A stretch of DNA of 38,730 nt from a virus: positions 1-38,730 of IMG/VR virus record IMGVR_UViG_3300003322_000567. One strand, given 5' to 3'. A model generated the notes under the pieces. The model was not told the origin of the DNA. It ran no database searches and worked only from the letters and a program-made list of their open reading frames with translations. Position numbers and translations under genes: made by a program. Below are positions 1 to 38,730 of this stretch, in pieces; positions within the stretch are counted from its first letter, which is position 1; each line of letters starts with the position of its first letter.

Positions 1-932
1 CCTGTAACCCTAAAAAGAATTGGCTATATTATCAATATTACCTCCCTCACAAAGCTGGCAAATTACCACCTGACAAAGCCTTCATTAAAGCGCTTGTTAC
101 TGATAATACAAACGGTGAAAGCGGCTATACTAAGAAGTTGGAGAAGTTCAAGGGGATCACCTTGCAGCGGTTGCGCTATGGTATTTGGGAATATGATTCT
201 GATCCCTCAGTACTGATCAGCAATGAGGCAATAGCTCGGGTTTTCCGCAATGGCCTGCCCCTTATTTTCGTTGAGAATGGTAACACCTATGTAAAGGATG
301 CCAGCGGCAATAAAGTGCTCTATAAGCCTCGTCGGTTTATCACCTGCGATGTAGCCAGGTTCGGAGCGGATAGTACGGTAATCGGCATTTGGGAAGGGCA
401 TCATGTGAAGCTCTATCGGTATATAAATTTATCCGTAGTGCAAACTGCCGAAAAAATACGTACCTTTGCCAAAGCTCTCGATATACCCATGCACCGAATA
501 TTGGTAGATGCCGACGGAGTAGGCGGCGGCGTGGTGGATATACTCGATTGTCGGCAATTCGTAAACGCTTCAAGGGCTTATCCCTCGCCCGTCAATCCGG
601 CTTTCGACGAGAATACCGGTGACTTAATCCCTGAAAATTATAAGAATGTTAAAGCGCAATGCGCTTATCGTACAGCGGAGAAAATCAACAACGGCATAAT
701 AACAATAGAGATCATTAATACAGGTCTTGACACCGATGGAGCAGAACAGGCCCGTGTAATTGAGGATTTGGAGCAGGTAAAGCAAAAAGATATTGACTCC
801 GATGGCAAGCTCGACGTACTGGGCAAAAAAGATATTCGCGCAATCATTGGCCGCTCTACTGATTACTGGGATGCAATAAGCATGTACGAACTATTCACAC
901 TTGATCCCGAGCCACAAGTATGGGGCTTTTAA
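1..932 (+). CDS. terL: Terminase large subunit, C-terminal nuclease part (begins at 38229)
   Basis: The frame is open from base 3 with no stop, and bases 1-2 complete the codon begun at 38730. This part carries the RNase H-like nuclease that cuts concatemeric DNA during packaging. Acidic residues expected at the metal site are visible: TCDVARFG (about residue 284 of the joined protein), ILVDADG (about 337-339) and DYWDA (about 455-458). The joined length of 477 aa is normal for TerL. A TTG at 138 could be mistaken for a start, but the open frame upstream and the T-C-N-P-K-K-N-W motif at the very beginning show that it is internal. The next gene starts 13 bp after the stop. Confidence 0.95.
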   Translation, partial: CNPKKNWLYYQYYLPHKAGKLPPDKAFIKALVTDNTNGESGYTKKLEKFKGITLQRLRYGIWEYDSDPSVLISNEAIARVFRNGLPLIFVENGNTYVKDASGNKVLYKPRRFITCDVARFGADSTVIGIWEGHHVKLYRYINLSVVQTAEKIRTFAKALDIPMHRILVDADGVGGGVVDILDCRQFVNASRAYPSPVNPAFDENTGDLIPENYKNVKAQCAYRTAEKINNGIITIEIINTGLDTDGAEQARVIEDLEQVKQKDIDSDGKLDVLGKKDIRAIIGRSTDYWDAISMYELFTLDPEPQVWGF

Positions 933-945
933 CGAATAACTCATT

Positions 946-1215
946 ATGGACATTACTCCTGTTTATGTTGATGAAATACCTGAAGTAATAGAGCCTAATA
1001 AGCTATATGTATGTGAGCGTTATAGCGTTGCAGTACACTTATGCGCTTGCGGGTGCGGCGTAAAAACAGTAACTCCAATAAGACCCGGCGAATGGGAAAT
1101 AACTGGCACACGAGATTGTGTAACTCTCAGGCCCTCTATCGGTAATTGGAGTGGCCAAACCCCATACCATGCGCATTATTACATAACTGATAACAAAATT
1201 CAATTCTTACCTTAG
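946..1215 (+). CDS. DUF6527-like small protein, possibly metal-binding
   Basis: This is an 89-aa protein of unknown activity. Visible features are a compact cysteine motif, HLCACGCG (about residues 31-38), a segment TLRPSIGNW, and a C-terminal HAHYYI. This H/C-rich layout is what I associate with the family catalogued as DUF6527, and metal binding is plausible. It sits between terL and portal, and its stop directly abuts the portal ATG, so it belongs to the packaging/head operon. I cannot tell whether it is structural or an accessory gene. The family match is from memory of the motif pattern and was not searched. Confidence 0.6.
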   Translation: MDITPVYVDEIPEVIEPNKLYVCERYSVAVHLCACGCGVKTVTPIRPGEWEITGTRDCVTLRPSIGNWSGQTPYHAHYYITDNKIQFLP

Positions 1216-2661
1216 ATGGCTAATTTATTTCAATCCGTACTAACGCGCATGCAAAATGCTGCGCAGTCGTTCAGATCAGCAGGGCGGAATTTTGGCTTAG
1301 CATGGGGTATGTGGGTGAGGGAGATATGGCCAAATATCGATAAAAGAACTGCTATCGATGAAGGGTACGCGCAGAATACTGCCTTATTCTCCATAGTGAA
1401 TTTCGATGCCGAAAAATTCGCATCGATACCTCGCTACGTCTATGATGCGGCATCACAAAATAACCAAGGCGTTTATAATAAACGTTTAACAGATGGCACT
1501 AGTGTTAAGGCTCTGCTCAACCTACTCAGTAAGCCGAATAATTACCAATCACAAAGCGAGTTTCTCCAATTACTTCGCATATTTTATGATTGTACCGGTG
1601 ATGGCATAGTGTGGTTAAATCGTGGCGATGTCACGGATAAGTTTGTTCAATCTTACGTTGACACAGCTGGCAATTTAGTGCCTGGCCAATTCGTGCCTCG
1701 TACTGATGAAGAGCTCGATGCTATGCCGGTGCTTGAAATGCATGTATTAGCGAGCGGCTGGGTCGGCGTTATACCTGAGCCAAATGACGTATTTAGCGTT
1801 CAGGCTTATTGGATGGAGGTTAACGGTAAAAAGCTGATCATTCGTAAGAACGACGTCATACATTGGAAGAAGCAAAACCCTGTCTTTGACCCAACTAACG
1901 GCGGTCACCTTCGCGGGATAAACCCTTTTGAAGTTGGACGGCATACGATACAGGAAAATAAGGATGCGGTCGCGGCAACTGATCGTATGTTTAAGAACGA
2001 CGGGGCCAAAGGCGTTTTAGTCAATGAGAATCTTCGCTGGGATCAATTAGGTGAGGTGCAGAAGCAAGAGCTCAGGGATATGATTGATAACCGCATAAAC
2101 AATGCCTCAGAAGTTAAAGGAGCCGTTGCAACACTCGGGGGTAAGTGGAATTACTTTAACATAGCAAAAGATAGCGTTGATAAAGCGCTATTAGAAGGGA
2201 AAAAGTTTACCTGGCAGGAGCTTTGTTTCCTGATCAAAGTGCCTTATGAGCTTTTCAATACTGAAACCACTTACGCAAATAAAGAGCAAGCTCAAAAAGG
2301 TTGGGTGTCTAATACTATAATGCCGGCTTGCATTAATATTGATAGTAAATTCACCGAGCGGCTTGCCCCGGCTTTTTCGCTGATAGATAAGAACGGCAAC
2401 CCATCGATAGTTATATGCTCTGATTTCTCAGCGTTACCGGAAATGAAGAAAGACACGGCCGCGCTCATTACTGCGTTTCAGCAAGCATGGTACATAACGC
2501 CAAACCAGCGATTGGTAGAGCTTGGTTTTGACCCCAACCCTAACCCATTGTTTAATGAGCCGTGGATACCGGATGGTATAAGACCGCTCTCTGACGTCAT
2601 AGCCACTTTGGAATATAACCAACAAAATCAGGCAGCCAATGAGCAAGGAATTACGAACTGA
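1216..2661 (+). CDS. Portal protein (HK97-like)
   Basis: This 481-aa protein forms the dodecameric ring at one capsid vertex, through which DNA enters and to which the neck attaches. Length, position after terL and before the minor head protein and protease, and sequence texture all fit HK97-type portals. Supporting segments are an N-terminal region with YAQNTALFSIVNFDAEKFA, the stem-type stretch KKFTWQELCFLIKVPYELFN near residue 340, and a Q/N-rich C-terminus. The ATG immediately follows the stop of the previous gene, and the 3' end overlaps the next gene by 23 bp, indicating translational coupling. Confidence 0.88.
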   Translation: MANLFQSVLTRMQNAAQSFRSAGRNFGLAWGMWVREIWPNIDKRTAIDEGYAQNTALFSIVNFDAEKFASIPRYVYDAASQNNQGVYNKRLTDGTSVKALLNLLSKPNNYQSQSEFLQLLRIFYDCTGDGIVWLNRGDVTDKFVQSYVDTAGNLVPGQFVPRTDEELDAMPVLEMHVLASGWVGVIPEPNDVFSVQAYWMEVNGKKLIIRKNDVIHWKKQNPVFDPTNGGHLRGINPFEVGRHTIQENKDAVAATDRMFKNDGAKGVLVNENLRWDQLGEVQKQELRDMIDNRINNASEVKGAVATLGGKWNYFNIAKDSVDKALLEGKKFTWQELCFLIKVPYELFNTETTYANKEQAQKGWVSNTIMPACINIDSKFTERLAPAFSLIDKNGNPSIVICSDFSALPEMKKDTAALITAFQQAWYITPNQRLVELGFDPNPNPLFNEPWIPDGIRPLSDVIATLEYNQQNQAANEQGITN

Positions 2662-2896
2662 GGATAATACGCCCCTCACAGCGCAGGAGATCGAGGACAG
2701 GCTCATATCGGCCGCTGAACTTATATTTCCTATTACTTCAGAAATGTGTGTCAGAAAAAGAACTGAGGCGCGGAATAAGCGGGTTGTATTTGTATGGAAA
2801 GCCAAAAAAGAGTTACTAATTGTAAATAGCGATAAGCTCAAAAGAATAGTTCTTGATGAACTTGAAAGAAAGGCAGCAGATAAGCACCAGGTATAA
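2639..2896 (+). CDS. Small head-region protein of unknown function
   Basis: This is an 85-aa charged, mainly helical-looking protein. I do not recognise a domain. The ATG at 2639 lies inside the end of the portal gene, and its 3' end overlaps the start of the minor head protein gene. It is therefore embedded in a tightly coupled run of head genes and is probably expressed with them. The compact, ordinary amino-acid composition and coupled position support a real gene. A head-assembly or packaging accessory role is only inferred from location. Confidence 0.65.
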   Translation: MSKELRTEDNTPLTAQEIEDRLISAAELIFPITSEMCVRKRTEARNKRVVFVWKAKKELLIVNSDKLKRIVLDELERKAADKHQV

Positions 2897-3719
2897 GAAT
2901 TTAATTAACCGGTGGACTAATGCGCTTACCCCCCAAGTAAGTGAGATATTGAAAAAGCAAATCAACGGCTTTACCTCCTTACTGAAAGAGAAAGGCATAC
3001 GAGCAGCCGTTGCATACCTGGATCATCTTGTATTAGATGCCGATCTTTTCGAGGTATTGGCTGATCTTCATCGCAAATTTACCATTGAGTATGCAACGAG
3101 TACGTATAAGCGCTTAATGGTTGCATCACGGCAAAAGAGATATGTTAAAAAAGCTGATACGGGTGCTTTTGGCCACTCTGATGAATGGAACAAAGCGGTT
3201 GAGGACTATTTGAATCAATTTCTACTTAACCGCGCAGTTGTGCCGGTTACCGATAGTACGAAAAAGTTGATCCTCGCCATACTACATGAGGCGCAGGATA
3301 AAGGGTGGGGTATAGATAGGATTATACAGGAGCTTCATAATACACAACAAAATGAGCTGAATGACTTCAGAGCTCGGCGGATAGTAAGAACTGAATTATC
3401 GATAGCAGCCAATCACGGTGATAATATGGTACAAGATGCCGTACCATTTGATGTTGACAAAATATGGATTTCCACTCACGATAATAGAGTGCGTGATAGT
3501 CACGAAAAAATGGACGGTGTCACAGTTGCGGGAGATGCCTCATTCCATGTGCCAATAATTCGCAAACGTGTGCAGATAGGGATTGATCTTATGAATGGGC
3601 CAGGTGACCCCGAAGGATCGCCGGAGAATGTTATAAATTGTAGATGCACACGGGCAATGATACCTAAGCGAGATAAAAACGGTAGATTAATTATAAAACA
3701 ACAAAAATTAAGAGCATGA
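2856..3719 (+). CDS. Minor head protein, SPP1 gp7/MuF-like head morphogenesis
   Basis: This is a 287-aa protein of the phage head morphogenesis family (SPP1 gp7/Mu gpF type), which associates with the portal and is packaged in small copy number. The C-terminal half shows the family signature: KIWISTHDNRVRDSHEKMDG (about residues 202-221), then PEGSPENVINCRCTRAMIP near residues 248-266. An ATG at 2856 is preferred to an in-frame TTG one codon earlier. It overlaps the upstream gene by 41 bp and ends in an ATGA overlap with the protease gene. No toxin-like C-terminal extension is present: the protein stops shortly after the MuF domain. Confidence 0.87.
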   Translation: MNLKERQQISTRYKNLINRWTNALTPQVSEILKKQINGFTSLLKEKGIRAAVAYLDHLVLDADLFEVLADLHRKFTIEYATSTYKRLMVASRQKRYVKKADTGAFGHSDEWNKAVEDYLNQFLLNRAVVPVTDSTKKLILAILHEAQDKGWGIDRIIQELHNTQQNELNDFRARRIVRTELSIAANHGDNMVQDAVPFDVDKIWISTHDNRVRDSHEKMDGVTVAGDASFHVPIIRKRVQIGIDLMNGPGDPEGSPENVINCRCTRAMIPKRDKNGRLIIKQQKLRA

Positions 3720-4657
3720 GCTACCCACGTAAGACGGTCAAAGCAGCCGCCAATTCCATAAAAGATATTGATCTCGGTAAACGGACTGCCGTAACCGCTT
3801 TTGCCACCTATAATACCCGTGACCGCGATCGTGATCGTGCAAATAAGGGCATGTTCTCTAAATCATGGAAGGAATTCTCCGATGTGAGGATTTTTCTTAA
3901 CCATGATAAGACGCAAGCACCTGGCAGGCTTGCTGAGAGCGTTGCAAAAAGTATGTGGGAGGATAACAATCATGCATACGCTAATATGTGGTTTGGCACT
4001 CACACATTAGGCAATGATACCCTTAAAATGATGGATGAGGGTATCATTACAGATAGCTCCTATTATTTCCTACCCACGAAATGGGATAAATTTGCAGATG
4101 GGGGCTATGACTATAAAGAGGCTTTCCTTAAAGAGGTTAGCGTTCTTACGCATTGGGGCGCTCACCCGGAAAGTAAGATTGTTTCAGTAAGCAAAGCGGC
4201 TGGTGAAATTGATGTAGCAAGCGCCATTTTAAAACAGCTCAATACCGATGAAGTAGATTTTATAAGAAATTTCATCGGTGAAATGAATGATAATTTATTA
4301 TCTTTGGCTACTTTCTCGGCAACACTTCCAGAAACTTCAGATATCTATTCATGGGTTAACTCAGTTTTAGTTGATCTTTCATATACAGTTGCTCGCTTTA
4401 AAGATCGTTTAGTATATGGTCAAAAAAGCTGGTCACATGATGAGCTCAGCGAACACCTTAGCAAATTAAAGTCATTTGCCCGTAACTCAACTGCCTCCGA
4501 TGAAACTTTGCAAAAAGTTATTAAAGAGGCTGAGAATATCGAGTCTCTATTATTGATTAACAGCACTCCTAACGCGAAGGAGCAGCGGGAAACCTCTAAT
4601 TTAGATTCGCAAGAGTCGCAATTACATTTATTAAACATGAAACTATTACTCTCATGA
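3716..4657 (+). CDS. Prohead protease (HK97 gp4-like, U35 family)
   Basis: This 313-aa protein is the maturation protease that removes the scaffold from the prohead. Its N-terminal half matches the herpesvirus/HK97 protease fold: an FLNHDK segment with the likely catalytic His (about residue 62) and DSSYYFLPTKW with the likely nucleophilic Ser (about residues 112-122). Residues from about 160 onward form a low-complexity helical extension, longer than in minimal proteases, which may itself serve a scaffolding role. The start is an ATGA overlap with the minor head gene, and the end is an ATGA overlap with the capsid gene. This is the standard protease-capsid order. Confidence 0.85.
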   Translation: MSYPRKTVKAAANSIKDIDLGKRTAVTAFATYNTRDRDRDRANKGMFSKSWKEFSDVRIFLNHDKTQAPGRLAESVAKSMWEDNNHAYANMWFGTHTLGNDTLKMMDEGIITDSSYYFLPTKWDKFADGGYDYKEAFLKEVSVLTHWGAHPESKIVSVSKAAGEIDVASAILKQLNTDEVDFIRNFIGEMNDNLLSLATFSATLPETSDIYSWVNSVLVDLSYTVARFKDRLVYGQKSWSHDELSEHLSKLKSFARNSTASDETLQKVIKEAENIESLLLINSTPNAKEQRETSNLDSQESQLHLLNMKLLLS

Positions 4658-5976
4658 AAACAAGCAATTTCATTCCATTTAATCGCTCCTCAGCGATGCA
4701 AATGATGACGCGCCGTATGCCGGGAGTACACCGTAAAGGCTTTGCGGCTTACAAAACAGACGGTGTAACTCTTGAAGAGCTTAGCGGCCAGGTTAAAGAG
4801 TTCAGCGAGCAAAACAAGAAAATTCTCAAAGATTACGAAGCAAGCCAGGCCGAGGTAATTCGCATTACCAAAGAATATAATGATAAGGTGGCTGAGCTCA
4901 ATAAAACGCTTGGTGAAAAAGATGCCACCTTACAAAAGATTCAGGGCGAAGTGGTGGAGCTTAACGCCAAGGCTGCCCGTAATCAATTCGGGGTGCAGGG
5001 CAATGCGCCTGAAACCGTGCATAGCCTTATCTCAAAAGCGTTTGAGGATAATGCCGCCGCCATCGCCAAGGCCAGCGCCGCAAATCCTGTGCAGCTTACA
5101 ACCGGCAAGCTGGAAAAGCAAACTGGATGGAAAGCAAAAGCTGCGGGTACTATTACCTTAGCCGCTAATGTTACCGGTAGCTATACAAACGTTGGCGTGC
5201 CTACGATTTCACCTGAGATCGCCACTCGTGGATATGACGAAACTCATTTCCGCGATATATTCCCGATCTTCGATAGTGCCACTGGTTCCTATGTTTTCTA
5301 CCGGAGCAAAACACCGACCGGTGAAGGCTCTATTACGAAACAAACACCAGGCGCGGCCAAATCGCAGAAAGATTATGACCTGGAAATTGCAAACGTGAGC
5401 GCTGATTATCTGGCAGGCTATGCCGATGTTGCAAAGCAGGCTCTCACGGATATCCCTATGCTGCAATCGTTCTTAACGAACGAGCTCATAGAGGATTACT
5501 TGGACACAGAGACTTTCAACATGTGGCAAGAAATGTTAGCCGCTATTACTGGCCCAACTCCCGCCGCTGGCGCTAATGCGATAGAAACCGCTATCAAAAC
5601 TATCGCTGCGATCCGCCAAACAAAGCGCAGGGTTAATTTCATGGTAGTACGTCCTGCTCTGTGGGCTAATATCATGATCACTAAGCCTAATGATTACAGC
5701 ATTCCCAACTCTGTAATCATTACTCCACAGGGCACCGTTGCAATCGTTGGCTTGCCAATGTATGTAACGGCCACCAACGCGCTGAGTGATACGAAATTCG
5801 TAATGGGGGATAATCGGCAAGCGGGTATCATGCAGGTTACAGGCGAAGGTCTGAAGCTCGAATTGTTTCAGCAGCATGATAAAGCAGTATATAACAACAT
5901 TCTCACCTGGCGCGTTGAAGCACGTGTAGCAATGCTCCTTCGCAGATTGGAAGCTTTTTCCTATGTCACAGCTTAA
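4654..5976 (+). CDS. Major capsid protein with N-terminal scaffold (delta) domain, HK97 fold
   Basis: This is a 440-aa HK97-fold capsid subunit. Residues about 38-112 are a heptad-rich coiled coil (EELSGQVKEFSEQNKKILK onward) corresponding to the cleavable delta/scaffold domain. The mature shell region follows, with typical stretches such as ISPEIATRGYDETHFRDIFP and a C-terminal LTWRVEARVAMLLRRLEAF. It directly follows the protease gene (ATGA overlap). Unusually, the next gene is not a head-tail connector but a glycosyltransferase whose ATG lies 14 bp inside the capsid 3' end, so translation of capsid and sugar cassette may be coupled. Confidence 0.92.
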   Translation: MKTSNFIPFNRSSAMQMMTRRMPGVHRKGFAAYKTDGVTLEELSGQVKEFSEQNKKILKDYEASQAEVIRITKEYNDKVAELNKTLGEKDATLQKIQGEVVELNAKAARNQFGVQGNAPETVHSLISKAFEDNAAAIAKASAANPVQLTTGKLEKQTGWKAKAAGTITLAANVTGSYTNVGVPTISPEIATRGYDETHFRDIFPIFDSATGSYVFYRSKTPTGEGSITKQTPGAAKSQKDYDLEIANVSADYLAGYADVAKQALTDIPMLQSFLTNELIEDYLDTETFNMWQEMLAAITGPTPAAGANAIETAIKTIAAIRQTKRRVNFMVVRPALWANIMITKPNDYSIPNSVIITPQGTVAIVGLPMYVTATNALSDTKFVMGDNRQAGIMQVTGEGLKLELFQQHDKAVYNNILTWRVEARVAMLLRRLEAFSYVTA

Positions 5977-6595
5977 CAGCTTTTTTCCTTTTAAGGTCTG
6001 CCTGAATCATCCCGCCGCCTCAAAACGGTGGGATGATTGTTTACAGGAGTTTAAGCGAGTGGGCTTAAACGGTGTTGTTCGCTTCGAGGCGCTACCCTCG
6101 ATCGGCCCTCATCAGTCATTCAATCTCTCGATGCGAACCATTCTGCAATATTTCGAGAGGAGTCCCTTTAACCGGCTCCTGATCCTCGAAGATGATGTAG
6201 TTTTCACGAAACTGGATCACATTGAGGCTGCATTACGAGAACTTCCCGAGGATTGGGATATTCTGTACCTTGGCGCTAATATCCTGCACCCCGAGCCGAA
6301 ACCAGAGGCTTACAGCCCTCATTTAGCTCGAATTTCTGCCGCTTGGTGCACTCACGCTATTGCTTTTAACAAAAAATGCGTAAATTGGCTCCTGCAACAC
6401 CAGCCAGGTCTTTCCGAACAAATGTTCGACAACTGGTTATCCGGGAACTTGGCCCGATTTAATTCGTACATAGTCTCACCTATGGCTGCTTATCAGCGGC
6501 CTGATCGAAGCCTGATTTGGGGCGAGCCTACCAACTATGATGCAATTTTCACCGGCAGCGATATAATATTAAAACACATATGCAAACACACCTAA
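5963..6595 (+). CDS. Glycosyltransferase, GT25-like
   Basis: This 210-aa protein resembles family 25 (LPS/LOS-type) glycosyltransferases. The N-terminus begins a short beta strand followed by an H-P-A-A-S-K-R-W stretch typical of this family. The metal/nucleotide-sugar motif LLILEDDVVF is at about residues 72-81, followed by DWDILYLGANI. A conserved-looking SAAWCTHAIAFNKK stretch near 129-142 fits the acceptor-side region. It starts inside the end of the capsid gene and overlaps the next GT gene by 16 bp. It is the first of several sugar genes in this cassette. Donor and acceptor are unknown; glycosylation of the capsid or of a host glycan are both possible. Confidence 0.82.
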   Translation: MSQLNSFFPFKVCLNHPAASKRWDDCLQEFKRVGLNGVVRFEALPSIGPHQSFNLSMRTILQYFERSPFNRLLILEDDVVFTKLDHIEAALRELPEDWDILYLGANILHPEPKPEAYSPHLARISAAWCTHAIAFNKKCVNWLLQHQPGLSEQMFDNWLSGNLARFNSYIVSPMAAYQRPDRSLIWGEPTNYDAIFTGSDIILKHICKHT

Positions 6596-7413
6596 TTTGC
6601 TATGCTGACGAGCAAATGTCTATCTCGCAGCAACTCTGCATTGCATCGGCTAAGGATAAAGGTAAGATAGATCATGTTTATTCCTTCGGCCCGAACTCTA
6701 TTGATAAGTTTTTTAGAGATCGCCACAAAAGCATTTTGGAAGCACCCCAACGAGGTGGCGGTAAAGGCTTTTGGCTGTGGAAACCCTATATTGTGGAGCA
6801 AGCTATACGAAATTTACCGGAAAAAGATGTGTTGATATACTGCGATAGCGGTGTCGAATGGTTGAAGCCGGCAAGTTGGTTGATTGAAAGAATGTGGAAT
6901 GAAGGGTATGAAGGTGAAAATGATGTTTTTCTTTTCTCAAATGGTCATCGGCATATTGATTGGTGTAAAGCCGAGGTTATTGCTTCAATGTTTAGAATAT
7001 ACCCAAAAGATATTAAACCTCACCTTATAATTAATAGGCAGGTACAAGCCTCCGTTATGCTATTTCGCATTAATGAGTATACCCGCGATTTCTGTGCCCG
7101 CTGGCTTGCCTGGTCTTGTATCCCCGGCTTTATCGATGATTCTTTTAATCCTGCTTTGCAATTAGATGAATTTCGTGAACACCGTAATGATCAAAGTATT
7201 TTAACCAATCTCGCCATTGAGGATGAGGTTCCATTACATTGGTGGCCTGCACAATACTGGCAAAGTAAAAAAGCCGATTTTCCAAGAGATAATTACCCTC
7301 AAATGTTTTACCATCATCGCCTAAGAAATGAAGAGTGGTATAATCAGTATGAGCAAGATATGCCGATTAACGAAATGCTAACAGATTTTAGTAAACGCTA
7401 TAAAAACATATAA
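6580..7413 (+). CDS. Putative glycosyltransferase (GT-A-like, WKP motif family)
   Basis: This 277-aa protein carries the pattern GGGKGFWLWKPYIV (about residues 59-72) followed by LIYCDSGVEW (about 85-94). I associate this pairing with a family of putative GT-A-fold glycosyltransferases common in surface-polysaccharide loci, where the D-x-G-like motif sits in the place of a DxD. The C-terminal half has many aromatic residues (MFYHHRLRNEEWYNQY). It overlaps the GT25-like gene upstream and is followed 3 bp later by a small unknown gene. The exact CAZy family is not assigned from memory. Confidence 0.7.
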   Translation: MQTHLICYADEQMSISQQLCIASAKDKGKIDHVYSFGPNSIDKFFRDRHKSILEAPQRGGGKGFWLWKPYIVEQAIRNLPEKDVLIYCDSGVEWLKPASWLIERMWNEGYEGENDVFLFSNGHRHIDWCKAEVIASMFRIYPKDIKPHLIINRQVQASVMLFRINEYTRDFCARWLAWSCIPGFIDDSFNPALQLDEFREHRNDQSILTNLAIEDEVPLHWWPAQYWQSKKADFPRDNYPQMFYHHRLRNEEWYNQYEQDMPINEMLTDFSKRYKNI

Positions 7414-7416
7414 GGT

Positions 7417-7764
7417 ATGAAGCAAGGTGTTTTAATCGTAGAGCCAAATCTTATTGCGCGGCCGGATGTCTTTGATGCTCTTTGCGATGCTTTTGAGATA
7501 ATCCGGCACTTAGAAATTGATCAATTTACACATGCCCTTATATGTGAGCATGAGCAATTCGATGAGGTAGCCGAGGGGGATTTTTTACCTTGCTACCATA
7601 TATCTCTTTCACGGCAAGATGATGCTTTTATAGTATCGGGAATAAGCCAACCATTTATTAACCAAAATATCGCTTTAAAATGTCAAAGGAAAAAGGAAAC
7701 AAACTCAAACCAAGTGGACAGGGAAGCCAATCAGGAAAACCTGATTTGGATGCCGGAGCAATAG
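7417..7764 (+). CDS. Small protein of unknown function in the sugar cassette
   Basis: This 115-aa frame runs from an ATG at 7417 to a TAG at 7762-7764. Residues 1-88 look like a folded alpha/beta domain (MKQGVLIVEPNLIARP at the start). The last 27 residues are read in a different frame over the first 85 bp of the methyltransferase gene, and their Q/N/K-rich composition looks unselected. A TTTAAAA heptamer in the correct phase at 7674-7680 could produce a -1 fusion to the downstream gene (reported separately). Function is unknown; its neighbours suggest a role in glycan synthesis. Confidence 0.6.
   Translation: MKQGVLIVEPNLIARPDVFDALCDAFEIIRHLEIDQFTHALICEHEQFDEVAEGDFLPCYHISLSRQDDAFIVSGISQPFINQNIALKCQRKKETNSNQVDREANQENLIWMPEQ
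7674..7680 (+). other. Possible -1 frameshift heptamer T TTA AAA
   Basis: The heptamer TTTAAAA is read as T-TTA-AAA in the frame of the 7417 gene, which is the canonical X-XXY-YYZ phase. After a -1 slip the next codon would be the ATG at 7680, so the 88-residue upstream domain would fuse to the whole 249-aa downstream protein. The alternative is simple re-initiation at that ATG. No downstream stimulatory structure was identified by eye. Confidence 0.3.
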
Positions 7765-8429
7765 GCATTCCTAAGAACGGTGCCGCCGATACCGGTACTG
7801 CTTCGCCTCGCAATGTTGAAAAAGTGTACGCCAATGATAAAGCCATAGCAATGGAACGTTGGCTACAGGCTCAGAAAGCAGAACGTGAGCAACATACTAT
7901 GAGCCCGATTGAAGGTATGATCCATTACGGCAAGGCATACCGTCATTATTTTAAGTTTGTTGGCCTCGGGCAAGATTTACATGGACTTAATGTGATAGAG
8001 GTGGGGCCAGCGGATTTCCCGGCTTTGGCACATTGTAAAAATTGGGGTACTGCGATCATCGTGGAACCTATGCCTTCCGAGATATTAGAGAATACCTGCA
8101 AAGAACAAAATATTACTCTTGTTACAAAGCCATTTGAGGATTGTATTCCCCTCGACTTCGGCGCTTGGGAAGGTACTACTGAGGTATGGCTCTTTAACGT
8201 GCTTCAGCATGTTATTGACCCTAATTTGTTTATAGGCGTTGCCAAAACTTTCGCTGATCGTATACGCTTCTTCGAACCAATTGATCAGCCTATTACGGAG
8301 TATCACCCTCATAGCTATTCGCTTAAGGATTTCCAAAGCTGGTTTGGCCAGGTGAATCTATATGCCGGTAAATCGGTTGAAGGATTTCATGAGGCTGATT
8401 GTGTTTATGGACTGTGGCAAAAAGAATAG
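7680..8429 (+). CDS. Class I SAM-dependent methyltransferase-like protein
   Basis: This is a 249-aa protein. Residues 1-75 are polar and low-complexity, then a Rossmann-type methyltransferase core follows. Motif I is LNVIEVGPADFPAL (about residues 103-116), a strand IIVEPMP (about 126-132) supplies the acidic residue after beta-2, and the VWLFNVLQHVIDP segment (about 169-181) resembles the motif IV region of Methyltransf_23-like enzymes. It lies within the glycosyltransferase cassette, so O-methylation of a sugar is a reasonable but unproven role. The ATG at 7680 overlaps the upstream frame by 85 bp. A 207-bp gene-free interval with two strong hairpins follows. Confidence 0.68.
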   Translation: MSKEKGNKLKPSGQGSQSGKPDLDAGAIGIPKNGAADTGTASPRNVEKVYANDKAIAMERWLQAQKAEREQHTMSPIEGMIHYGKAYRHYFKFVGLGQDLHGLNVIEVGPADFPALAHCKNWGTAIIVEPMPSEILENTCKEQNITLVTKPFEDCIPLDFGAWEGTTEVWLFNVLQHVIDPNLFIGVAKTFADRIRFFEPIDQPITEYHPHSYSLKDFQSWFGQVNLYAGKSVEGFHEADCVYGLWQKE

Positions 8430-8437
8430 AAATAAAG

Positions 8438-8465
8438 AGAGGGAGCTTAAGACTAAGTTCCCTCT
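8438..8465 (+). other. Strong 12-bp hairpin downstream of the methyltransferase gene
   Basis: Arms 8438-8449 (AGAGGGAGCTTA) and 8454-8465 (TAAGTTCCCTCT) pair over 12 bp with one G-T wobble and an AGAC tetraloop. There is no T-run after it on the + strand. On the - strand the hairpin is followed by a U-rich tail (CTTTATTTC). It begins 9 bp after the methyltransferase stop. It could protect the 3' end of the upstream transcript, act as a weak terminator, or terminate antisense transcription. Confidence 0.6.
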
Positions 8466-8501
8466 ACCCCTAAATCCTATGAAAAATTAATGGACTGCAA
8501 T

Positions 8502-8535
8502 ATAAAAAGAAAACCCGACACTAAAAAGCGTCGGG
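8502..8535 (-). terminator. Terminator-like hairpin directed on the minus strand
   Basis: CCCGAC at 8514-8519 pairs with GTCGGG at 8530-8535, with one further C-G pair after a mismatch. Read on the - strand, the stem is followed by TTTTCTTTTT (8513 down to 8504), the form of an intrinsic terminator. On the + strand the A-run precedes the stem and there is no U-tract after it. No convincing minus-strand gene exists nearby, so the target would be antisense transcription or an unannotated RNA. Confidence 0.45.
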
Positions 8536-8636
8536 GGGTCGGCAAAATAAAGATATCTACGCATCAGGCTTAACTCAACCTCTGCATGGCCGCAATATAC
8601 GCGCTTTTCTATTCCTAACAAATATAATTTATAAAT

Positions 8637-9452
8637 ATGTGTACTCGACGAGGTTACGCGACTTTCTCGGCCCTTGGCCGATATGGGCGCTTTGCCAATC
8701 AGGTATTTCAGATCGCTGGAACGATTGGCATAGCGCGCAGGAACCAATTACAGCCAGTTTTCCCGATTTGGCGTAATTATGATCACGGGGAAAGATTCGG
8801 CAGCCGTGAGGATATTAACGTATTTGAGCACATGGTTAATCCATTATCTGCTCTTCCAGTTTCCACCATAGTTAGCGGCAATTGGCAGAGCTTACCGGTT
8901 GAATGGGGGTATCATGATGTAAATCTCCTGCCCGGTAATTGGGATATTTCCGGGCACCTGCAAAGTTATAAGTACTTCGCTCATTGTATTGATGAGGTAC
9001 GGCACTATATGCGGATGAAGCAAGAGGATAAGGCAATTTGGCCTTTTTGCGCTATCCACGCCAGGCGAGGGGATTATGATAATAAATACCATCCGGTAAT
9101 ACCGGTTTACTGGTACATTGAAGCAATTAAGCAATTCCCCACTAATACGAAGTTTTTCGTATTCAGCGATCATAAGCCGTTTGTGAGCGAGCTTGCTGAT
9201 ATGTGTGAGATTCACGGGCTAATGAGGCAGGCCAATAACCTGGTGCCCGTGTTCAAGAATTACCTTGATTCCTTTGCGGTAATGAAACGTTGTGAGCACT
9301 TCATTATTGGTAATAGCTCTTATAGTGCTGCCGCTGCCATGTTATCGGAAAGCCCGGATAAGCAGGTAATAGCTCCGGCAAACTGGTTTGGTGAAGCCTA
9401 CGCGGGTATTAATGGCAAAGACATCTATTGCGATAACTGGAAAATAATGTAA
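8637..9452 (+). CDS. Glycosyltransferase family 11 (alpha-1,2-fucosyltransferase-like)
   Basis: This 271-aa protein fits GT11, enzymes that transfer fucose from GDP-fucose. The family blocks are visible in order: GRYGRFANQVFQIAG (residues about 13-27, the GxxGNQxFQ block), IHARRGDY (about 140-147, the HxRRGDY donor-binding motif), FFVFSDHKPF (about 173-182) and HFIIGNSSYSAAAAML (about 221-236, the NSTFSWWaA-type block). Length is typical. It follows a 207-bp interval with two hairpins and is followed after 1 bp by a 53-aa gene. No GDP-fucose synthesis gene is present here, so the donor would come from the host. Confidence 0.85.
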   Translation: MCTRRGYATFSALGRYGRFANQVFQIAGTIGIARRNQLQPVFPIWRNYDHGERFGSREDINVFEHMVNPLSALPVSTIVSGNWQSLPVEWGYHDVNLLPGNWDISGHLQSYKYFAHCIDEVRHYMRMKQEDKAIWPFCAIHARRGDYDNKYHPVIPVYWYIEAIKQFPTNTKFFVFSDHKPFVSELADMCEIHGLMRQANNLVPVFKNYLDSFAVMKRCEHFIIGNSSYSAAAAMLSESPDKQVIAPANWFGEAYAGINGKDIYCDNWKIM

Positions 9453-9453
9453 G

Positions 9454-9615
9454 ATGCAGCAAGTTAAAATATTTAAGAGCTCCAATATTACTTTATTAGA
9501 GCAAAACATTAATGATTTTTTAGTGTATTGCTCTAATAAAAATTATCAAATAGTTGATATAAAATATGCTATCGCTTATGCAGGTATGAGCTCAGCTTTA
9601 ATTATCTATAAATAA
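9454..9615 (+). CDS. Small Cse60-like protein (53 aa)
   Basis: The ATG at 9454 follows the fucosyltransferase stop by one base and opens 53 codons ending at TAA 9613-9615. The sequence MQQVKIFKSSN, a central acidic/helical stretch, then YQIVDIKYAIAY and a C-terminal SALIIYK match the layout of the small Cse60-type family. That family has a beta strand, a helix, an I-x-D-I-K-Y strand and an A-L-I-x-Y end, and is also found in phages and non-sporulating bacteria. The family role is unknown. Its start and stop fit neatly between two sugar genes, supporting expression. Confidence 0.65.
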   Translation: MQQVKIFKSSNITLLEQNINDFLVYCSNKNYQIVDIKYAIAYAGMSSALIIYK

Positions 9616-9622
9616 TAGCCCT

Positions 9623-10663
9623 ATGCGAATAATGTGGAGCATCCATTTATATCCCCCTTACCATAATTGTGGTGCTGAGTATGTAGCGCATCACGTTAAT
9701 AAATACCTGCTCTCAAAAGGCCATGAGGTAAGAGTACTTAATTTACAAAGTAAAGGCGATCATTATACTTTCGAAGGAGTGGATGTTATTACTAATATAA
9801 AGAGCTTTGACCCCTTTCATTGGCCTGATGTCATTCTCACTCACCTGGATTTTACGAAGTATACGATGAACGTGGCAAGGGTAATGAAAAAGCCGGTTGT
9901 TCATTTCGTTCATAATAGCTCCAAATATCCGGAAATAGCGGAAGCGAACAATAAGCAATATGTAGTTTATAATGCAAAATGGATTAGAGATGCGTTGAAT
10001 TACTCACACCAGTCAATGGTTCTTTACCCACCTTGCCCGATGGGTCATTATAAACTCGAAATGGAACCCATCAACAATGAGCATATCACATTGATAAACC
10101 TTAATGAGAATAAAGGAGGGCTCATTTTGCTAAAACTGGCCAAGACAATGCCCGATTATAAATTTTTAGGTGTAATCGGCTCATACGACGATGGAGGTAT
10201 GCAGCCTGCGATAGTTGATGAGTTGAGAGCTCAGCCCAATGTGACTGTGGTGGATCACTCAAGTGATGTAAAAGCAATTTATCGAAAAACTAGAATTTTA
10301 TTAGTACCTTCGCGTTACGAGAGTTGGGGCCGAGTAGCAACCGAGGCAATGATCAACGGGATACCGGTTATTGCCTGCCCCACGCAGGGCTTACTTGAGA
10401 ATTGCCAACACGGTGCCCTTTTCGTAAATCCTCGCGGCGAAAAAACTACAGACATCTACGGCGACATCACCTCTCACGATGGAAATAGCTATGACATTTC
10501 CCTATTTAAGTACTTCATTAAATCGCTAGACGATCCAAACGAGTACCTTAAACGTTCGCAATTAGGCATACTCAGAGCTCAGGAGCTCGAAACGGAATAT
10601 CAAGAGCAAATAATACAGCTTGAAAAATTTCTCTATTATGCGAAACAGGATTATAAAAATTGA
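9623..10663 (+). CDS. Glycosyltransferase family 4
   Basis: This is a 346-aa retaining GT-B glycosyltransferase. The N-terminal domain opens with a strand and an acceptor-side P-Y-H-N-x-G-A-E loop (about residues 12-19). The C-terminal nucleotide-sugar domain has LINLNENKGG (about 157-166) and the E-x7-E motif ESWGRVATEA (E233 and E241), followed by INGIPVIACPTQG, all characteristic of GT4. It is the last sugar gene. Its 3' end overlaps the connector gene by 26 bp, so the cassette re-joins the structural operon without a gap. The donor sugar cannot be assigned. Confidence 0.88.
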   Translation: MRIMWSIHLYPPYHNCGAEYVAHHVNKYLLSKGHEVRVLNLQSKGDHYTFEGVDVITNIKSFDPFHWPDVILTHLDFTKYTMNVARVMKKPVVHFVHNSSKYPEIAEANNKQYVVYNAKWIRDALNYSHQSMVLYPPCPMGHYKLEMEPINNEHITLINLNENKGGLILLKLAKTMPDYKFLGVIGSYDDGGMQPAIVDELRAQPNVTVVDHSSDVKAIYRKTRILLVPSRYESWGRVATEAMINGIPVIACPTQGLLENCQHGALFVNPRGEKTTDIYGDITSHDGNSYDISLFKYFIKSLDDPNEYLKRSQLGILRAQELETEYQEQIIQLEKFLYYAKQDYKN

Positions 10664-11165
10664 CCAAACGGCTTCAAATGATACGTGGGTTACTCTCGCA
10701 GATGTAAAAGAGTGGCTTATTGTGGAGCATAATGAGGACGATGCTTTATTAACTCGGCTAATTAAAGCCGTTAGGATTGCTTTTGAAAAGTGGACAAAGA
10801 TGTGCATAGTTGACTCAGTTGTGGTTGTTACGGCTGAGATTAATTGTGGAGAGTTTAAATTGCCCCGTCTACCATTCAAAGAGATTAATTCGGTGGATAT
10901 ACGTGAAAGTGACAATTCTTTTACAGCTATGTCAACCGATGATTACACCGTTTTAGGTAATTCAATTCTCTTTGAGAAAAAGGGTATTATCAGGATTGAT
11001 TATAATGCCTCATGGAATGGCGCTTTACCCGATGATATTAAAATAGCCGGTTTCTCTGAGATCGCTTTGCGCTATGAAAACCGTGGCGATGTAAAAGGGG
11101 AAAGCGGATTTAGCCAGGTTGCAGAAACTTATCTTTTGCCCTATGTAAATATGAGTTATCTATGA
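10638..11165 (+). CDS. Head-tail connector (gp6-like adaptor)
   Basis: This 175-aa protein fits the phage gp6-like/DNA-packaging adaptor family that binds under the portal. The N-terminus has the standard helical segment TLADVKEWLIVEHNEDDALL (about residues 17-36), followed by KAVRIAFEKWTKM and a beta-rich half with KLPRLPFKEINSV. I prefer the ATG at 10638 over a TTG at 10620. The start lies inside the GT4 gene and the stop overlaps the next ATG. In most related phages this gene comes directly after capsid; here the sugar cassette separates them. Confidence 0.85.
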   Translation: MRNRIIKIDQTASNDTWVTLADVKEWLIVEHNEDDALLTRLIKAVRIAFEKWTKMCIVDSVVVVTAEINCGEFKLPRLPFKEINSVDIRESDNSFTAMSTDDYTVLGNSILFEKKGIIRIDYNASWNGALPDDIKIAGFSEIALRYENRGDVKGESGFSQVAETYLLPYVNMSYL

Positions 11166-11521
11166 GTAAGACAAGCATAGGCCAATATAAGACATTCGCA
11201 ATGATACAATCGAATGCGCCAAAATTACAATATGGCTCCGCGCATGTTGGTGCCGGTTTTAAAGATAAGTATCAGGATTTTAAGAGAGTGAGAGGGGAGT
11301 TCAAACAAAAGAACAGCACACGAGAATTAGAGGACGGTACAATAGTTAAAGTGAATGGGTATCAATTTAAGTTCCGCTATGATAACGATATTATGAGCGT
11401 ACTAGATTTGCAATTGAGGCTTATCATAGAAGGCGATACTTACACGCTTATAAGTTGGGATGTTGATAAGCATGGCAGAAATACGCAATTCATTTTCGAA
11501 TTATCACAATATGGTAAGTAA
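11162..11521 (+). CDS. Head closure / head-tail joining protein
   Basis: This is a 119-aa protein in the position of the head-tail joining (stopper) protein. It is beta-rich with a segment that reads like the family (VNGYQFKFRYDNDIM, then RLIIEGDTYTLISWD, about residues 60-104). It starts in an ATGA overlap with the adaptor gene and ends in a TAATG overlap with the tail-completion gene. Function is inferred from fold-like pattern and synteny. Confidence 0.75.
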   Translation: MSKTSIGQYKTFAMIQSNAPKLQYGSAHVGAGFKDKYQDFKRVRGEFKQKNSTRELEDGTIVKVNGYQFKFRYDNDIMSVLDLQLRLIIEGDTYTLISWDVDKHGRNTQFIFELSQYGK

Positions 11522-12054
11522 TGGCAATGACGTTTGGGTCGGTGCACCTTGTACGCATAAACGAATTACTAACGGATATCGATAGTACAAATATCGCTTT
11601 ATTACAAGAGATATCATTTGAAATGGAAGCTACCGCTATTGACATAGTGCGGATTGCAAAGCAAAAAGTTTCAAAGGATATGGGGGTACTTGCGAGAGGT
11701 ATCAGTTATGTAAAGAAAAGCTCTTTTAATTTCACAATAATTAGCGCCGCTCAGTATAGCGCATTTGAAGAGTTTGGAACATCCGGCATTTCCGGCTCTT
11801 CAGTTCAAGTGCCTACGGGGTTTGAAGAAGTGGCGGCGCAATTTCGAGGTGTGGATATAGATACCGGTGGTTTAAAATTAAGTGATGCAATTGAGGCTTG
11901 GGGGGCACGTAAAGGAATGGAGAGAGCAGATATCCATGGAGTATATTTAAAAATTTTACATTATGGGCGTAACCCGCACCCGTTTTTAATCCCTGCGTAT
12001 TTAACAGAAACGCAGAATTTACTTAGACGTTTAAATACCCTATTGAACAAATGA
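11521..12054 (+). CDS. Tail completion / neck protein, HK97 gp10-like
   Basis: This 177-aa protein matches the HK97 gp10-type neck family: an N-terminal helix, then the stretch VSKDMGVLARGISYVKK, AQYSAFEEFGTSGISG (about residues 78-93) and a C-terminal RNPHPFLIPAYL (about 156-167). The P-H-P-F-L-x-P-A segment is the family hallmark. It sits between the joining protein and the tail terminator, overlapping both by a few bases. Confidence 0.87.
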   Translation: MAMTFGSVHLVRINELLTDIDSTNIALLQEISFEMEATAIDIVRIAKQKVSKDMGVLARGISYVKKSSFNFTIISAAQYSAFEEFGTSGISGSSVQVPTGFEEVAAQFRGVDIDTGGLKLSDAIEAWGARKGMERADIHGVYLKILHYGRNPHPFLIPAYLTETQNLLRRLNTLLNK

Positions 12055-12503
12055 ACAGAGAAACGGCCGTCCGGAATGGATTTTACCAGGCTCTTGAAGG
12101 TTTGAGTGTAGCCATCCCCGATGAGGGTACAATAACAGTACCTCTAAGCTCTAATAAAAACGAGAGCGATTCGAATTTGTATGTCCTTATTGAAAGCCAG
12201 TTCGCACAAAACCGTAGCGATATGGCCGTTTATCGCTGGAAGGCTACACTCGAACTTGTTATTTACCATCAGCAACAAAATTCAGCTACTTTCGATTACG
12301 TTGATATAGTAAGCGATAAAATTGAGTCTCTGCTTTTACCAGCTATACCTAACAGTAATAACTTAGTTCCGCAAAGCGGATGGGCTTTTCATGCATTACA
12401 ATTAGAATCGGTAAACAGTATGCAATTAACGTTAGGGCAGAACAAGGCCAAAACGGTTGTTGCAAAGTCCATGCAATTCTCATTAATAATAACTAAAATT
12501 TAG
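12051..12503 (+). CDS. Probable tail terminator protein
   Basis: This 150-aa protein occupies the tail-terminator position between the gp10-like neck protein and the tail tube. It shows an N-terminal helix (TAVRNGFYQALEGL), a central VYRWKATLELVIYH strand, a DIVSDKIESLLL helix and alternating C-terminal strands, in line with the gpU/gp17 tail-terminator fold. It starts in an ATGA overlap. The assignment rests mainly on order and secondary-structure pattern. Confidence 0.68.
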   Translation: MNRETAVRNGFYQALEGLSVAIPDEGTITVPLSSNKNESDSNLYVLIESQFAQNRSDMAVYRWKATLELVIYHQQQNSATFDYVDIVSDKIESLLLPAIPNSNNLVPQSGWAFHALQLESVNSMQLTLGQNKAKTVVAKSMQFSLIITKI

Positions 12504-12507
12504 ATTC

Positions 12508-12939
12508 ATGAGCACTTACGTACAGTCCTCAGCCAATCCATTGGAGCTTTCCTTTGATGGCGGGAACACCTGGAAAACTTTAGTATGTATCACTAATTAC
12601 AATCGAAACCTCGGTGCGACATTAACGGAAACTGAAACGCTATCATGCGGCACATTACAAGGCTCAGGTACACCTAAATTTGATTTCTCCGGTGAAGCTG
12701 TGACAGACATTGATCCTGCGTCTAATCAAGTCTCACAAGAGGATTTAGAAGCTGTGATCTTAACAGGGGGTACAATTCTTGGCCGGACTCGCTGGCCGTC
12801 TACCGGCTCCGTGAGCTCATTACTTTATTTAAAGGGCTCACTAAAGGTTGAGAGCGTAAATCAAAAGAACGCTCCAAATGATCTCGTAAAATTTGATTTC
12901 TCATTAAAAGGAACGGGCCTCCCTGAGTTGGCGCCATAA
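12508..12939 (+). CDS. Major tail tube protein
   Basis: This 143-aa protein polymerises into the tail tube. It is Gly/Ser/Thr-rich and beta-rich, with ELSFDGGNTWKTLVCITNY at the start, an EAVTDIDPASNQV loop and a C-terminal VKFDFSLKGTGLPEL. This resembles TP901-1-type major tail proteins. It lies immediately before the tail assembly chaperone genes, the standard place. The N-terminal domain of the 17776 protein has a similar strand pattern, suggesting a second tube-like domain at the tail tip. Confidence 0.85.
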   Translation: MSTYVQSSANPLELSFDGGNTWKTLVCITNYNRNLGATLTETETLSCGTLQGSGTPKFDFSGEAVTDIDPASNQVSQEDLEAVILTGGTILGRTRWPSTGSVSSLLYLKGSLKVESVNQKNAPNDLVKFDFSLKGTGLPELAP

Positions 12940-12946
12940 AATCACA

Positions 12947-13480
12947 ATGGTAACAAATACCTCCGGCTTAACAACTATTACGGTAAGGAACGAAATAATT
13001 GAAATAAAGTTTGGCCTGCCCGCTTGCCAGGCATTTAGCGCGATGTGCATTGCAGATGATAGCGAGAAATACATCATTGGCACTAAATTACAGGCTCTCG
13101 GGCTCGCCAAACTTTTACTGGCTGGCTATGAGAATAATTGCTTAGTGAGAGATATAACTCCTAAGTACACACTAGGCACCTTCATGGAGTTCATTGAAGA
13201 TACTCTTATCGATAATCCGGCAGAAGCAGCAAGGATTGTACAAGTGTTTGCTGATTCCCGTTATACGCAAAAACTATTAGAAGAGGCTGATAAAATTAAC
13301 CAGGCAGTTGAAGAGGCAAAAAAAAAATTGACTGGGAATTTATCGAATCTTTCGCCCTCTACGAGCTTGGTCTCACGCAAAGACAATACTATGAATGTAC
13401 CTTCCGGGAGTTTGAGCTCCGTAAAGAAGGGTACGAACGCGATGAAACCAAAAAAGCGGAAACCCAAAAGCAAATACTAG
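12947..13480 (+). CDS. Tail assembly chaperone, unshifted product (gpG-like)
   Basis: This 177-aa product is the shorter of two chaperones that bind the tape measure protein during tail assembly. Residues 1-123 form a compact helical domain. At 13318-13327 lies a run of ten A (codons GCA AAA AAA AAA TTG). Unshifted translation continues for about 50 residues of Ser/Lys-rich sequence of low information (LSNLSPSTSLVSR). That tail is what the real downstream gene looks like in the wrong frame. Synteny between tail tube and tape measure is exact for this gene pair. Confidence 0.87.
   Translation: MVTNTSGLTTITVRNEIIEIKFGLPACQAFSAMCIADDSEKYIIGTKLQALGLAKLLLAGYENNCLVRDITPKYTLGTFMEFIEDTLIDNPAEAARIVQVFADSRYTQKLLEEADKINQAVEEAKKKLTGNLSNLSPSTSLVSRKDNTMNVPSGSLSSVKKGTNAMKPKKRKPKSKY
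13318..13327 (+). other. Programmed -1 frameshift site, run of ten A
   Basis: The run A10 contains the slippery heptamer A-AAA-AAA in the frame of the upstream chaperone. In the -1 frame there are stops at 13288 and 13309 just upstream. Downstream the same frame is open from 13312 to 13695 without a nearby ATG, so the downstream frame can only be reached by slippage. A purine-rich AAGAGG sits just upstream and might stimulate slipping. Confidence 0.88.
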
Positions 13481-13698
13481 AAATTGAGGATATACGCTCA
13501 TGGCGGCAGGCAAGACTAATTGCGTATATGCATAGTGATGGAAAAAAAACTCTCTTAGAGTTTTTACCGCTTAAATACGATCCAACTCCCGAAGAGTGGG
13601 CAGAAATGCTGAAAGAGGCTAAGGTAGAACAAGAGAAAAAAGATGATGAGTATGCCAGGCAGGTACTAGCGGAATTTAAACGGCTAAACTTAAAGTAA
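13327..13698 (+). CDS. Tail assembly chaperone extension (gpT-like), made by -1 frameshift
   Basis: This is the 123-codon extension fused to the first 127 residues of the 12947 product, giving a fusion of about 250 aa. The frame reads IDWEFIESFALYELGLTQRQ, then FREFELRKEGYERDE, SWRQARLIAYMHSDGKK and LLEFLPLKYDPTPEEW. It is a highly charged helical protein with strongly gene-like composition, and it ends at TAA 13696-13698 immediately before the tape measure ATG. It has no usable start of its own, so it is easily missed by start-to-stop gene finding. This matches the G/GT arrangement of lambda-like tails. Confidence 0.85.
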   Translation: MDWEFIESFALYELGLTQRQYYECTFREFELRKEGYERDETKKAETQKQILEIEDIRSWRQARLIAYMHSDGKKTLLEFLPLKYDPTPEEWAEMLKEAKVEQEKKDDEYARQVLAEFKRLNLK

Positions 13699-15714
13699 AT
13701 GCCAAATTTTGAAATCGAGGTTGGTGGGAATATAGCACCAATCACCCGCGCCCTACAAGACCTAAAGAGCGATCTTAAGGGCTTCAAGGGCGAACTTGAG
13801 CGCTCAACCGATCCTCTAAGCGTTGCAAAGCTTAATGCGGAGATTAAAAAAACGGAAGATGAGATAAAGCGCATTAAAGGAGTTGGGCCTATTATAGGCT
13901 CTCCTGCCGTTAAAGGCGTAGACCAGGCAGCCAACTCGCTCACCAATATGAGCAGGGTAATACAAGATGCGCCTTTCGGTTTTATCGCCATTCAAAATAA
14001 CCTCAACCCATTGCTCGAATCATTCCAGCGGCTAAAAGCTGAGACAGGTTCTAATGCAGGAGCATTAAAAGCGCTTGGCTCGGTTCTCGGCGGGGCCGGT
14101 GGTGTTGGGATAGGCTTATCGGTTGTTAGCGGTTTGGTAACTGTGGCAATTCAGAAGTACGGCTCGTTAGGTAATGCCGTTGATGCTTTATTTGGGAGTT
14201 TATCAAAAGCTGCACAAGCCCAAAGGGATGTTGCCGAAACTTTCGCAGCGGCAAGCGGCAAAGCGGGTGGAGAGATTGCAAATATCCAGGCATTGCTGAC
14301 CGTTGCCCGTGATGAAACTCTATCCCGTAGTGCTAGAGCAGAAGCGATAAATAAACTGAATAAGGAATATGATGGGTACTTACCTAAGCTAACGCAAGAG
14401 AATATAAGTACCAAAGAAGTAACTGAGTCGATAAATAAATTAACGGCTTCGCTCATACGACAAGCCAAAATTAAAGGGCTACAAGACCTAATAAGCAAAG
14501 AAACCGCAAAGCAGGCAGAGCTAATGGCCCATTCGTTGGGCGAGAATGCGAACTGGTGGGATAACATCGTTGCCGCAGCAAAAAGTTTTGGGCCTGCCGG
14601 TAACTTTTTTAATGAGCAGACCATACTAGGAGCTAAGCGCACAGCTTCAGAGTTTCAGGATGCATCCGATAGGATTGCCACTTTCCAAAAGTTCTTAAAC
14701 GAGCTAACAAAAGAAGAAGCAGTCAACGGAACGTTATTTGATGAGACCAAACTTAAGAAAGGCGAGGATTTATTAAAGAAACGCCTGGAAGCTCTTGAAA
14801 AGATCAAAAAGGAAACGAAAGACACAACCGCGCTCGTCGGGATAGAGGAAGCTATATTCGAAGTAAAAGTAAAAATAGCTATCCGGGATGATAAAAAACG
14901 GTTAAGTAAAACCGAATTTGATCAATTATTACTTGGCTTTCAGGAGGATTTGAATAAGGCTTTTTTAAATCAGGCTATTTCTTTTGAAGCAATACCAAAA
15001 GTAAAATTCTCACCGGTTGCACTAGCCGAGATACCCAAAGAAATAACTGATAAAGTTAGTAAGGCTACCGGTAATGAAAAGATAACTGTAACCTTGCATG
15101 ATGCCAGAGTATTGATCCTCGGGCGTAAGGTAACGGCTCAGATAGAAGGTAAGGAAGCGATAAATAAGAAATTATCCGAAGAGATCAATGGGGCTTTAGA
15201 AGGGCTGCAAGTTGATTTAACGGCTTCTTTTGGTGAAGCATTGGGCGAAGCCTTCAGCAATGCAATACAGGGTAATGATCTCGGTGATGGACTTCGCAAT
15301 GCAGCTAAGCAGATGCTTTCCATTCTCGGCTCAGTTATGCAGCAAATAGGCCGTTATGTTATTGCAGCGGCTATAAAGATACAATTGCTAAAGAAAACCC
15401 TTGAACAATGGGCGGTAGCTAATCCGGCGCTTGCGATCCTTGCCGGTGTGGGCTTGATCGCAGCCGGAGCCGCTCTCAAGAATGCTACGTTCCAAGGGCC
15501 GAAATTCGCGCAGGGGGGTATTGTGACAGGCCCCACAATAGGCTTAATAGGAGAAGCTGGAAAAGAGGCTATAATACCGCTTAATAAGTTACCTGGTCTT
15601 ATTGGCCAAACCGGAGGTACTACGGTTGTACTCAATAGCAGATTAGGTATAGATGGACGTACCCTTGTAGCATTTATCGAAAAAGAAACCACCCGTTTTA
15701 ATCGCGTCAGATAA
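13699..15714 (+). CDS. Tape measure protein
   Basis: This 671-aa protein sets tail length and is threaded through the tube. The N-terminal 50 residues form a coiled coil, followed by a hydrophobic glycine-rich segment (about 130-155), long helical stretches and a second hydrophobic segment (about 570-592). The C-terminus has the widely conserved tape-measure signature AQGGIVTGPTIGLIGEAGKE (about 604-623), then IIPLNKLP. It starts directly after the chaperone fusion stop and ends in a TAATG overlap with the next tail gene. At 671 aa it predicts a fairly short siphovirus tail, on the order of 100 nm by the usual 1.5 Å per residue rule. Confidence 0.92.
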   Translation: MPNFEIEVGGNIAPITRALQDLKSDLKGFKGELERSTDPLSVAKLNAEIKKTEDEIKRIKGVGPIIGSPAVKGVDQAANSLTNMSRVIQDAPFGFIAIQNNLNPLLESFQRLKAETGSNAGALKALGSVLGGAGGVGIGLSVVSGLVTVAIQKYGSLGNAVDALFGSLSKAAQAQRDVAETFAAASGKAGGEIANIQALLTVARDETLSRSARAEAINKLNKEYDGYLPKLTQENISTKEVTESINKLTASLIRQAKIKGLQDLISKETAKQAELMAHSLGENANWWDNIVAAAKSFGPAGNFFNEQTILGAKRTASEFQDASDRIATFQKFLNELTKEEAVNGTLFDETKLKKGEDLLKKRLEALEKIKKETKDTTALVGIEEAIFEVKVKIAIRDDKKRLSKTEFDQLLLGFQEDLNKAFLNQAISFEAIPKVKFSPVALAEIPKEITDKVSKATGNEKITVTLHDARVLILGRKVTAQIEGKEAINKKLSEEINGALEGLQVDLTASFGEALGEAFSNAIQGNDLGDGLRNAAKQMLSILGSVMQQIGRYVIAAAIKIQLLKKTLEQWAVANPALAILAGVGLIAAGAALKNATFQGPKFAQGGIVTGPTIGLIGEAGKEAIIPLNKLPGLIGQTGGTTVVLNSRLGIDGRTLVAFIEKETTRFNRVR

Positions 15715-17774
15715 TGGCATACCACTTAACGCATACCATCAATTTTAATAGCCCTGTTACTGAGCAAATCAGGATAGAAATGTATCGAAAGGATATTGTG
15801 CCCGTTAGCGTAATAGAGCTTACAGGCACTTATGCGCGTAAACAGACTCTTTCGGGTGACGGCAATGGGGCTGATACAATTCTATCAACGGAACTGGTAT
15901 TTGGGATATTCATAAGGGAAAGCACAGGCGTTGATTTTGATGATTTCATTGTATCATTCCATGATGAGTGGAAAGTTATTTTGTATAGCGATAATCAAAT
16001 CGAGTTTGTCGGCTTTTTAACTCCTAACGAAGGCTCAAGCGACGTGATAGGTATTAGAAAAGATATTGATCTTTCGGCTACCGATAACCTAGGTTTAATT
16101 AAAAAGGCCGATCTAAAACGGTATGATGGCACCTCTTTCTTACATCGGGTTGACCGCATTATAGATTATATTGCAGGAGCCCTCGCTCAGACAGGTTTGC
16201 AGCTTAATATCGTAGTCTATTCAAACATATATGATGACGTGGCTGTAGATCGTAATGCGGTTAATACAAATGATACCTTTAACAAATACAGGCTTGACTA
16301 TCGCACATTTCAGATTGATGCACTCACCTTCATGAAGTCTAATACCGTTCTTGAGAATATTTTGAGAGAAGGGTATACGTTGGAGCAATTTAACGGGAAA
16401 TGGGTGATTATGCGAATTGGTGAAATGCAAGGTACGGAAGGGCCAAAGATTTGGTGTACCGAATATGATTATACGGGAGCTATTATCTCGGCTCAATTGG
16501 TAACTAACGATGCAGCGATTATCGATAAACAGCAAACCCTTCATCCGATAAATGCTGACCTTAGAATATCATCCAATTACTCAGTTAAAAGTGCTAAACA
16601 TACTTATAATTATACGCCCTGGCCAGAAATACCGCTTAATAATACATTCGAGCGAGGTACATTAATTCCAGGTGTGGGCAACCCTGACCAAAAGGCTTAT
16701 ACAATCGACGATTGGACTTTTGGCGTATGGAACCCGAATCTATCATCCGGCCCTGGATCAAGCCCTTTCAATTTAGCACCTACAACCGATCTTGCTTACC
16801 GGCTTTCCACTTATAACATATATGGAGTTGAGACAGCCCGGCAAATTACGCTTGATTCACATTACAATGATCCGCAGCCAGGCCATCGCTTATTAAGATG
16901 CAGCCAATTCCCGGTTAAAGCAGGCGATCGGGTAGATATAAATTTTGATTTCAAGCGTGACCCTGGCGGAAATGGCACAATGAATTATATGCTAATTGCC
17001 ATAGATACCGGAACTTTGCCCCGCTATACTTTGGACAATAATAATCCTAACGATGGAGGTAAACCGTTCTTTTGGAAGCATGGGGGAGGTACAAACTTTG
17101 TTAGTAAATTTTATCAGGGGGAGGACTGGCAAGATTGGACAAGCATTCAGGTAGAATGCCCTCCCGCTCCCGCTGATGGGCAGTTCTTTATCTTCTTCTT
17201 AAATTATGATTCTGCATTTACGGCGGCGCAGTATAGAAATTTTGAGGTGACCTATCACCCATTTGTTGCGGGCGGCTATGTTGAAGCGAAAGGGGATTAT
17301 TGGAACACTTCACAGAATACCGCTTACTTAGATGATATAGATGAAGAAGTATTTATCTCCGATTCGGAGATAAAAGTACTTAAAGGAGCCATCCTAAAAG
17401 ATGATGGGGTAACGCTCACAACTCGAACATGGTTTCGGCTTAATGTAAACGAAAGCAAAGGCTTTAAGGAGCTTATCAACATAGCAAGATATAATCAAAG
17501 CTATCGACGAATGTGGGAACTCTCAGGCACAATCGGTGGCATTGGTTATTACCCAGTAAATAACCAGGCTATCAGGATGCCGCTTTCCTTTCATAAACAT
17601 TTTAAATTTACGGGCATTCCCAAACTAGCAGGAGTAATCTTTCAGCTTGTACCTCCTTTAACGGTTGATTACTCAGAAGGAGAGATAAAAGCGAATTTTA
17701 GAGAAAGCTGGCGACCCGGGGCAGGCGATGGCGATCAGCTTGGTAATATTCATGAGTTTAAATACAAATTTTAA
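15714..17774 (+). CDS. Tail-tip / distal tail hub protein
   Basis: This is a 686-aa structural protein just after the tape measure. It begins with a beta-rich domain (FNSPVTEQIRIEMYRKDIVP, about residues 11-30), contains an EFVGFLTPNEG strand near residue 98 and a domain from about 300 on that carries jelly-roll-like strands. It is very probably the distal tail or hub protein that joins tube and fibres in Bacteroidota siphoviruses. I do not recognise a catalytic domain. The TAATG overlap with the tape measure gene supports coupled expression. Confidence 0.7.
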   Translation: MAYHLTHTINFNSPVTEQIRIEMYRKDIVPVSVIELTGTYARKQTLSGDGNGADTILSTELVFGIFIRESTGVDFDDFIVSFHDEWKVILYSDNQIEFVGFLTPNEGSSDVIGIRKDIDLSATDNLGLIKKADLKRYDGTSFLHRVDRIIDYIAGALAQTGLQLNIVVYSNIYDDVAVDRNAVNTNDTFNKYRLDYRTFQIDALTFMKSNTVLENILREGYTLEQFNGKWVIMRIGEMQGTEGPKIWCTEYDYTGAIISAQLVTNDAAIIDKQQTLHPINADLRISSNYSVKSAKHTYNYTPWPEIPLNNTFERGTLIPGVGNPDQKAYTIDDWTFGVWNPNLSSGPGSSPFNLAPTTDLAYRLSTYNIYGVETARQITLDSHYNDPQPGHRLLRCSQFPVKAGDRVDINFDFKRDPGGNGTMNYMLIAIDTGTLPRYTLDNNNPNDGGKPFFWKHGGGTNFVSKFYQGEDWQDWTSIQVECPPAPADGQFFIFFLNYDSAFTAAQYRNFEVTYHPFVAGGYVEAKGDYWNTSQNTAYLDDIDEEVFISDSEIKVLKGAILKDDGVTLTTRTWFRLNVNESKGFKELINIARYNQSYRRMWELSGTIGGIGYYPVNNQAIRMPLSFHKHFKFTGIPKLAGVIFQLVPPLTVDYSEGEIKANFRESWRPGAGDGDQLGNIHEFKYKF

Positions 17775-17775
17775 T

Positions 17776-19140
17776 ATGCCTCTTATACAATCAAATAAAT
17801 GCCTTTTTCAAATACTAGTTGACAATGACTGGTTAACAGTTATGTGCCTACGAAGTTTCAAGATAAGTCCCGCAACAACTGAAAAAGAGATTACGGCTCC
17901 GGTAGATGGGAAATTTAAGTCATTTGACTATAAACAACTATCTTATCGGGCTTCTCTAGACGGAGTAGCCTTCCGGGAAATTACAGGTAATACCCTATTT
18001 GATTTTGCAGATGCGCAACTTAATTTCCTTGAGCTTAATTTTCGTGCTGTTTTTCAAGATGAAAGCGGTAACTATAAAATTTTCAATGGTCAGGCCATAG
18101 TAATGGAAAGCGATTTCGAAGCCAGCGCAGGTAGTGTGGCTTCGGGTACTGTAGAACTATTAGGCACAGGAGAGTACACAATTACAAATGACTTACCACA
18201 ATTTGTTAATTTGCGCATTCGCATTTATAATGACCCAACGGCGCAAGCCTTTTTAAAACTATGGTTAATTGATTCTACTGGGAGCCCGGTATTCCAAACC
18301 GACGTGTTGCCGCAGGCCAATGGCGGGCAACTCTCTAATCCACTTGATGTAACCATATCCATACCTAAAGGGCTATGGTACTATTGGTTTCAGGTGGATA
18401 CAAACGACATCGGCAATCAATTTAACCTAAATGCGCCCCCAACGAAATCAAGCAATTTTAATAATGGCATATATAATGAAACCTCAAACGGTATTCAACT
18501 TTATGATTTTACCGCTGACCGGGAGGTTTCAATCGCACTCGGCATAACTAACCCACCACCGACTTGTGTGGCTCCAGCGATCCAATCGGGTATAGTTTCA
18601 CCAAACGGCACAGTAGGAACTTATTATTCCCGTACGGTAGTTCTGAGTGGTTCGCAACCATTCACGGTTTCAAATGTAGTTAAACCTGCATGGATGAGTA
18701 TAAGCATTGCAGGTAATATAATTACTTTAAGCGGAAATCCTACGGTAGGAGTGAACCAAACCGTATCTTTTGACGTGACTAATGCATGCGGAAGTACTTC
18801 GTATGTTGATTCTATTGATATCGCGCCGGGTTCTTCGAATGTCGTGGTGAACTATAGCTACCTGGAAAGTCCGAGCAATTCATCCTATTTCACTATCTAT
18901 GTTAATTCAGTTCTTGCTGTTAGTTCATCTTCACCTATAAGTGGTACTTTAACGATAAACACCCTTGATGTGGTTGAGGCCTTTGTCGGGGGTGCTGCAT
19001 TAGTAGTTAAGCATTTGGATATACAGGATAGCATTGCAGGTGAATTGTTTAACCAGACAAGCGGAAGCACTTACATAAACGGATCATTTACGGCACAATT
19101 CGGACATACTTACACTATAAATGGTAATGGTCATGTATAA
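17776..19140 (+). CDS. Tail protein with tube-like N-terminal domain and Ig-like domain
   Basis: This is a 454-aa product using the ATG at 17776, one base after the previous stop; an in-frame ATG at 17728 would overlap the upstream gene by 47 bp. Residues about 1-135 resemble the tail tube protein in strand order and end in [14 protein letters not shown] Gly/Asn/Thr-rich region follows, then an Ig-like domain of the putative-Ig type, with a C-x-A-P-A entry near residue 273 and a [15 protein letters not shown] strand. The last 80 residues are beta-rich. Probably a baseplate or tip protein involved in surface binding. Confidence 0.65.
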
Positions 19141-19150
19141 AATCAAAAAC

Positions 19151-22100
19151 ATGAAAAAGTTAATTTCTTTTTTGGCTCTTTTAATCTGCATAAATGTGCA
19201 GGCACAATGGACGGGCACCGATTCGTTAAGGAATTTTAATAACCGGTTCATTACTAATAATGCGAGCGCAGCCTTCACTAATTTGCGATTACATAACTTA
19301 CTGGGAGGCATAATTGATTATATAGATACGGCCTTAAATGGTGGCAGTTCAGTCGCGCTCGGAGTTGATACTATTTACGTAACTGCCGACTCAGTAATTC
19401 ACTACAAAAAGAACGGTGTATTCCATCAGTTCATTGTAAGAGGTAACGTTGGGGCCGGGAGATTGTACGAAGTGCCTTTTAGTGATGGGGCAGGCCGTTT
19501 CAGTCGGGATAGTAATTTTACTTACGATAAGAGCCAAGGCGCAGATGCCGGAAGATTAATTATAGGCCCAACCGGGGTTAATAGCGGTGGCTTATCCAAA
19601 ATCAATGCCACGAGCGATAACATGAATGCCTTAGCCCTTACGAGCTATGGCACTGGTTTAAATACGATCATCTTCAGGCGAGCTTTAGGGACGGTTGGGC
19701 TACCTCTAGCTCTTACTAGCGGCAAAGACCTTTGGAACTTCAGCGGCAGAGGATATACTGGCACAGTATTTAGCAATAGCCAAGCCGCAATATATGCTCA
19801 AACCTCACAAGATTGGACAGATTCAACGAAAGGAACACGGATATACTTTAGCACTACTCCAAATGATAGCGCCGTAATGCGAACAAGAGTAGTATTTGAT
19901 CATGATGGTAGTGTAGGTATTAATGATGACACTCCGGAGTTCGGACTTAAAATTAACCGATCAGTTGGAGCCAATAAAGATAGCGTGCCGTTTACCGCGA
20001 TTTCAACGGCGCAAGCCTTATTAATTGATACAGCCACCGGAAAATTTTACAGAGGCTTTTCGAGTGGTTCCGGTGGCGGGATATCTTGGATTTATTCGGG
20101 AACTGCACCTACCGGTAGCGATACTTCTAAAATATGGATCAAAACACCGGCAATAGCGGGAGTTTATGACGTATATCAATATGCTACTTATCAATTTAGT
20201 TGGGTTCGTTATGGATGGATAACTATTGACGGCTTTTTCTCTCAGTTACCACCTGTTAACGTCGTAATAGCAGGCCAAAGCAATGCCGGAGGTATTTACC
20301 CAGGCGGAGACACGGCAAGAGTTAACGGAATATTAGGATATACTACAGGATCGCAGAACACGGGGATTGATGCCCCGACACATTGGGAGCAAGCGGCTAT
20401 TGGTAAATCGCCCTTTTATATGAATAACAATAATATGGCATTCGCTTTTGCAAAACAGTTGCGATTAAATGATAAGCGAATTGTTCGTATAGTTGCAACC
20501 TATCAGGGAGGCATACCCTTAAGTGCATGGTTATGCGGTAGCCCGCATTATTTATTGGACACTCTACGTAATAGGTTATCGCGTTCAGGGATTGATACCA
20601 TTCACGCTTTTTTATGGCATCACGGCGAGGCTGGGGGTTGCACAGGCAACTTATCAGGAGGCTATTATAAAGATATGGCTGATTTCTACGACACGCTTTG
20701 TATTAATACAAATGGGTTCTATAGAAATGTAACACAATTTATTGCTGGTGAACTAGGGGGTACGGATGCAGCGGATAGAAATACTCAATGGCCTTTCACA
20801 AATCCAAACGGGGCAATAAGGAAAATGAATTCCGACGGAAATATTAACACGGCTTCGATCCCTTCTTATAGTTTATCTCGTTGCGATGCAACTCACTTTT
20901 GCGCAACTGCACTCGACACAATGGGTATACGCATGTATGGGGCATTTAAAGAAATGCCGCATACGATCGCTTATGAAATGAGACAACTAAGAGGTAATTT
21001 TGATACCGCTTATGAGAAATTAAAATACGATGAAAGCGATTTTTTACAGCCTGCTTCCGGAGGTGGTTATTTGTATAAGTATTATAATACATCATTTGCG
21101 TGGAATATTAACGGTTTAAACACTTTAGCTATTAACAATGATGGAAGTGTTGGAATAGATAATGCGCAATCTATGTCTGGGACAAATACCAATGCCAGCC
21201 TTAAAGTTAATGGGAGAATGGCAGTTGCTGATGGAACTAATACCACGATTGCCACAAATTTTAATCCTGATGTATCAGGTGGTGGGTATCAAAGAAATAC
21301 TATAATTTCAAATTATACTAGTAATTGGACTACTTCTTCACCGAATGCAGATAACGTATTTATAGGCCCTAATGCTGGATTAGTAAGTAGTGGTAGAATG
21401 TCAAATAATTCCGTATTTATAGGATCGGGGGCGGGGGAAGGCCATACACCGGCAGGTTCAGGAGACTACAACATCGGGATTGGTAAAGACCCGCTGAAAA
21501 ATAGCGTATGCGCATGGTGTGTAGTTGTTGGTGGCTTGTCGGGGCAAAATATGTATGGCGGCGGTATCTCGCTTGTCGGACATGCCATTTCTGTTCCATC
21601 TGGAATTAGCAACGTATCTGCATTGGGATATAATGCGAATGTTGATAGCAATAACCAAGTAGTGCTTGGTGATACAAATCAAGTCCAGTTAAAGGTAGCA
21701 AAACTCAGGTTTAAACTAAACACAACACCAACTAACGGCGATACATGGGTGTACGATGCAGCTACCAGCGAATTTAAACCGCAAGCAGCTATTGATAATA
21801 GTATTGCAACTGGCTCTCGTACTGCAACCGGAAACTATACGCAAGACTGGAATCATAAGCAGTTAACGTTTAATAACATTAATCAATGGTCGTTTAACGT
21901 AAAAGAAACGGAAACTACTTTTGGAACAAGAAAATTAAGACACGCATTTTACACTACAGGCAGCGCATACGGGCAACCAATGAGCCTGTATAGCGCTCTT
22001 AGAAATGTTGCAGATAATGCCGATAGTATAATAATTGGATTCAGAAATTACTATGGCGGCTCAAGGCATTATACAGGTTTAATAGCAGCAGATGCCAATG

Positions 22101-22555
22101 GGCAGGGTTTAGTTGAACTGTCATTGGATATGGCCAAAATGAGCGTTGACCCAACCGGGAATAACATAACGGTGTATAAAGATTCAATATTACTCAAAGG
22201 GGCCGAACCAACCACTTCAGCGGATAGCGTATTTGCAGCAGGGCCAAGGCTTTCAGATGGATCAACTAAGGTATTAATGATCCCCACGGTGAAAGTTTTA
22301 AAAGGTACACTATCATGGACGCCAGGAACAATAGGGGCCGGAAGCAGTACAACTACGACGGTAACTATAACAGGTGCAGCAGTTGGCGATGCAGTTATTA
22401 TTTCTACATCTGACGGCGCAGGCTTAGCAAATGGGGAAGTGTATGATGGCGTTGTTTCGTCAACCAATACGGTAACCGTTCGAGCTAATAACTTCAGTAC
22501 AGGATCGGGTGTAATAGGAGCAAGAACTTATAATATAGTGGTGATTAAATATTAA
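19151..22555 (+). CDS. Tail fibre with SGNH/SASA-type carbohydrate esterase domain and YadA-like head repeats
   Basis: This is a 1134-aa fibre. From the ATG at 19151 it opens with a Sec signal-like peptide, [19 protein letters not shown]; ATGs at 19121-19133 are alternatives that overlap the previous gene. The middle carries an SGNH hydrolase of the sialate O-acetylesterase/CE6-like type: [11 protein letters not shown] with nucleophile S377, WHHGEAGG near 490, and the D-x-x-H pair DATH at 579-582. After it, about residues 735-850, repeats of the form VFIGPNAG and [10 protein letters not shown] resemble trimeric YadA-like head repeats. Likely role: bind and deacetylate a surface polysaccharide. 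The last gene of the tail block. Confidence 0.8.
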
Positions 22556-22590
22556 AATTAATTTCTTAATATTGTTCAATTTACACTAAA

Positions 22591-22770
22591 ATGAACCGTA
22601 CCGCTATGGATCACCACAACTCAGGGATCATTGAGCTTTTTATAAGCTGGTATTTTGCCCTTGCTACGATTGTTAGCGGCCATTGGGTGCCAATGGTTTT
22701 AAGCTCGGCCGCATCTATAATGGCCATCATCAATTATTATTACCAAATCAAAAAGAACCGTACCAAATGA
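22591..22770 (+). CDS. Small membrane protein (59 aa), holin candidate
   Basis: The ATG at 22591 opens 59 codons to TGA 22768-22770. After a short polar start (MNRTAMDHHN) there are two hydrophobic stretches, IIELFISWYFALATIV and WVPMVLSSAASIMAIINYYY, then a basic tail (KKNRTK), a small two-segment layout common in holins. It ends in an ATGA overlap with the next membrane protein gene. Function is inferred from size, topology and its place before the endolysin. Confidence 0.65.
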   Translation: MNRTAMDHHNSGIIELFISWYFALATIVSGHWVPMVLSSAASIMAIINYYYQIKKNRTK

Positions 22771-23015
22771 AACGATTACTAGTTAACCTTAAAGAGGCGG
22801 ATATACGCAATATCCTCGCCATTATGATTGTTCTTGTTAGCTTTCTCATTCAGGCTATAATTTTATTGAAGCCTATTCCGCCAGGCAATCACGATATCGG
22901 CATTACAACTGTAGTGATAACACTCGGGATGCAAACAATGGTTGGCGGGTATTTCTTCGGATCAAGTAAAGGTGAACGTAAGATCACCGGTTTGCCTGAG
23001 GCTGATAAAACATAA
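22767..23015 (+). CDS. Small membrane protein (82 aa), holin or antiholin candidate
   Basis: The ATG at 22767 overlaps the stop of the previous gene (ATGA) and is preferred to an in-frame GTG at 22683, which would overlap it fully. The protein has a basic start, a strong transmembrane segment (ILAIMIVLVSFLIQAIILL), a second weaker one (ITTVVITLGMQTMVGGYFF) and a charged C-terminus (KGERKITGLPEADKT). Two adjacent coupled small membrane proteins suggest a holin/antiholin-type pair; this is inference. Confidence 0.65.
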   Translation: MKRLLVNLKEADIRNILAIMIVLVSFLIQAIILLKPIPPGNHDIGITTVVITLGMQTMVGGYFFGSSKGERKITGLPEADKT

Positions 23016-23050
23016 ACCCTAAATTATTTCACACCAAAATAAAACTCGAA

Positions 23051-23677
23051 ATGCCAAACAAGTCTTTTGTATGGGTTATTTGCCTAATAATCTTAATTGC
23101 CCTTTCTGCTTGGGCTTATCTGTACCGTATAACAGATGAGTATACTCGAAGCTACGATCAAAATAAAATCGAAGTAGCCCAATTACGCAAAAACAAAAAA
23201 GCCGATTCTCTTAAAATTATTGAGTATAGAAGAGATCGCGATCTCTTCAGCGATTCTTTAATGGGTGTTTTGGTGGAGAAAGGTCAGGCTGAAATTGAAC
23301 TTAACCGAAAAACCGAAGAGCTTAATCAAGCTAAAAAACGATACAAGCAATTGCGGGAGCTCAAGGATACGGCTTCGGCTATTAATACCTGTGATAGTAT
23401 TGTATATACCTATATCCCAGCTTATCAACTTATCGACAGTACCGTTAATGATTATAACGATTCTGCGATTAACTTGGCTACAGGCCAGCTTAAAAAACGT
23501 GATGATATAATTGAATTGGATTACGATAAAGCAAATAAAGCCTATGAGGCGCATATTAAATACAAGATGAGTGATCTTGCTGATAAAAAAACTAAAAACA
23601 GGCAGCAAAAGAAAGCTATCCTCAAGGCGGGGCTATTGGGGGTTGTAGTCGGACTAATTATAGGTTTGCTACGATAA
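23051..23677 (+). CDS. Coiled-coil membrane protein, spanin candidate
   Basis: This 208-aa protein has an N-terminal transmembrane segment (FVWVICLIILIALSAWAYLY, about residues 6-25), a long charged coiled coil (about 30-185) and a second hydrophobic segment at the very C-terminus (GLLGVVVGLIIGLL). A single coiled coil flanked by membrane anchors fits a spanin or another envelope-bridging lysis factor. Classic two-component spanins lack the C-terminal segment and unimolecular spanins start with a lipobox, so the topology is atypical. It lies between holin candidates and endolysin. Confidence 0.58.
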   Translation: MPNKSFVWVICLIILIALSAWAYLYRITDEYTRSYDQNKIEVAQLRKNKKADSLKIIEYRRDRDLFSDSLMGVLVEKGQAEIELNRKTEELNQAKKRYKQLRELKDTASAINTCDSIVYTYIPAYQLIDSTVNDYNDSAINLATGQLKKRDDIIELDYDKANKAYEAHIKYKMSDLADKKTKNRQQKKAILKAGLLGVVVGLIIGLLR

Positions 23678-23680
23678 ATA

Positions 23681-23709
23681 AAAAGGGCCGCCCTGAGAGC
23701 AAGGCGACC
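23681..23709 (-). terminator. Terminator-like hairpin directed on the minus strand
   Basis: GGCCGCC at 23686-23692 pairs with GGCGACC at 23703-23709 (six pairs, one mismatch, 10-nt loop). On the - strand the stem is followed by CTTTTTATTTA, an intrinsic-terminator form; on the + strand nothing T-rich follows. This is the second such minus-facing hairpin in the genome. The rest of the 119-bp interval 23678-23796 is A/T-rich with no gene; a TTTG at 23763 has no good -7 partner. Confidence 0.4.
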
Positions 23710-23796
23710 GAAGTACAAAAGTTACGCTTTAATCATTCAACAAAATTACATAGCTGTAGATGTTTGAGAATGCAATAATACTTAAAATATTTAATT

Positions 23797-23988
23797 ATGA
23801 AAAAATTTATTCAAGACAATGAAGGGGCAATAATTGCCTGCATGATGCTATCAGGTATTTTCATCCTCGGGATTGGCCTTGACTGGGATCAGTCACAAAT
23901 AACCTGGCGAGGGAATATAGCATGGCTACCTATTGCATTAGGTTCTGTGCTATTTGCAGGTGCCTGTATATGGCTTGCTAAAAGATAA
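23797..23988 (+). CDS. Small two-segment membrane protein
   Basis: This 63-aa protein has two hydrophobic segments (AIIACMMLSGIFILGIGL and IAWLPIALGSVLFAGACIWL) separated by a short polar loop (DWDQSQITWRGN), and a positive end (AKR). It precedes a four-segment membrane protein and the endolysin. A holin is possible, but so is any small inner-membrane protein; no family recognised. Confidence 0.6.
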   Translation: MKKFIQDNEGAIIACMMLSGIFILGIGLDWDQSQITWRGNIAWLPIALGSVLFAGACIWLAKR

Positions 23989-23993
23989 TTTAT

Positions 23994-24416
23994 ATGCTGA
24001 AACCAATCATAGTAATTTTATGGGGCCTGGCGGCCTGGATCATTCAGATGATTTACTTCATCAAAGATGACCGAACACCTAATAGCGAAGCAGCTAATAA
24101 GGGCTTAAATCTGCGCTGGCACATTGCAGGTGGCGCAATCCATATATGGGGCTATTACCTGGTAGCCCTTCATTTTGGAGCTCATTGGGGCTTGCTTATG
24201 GCTTCCCTTACCTGGCTGCTTTTTGACGGCTTTGTTAACTCCTATATACTCAATAAGGAATTTTTCTATGTGGGTAATACGGCCCTGCTCGATCAGGCTC
24301 AGCAATGGCTTGCTTCTTTAGCGCATAAGGATGCCCGATTAATTTCAGCTATCCTTAAGATAGTATTGCTCATTACGTCACTCATCATTTTAATACATCG
24401 ATATGGCGGATTTTAA
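23994..24416 (+). CDS. Integral membrane protein of unknown function (140 aa)
   Basis: This 140-aa protein has about four hydrophobic segments (LKPIIVILWGLAAWIIQMIY; AGGAIHIWGYYLVALHF; WGLLMASLTWLLFDGF; ISAILKIVLLITSLIILI) and several His residues. It starts 5 bp after the upstream gene and overlaps the endolysin gene by 14 bp, so it is coupled to lysis. Its size is larger than common holins. No family recognised. Confidence 0.6.
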   Translation: MLKPIIVILWGLAAWIIQMIYFIKDDRTPNSEAANKGLNLRWHIAGGAIHIWGYYLVALHFGAHWGLLMASLTWLLFDGFVNSYILNKEFFYVGNTALLDQAQQWLASLAHKDARLISAILKIVLLITSLIILIHRYGGF

Positions 24417-24960
24417 AACGGCTTTAAAGGAAACGCTCGGTATTGAGGGTGGCCTTTCAAACAATCTGAATGATCGGGGCGGCTTAACGTATAAAGGCAT
24501 ATCACGTAAAGCATGGCCAGGTTGGGAAGGGTGGTATTATGTTGATCAATGGCTTAACTCATGGGCCACGATCCCAGAGAGCGAAATAAAGCGGCTTGAT
24601 GAAATGGTTGAAAGGTTCTACAAGGTCAATTTCTGGGATCGGGTAAGTCTTGGCGCATTCGTCAATCAGCGAATTGCGAATGAGATATTTGATACCGGCG
24701 TTAATGCATCAACGAAACAGGGTATCAAATTTTTACAAAGAGCCTTAAACCTGCTTAATCGCAATCAAGTGCTTTACCCCGATATTGACGTTGATGGTAT
24801 TATCGGTATTAAAACATTAGAGCTAACTAACAAACACCCTTACCCAGATGCTTTACTGAAGTTACTGAACGGTTTGCAACTAGCCTTTTACGTGGAGCTC
24901 TGCGAGAAAGACCCATCACAAGAAGAGTTTTTGCGCGGATGGCTCAAGCGTATTTTATAA
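24403..24960 (+). CDS. Endolysin, GH108-type muramidase with peptidoglycan-binding domain
   Basis: This 185-aa lysozyme-like enzyme cleaves the glycan backbone of peptidoglycan. The N-terminal signature is GIEGGLSNNLNDRGGLTYKG (about residues 13-32), with E15 as the expected catalytic acid, equivalent to the ExGGY...DxGG..xxG pattern of glycosyl hydrolase family 108. The C-terminal part (about 92-180), with GIKFLQRALNLLN and DVDGIIGIKTLE, matches the small predicted peptidoglycan-binding domain usually fused to it. There is no signal peptide, so export depends on a holin. It is the last lysis gene and is followed by a strong terminator. Confidence 0.9.
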   Translation: MADFKTALKETLGIEGGLSNNLNDRGGLTYKGISRKAWPGWEGWYYVDQWLNSWATIPESEIKRLDEMVERFYKVNFWDRVSLGAFVNQRIANEIFDTGVNASTKQGIKFLQRALNLLNRNQVLYPDIDVDGIIGIKTLELTNKHPYPDALLKLLNGLQLAFYVELCEKDPSQEEFLRGWLKRIL

Positions 24961-24990
24961 GCCTTACCGATGCCGGAAACCTCCGGAGGT

Positions 24991-25021
24991 AGCCGGGCTC
25001 ACTTTTGGGCCTGGCTTTTTT
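24991..25021 (+). terminator. Strong intrinsic terminator after the endolysin gene
   Basis: AGCCGGGCTC (24991-25000) pairs with GGGCCTGGCT (25007-25016) over 10 bp with two G-T wobbles, loop ACTTTT, followed by TTTTTT to 25021. A 12-bp perfect palindrome ACCTCCGGAGGT lies just upstream at 24979-24990. This probably ends the late transcript. Confidence 0.88.
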
Positions 25022-25059
25022 GTGCCCGGGAAATTATTTTACAAAAAAGTCAAAATAAA

Positions 25060-25090
25060 TTTGCGCATATCCCTGAAATGAGTATTTTTG
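25060..25090 (+). promoter_or_regulatory. Bacteroidota-type promoter (TTTG-N19-TAnnTTTG)
   Basis: A -33 element TTTG at 25060-25063 is followed by a 19-nt spacer and the -7 element TATTTTTG at 25083-25090, matching the Bacteroidota consensus exactly. The start of transcription would be about 25096-25098, giving a leader of some 45 nt before the ATG at 25141. It lies just downstream of a strong terminator. A further TAAATTTG overlaps the -33 region at 25056-25063 but has no convincing upstream partner. Confidence 0.72.
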
Positions 25091-25140
25091 ACTCCGAAAC
25101 ACACCCAAATCGGGTATTTTTAAGTACAAAACGCTTTAAT

Positions 25141-25425
25141 ATGACAAAAGAACAAGCTCTCACCGCCCTGGCTGATCTCGTAGCCACTAAACACATCCGC
25201 AAACAATCTCTCGCCTATCAAACTGCATTAGCCGCCATTGAGAACCCCGGAGAGCCTCAGATTTGCGGGAAACACCAAGGATCGGGCAGATTTGCCGGTT
25301 CAAAATCATGGCAATGGCAAACGTCTCAAGCGCTCACAAAAGCAGGCATTCCCCATACCTGTGCCAACGTAGCCCCAAAGGGCGGCCGCGCAGGTAACCG
25401 CATAACCGTAATACTTACAAACTAA
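25141..25425 (+). CDS. Small protein of unknown function in its own transcription unit
   Basis: This 94-aa protein starts at the ATG at 25141, which fits the promoter at 25060-25090; an in-frame ATG at 24970 would place its first 57 codons across the upstream terminator and promoter and is rejected. The N-terminal third is helical (EQALTALADLVATKHIRK), and the rest is Gly/Ser/Lys-rich (QICGKHQGSGRFAGSKSWQW). No family is recognised. It is bounded by a terminator on each side, so it can be controlled independently of both the late operon and the early genes. A regulator or host-takeover protein is a guess only. Confidence 0.68.
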   Translation: MTKEQALTALADLVATKHIRKQSLAYQTALAAIENPGEPQICGKHQGSGRFAGSKSWQWQTSQALTKAGIPHTCANVAPKGGRAGNRITVILTN

Positions 25426-25442
25426 TTATATTGGGTTCACGG

Positions 25443-25487
25443 AGGGTTGCTCCGACAATTCGGTTGTGGAGCTCCCCTAATTTTTTT
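25443..25487 (+). terminator. Intrinsic terminator with extended hairpin
   Basis: The inner stem GCTCC-[G]-ACAA (25449-25458) pairs with TTGT-GGAGC (25464-25472) around the loop TTCGG. An outer AGGG (25443-25446) pairs with CCCT (25475-25478), and AA plus seven T (25481-25487) follow. It begins 17 bp after the stop of the 25141 gene and would limit read-through into the genes that follow. Confidence 0.82.
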
Positions 25488-25544
25488 CCTTCGGCAAACC
25501 TGTTAAGGCACGCATCTACTTTAAAGACCTTTATAAATGACCTT

Positions 25545-25760
25545 ATGAAACAACCGCGCAAACATTGGACAAGCAAGGTCTATAAACAAATTAACGTCGG
25601 TTCAGATACGGTCTTTATGGTTGTAGTAAATGACTTGGAGGATGAACATCTTATTTGGCATTACGAACGCGCTCACGATGAAGAAGATTATGAATATATG
25701 AGCGCTTGTTATATTGAAGCCGAAAATCGGGGTATAACGGCGTATCTTAAACTAATTTAA
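25545..25760 (+). CDS. Small acidic protein of unknown function (71 aa)
   Basis: The ATG at 25545 is chosen; an earlier in-frame TTG at 25431 would place its leader across the terminator hairpin. The product is beta-like in its first half (YKQINVGSDTVFMVVVNDLE) and then acidic and helical (HDEEDYEYMSACYIEAENRG). It opens the run of small genes reaching to 28003. ACCTTTA occurs 11 bp upstream, a motif shared with three other starts here. No family recognised. Confidence 0.6.
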   Translation: MKQPRKHWTSKVYKQINVGSDTVFMVVVNDLEDEHLIWHYERAHDEEDYEYMSACYIEAENRGITAYLKLI

Positions 25761-25782
25761 TCACTTACTAAATACCTTTAAA

Positions 25783-26208
25783 ATGTCACGCAAAACATTA
25801 CTTAGCTTTTCAGGTTACTTTCATCAAATCCCGCGACAAGATGCAACGCAAGATGGGGATATACATATCTCTTTTATTGAAGATCACACTAAAGAATACC
25901 CATTACGAATTCAATCTATGCATGGAAAACCAAGGGGCCGCGCTATTATTAAGAGTGTAACTCTTTCAAAGCTAGAAATTAAGGAGCTAATTAGCATTTT
26001 ACAAAAGATGCTAATTCTCGTACTTATGGTATCAACCATTAGCTGCAATAAAACCATTCCTTTCGCTGGCACCAATCAGTATCCAATTATCATTAAAACC
26101 TGTAAAGATTGGCAGAAAGGCCCGAGGATCGGCAAATACCATGGCCCCGATTCAGTCTGCACAAATTGGAAGCTCGACACCATTTACGGTAAATTTAAAA
26201 ACTACTGA
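25783..26208 (+). CDS. Unknown protein with possible internal lipoprotein start
   Basis: This 141-aa frame appears to consist of two parts. Residues 1-75 are a soluble domain with a helical end (KLEIKELISILQK). From Met76 (ATG at 26008) the sequence LILVLMVSTISC followed by NK looks like a lipoprotein signal with a lipobox cysteine. The rest (QYPIIIKTCKDWQKGPRIGK onward) would be a small periplasm-facing domain. Either the full protein is made, or a second product starts at 26008. No family recognised for either half. Confidence 0.58.
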   Translation: MSRKTLLSFSGYFHQIPRQDATQDGDIHISFIEDHTKEYPLRIQSMHGKPRGRAIIKSVTLSKLEIKELISILQKMLILVLMVSTISCNKTIPFAGTNQYPIIIKTCKDWQKGPRIGKYHGPDSVCTNWKLDTIYGKFKNY

Positions 26209-26210
26209 AT

Positions 26211-26435
26211 ATGAAAGGCTTTTTTATCTTTCTCTTCAACCTAATAAAAATGCTTGTATGGGGCGGCATAGGCTATTCTATTGGTGCGGTTGTGGCTGAT
26301 TGGTATAGAGATAGCTTGCGCGAAACTGGCGGCATTATTATGGCTAAGGATTTACTTGATCTGCAATTGCTCCCTTGGTCTTTTGCTGCAATCGCCGCAG
26401 GTATCGCATTTCGCATAATCTACATTAAAGAGTAA
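26211..26435 (+). CDS. Small membrane protein (74 aa)
   Basis: Two hydrophobic segments (FFIFLFNLIKMLVWGGIGYSI at about 3-23 and PWSFAAIAAGIAFRIIYI at about 55-72) flank a charged loop (ADWYRDSLRETGG). It starts 2 bp after the previous stop and ends 2 bp before the next start, so it is part of the small-gene operon. Function unknown. Confidence 0.6.
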   Translation: MKGFFIFLFNLIKMLVWGGIGYSIGAVVADWYRDSLRETGGIIMAKDLLDLQLLPWSFAAIAAGIAFRIIYIKE

Positions 26436-26437
26436 CT

Positions 26438-26731
26438 ATGAAAAACCCAAATAAAAAGCCTTTCAGCGAGTCGATCAAAATGAGGCCGGAGTATGAGCGT
26501 ACTTGCTCCCTTGGCCTCCGTAAGCTCTTTAAGGAGCATGATATGGCCACTATTGCGGGTGATCCTTCCCGGCATTGCTCTATATGGTTTGTCATTGATA
26601 AAGAGCGTTTCTTCGCCTGGACTGAAAGACGAAAAGACATCTATCAGTACCATTATGTAGTGGAGGTATGTCATACTGAAATTGGCTCCTGCCTGCGCAT
26701 CCATGCTGTGGAGCGGAGTCGCAAACTTTAA
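26438..26731 (+). CDS. Small protein of unknown function (97 aa)
   Basis: A basic, soluble-looking protein. The central part SIWFVIDKERFFAWTERRKD and the later YHYVVEVCHTEIGSCLRIHA have an alternating pattern that suggests a small beta sheet. No family recognised. Tight spacing (2-3 bp) to both neighbours supports it as a real gene of the same operon. Confidence 0.58.
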   Translation: MKNPNKKPFSESIKMRPEYERTCSLGLRKLFKEHDMATIAGDPSRHCSIWFVIDKERFFAWTERRKDIYQYHYVVEVCHTEIGSCLRIHAVERSRKL

Positions 26732-26734
26732 GCT

Positions 26735-26992
26735 ATGCTAAAAAGTATTTATCTGTCATCTTGTAAAATGTTCAGGGCACTCGAAGCTGGTGAGACCGAA
26801 TACAAGATCATTAGCCGTAAAACTGAAGAAACGGTTGGATTCATGGTCTTGCGTAATAAGCGATGGTATTTTGACCCCTTGCTCGTGCAGTTGACAGCCC
26901 CTGAACTTATGGATTTATCCGCGCTAATGTGCACCTTAAGAAACGATTATTTAGATAATGATGAAACTTCAATTTATGAGGACAATTCATGA
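26735..26992 (+). CDS. Small protein of unknown function (85 aa)
   Basis: A soluble-looking protein with strands (YKIISRKTEETVGFMVLRNK) and a helix (APELMDLSALMCTLRNDYL), ending in an acidic tail. Its last 35 bp overlap the next gene when that gene starts at 26958. No family recognised. Confidence 0.58.
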   Translation: MLKSIYLSSCKMFRALEAGETEYKIISRKTEETVGFMVLRNKRWYFDPLLVQLTAPELMDLSALMCTLRNDYLDNDETSIYEDNS

Positions 26993-27218
26993 GCTCCGCA
27001 AAGTGGCGAGCAAAAATAAGAAATACAAGTACATATATCAGTTAGTAGTTAACGGCCAGGTAGTTGATACGCGCCACAGCGTTATTGACTATGCAGGGTG
27101 TATCGTTGAGGATAATCGAGCCAAATCCTTTTTCGGGGAAAAGGCGGTAAGAATTGCCAGCTTAAAAAATGATGTGGCCCTTACTTTTGAGAGCTTGTTA
27201 AAATTATCCAATTTATAA
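26958..27218 (+). CDS. Small basic protein of unknown function (86 aa)
   Basis: Starts at ATG 26958 (a second ATG follows at 26961, and a third, at 26976, would give an 80-aa protein with less overlap). The N-terminus is basic and helical (MRTIHELRKVASKNKKYKYI). Then come YQLVVNGQVVDTRHSV and a helical end. No family recognised. The end at 27218 is followed by a 38-bp A/T-rich gap. Confidence 0.58.
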   Translation: MMKLQFMRTIHELRKVASKNKKYKYIYQLVVNGQVVDTRHSVIDYAGCIVEDNRAKSFFGEKAVRIASLKNDVALTFESLLKLSNL

Positions 27219-27256
27219 AAAAGTTTTATTTACCTTTAAAAACATTTTTAGCTACT

Positions 27257-27568
27257 ATGATAATTACTATCATCCTGATTTGCTGTGTCGTAATAAGCGC
27301 TTGCGTATATACTTATTGCGTAGTTAAGTATCTTCTCACTCTGCGTAATTACCGCCAATTCACCGAAGAACATAGCCTCTTAGTCCGTTGCATTCGCCAA
27401 ATCGAAACTACCTCAGAACTTGAGTTTTGGGCTAATGAAATGATTGAATTTCGTAAACGGCATTTAAAACGTGTGTCTGTGACCGATATGTTAGATTCGG
27501 TAAAGATGCTAATGAATGAGTTGGTAGAGGCACGAGCTCGAATTGGGATATTTAAAGAACACAAATAA
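27257..27568 (+). CDS. Small protein with N-terminal membrane anchor (103 aa)
   Basis: One transmembrane segment at the N-terminus (ITIILICCVVISACVYTYCVV, about residues 2-22) is followed by a charged helical region (about 35-103) that would lie in the cytoplasm or periplasm. An ACCTTTA motif lies 18 bp upstream of the ATG. No family recognised; could be a small inhibitor or accessory protein. Confidence 0.58.
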   Translation: MIITIILICCVVISACVYTYCVVKYLLTLRNYRQFTEEHSLLVRCIRQIETTSELEFWANEMIEFRKRHLKRVSVTDMLDSVKMLMNELVEARARIGIFKEHK

Positions 27569-27579
27569 AAAACCTTTAT

Positions 27580-27768
27580 ATGAATTACGAAACTCTACTA
27601 CTTAAGTATATTGCACATACCATATACTTACAAGGTGAAGCTGGTATTGAAATGATGAATACATGCAAAGCCAATAAAGATATACCGTATTTCACCGAGG
27701 CTGAAATAGCTGAACTCAAAAAGTTGCAAGCTAAGGCAGAGGAAACATACAAGGACATTTACTATTAA
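27580..27768 (+). CDS. Small helical protein of unknown function (62 aa)
   Basis: Short, mostly helical, with acidic and lysine-rich C-terminal half (AEIAELKKLQAKAEETYKDI). The ATG is 1 bp after an ACCTTTA motif (27572-27578). No family recognised. Real-gene support is moderate: compact spacing of 11 bp to the previous gene and 7 bp to the next. Confidence 0.52.
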   Translation: MNYETLLLKYIAHTIYLQGEAGIEMMNTCKANKDIPYFTEAEIAELKKLQAKAEETYKDIYY

Positions 27769-27775
27769 GTTGGTT

Positions 27776-28003
27776 ATGGCAGCACATCATTTCAATGATC
27801 TTGAAAAAGTCAGAGCATTTAACTCGGACACTTTCGTAAATGATTTTAATCGTATAAACTTCATCGTTATACTTTGTGCGTTATCTAATTGCTATCTACG
27901 TACATCAAAACGCGACCTCTGGGAAACGGCAAAATACACGAGTATTTCCTATAGAATGACCTCAGAAGTTATTAAAGGCCATGAGGCAATGATAATTTAT
28001 TAA
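27776..28003 (+). CDS. Small protein of unknown function (75 aa)
   Basis: The ATG at 27776 is preferred to an in-frame TTG at 27770. The protein has a polar start (MAAHHFNDLEKVRAF), a moderately hydrophobic centre (FIVILCALSNCYL) and a polar end. It is the last of the small genes; the next gene, the acidic repeat protein, starts 40 bp later. No family recognised. Confidence 0.5.
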   Translation: MAAHHFNDLEKVRAFNSDTFVNDFNRINFIVILCALSNCYLRTSKRDLWETAKYTSISYRMTSEVIKGHEAMIIY

Positions 28004-28043
28004 ACACTTTAAAACCTGGCGGTGTATAGGCAACCGTTATTTT

Positions 28044-28424
28044 ATGAAAATAGTACTCGAATTTACACCGGAGGATTTCAAGGCCAATAAGAGCAAAAGC
28101 CTGGAAGAGCTTTTTGCGGGCACCGGCAAAAAAACAGAAAAGAAGCCATCTAAAAAACCTGAGCCGGAAGAAGATGAGGATGAAGATACTGACGAAGAAA
28201 GCGATGAGGATGAAGATACTGACGAAGAAAGCGATGAGGATGAAGAGCCCGAGGTAGATGCCGACCTCATCAAGGAGACGATCTCGGCAGCATGCAAAGC
28301 CGGTAAAAAAGACGGGGTAGCGAAAGTACTTGCTAAGTACAAGGCTAAAACCGTTAGCGGTCTTAAAGAGGCACAGTACGGTAAGGTATACGCTGATCTT
28401 AAAGCCCTCACGAAGAAAAAATAA
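28044..28424 (+). CDS. Acidic repeat protein next to the replication genes
   Basis: This 126-aa protein has an N-terminal basic part, a strongly acidic middle (residues about 46-71) built from a 10-residue repeat DEDEDTDEES, and a C-terminal domain with KKDGVAKVLAKYKAKTVSGL followed by a helical end. The C-terminal pattern resembles small domains found beside phage ssDNA-binding or recombination genes. It stands immediately before the DUF2800 nuclease and DUF2815 ssDNA-binding genes, suggesting a role in DNA replication or recombination. No catalytic motif. Confidence 0.66.
   Translation: MKIVLEFTPEDFKANKSKSLEELFAGTGKKTEKKPSKKPEPEEDEDEDTDEESDEDEDTDEESDEDEEPEVDADLIKETISAACKAGKKDGVAKVLAKYKAKTVSGLKEAQYGKVYADLKALTKKK
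28173..28246 (+). repeat. 30-bp tandem repeat coding for DEDEDTDEES
   Basis: Two perfect 30-bp copies lie at 28173-28202 and 28203-28232, followed by a partial third copy of 14 bp to 28246. The unit length is a multiple of three, so copy-number change keeps the reading frame and only lengthens or shortens the acidic stretch. Confidence 0.88.
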
Positions 28425-28449
28425 CTCCTAACCACAAAAAGTAAAAGGG

Positions 28450-29631
28450 ATGGAAAGGTCGCATAGCATTTTTGGCCCCTCGGGCGCAGAGATTTGGCTT
28501 CATTGCACTCCTGCCGCAAGATTCGGGGCAATGTTCGAAAAAAAAGCAAGCACTTACGCTGACGAGGGAACGCTATGCCACGACATTGCGACCGATCTTA
28601 TTGCTTACCGAGTAAAGCGATTATCTAAAAAAGAATATCTCAAGCGCCTTGCAGTTCATAAAGCTCATGGGTTATATAAGATCGAAATGGATCATTATAG
28701 CGAGAGCTTTGCAAATTATGTGCTTGAGATATTCTTTAGCTACAAGCTCAAAGGTTGGGCGGATATCTGGATTGAAACGAGAGTTGATTACTCACATCTT
28801 GTCCCTGAAGGATATGGTCATTTAGATATCGCCATTCTCTCACCGGGGGTAATCGATATTATCGATTTAAAATATGGCAAAGGTGTTCCCGTTTCAGCTA
28901 TAGCGAATCCTCAACTGAGCCTATACGGTATCGGAGTGATCGAAGCCACTAAGTTTATAGAGCGCTTCAAAAAAGTAAACCTCCACATTTATCAACCTCG
29001 TTTAGATAACATTTCTGTGTTCAACACAACAACGGAAGAATGTATAAAATGGGGGGAGGATAAAGTACGTCAACGAGCACAGTTAGCGTTTAAGGGTGAA
29101 GGCGATTTTGTTCCCGGTTCACATTGCATGTTTTGCCCGGCAAAACCCAGGTGCAAAGCAGCGGCAGAAAAGCATAAGGCAATGGCTCAATACGATTTCA
29201 TGCTCCCTTACGAACTCGATAACGAGCAAATCGCTGAAATACTTCATAGCGGAGAACAGCTTATTAACTGGTTCAATAGCGTGAAGGATTATGCGAACGC
29301 TGAAGCCCGTAAAGGCGTTAAATTCGCTGGATTTAAACTTGTAGAGGGAAAGTCGAACCGTCGTTTTAAAGCCAATACCGAGGCTGAGATCACTACACGA
29401 TTGAAAAAACTTGGGTTCAGCCCGACTGCATTTTCTAAGAATCAACTCATTGGTATTATCGAAATGGAGGGGCTACTTGGTAAGGAGAGATTTGAGCGAG
29501 AGCTCGGTAAGTTCATAGAAAAGCCACCAGGCACTCCAACCCTAGTGCCTATAACTGATCGCAGACACGCAATACAAGGTAAAGAGGGGGCTATAAATGA
29601 TTTTCAAACCATTAAAGCAAAAAAGAAATGA
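28450..29631 (+). CDS. DUF2800 protein, PD-(D/E)XK (RecB/Cas4-like) nuclease
   Basis: This 393-aa protein matches the DUF2800 family of phage nucleases. An N-terminal HSIFGPSGAEIWLHCTPAAR block contains the first of the Cys; the core has GHLDIAILSPGVIDIIDLKYGK (two pieces about residues 125-146, with the D-(x)n-D-x-K nuclease residues) and NPQLSLYG. Further on, CMFCPAKPRCKA (about 227-238) supplies the remaining Cys residues of a likely Fe-S cluster, as in Cas4 and AddB. It precedes the DUF2815 ssDNA-binding protein with an ATGA overlap, the normal pair in this replication module. Probable role: exonuclease for recombination. Confidence 0.85.
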   Translation: MERSHSIFGPSGAEIWLHCTPAARFGAMFEKKASTYADEGTLCHDIATDLIAYRVKRLSKKEYLKRLAVHKAHGLYKIEMDHYSESFANYVLEIFFSYKLKGWADIWIETRVDYSHLVPEGYGHLDIAILSPGVIDIIDLKYGKGVPVSAIANPQLSLYGIGVIEATKFIERFKKVNLHIYQPRLDNISVFNTTTEECIKWGEDKVRQRAQLAFKGEGDFVPGSHCMFCPAKPRCKAAAEKHKAMAQYDFMLPYELDNEQIAEILHSGEQLINWFNSVKDYANAEARKGVKFAGFKLVEGKSNRRFKANTEAEITTRLKKLGFSPTAFSKNQLIGIIEMEGLLGKERFERELGKFIEKPPGTPTLVPITDRRHAIQGKEGAINDFQTIKAKKK

Positions 29632-30173
29632 GCTCAACAAAGATCACCGTTTACGGGCGGTTCTCATACGCCAATGTATGGAAGCCGAAGCTCAATGATG
29701 ATGGAAAGGAGAAATACAGTATCTCAATCCTCATCGATAAGAGCGATAAAAAGCAAAAGAAAAAGATAGATGCCGCTATCCAGGCTGCAATAGAAGCCGG
29801 AGCTACGGTTTTAAAAGGAAAAAAGAAAGGTTTAAAGCTCCCACTTCGTGATGGCGATGAAGATCGCGAGGGAGATGGAGCCTATGAAAATTGTTGGTTC
29901 CTCAACGCTAACTCCGATCAGCAACCGGGTATTTTGGATGAGCATAAAAACGAAATACTTGATGAAAGGCAATTCTACTCCGGTTGTTATGGCTATGCCT
30001 CCATTAATTTCTTTGCGTATAATCGTAAGGGTAATGTGGGTGTCGGAGTAGGGCTCAATCACCTCATGAAAACAAAAGCCGGCGAGCCTCTTAGCGGACG
30101 AGGCTCCGCCGAGGATGATTTTGCCGACATCGAAGTGGAAGAGGATGATGAAGAAGCAAATGAGTTTTTTTAA
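29628..30173 (+). CDS. DUF2815 protein, ssDNA-binding protein
   Basis: This 181-aa protein is a DUF2815-type single-stranded DNA-binding protein (OB-fold, gp2.5-like). Visible blocks: the start TKITVYGRFSYANVWKPKLN, then KYSISILIDKSDKK, a KLPLRDGDEDREGDGAYENC stretch (about residues 74-93), and GCYGYASINFFAYNRKGNVG (about 121-140). The C-terminus is acidic and ends with an aromatic pair (EEANEFF), as in ssDNA-binding proteins that recruit partners through their tails. It is coupled to the DUF2800 nuclease gene and followed by a terminator. Confidence 0.87.
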   Translation: MSSTKITVYGRFSYANVWKPKLNDDGKEKYSISILIDKSDKKQKKKIDAAIQAAIEAGATVLKGKKKGLKLPLRDGDEDREGDGAYENCWFLNANSDQQPGILDEHKNEILDERQFYSGCYGYASINFFAYNRKGNVGVGVGLNHLMKTKAGEPLSGRGSAEDDFADIEVEEDDEEANEFF

Positions 30174-30181
30174 CTAATGCA

Positions 30182-30215
30182 GGGGCACCGGAAATAATCG
30201 GTGCTCTTGTTTTTA
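30182..30215 (+). terminator. Intrinsic terminator after the ssDNA-binding protein gene
   Basis: GGGCACCG (30183-30190) pairs with CGGTGCTC (30199-30206) over 8 bp with one wobble and an 8-nt loop (GAAATAAT), followed by TTGTTTTT. It separates the nuclease/ssDNA-binding pair from the polymerase gene, so the polymerase may be made at lower levels. The 43 bp between it and the polymerase start hold no clear promoter. Confidence 0.82.
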
Positions 30216-30257
30216 TATAAATAATCCACTTACGTAAACCTTAAAGACCGTCTCTCA

Positions 30258-32249
30258 ATGAAGTCCTTGCACCTTGATTTGGAAACGTATTGCGAGCTCG
30301 ATATTGCCAAAGTTGGGCTATTCAAGTACGTGAGTCATAAGAGTTTTAAAATACTTCTTCTATCTTACAGGTATAGCGATGAGCTCTTTACTACTACGAT
30401 TGATCTTACTAAGGCTGAATTACCGGCTAGTTTAGTCGAAGATATGGCAAATGGTGAAGTCATCAAAAAAGCGTGGAATGTCTTTTTTGAATTTGTATGT
30501 CTTAGTAAATATATAGCTAAAAATTACATCGAATTGCCTCCGCTTGATTTTCGCTCATGGCGCTGCACTATGAGTAAAGCTGCTTATAACGGTTATCCTT
30601 TAAAGTTAGAGTCGGCAGCTCAAGCCCTCAAACTTGGTCTTGGTAAAATGGCAGAAGGTAAAAAACTAATTAAGTTCTTTTGCTCTCCAATCAAAAAACC
30701 GATTAAGAAGAATGGTTTTCGTACTCGCAATCTGCCGGAGCACGATCCCGGAAAATGGTTGCAGTTCATAAAATATAACAGCATTGACGTTGATGTAGAA
30801 GTCGAGATCGATTACCTACTGCCATACGAAATGCCGGAGTATGAGCTTGACCTATTTTATCTTGATTACCTTATTAACTCGGGCGGCATTATGCTTGACC
30901 TCGACTTTGTTCGTCAAGCTGTCAGGTTGGTACATGCGCACTTCGAGAAGCTAATTGAGCGGAGCCGGGAGATCACCGGCCTCGATAATCCGAATAGCGT
31001 ACCGCAGTTAACAAAGTGGTATGAACAATATACCGGCCATGCTTGTGAAAACCTCAAAGCTGATACCATAGAAAAAATACTAAAGCATGAGAAAGACGAG
31101 AAAGTAAGAGAGGTACTCATTAACCGTCAAGAACTTTCTCTTAGTTCCGTAAAAAAATATTTGGTTATGCTTCGCATGGCCGATAAGCAAGGTATCGTTA
31201 GAGGTATGCATCAATATTATGGTGCAAATCGTACCGGTCGATGGGCAGGCAGAGGCGTACAGGTTCATAATTTACCTAAGCAGGGCGATTATAAACCACA
31301 TCAAATAACGATAATGCGCGGAGCAATACACTATGCCATTGATCGGGATGCGCTTTCCTTAATATTCTCAGACGTTTTGGCGATACTTAAAATACTGCTT
31401 AGAACTGCATTTATCCCAAGGCCGGGGCACTCCTTCATTATTGCAGACTGGTCAGCTATCGAGGCGCGCATTTTGGCGTGGCTTTCTGGTGAGAAATGGC
31501 GTATAGAGGTTTTCAGTACCCACGGTAAAATTTACGAAGCCTCTGCCGCTAAAATGCTTAAGGTACCTATTGATCATATAAAGAAGCCCTCTAAGGAAAG
31601 AGATCGTGGCAAAGTGGCTGAGCTCGCTCTCGGTTACCAGGGATCGGTTGGAGCATTGATCCGAATGGGAGCGCTTGAGATGGGGTTGAGTGAAAAAGAG
31701 CTCCTACCGCTGGTTATGACCTGGCGCAGGGAAAACCCGGCAATTGCAGATAAGCAGAGAGGACTATGGGCGCGCTGTGAGAAAGCGTTTAAGACGGCCT
31801 TTGAATACCCGGGCAAGATCATTCGCTTTGCCGAAGGTCGGCTCGCTGTGAGCCTTAAAAGCGGCACTCTCGTATTTACGCTACCATCAGGTCGCCAACT
31901 CTTTTACCCGAACGCTAAACTATCTAATAGCGGTGAGATCACATACACGGGCATTGATCAGACCAATAAGAAATGGAAGAAGACCCAGCTTTATGGAGGT
32001 AAGATCGTGGAAAACGCCATCCAAGCAATTGCCCGCGATGTGCTTGCGGAAGGCATTAAGCAAGTGAGCAAGCGCCTGGCTGTTGTGATGCATGTACATG
32101 ATGAGCTCGTAATTGAATGTCCTATTTCCAAGGATACCGACGAAGAGGTGGAGTTTGTTAATAAAATTATGACTCAAACTCCGACTTGGGCTCCGGGGCT
32201 TATTCTCAAATGTGATATATTTACCTCTTCGTACTACCGTAAAAACTAA
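30258..32249 (+). CDS. DNA polymerase, family A (phage type)
   Basis: This 663-aa replicative polymerase has an N-terminal 3'-5' exonuclease region starting with SLHLDLETYCELD (ExoI D-x-E, about residues 3-15), a likely ExoII near KAWNVFFEF and an ExoIII-like YNSIDVDVE. Polymerase motif A is IADWSAIEARILAWLSG (about 394-410), motif B is RDRGKVAELALGYQGSVG (about 448-465), and motif C is VVMHVHDELVIEC (about 608-620). The exonuclease region is short. The protein is typical of phages that pair it with a VapE-type primase-helicase and SNF2 helicase. It starts 43 bp after a terminator. Confidence 0.93.
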   Translation: MKSLHLDLETYCELDIAKVGLFKYVSHKSFKILLLSYRYSDELFTTTIDLTKAELPASLVEDMANGEVIKKAWNVFFEFVCLSKYIAKNYIELPPLDFRSWRCTMSKAAYNGYPLKLESAAQALKLGLGKMAEGKKLIKFFCSPIKKPIKKNGFRTRNLPEHDPGKWLQFIKYNSIDVDVEVEIDYLLPYEMPEYELDLFYLDYLINSGGIMLDLDFVRQAVRLVHAHFEKLIERSREITGLDNPNSVPQLTKWYEQYTGHACENLKADTIEKILKHEKDEKVREVLINRQELSLSSVKKYLVMLRMADKQGIVRGMHQYYGANRTGRWAGRGVQVHNLPKQGDYKPHQITIMRGAIHYAIDRDALSLIFSDVLAILKILLRTAFIPRPGHSFIIADWSAIEARILAWLSGEKWRIEVFSTHGKIYEASAAKMLKVPIDHIKKPSKERDRGKVAELALGYQGSVGALIRMGALEMGLSEKELLPLVMTWRRENPAIADKQRGLWARCEKAFKTAFEYPGKIIRFAEGRLAVSLKSGTLVFTLPSGRQLFYPNAKLSNSGEITYTGIDQTNKKWKKTQLYGGKIVENAIQAIARDVLAEGIKQVSKRLAVVMHVHDELVIECPISKDTDEEVEFVNKIMTQTPTWAPGLILKCDIFTSSYYRKN

Positions 32250-32254
32250 CCCGT

Positions 32255-34681
32255 ATGAACCTGAAGTATGACAAAAAACTCGCTATATCTATTGGCAAAA
32301 ACAGAAATGAGAAAAAATGGAAAAACAAAACAATCCTTTGGAGCGAATTACTGGAACGCCTAAGCGAAACACACCGTACAAAAGAAACAGAGCTCGAATA
32401 CTCATTGAGCACAAAGACCCGACGCGACGAGATAAAAGACATTGGCGGCTTTGTTGGCGGAAATATAAGCGGAGGCAGGAGAAAAAAAGGAGCGGTAACA
32501 TTTCGCACTCTAATCACTTTAGATATTGACTATGCAAAAAAAGACTTTGATATATGGGGTGTGTTCTCTTTACTTTACGAAAATAGCGCGTGTCTCTACT
32601 CTACCCACTCCCATACAAGTGATATGCCGAGACTCAGGCTTGTTTTACCGGTTGACCGTGAAATTGACCCCGAAGAATACCAACCAATCGCAAGAAAAAT
32701 TGCCGGAGGGCTTGATATAGAGGTTTTCGACAATACTACTTTCCAACCAGAGCGCCTCATGTACTGGCCATCCACGCCAAGCGATGGGGAGTATATTTTC
32801 CATTATCAGGATGGCCCTATACTCATTGCTGATGATGTGCTTAATAGCTATTACGATTGGAAAGATGCCTCTCAATGGCCTGTATCAGCTAAAGCAATTG
32901 AAGCCGTTAAGCGGGGTATAAAGAAGCAGGGCGACCCAATGGAGAAACCGGGAATTATAGGCGCATTTAACCGGTCATTTTCTATAGAAGATGCAATCGA
33001 TGAGTACTTAAGTGATGTATATGAGAAAACAGATATTACCGACCGTTATACATTCCGTGGCGGCAGTACGGCAGCTGGCTTGGTGGTATATGAAGATAAA
33101 TTCGCTTACTCCCATCATGGCACCGATCCGGTTAGCGAGAAACTATGCAATGCCTTCGACCTAGTGCGTATTCATTTATTTGGTGATGAGGATGCTGAAG
33201 TAGATGAACGTACTCCGATAAATCACCGGCCGAGTTTCATCAGCATGCGTGAGCTCGCGCTTAAAAATAAGAGTGTGAAAAAGGCTGTGGTAGCTGATAG
33301 GATCAGCCGCGCTGCCGAGGATTTCGAAGAGGTAGATGAGCAGAATGGCGATGAAGAAGTAAGCAACGAAACTGAAGAAGCTGCAACCGAGTGGCTTGAA
33401 TCATTAGAAGTTGATGCAAAAGGCAATATAAAGAGTACTATTGATAATATAGTAATTGTACTTCAAAACGATACCAGGTTAAAAGGGGTAATAGCAATTG
33501 ATGAGTTCCGCAATAACCTAGTAAAGCGTAAGCGGTTTAAATGGGATAAGGAGCACCGTTATCTTTTTAGTGATACAGATGAGGCATATGTAAGGCGCTA
33601 TCTTGAAAGGAAATATGGGATAATCGGTAATGGAAGAGTGAAAGATGCGATAGATATTACGGGCATGGATAATATCTTCCATCCGGTTCGTGAATATATT
33701 AATGGGCTTAACTGGGATGGCAAACAACGCCTTGATACGCTTCTTATTGATTATCTCGGGGCGGAAGATAATGAATATGTAAGAGCAGTAACGCGTAAAT
33801 GGATGGTTGCAGGTGTGGCAAGGACTTTTGAACCAGGCTGTAAATTTGATTACATGCTTTGTTTGCAAGGTAAACAAGGCGTTAAGAAAAGCACCTTTTT
33901 TAGTCTGCTCGGGGGAGCCTGGTTCAATTCATCCCTTAACTTTCATATGATCGGTAAGAAAGAGGCTATAGAGCAATTGCAGGGCTCATGGATTATTGAA
34001 CTCGCGGAGCTTGCTGGAATGCGTAAAGCCGAGATTGAATCTATAAAGAGCTTCATATCTAATCAAAAGGATGAAATGCGGCCTGCCTATGGCCGCTATA
34101 AAATGGAGTACTTGCGAGGCTGCATATTTGGCGGATCATTTAACGATGATGAGCCCTTCAACGATCCAACGGGAGGGCGGCGATTTTGGCCGGTGAAAGT
34201 AAAAAAGGGTAAAAATTTTAATGAGCTAAAAAGTGTGATCAACCAATTATGGGCTGAGGCATATATGTTATACATGGCCGGGGAACCTTTATTCCTGAGC
34301 GACGAACTCGAAGAGGTGGCCAAACAAGTGCAGGATGATTTCACAGAGAAAGATATTCGCACAGGTGACTTATACAGATATTTAGAATTGAAGTTACCTG
34401 AGGATTGGCAAAGCCGTGATCTTTGGCAAAAGCGTGAATACATACAAGGTGATCCTTTACAAAAAGAGGGAGTTATCGTTAGGCGAAAGATTACAGTAAT
34501 GGAGATTTGGCAAGAGCTTTTTGGCGGGAGTGTGAAAGATATTACAGTTCGTGATGTGAGAGCAATCAATAATATGATGCGTGATTTTAAGAACTGGGAA
34601 CCTACCAGATTTGGGGGTGAAAAACACCGGGAAAGAGGGTATCGAAGGGCGATTCAGAATGTCCACGTCCACTTAGCATAG
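32255..34681 (+). CDS. Primase-helicase, VapE (virulence-associated E) type
   Basis: This 808-aa protein has an N-terminal part carrying ITLDIDYAKKDFD (about residues 87-99, D-x-D of an archaeo-eukaryotic primase-like domain) and PRLRLVLPVDREID (about 126-139). The C-terminal VapE ATPase has a Walker A, LQGKQGVKKSTFFSLLGG (about 536-553), followed by ELAELAGMRKAEIESIKSFI (about 578-597) and a GRRFWPVKV stretch (about 642-650). It combines priming and unwinding at the fork. The gene ends in a cluster of RTGGAC repeats that are partly inside its last codons. Confidence 0.88.
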   Translation: MNLKYDKKLAISIGKNRNEKKWKNKTILWSELLERLSETHRTKETELEYSLSTKTRRDEIKDIGGFVGGNISGGRRKKGAVTFRTLITLDIDYAKKDFDIWGVFSLLYENSACLYSTHSHTSDMPRLRLVLPVDREIDPEEYQPIARKIAGGLDIEVFDNTTFQPERLMYWPSTPSDGEYIFHYQDGPILIADDVLNSYYDWKDASQWPVSAKAIEAVKRGIKKQGDPMEKPGIIGAFNRSFSIEDAIDEYLSDVYEKTDITDRYTFRGGSTAAGLVVYEDKFAYSHHGTDPVSEKLCNAFDLVRIHLFGDEDAEVDERTPINHRPSFISMRELALKNKSVKKAVVADRISRAAEDFEEVDEQNGDEEVSNETEEAATEWLESLEVDAKGNIKSTIDNIVIVLQNDTRLKGVIAIDEFRNNLVKRKRFKWDKEHRYLFSDTDEAYVRRYLERKYGIIGNGRVKDAIDITGMDNIFHPVREYINGLNWDGKQRLDTLLIDYLGAEDNEYVRAVTRKWMVAGVARTFEPGCKFDYMLCLQGKQGVKKSTFFSLLGGAWFNSSLNFHMIGKKEAIEQLQGSWIIELAELAGMRKAEIESIKSFISNQKDEMRPAYGRYKMEYLRGCIFGGSFNDDEPFNDPTGGRRFWPVKVKKGKNFNELKSVINQLWAEAYMLYMAGEPLFLSDELEEVAKQVQDDFTEKDIRTGDLYRYLELKLPEDWQSRDLWQKREYIQGDPLQKEGVIVRRKITVMEIWQELFGGSVKDITVRDVRAINNMMRDFKNWEPTRFGGEKHRERGYRRAIQNVHVHLA

Positions 34682-34945
34682 CAAAAAATGCACCTAAAAG
34701 CAACTTGACGTGACCGTTAGTAAAAAAGAGGTTAAAAATTGCAAAAAGGTGGACTTTGTGGACGTTTTAAGGTAAGTGGACGTAAAAGTGGACGCATTCA
34801 AATCAAGGCTGGGACTGCATTTCATACAATTACGTCCATTAACGTCCACTATTTAGTTATAATAGGAAAAAAGGAGCATTTAACCTTTTTTAGAAAATAT
34901 GTTAAACTCCCTTTTTATAGTTTAGAAATTAAGTGGACGATGGAC
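34661..34945 (+). repeat. Cluster of RTGGAC repeats, candidate replication origin or operator array
   Basis: Ten copies of RTGGAC lie within 285 bp. On the + strand: 34749, 34758, 34776, 34788, 34933 and 34940 (ATGGAC). On the - strand (as GTCCAY): 34661, 34667, 34834 (GTCCAT) and 34844. Most have the extended form AAGTGGACGT. Two pairs are nearly tandem (6-7 bp apart) and one inverted pair is spaced by 10 bp. The region is otherwise A/T-rich and lacks a credible gene. It lies directly after the primase-helicase gene. A replication origin is inferred; a regulator-binding array is the alternative. Confidence 0.75.
34867..34916 (+). terminator. Long imperfect hairpin in the repeat region, terminator candidate
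   Basis: An A-run plus GGAG (34867-34876) and TTTAAC (34879-34884) pair with GTTAAA (34901-34906), CTCC (34907-34910) and a T-run (34912-34916). There is a 2-nt bulge, one mismatch and a 16-nt loop. Because one arm ends in T and the other begins in A it could terminate in both directions. It lies inside the repeat cluster and could alternatively be a structural element of an origin. Confidence 0.55.
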
Positions 34946-34967
34946 GCACTTATTAAAAATTTTTATT

Positions 34968-35294
34968 ATGAATGAAAGGTTAGAAAAAAACATTGAAACG
35001 TACTTCTTAAGGGAAGTTAAAAAACTCGGAGGGTTTACGCACAAGACAGGCCAGAGAGGCTTTCCCGATAGGCTGGCTATGTTTCCTTACGGGTTAACTC
35101 GGTTAGTTGAATTGAAGGCAATAAATGGCAGCCCATCGCCAACACAAAAAGTAGTGCATAAAAAACTAAATTCGATTAACCATAAAGTTTATATCTTAAA
35201 TAGTAAAATGTCCGTTGATGATTTTATCAGAAAGGTTAGGGGCCAGCTTGAACACATAAAATTAAACCTAACTACTTACAAAAATTTTCACTAG
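34968..35294 (+). CDS. VRR-NUC domain nuclease
   Basis: This 108-aa single-domain nuclease belongs to the VRR-NUC branch of the PD-(D/E)XK superfamily. Pattern: Glu near the start (NIETYF), GQRGFPDRLAMFPYG (about residues 28-42) with the family G-x-P-D, then LVELKAINGSPSPTQK (about 46-61) with E-L-K and a Q after the G-x-x-x-P. It is presumably a junction or flap nuclease used in replication or packaging. It starts just downstream of the repeat cluster and is followed 1 bp later by the SNF2 helicase gene. Confidence 0.87.
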   Translation: MNERLEKNIETYFLREVKKLGGFTHKTGQRGFPDRLAMFPYGLTRLVELKAINGSPSPTQKVVHKKLNSINHKVYILNSKMSVDDFIRKVRGQLEHIKLNLTTYKNFH

Positions 35295-35295
35295 T

Positions 35296-36747
35296 ATGAC
35301 CCAAATCACTAAACGAAAAGTTCAACAATTAAAAGTAATTTACACACCTGGTAAAAATAGCAAAGAAAAAAAGCCCGATGCAGTGTATAAACCTTACAGA
35401 TATCAAAAGTTTGCACTCAGACACGTTCTGAGGCATCGTTATAGCGCTTTATGGCTTGAAATGGGCTTAGGTAAGACTGTTATAACTCTCACAGCAATTC
35501 ACCGGCTTATTTTCGAGTTTATGGAGATTGCGAGAGTATTGGTCATCGCCCCTTTAAGGGTCGCCTCGAAGGTTTGGCCGGATGAGCTTGAGAAATGGCC
35601 ACATTTAAAAGGTCTGAGCTATTCAAGAGTTATTGGATCGCAGCGGCAGCGCATAAGAGCCTTAAGCGTAAAAGCGGATATCTATATAATCAATAGGGAG
35701 AATGTCGCATGGCTTGTTGCATTTTTTGGTGGCCGATGGCCCTTTGATTGCCTGGTAATTGATGAATCGAGCTCATTCAAGAACCAAAACAGCGAGCGGT
35801 ATAAGGCTCTAATGAAGATGAGGCCAAAAACTTACCGGGTTATAGAATTGACTGGCACCCCCTCACCTAATTCCCTACTCGATCTTTGGCCCCAAATGAA
35901 ATTATTAGATTTAGGGGAGCGACTAGGTAAAACAGTTACCTATTACCGTGATAATTTTTTCTCAGTTAAACAACGTATTGCGGATCACGTAAATACTTAT
36001 GAGCTTTTACCTGGTGCTGAAGAGCGCATCCATGAAGCAGTAAAGGATATTTGCATTAGTATGAAAACCCGCGATTATATTGATTTACCGCCCCGTATTG
36101 ATAGGGTAATAGATATTGAGTTTTCGGCTAAAACAATGCAAATGTATAAGGACTTTGAACGCGAGCAGGTTCTTAAGTTAATCGAGAGCGAGGATGAGAT
36201 ATCTGCTCTTACGGCCGCCGCTCTTTCAAATAAACTGAGGCAGTTTGCAAGTGGCTTTGTGTATGACGAGAATGGTAAAGCATTTGGTATTCACAATTAT
36301 AAAAGGGATGCTCTCGAAGAGTATCTCGATGTTTTGAATGGTAAGCCTCTTATTGTGTTTTACTGGTTTAAGCACACAAGAACGGAGTTACTTAAACGCT
36401 TTAAGAAGTATAAGCCTTTGATCTTAAAAAGTGATAGTGATATAGACACTTGGAATAGAGGTAGAACACCTTTAATGCTTCTCCATCCAGCCAGCGGAGG
36501 GCACGGCCTTAATTTGCAATTTGGTGGATATAATCAAATATGGTATGAAAATATTTGGAGCCTTGAGCTTTTACTACAAGCTAACGGGCGGCTCGACAGG
36601 CCCGGCCAAAAGTTCAGCGTGGTAAGTAATGCCTTTAAAGCAATTGGCACTATAGATGAAGAGATATTAGCAAGTAATGCCCGTAAAGAGAGGGGGCAAA
36701 ATGCATTAATGAAATATACAAAGGCGTTAATTAAGAAATATAAATGA
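35296..36747 (+). CDS. SNF2-like DNA helicase/ATPase
   Basis: This 483-aa superfamily 2 translocase has its helicase motifs visible in order: Q-region YRYQKFALRHVL, motif I LEMGLGKTVITLTAIH (about residues 54-69), motif II as VIDESSSF (about 154-161; DESS instead of DEAH), motif III LTGTPSPNS (about 190-198), motif V ASGGHGLNLQF (about 401-411) and motif VI QANGRLDRPGQ (about 428-438). Its role is likely DNA remodelling during replication or recombination, as is normal in this phage gene set. It overlaps the next gene by ATGA. Confidence 0.9.
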   Translation: MTQITKRKVQQLKVIYTPGKNSKEKKPDAVYKPYRYQKFALRHVLRHRYSALWLEMGLGKTVITLTAIHRLIFEFMEIARVLVIAPLRVASKVWPDELEKWPHLKGLSYSRVIGSQRQRIRALSVKADIYIINRENVAWLVAFFGGRWPFDCLVIDESSSFKNQNSERYKALMKMRPKTYRVIELTGTPSPNSLLDLWPQMKLLDLGERLGKTVTYYRDNFFSVKQRIADHVNTYELLPGAEERIHEAVKDICISMKTRDYIDLPPRIDRVIDIEFSAKTMQMYKDFEREQVLKLIESEDEISALTAAALSNKLRQFASGFVYDENGKAFGIHNYKRDALEEYLDVLNGKPLIVFYWFKHTRTELLKRFKKYKPLILKSDSDIDTWNRGRTPLMLLHPASGGHGLNLQFGGYNQIWYENIWSLELLLQANGRLDRPGQKFSVVSNAFKAIGTIDEEILASNARKERGQNALMKYTKALIKKYK

Positions 36748-37352
36748 AAGTACTAATAGCTTGTGAGGAGTCTCAGGCAGTTACAAAAGCCTTTAGAGAG
36801 AGAGGACATAAAGCGTATAGCTGTGATCTTTTACCATCCAGCGGAGGTAGACCTCAATGGCATATACAGGGGGACGCCATTGAGGTAATTAAGTCGCGAA
36901 AGTGGGATTTAGTTATTTCTTTCCCCCCTTGTACAGACTTGGCTTCTTCCGGAGCGGGCTCTTTCTTTTTAAAGAGGATTACAGGAGAGCAAGAGAAAAG
37001 TATTTACTTTTTTCTCGATATTTGGCGTTTATCCAATTGCGTTGAGAATCCCCGCAACATACTCTCAGGAGGTAAATATTTGCAAAAGCATTTCCCGGAT
37101 ATCTATGAATACGCTAATTGGATTGGCTTCCCTAAAAAATTTACACAATCAATCCAGCCTTGGCAATTCGGGCATGGAGAGACAAAAGAAACCTGGCTTT
37201 GGCTTACAGGTTTGCCCCCTTTAAAGCCAACTAAAATTGTTAAAGGTAGGGAACAAAGAATATGGAGGATGCCCCCTTCTAAAGATCGATCTATTTTGAG
37301 GTCAAAGACATATACAGGAGTAGCGAAAGCCATGGCTGAGCAATGGGGTTGA
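36744..37352 (+). CDS. Short DNA cytosine methyltransferase-like protein
   Basis: This 202-aa protein resembles the compact phage family often labelled DNA cytosine methyltransferase. The N-terminus MKVLIACEESQAVTKAFRER is the binding-fold entry, and HIQGDAIEVIKSRKWDLVIS is the next strand region. FPPCTDLASSG (about residues 61-71) has the P-P-C with the possible catalytic Cys. CVENPRNIL (about 99-107) is an E-N-x-like motif VI. It is much shorter than bacterial C5 methyltransferases and lacks an obvious target-recognition domain. No restriction enzyme gene is nearby. It could protect phage DNA from host restriction. Confidence 0.78.
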   Translation: MKVLIACEESQAVTKAFRERGHKAYSCDLLPSSGGRPQWHIQGDAIEVIKSRKWDLVISFPPCTDLASSGAGSFFLKRITGEQEKSIYFFLDIWRLSNCVENPRNILSGGKYLQKHFPDIYEYANWIGFPKKFTQSIQPWQFGHGETKETWLWLTGLPPLKPTKIVKGREQRIWRMPPSKDRSILRSKTYTGVAKAMAEQWG

Positions 37353-37359
37353 AATTAAA

Positions 37360-37391
37360 TTTGTACATTTGAGCATTAATCGATAATTTGG
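37360..37391 (+). promoter_or_regulatory. Candidate promoter before the packaging genes
   Basis: TTTG at 37360-37363 is followed by 20 nt and TAATTTGG at 37384-37391, which agrees with the Bacteroidota -33/-7 pattern except for one base in the -7 element. Transcription would begin about 37397, some 75 nt before the terS ATG, and would run directly into the hairpin at 37419-37457. Confidence 0.45.
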
Positions 37392-37418
37392 CTCTCGTCA
37401 TAATACTCTCAAGGATTG

Positions 37419-37457
37419 AGGGGCGGGAGCTCGGTTGCAAGGGCTTCGCCCCTTTTT
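37419..37457 (+). terminator. Terminator or attenuator hairpin before terS
   Basis: AGGGGCG (37419-37425) pairs with CGCCCCT (37447-37453), and an inner AGCTC (37428-37432) pairs with GGGCT (37441-37445). TTTTT follows at 37453-37457. It lies between the methyltransferase stop and the terS start. It may end the early transcript, or attenuate a transcript starting at the candidate promoter just upstream. Confidence 0.8.
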
Positions 37458-37470
37458 AATTCGTACACTT

Positions 37471-38031
37471 ATGAGCAAAAATCAAAAGAAAACAAAACGT
37501 AAGCCACCTATAAGGGTGCCAGGTAAGACCGGTAAGGATGGCAAGGTTAAGACATATACAATTAAGCCTCACCGTTACTCAATTACCTTCAATGTAGGTA
37601 CACCTGCGTATTACGAAAATCCCGAAGAGCTAAGCAAAGAAGTAGATGGATATTTTGAGTACATCAAGGGTGAAAGCGAGATACAGGAGGTTGAAGTACC
37701 TGGACGGAAAAAGAAACAAAAAGTACGTGTGTGGACACGCGAGCCAGAGCCCCCAACCGTTACAGGGCTTTGCTTATACCTCGGCTTTGCGAGTTTACAG
37801 AGCTTAAGTGAATACGAAAAGAAGGGCGGCGTAATTGGCGACATCATAAAAAGAGGCAAAACCCGTGTGGCTAATCGTTATGAGCAAAATCTCAGCGGTA
37901 GTCAACCCACCGGTTCTATCTTTGCGCTTAAGGTCATGGGTTGGAAGGAGGGCTCCATCATGGATCAGCTTAACGAAATGGGCATTGTAGCTTTTAATTA
38001 TGTAGTACCACAAAAACCTAAAGATGAATAG
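37471..38031 (+). CDS. terS: Terminase small subunit (gp3-like DNA packaging protein)
   Basis: This 186-aa protein recognises viral DNA and presents it to TerL. Start: the ATG at 37471, 13 bp after the T-run; an in-frame TTG at 37435 would put 12 codons across the hairpin and is rejected. The N-terminus is very basic. A conserved-looking region has PPTVTGLCLYLGFASLQSL (about residues 90-108), SEYEKKGGVIGDIIKRGKT and a C-terminal GSIFALKVMGWKEG stretch (about 150-163), the pattern of the gp3-type packaging family. It overlaps the next small gene by 8 bp. Confidence 0.87.
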   Translation: MSKNQKKTKRKPPIRVPGKTGKDGKVKTYTIKPHRYSITFNVGTPAYYENPEELSKEVDGYFEYIKGESEIQEVEVPGRKKKQKVRVWTREPEPPTVTGLCLYLGFASLQSLSEYEKKGGVIGDIIKRGKTRVANRYEQNLSGSQPTGSIFALKVMGWKEGSIMDQLNEMGIVAFNYVVPQKPKDE

Positions 38032-38215
38032 TCAATTTTTACTATTTGCATGGCCGTTATATCGTGATTGGGGTGGCGGCTGGGATGATTTCATTGGATG
38101 CTATGATACAGTAGATGAAGCATGGCACGCCTATATGTGTGATCACGTAGACTATGAGTGTTTCAATATTGTAGATGTAAACACATTACGAGTTATAAAA
38201 AGCCACGTAATATAG
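38024..38215 (+). CDS. Small aromatic-rich protein between terS and terL (63 aa)
   Basis: The ATG at 38024 overlaps the terS stop. The protein is rich in W, Y and D: FLLFAWPLYRDWGGGWDDF, then CYDTVDEAWHAYM and CFNIVDVNTLRVIKS. A short D-x-x-E-A helix followed by an I-V-D-x-x-T-x-x-V-I strand is a pattern I have seen in small phage proteins of unknown function. TerL starts 13 bp after its stop, so it is made with the packaging proteins. Confidence 0.65.
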   Translation: MNSQFLLFAWPLYRDWGGGWDDFIGCYDTVDEAWHAYMCDHVDYECFNIVDVNTLRVIKSHVI

Positions 38216-38228
38216 AATTTCTTACCCT

Positions 38229-38730
38229 ATGATCCCCACTATTGCACCCTCCTGGAAACAACATTTGGCCTACCAAAAGCTCTATGACCACGAAACCGAA
38301 TATGTGTTATTCGGTGGAGGGGCTGGTGGTGGCAAAAGCTGGCTCGGTTGTGAGTGGATATTGAGTAATGCCATTCGGTATCCGGGCACCACGTATTTTA
38401 TTGGCAGGTCAGAGCTTAAGCAACTACGTAAATCAACTATTCCTACCCTTTATAAGGTTTGCAATTTCCATAAGATCAAGAAAGAGGGGCTCTTTAAATT
38501 TAATGGACAAGATCAGGCATTTAATTTTAAGAATGGTAGTCGCATTGATCTTATTGATTTGAAGTACCAACCAAGTGATCCCCTTTACGAGCGCTTCGGT
38601 TCGTTGGAATATACACAGGGCTGGGTCGAAGAAGCTGGGGAAATTCACGAGGATGCCGCGAGCATGATCTCATCACGGACAGGGAGGCAGTTCAATGATA
38701 AATATGGCTTACTCGGCAAGACCCTTATTA
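38229..38730 (+). CDS. terL: Terminase large subunit, N-terminal ATPase part (continues at base 1)
   Basis: This is the ATPase half of the DNA-packaging motor that pumps DNA into the prohead. The ATG at 38229 opens 167 codons plus one base that reach the window end without a stop. The Walker A loop GGGAGGGKS lies at about residues 29-37. A Walker B-like segment ending WVEEA lies at about 132-136. The final base is the first base of a codon completed by bases 1-2 (ACC, Thr). The next residues are C-N-P-K-K-N-W, the expected TerL coupling motif, so the two pieces are one 477-aa gene. It follows terS and a 63-aa protein, in the usual packaging order. The family call is firm; the joining of the two ends is inferred from frame and motif continuity. 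Confidence 0.95.
   Translation, partial: MIPTIAPSWKQHLAYQKLYDHETEYVLFGGGAGGGKSWLGCEWILSNAIRYPGTTYFIGRSELKQLRKSTIPTLYKVCNFHKIKKEGLFKFNGQDQAFNFKNGSRIDLIDLKYQPSDPLYERFGSLEYTQGWVEEAGEIHEDAASMISSRTGRQFNDKYGLLGKTLI

Follow-up and report, generated by a model that had tools for sequence, protein, structure and literature searches.

In well-studied tailed phages, the tail fibres are made and attached to the particle in the cytoplasm. The locus described here raises the question of how a protein encoded in the place of a tail fibre comes to begin with a Sec signal peptide, and where such a protein would join the particle. The window, i.e., the whole stretch of DNA that was analyzed, comprises 38,730 bases of the virus record IMGVR_UViG_3300003322_000567. 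The gene in question occupies positions 19151-22555 on the + strand and encodes 1134 residues; an earlier note, made from the letters of the window, had described this open reading frame as a tail fibre with a signal-like peptide, an SGNH esterase, and YadA-like repeats, and the reading frame proved to be real.

Gene neighbourhood and start of the fibre

The gene order of the window begins with a terminase piece, followed by the portal, a head morphogenesis protein, a prohead protease, the capsid, and a block with glycosyltransferase genes. It continues with head-tail connector genes, the tape measure protein, two tail proteins, and the fibre, and it closes with small membrane proteins, an endolysin, and replication genes. 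The three genes that lead up to the fibre are as follows:

13699..15714, + strand, candidate tape measure protein (phrog_30292, E 6e-47; phrog_25337, tape measure; match to Flavobacterium phage 11b)
15714..17774, + strand, candidate distal tail protein (homologues at the same place in the relatives L002 and L007; phrog_33803)
17728..19140, + strand, tail gene before the fibre (phrog_1407, major tail protein, E 3.5e-9)

The fibre starts 11 bases past the stop of the last of these genes, whose homologue in L002 (54% identity) lies directly 5' of the L002 fibre. In the window and in both relatives, L002 (IMGVR_UViG_3300003322_000545, fibre of 1147 residues) and L007 (IMGVR_UViG_3300024055_000001, fibre of 976 residues), the fibre gene is placed between tail genes before it and lysis genes after it. 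The portal of the window matches mostly Cellulophaga phages. The window phage is a siphophage whose relatives infect Bacteroidota, and the sequence matches of its tape measure and portal point to a host in the same phylum. Among the scanned open reading frames of the window, which include many small ones without assignment, neither an integrase nor a repressor was recognized, and the reading of the fibre as a lysogenic-conversion gene is disfavoured for this reason.

The reading frame of the fibre is already open from 19121, upstream of the ATG at 19151. In L007, the equivalent ATG is preceded by no other and shares bases with the stop codon of the gene before it, which makes a longer start impossible there; thus, 19151 is the likely start codon, and a start further upstream was ruled out from the gene arrangement of L007.

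Domain architecture and modular exchange

The following features were delineated along the fibre gene:

19151..19204, + strand, Sec leader, residues 1-18, with a predicted signal peptidase I cut at A18/Q19 (leader scan with control; the L002 and L007 leaders also end in AQ)
19205..19570, + strand, mature N-terminus, residues 19-140, likely tail-docking domain (alignment; conserved in all three phages)
19586..19966, + strand, trimeric-fibre domain, residues 146-272, with similarity to tail-fibre families and to the MAT fibre Bd1334 of Bdellovibrio
20264..20944, + strand, SGNH/SASA carbohydrate esterase domain, residues 372-598 (Pfam PF03629)
21356..21700, + strand, possible YadA-like beta-roll repeats, residues 736-850 (motif count against shuffles; weak)
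22283..22549, + strand, conserved C-terminal tip, residues 1045-1133 (73% and 50% identity; common to all three fibres)

The middle of the fibre is very likely a SASA-type esterase, as judged from its sequence. Residues 372-598 match nearly the full PF03629 profile with E = 6e-10 and 39.6 bits against a gathering cut-off of 24.8, and they contain the catalytic motifs GQSN at 375 (S376), WHHGE at 489, and DATH at 579 (D579/H582), by which the full set of SGNH/SASA motifs described in the earlier note is borne out. Matches of this domain to the PDB entries 2apj and 1zmb are weak. Residues 146-272 match 8oml (phmmer E 1.8e-7; profile E 3.7e-8) and, weakly, phrog_9942, a tail fiber family (E 1.5e-4). 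AlphaFold2 models reached a pLDDT of 33 for the N-terminal part and of 30 for the SASA domain, for which only two sequences were available, and these values are too low for the models to be of use.

The YadA-like repeats that had been proposed for the distal part stand in part: the motif N-x-V-x-[IVL]-G occurs three times within residues 736-850, where shuffled sequences would give 0.5 (P about 0.01), but no Pfam family matches residues 715-880 even at E = 5, and the YadA anchor domain of Pfam matches nowhere along the fibre, which leaves the assignment weak overall. A trimeric fibre with YadA-like repeats is plausible. The mature fibre has seven cysteines (residues 462, 497, 517, 578, 584, 787, and 790), five of which are located in the SASA domain; disulfides between them, if formed, would fit with folding in the periplasm.

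Comparison of the three phages revealed which parts of the fibre are exchanged. The L002 and L007 fibres are 67% identical to the window fibre over about 250 N-terminal residues, and all three also have the last 90 residues or so in common. The middle of the L002 fibre displays a weak pectate-lyase-like (beta-helix) similarity (E 0.0014, under the Pfam cut-off), and that of the L007 fibre contains a different SASA domain (E = 1.5e-21), which is 28% identical to the one in the window. At the level of sequence, conserved ends around a swapped middle are the usual build of a modular receptor-binding fibre. The tail-fibre identity claimed in the earlier note is supported by the position behind the tail genes, by the modular exchange, and by the similarity to fibre domains; in this uncultured phage, the protein would be expected in the virion, with residues 19-140 possibly acting in docking to the tail. 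Among annotated phages, no relatives of the whole fibre or of its C-terminal tip were found.

Quality and conservation of the leader

In the window, L002, and L007, the leader has a positively charged n-region and a hydrophobic core free of charges; the residues at -3 and -1 are small, Gln occupies +1, and all three leaders end A/Q, as in the Q-rule of Bacteroidetes; one of the three aligned leaders reads MKKLILSLLLLTVVSTSKA/QF, where the slash marks the cut. On average, Gln is exposed in about 71% of the signal peptidase I substrates of Bacteroidetes (PMC5837995), and the exposed Gln is converted to pyroglutamate, which raises protein stability (PMC10653852). The leader of the window fibre is the most hydrophobic N-terminal segment among the listed open reading frames of the window above 210 aa. 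With the leader test used here, which is a heuristic and not SignalP, a Q-leader was passed by chance in 4 of 3252 internal Met pseudo-starts (about 1 in 800) and in 13 of 12080 shuffled N-termini (about 1 in 900). The Sec signal noticed earlier at the best start is thus genuine and above the chance rate, and it is as odd as had been remarked for a virion assembled in the cytoplasm.

Identity among the three leaders amounts to 44-50%, compared with 69-72% in residues 19-245, and the synonymous sites between the fibre genes are saturated (pS 0.73-0.85). When neutral drift was simulated with 1.5 changes per site, a leader was kept in 1-2% of the runs and a Q-leader in 0.05% or less. Since an unconstrained leader would be lost at such saturated synonymous divergence, the leader is taken to be under constraint, and the three leaders seem to have been selected to function with the Sec system of the host. 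No type IX C-terminal sorting domain was detected in the fibre by Pfam or NCBIfam, its C-terminus being the conserved tip; a role as type IX secretion cargo was rejected on this ground, and export would therefore end in the periplasm.

Leader-bearing fibres in other phages

Cellulophaga phages provide the closest view of such leaders on proteins recorded as parts of virions. In phi10:1 (L100 21848-28879), five consecutive fibre/spike genes, gp91-95, each encode a Q-rule Sec leader, and the GenBank notes of gp91, gp92, gp93 (pectate lyase), and gp94 (tail fibre) cite experimental MS/MS proteomics. The proteins gp101-103 of phi19:1 likewise have both Q-rule leaders and MS/MS notes, and gp104 has an MS/MS note and a leader without Gln. 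A leader is hence present in all eight of these proteins (phi10:1 gp91-94 and phi19:1 gp101-104) and conforms to the Q-rule in seven, with virion presence resting on the GenBank notes and not on peptides. According to these record notes, leader-bearing fibre proteins are found in the virions of other phages; exported proteins could also co-purify with particles inside vesicles. Across seven phages (phi10:1, phi19:1, phi13:2, phi19:3, phi46:3, Nekkels_1, and Ingeline_1), 25 of 25 proteins have a leader and 23 have the Gln, in a set that was gathered by homology and whose members are not independent cases. The earlier note had held that its reading would fail if the virion protein started further upstream; this alternative, and likewise that of a protein outside the virion, is weakened by the recurrence of leader-bearing fibres, MS/MS-noted in two isolates.

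In the Cellulophaga siphophages and myophages, Q-rule leaders occur on whole fibre modules. The podoviruses phi17:2 and phi14:2, of which the latter is crAss-like, contain the same pectate-lyase body (44-49%) in leaderless form and with other N-termini; conversely, Nekkels_1 gp54 shares residues 1-132 with phi10:1 gp93 at 95.5% and does not share the body. It follows that the leader moves with the N-terminal module and not with the enzyme. The pectate-lyase body was observed with a leader in siphophages and myophages and without one in podoviruses (L110 and L111 versus L100 24101-26434), and leader use may follow tail type.

A wider survey covered 80 IMG/VR loci around endolysin relatives, in which every open reading frame was scanned for leaders. 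Just 5' of the endolysin relatives, a Q-leader was present in 2 of the 21 open reading frames of at least 600 aa, both from close relatives of the window; the remaining leader-bearing frames lie on shorter contigs, are themselves shorter, or are located elsewhere in the locus, and fibre leaders are thus a minority trait. These cases include unrelated fibre-like proteins with Q-leaders, encoded independently at the place of the fibre, namely one of 981 aa behind a tail-collar-like gene (L050), one of 918 aa with a stretch akin to the minor tail or tail fibre proteins of many phages (L052), and others in L048 and L022. A domain with the N-terminal motif KPSxMSxATxxAFK follows a Sec leader in L048:5033-6001 and is leaderless in L055:6901-8574. 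Leaderless fibres also occur in the Bacteroidota phages 11b, phi12:1, B124-14, lillamy, tant, P2559Y, and RAP44. In L066, L068, and L078, the Q-leader test picked out glycine-rich proteins and a 211-aa protein distant from fibres; these hits are probably false or unrelated and were not used. Furthermore, two head-region proteins of about 350 aa (L022:8548-9603 and L079:3561-4622), which are possibly capsid-related, were observed to have a leader-like hydrophobic start (MKNFITKSLFLLVVTMLIA...).

Proposed mechanism and rival explanations

We consider a receptor-binding fibre that is exported and cleaved, trimerizes in the periplasm, and docks late to be the best explanation of the locus, and on balance a probable one. 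Against it count the cytoplasmic attachment of fibres in known tailed phages and the leaderless fibres of other Bacteroidota phages, which do without a signal. Its first three elements have support: the fibre is translated behind a Sec leader, this leader is under selection, and comparable leader-bearing fibres are recorded as virion proteins. What the locus itself displays is the leader, its retention as a leader, the SASA domain, and the swapping of the catalytic region between phages. As a functional signal, the leader would then carry the chain across the inner membrane, where signal peptidase I would cleave between A18 and Q19 and a glutaminyl cyclase of the host would probably convert Gln19 to pyroglutamate. 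The mature chain would trimerize in the periplasm, and the conserved residues 19-140 would dock the fibre on the tail tip, either in that compartment or at lysis; this late docking is throughout what we infer. When the particle meets a new host cell, its SASA domain would deacetylate a surface polysaccharide, the presumed substrate, letting the particle bind or get through.

A true leader combined with an esterase would also suit the main rival reading, a non-virion enzyme, which is exported to trim the surface glycans of its own host, freeing progeny or blocking re-infection in the manner of a receptor-destroying enzyme. Such a role has parallels, since Q-rule proteins of P. gingivalis phages are proposed as outer-membrane modifiers (PMC10367356) and Bdellovibrio exports phage-fibre-like MAT proteins via signal peptides (PMC10769870). 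We regard it as unlikely for the window protein, whose gene lies directly behind the tail genes and whose N- and C-terminal fibre modules are conserved around a swapped enzyme; moreover, the leader-bearing fibre proteins of phi10:1 and phi19:1 are noted as virion proteins, and Pfam and NCBIfam detected neither an outer-membrane nor a type IX secretion signal.

Ordinary cytoplasmic assembly, with which the MS/MS notes also agree, would be preserved if the leader were hydrophobic but unused, the fibre folding in the cytoplasm and the segment either becoming enclosed in the tail tip or being removed during assembly by a protease of the phage. The retention of the positive n-region, the charge-free h-region, and the A/Q cut while most leader residues changed makes this quite improbable, as does the Gln at +1, the signature of Bacteroidetes signal peptidase I, which recurs in nearly all of the Cellulophaga fibre-module leaders (23/25). 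The MAT-like domain, which is also present in a bacterial exported fibre, might suggest that the phage captured the gene from a bacterium, in which it encoded a surface adhesin or an esterase, and that the leader is a relic. This origin is highly improbable: an unconstrained leader would have decayed according to the neutral simulation, one N-terminal module carries three different enzymes in three phages, and that module was absent from two scans of bacterial contigs, which reached close relatives only.

The exported, late-docking fibre may be generalized, tentatively and with slightly less than even confidence, to a class of Bacteroidota tailed phages with two-compartment virions. In these, the head and tail would be built in the cytoplasm, and the fibres or spikes would reach the periplasm through Sec and be processed there by signal peptidase I and probably by glutaminyl cyclase, to dock during or after lysis; the leader would be part of the N-terminal docking module and be swapped together with it. 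If the fibre does leave the cytoplasm first, host range, the timing of lysis, and the assembly of particles would be linked differently, the enzyme could act on the envelope of the producing cell ahead of release, and co-infecting phages could exchange fibres at lysis. As a practical rule, a Bacteroidota phage gene with a signal peptide may still encode a virion fibre.

Relation to known systems

As in the window, the genes for fibres or spikes in the Cellulophaga modules lie between those for the tail and for lysis, and their products have modular N-termini, Sec leaders mostly with Gln at +1, and carbohydrate-active bodies. They differ in that their sequences show no detectable resemblance to that of the window fibre, that a pectate lyase takes the place of SASA, and that several genes, not just one, encode a leader; the GenBank record notes examined make no mention of their leaders. 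The SASA family of Pfam (PF03629; sialate/carbohydrate O-acetylesterases of the SGNH superfamily) shares with the window domain a score above gathering and the GQSN, W-x-x-GE, and D-x-x-H motifs, whereas the window domain is a predicted one embedded in a long phage fibre. An SGNH enzyme on a Bacteroidota phage tail fibre is also represented by gp06 of Cellulophaga phi46:1, which is noted as a virion part but is leaderless and belongs to GDSL families of Pfam and not to SASA.

Bdellovibrio is known to export fibre-like proteins (PMC10769870). Its MAT proteins (8OML; 8ON4 = Bd1334) resemble the window protein in being phage-fibre-like, in their signal peptide, and in a domain related to window residues 146-272; however, they are bacterial proteins for predation, whereas the window protein is encoded in a phage tail operon and contains an esterase. 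A MAT protein is recognized by a beta-rich domain of about 130 aa directly after the signal peptide in a gene of a predatory bacterium, an arrangement that the window fibre does not have, and its match is to the C-terminal half of Bd1334. The P. gingivalis phage proteins (PMC10367356) are, like the window fibre, phage-encoded Q-rule Sec substrates in Bacteroidota; unlike it, they have no assigned function and are read as host-envelope modifiers, not as tail fibres. The target proteins of phage DGRs have been surveyed and are reported to lack signal peptides (PMC6199706). No description of Sec-exported virion fibres was found in the open-licence full-text papers searched, and one may exist in other literature. 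The fibre of the window is itself a new member, and its class looks like a new variation on tail-fibre biology.

Glycosyltransferase cassette

The cassette at 5963-10663 is composed of GT11-like and GT4-like genes plus four open reading frames. Its order and its place between the capsid and the connector genes are conserved in all three phages (the window, L115, and L116). Its four larger members are 58-73% identical (GT11-like, 70-71%; GT4-like, 67%; the other two, 59-73%), and the connector gene behind it is less conserved, at 37-40%. From the combination of glycan-building genes with the fibre esterase, the earlier note had proposed a modification of the receptor from both sides. This proposal is not supported: the cassette is conserved in three phages whose fibres carry three different enzymes and is therefore not tied to the esterase. 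The cassette would be as likely to glycosylate the particle as to change the receptor.

Follow-up and report, generated by a model that had tools for sequence, protein, structure and literature searches.

The pL-N-tL1 immediate-early unit of phage lambda consists of a host promoter, a small basic first early gene and a terminator, followed by further early genes. Excerpts of PMC4513864 present p7 of Xanthomonas phage Xp10 as a 7-kDa RNA polymerase antitermination factor. Crass-like phages have an early operon, and in the related phage phi14:2, according to excerpts of PMC8375218, a virion RNA polymerase transcribes the early genes. Promoters of the Bacteroidetes primary sigma factor (sigma-ABfr) are given in excerpts of PMC6847099 as a -33 element TTTG and a -7 element TAnnTTTG, the latter revised to TAHHTTTG; in the numbering of those excerpts the last G of the -7 element is -5, so transcription starts 5 nt after that G. 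Immediate-early phage units are a known kind, but the protein family encoded at the locus described here is undescribed in the libraries searched, and our literature searches returned no paper whose listing describes this promoter-gene-terminator unit.

The window, that is, the whole stretch of DNA analysed, is one virus record of 38,730 bases in IMG/VR. Its 5' part matches head and packaging genes (portal, morphogenesis and protease), and its endolysin gene is followed, in order, by small unknown genes, an exonuclease (DUF2800) and an Enc34-type single-strand-binding protein (SSB), after which come matches to DNA polymerase, primase-helicase, helicase and methyltransferase. Because the best exonuclease matches include Croceibacter phage P2559Y (39% identity), and because of the promoter type, we infer a host in the phylum Bacteroidota. 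Searches for Rfam families and tRNAs found none in the window or in the related loci L129 and L003. The features at the junction of the late and early regions, and one further terminator, are as follows.

24403..24960, + strand: GH108/PG_binding_3 endolysin (lysozyme), the last late gene and the synteny anchor
24991..25021, + strand: intrinsic terminator closing the late (lysis) genes (11 pairs, T6; hairpin -22.0 kcal/mol, T run at 25016)
25060..25090, + strand: Bacteroidota primary-sigma promoter, TTTG-N19-TATTTTTG, an exact match with syntenic exact matches in L003 and L129
25095..25140, + strand: predicted 46-nt leader, placed from the promoter, with GTATTTTTAA in common with L003
25141..25425, + strand: open frame for a 94-residue basic protein of an orphan family, the first early gene
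25443..25488, + strand: intrinsic terminator or attenuator after the 94-residue gene (hairpin 25443-25478, then T7)
30179..30215, + strand: second early-region terminator, at the junction of the SSB and DNA polymerase genes, with no consensus promoter after it

A promoter at the late/early junction

Searches with the lysozyme and the exonuclease reached two close relatives, record 3300003322_000545 (38,240 bases; loci L003, L047 and others) and record 3300024055_000001 (39,670 bases; loci L129 and L206), both syntenic with the window across the lysozyme, exonuclease, SSB, polymerase and helicase genes. Compared with the window, their lysozymes are 72% and 64% identical, their exonucleases 59% and 58%, and their polymerases 65% and 65%, respectively. 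In both relatives a homologue of the 94-residue protein (50% identical across 74 residues in the first and 40% across 109 in the second) follows the lysozyme and its terminator (L003 6590-6615; L129 6424-6447), and syntenic exact promoters lie at L003 6740-6770 and L129 6508-6538.

The first-pass annotation had claimed an exact TTTG-N19-TAnnTTTG promoter, and the site is indeed present at 25060-25090, between the late terminator and the open frame, where it also obeys the revised TAHHTTTG rule. It is the single exact match in the window with both strands scanned (chance expectation 0.20), but at least one exact match also arose in 16 of 100 shuffles of the window, so that uniqueness there, taken alone, is only modest evidence and the position of the site carries the weight. 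Tolerating one mismatch gave 6 matches against 6.77 expected; therefore the exact site alone is exceptional by number. Exactly one exact promoter occurs in each whole record of the three close phages (38.7, 38.2 and 39.7 kb, counting the window), always at the late/early junction, while the reversed pattern, used as a control, occurs in none of them. The 19-bp spacer has 8 invariant positions across the three phages, a value reached by 0 of 20,000 shuffles, although common ancestry alone could explain this conservation. We also looked for another canonical promoter that might drive early or late genes, and found none. By the published numbering, transcription would start at about 25095 (the earlier estimate was 25097), and the same start-site rule gives L003 a leader of 46 nt as well.

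Exact promoters of this kind are not general, because 14 of the 20 loci in an exonuclease-based survey lack one. The other 6, which include the window and its two close relatives, have an exact site with a 19-bp spacer on the + strand at most 3.5 kb upstream of the exonuclease; in the more distant phages L131, L133 and L136 exact promoters lie 477-753 bp before that gene. Locus L131 also has three promoter-like sites with 20-bp spacers (11787, 20296 and 20683) whose -33 ends share TTTGGTGGTTACG and whose -7 ends share CCTATATTTG, and these repeated ends look as if one repressor bound several promoters.

The arrangement found here, in which a host-type promoter precedes the first gene where the late and early regions meet and relatives keep this layout, is the one by which an immediate-early unit would be recognised. 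Since a homologue is kept behind the sole exact host-type promoter in all three close records, the 94-residue gene is probably immediate-early, its product being among the first made on infection.

The 94-residue protein and its family

The frame at 25141-25425 is open and lies after the late terminator, between the promoter and a hairpin-T terminator, as previously described. An in-frame ATG at 24970, which would give 151 residues, was rejected, as translation from it would traverse the terminator and the promoter; the start at 25141 was preferred because the starts of the homologues agree with it.

Scanning viral contigs, genome contigs and phage records with the single protein sequence gave no relative, and members were found only through lysozyme and exonuclease synteny and then through profiles, for a family of five. 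Profile scans added L207 (record 3300037322_000125) and L211 (record 3300020045_005151), whose proteins are 45% identical to each other and align as a group with the three-member group at 96.7% probability (hhalign, E 3.4e-10), shared motif included. The L207 protein scored 30.7 bits, where the best of 2,000 shuffles reached 14.5; with the NDAPKGGK motif masked it ranked only third of 2,001 against the three-member profile, so its kinship leans largely on that motif, and we describe both proteins as probable homologues. A profile search of 12 related records gave matches in only 4, all of them members already identified. A four-member profile matched nothing in genome contigs, with no bacterial or prophage copy, in sets that may omit records very near the window, and the L207 homologue had no match among phages and plasmids. 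Matches of Streptococcus SNF2 proteins to P0003 (E 0.08) were taken as chance.

The upstream signal is more widely kept in its -7 part. TAHHTTTG precedes the initial ATG of the family-gene operon by 43-58 nt in five of five cases, compared with 8 of 113 open reading frames of at least 90 residues, from the same five sources and with the family genes counted in, that have it 25-100 nt upstream. In L207 and L211, TATATTTG precedes the family gene, 43 and 49 nt before the ATG. There is no -33 match in L207, where the gene lies between helicase-like and terminase-like genes (labels by eye), and L211 has TTTT in place of TTTG at -33. The order in L211 is tail-like and endolysin genes, other genes, a terminator at 7851-7874, a promoter-like site and the family gene. 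The earlier suggestion of an immediate-early gene or a regulator thus gains from the conserved site behind the sole exact promoter in three of three close phages and from the -7 element in five of five, but it must accommodate L129, where a 72-residue gene comes between promoter and family gene and the latter is second in its operon.

The absence of a recognised family, also claimed from the sequence, held up in profile and structure searches: Pfam, PHROGs, NCBIfam and PADLOC returned chance-level rows only and no match at their thresholds, sequences in the PDB gave no match (best E 0.18), and fold matches were weak. The proteins are basic, with pI 9.7-10.1 in the four members computed. AlphaFold models from three sequences (pLDDT 80.7, pTM 0.73) and, for L207, from four sequences (pLDDT 71.1, pTM 0.59) agree on two helices and a short strand, then a loop of low confidence with a GSGR/SS motif, a helix and a hairpin, the modelled turn of which is the conserved N-x-AP-x-GG-x-x-G motif.

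The best structural match of the first model was to Fur (Z 5.0) and that of the L207 model to a GTPBP1-ribosome entry (Z 5.9); the best Foldseek E values of the two models were 0.58 and 0.085. The matches listed include Fur, TFE, R3H, Alba, IF3 and RepE, all of which we take to be nucleic-acid binders, mixed with enzymes and designed proteins. For the first model these comprised Fur 2xig (Z 5.0, 5.3 Å, 81 residues), TFE 1q1h (Z 4.2, 4.2 Å, 77 residues) and R3H 1msz (Z 4.2, 3.2 Å, 61 residues), and for the L207 model 8xaq, presumably an Alba-type DNA-binding protein (Z 5.8, 3.1 Å, 63 residues), and IF3 1tig (Z 4.8, 3.9 Å, 71 residues), all weak, as these Z values lie below the tool's meaningful level and may reflect merely a common arrangement of elements. 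The matches are divided between winged-helix and Alba/IF3/R3H-like folds; the Alba, IF3 C-terminal and R3H-like folds and the winged helix resemble our models only weakly, in the order helix-strand-helix-strand-strand, with weak Z values and no sequence match. We take these models as hints of nucleic-acid binding and nothing further, and an early nucleic-acid-binding regulator is our best inference for the protein.

Terminators and the extent of the early operon

Both terminators claimed to flank the gene were found, the late one at 24991-25016 plus its T run and the other as the hairpin at 25443-25478 with T7. The latter folds at -19 to -21 kcal/mol, and 3 of 200 shuffles fold equally well (z -2.2). 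A uniform scan placed strong hairpin-T sites on the + strand of the window at five positions (14605, 25016, 25481, 30210 and 37453), whereas 20 random sequences averaged 1.4 such sites and had at most 4. Hairpins also stand at the junction of the SSB and polymerase genes in all three close phages (30174-30257; L003:11172-11233; L129:11802-11895), with unlike sequences. The description of everything outside the unit as coupled operons is only roughly right, the exceptions being gaps of 84 and 82 nt with extra terminators at about 30210 and 37453.

Just 5' of the gp3-like packaging gene that the window also encodes, the region 37353-37460 holds tandem -7-like elements, TAAATTTG at 37356 and TACATTTG at 37364, about 80 nt before the strong terminator with its T run at 37453. 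Their -33 match is poor, and no comparable -7 element was found ahead of gp3 in L208.

The small genes at 25545-26731, right 3' of the 94-residue unit, form a variable early region: tblastn with a cut-off of E ≤ 1e-3 matched none of them in either L129 or L047, while most genes from 26735 on do match.

We doubt that the unit is strictly private, with promoter and terminator for one gene. In the part of the window 3' of 25488 we found no consensus promoter, every -7 element there having at most 2 of 4 matches at -33, so the early genes need either read-through from the promoter at 25060-25090 or promoters that we could not recognise. The family gene of relatives sits in a shared operon, being the second gene in L129 and having its end overlapped by the next gene in L211 and L207. 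In L003 two genes closely follow it and a weak hairpin (-7.3 kcal/mol) comes after three genes; no strong terminator after the family gene passes any scan in L129, and none is nearby in L211 or L207. Because downstream consensus promoters are lacking and the terminators of relatives are elsewhere or weak, the promoter at 25060-25090 may serve the whole early operon and not the 94-residue gene alone, and we would take the locus for the phage's early-promoter module, not for an isolated gene.

At L129:7150-7240, 3' of the family gene, a cloverleaf-like fold with the T-arm-like GUGGGUUCGACCCCCAC was seen; ARAGORN and Rfam made no call on it, and it is possibly a decayed tRNA or a tRNA-like RNA.

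Possible roles and comparison with known systems

The first phage gene read by host polymerase often redirects or protects the infected cell. The account we favour, and hold with moderate confidence, is that the locus serves a Bacteroidota phage as its immediate-early module and encodes a small nucleic-acid-binding protein that regulates transcription, of phage or host, or RNA. Once the phage has entered, the RNA polymerase of the host, carrying the Bacteroidota primary sigma factor, would read the single consensus promoter after the late terminator, giving a short transcript whose first product would be the 94-residue basic protein, and the terminator or attenuator after the gene would limit transcription into the delayed-early genes.

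First place behind a host promoter, with variable small genes next, would equally suit a protein made first to disable a host function or defence and having no role in phage gene control, and the lack of a PADLOC match is expected for an inhibitor. However, the gene is kept in all three close phages while its neighbours change, which points to a more core function than fast-replaced counter-defence, and the protein is basic in the four members computed; we regard such a host-takeover or anti-defence role as possible, if rather doubtful. A moron-like accessory gene carrying a promoter and a terminator of its own, as the first-pass annotation had also suggested, would fit the compact promoter-gene-terminator unit and the GC content of the gene (0.516, against 0.422), which tops the 19 genes measured, although its GC3 (0.463) is ordinary among them. 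This reading is not favoured, and we consider it very improbable, because place and family are conserved in three of three close phages rather than sporadic, behind a promoter that is the sole exact one in each record.

Two narrower regulatory roles were weighed. An N-like processive antiterminator would let polymerase pass the terminators near 25481 and 30210, so that promoterless early genes are expressed, and a small basic product encoded first in the early operon, strong terminators with no downstream -7 element exceeding 2 of 4 matches at -33, and post-SSB hairpins kept in all three close phages despite differing sequences are consistent with it. Yet no boxA-like element was found in 25095-25488 with two E. 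coli-type patterns, which would miss a Bacteroidota-specific site, the terminator after the gene is not conserved in the four relatives, and leaky terminators or unrecognised promoters explain the layout equally, so that we think this role unlikely. Less likely again is that the protein founds a new antiterminator family acting on Bacteroidota RNA polymerase, an N-like early switch evolved independently of the lambdoid phages; if true, the lambda N problem would have been solved in an unrelated way in a phylum whose sigma factor is unusual. The protein might instead bind the conserved spacer and the leader and shut the early promoter off, in line with the spacer conserved within the three phages, the leader element common to the window and L003, and an ACAC-N7-GTGT inverted repeat seen by eye before the L207 -7 element. 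The leader element GTATTTTTAA is missing from the L129 leader, however, no palindrome common to the members was seen, and spacer conservation may reflect ancestry; autoregulation therefore seems to us improbable. For the immediate-early regulator that we favour, one conserved candidate of an unnamed family, with its promoter and terminators, makes the early switch of this phage group directly testable.

The unit has the same order of parts as lambda pL-N-tL1; it differs in that no boxA-like site was found in the window, and the likeness is one of gene order alone, with no known sequence relation. Xp10 p7, in the excerpts of PMC4513864, is likewise a small phage protein in the role of the antiterminator reading, and is likened to the 94-residue protein by role alone. 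The crAss-like early operon, as far as excerpts of PMC8375218 describe it, also belongs to Bacteroidota phages and is a compact early module of small regulators, but in those excerpts phi14:2 uses a virion RNA polymerase for its early genes, whereas the window carries a host-type promoter. To the sigma-ABfr promoter the window site corresponds exactly, in its elements, its 19-bp spacing and its TAHHTTTG; what is a host promoter class is here phage-borne, as the sole exact copy in the phage record.
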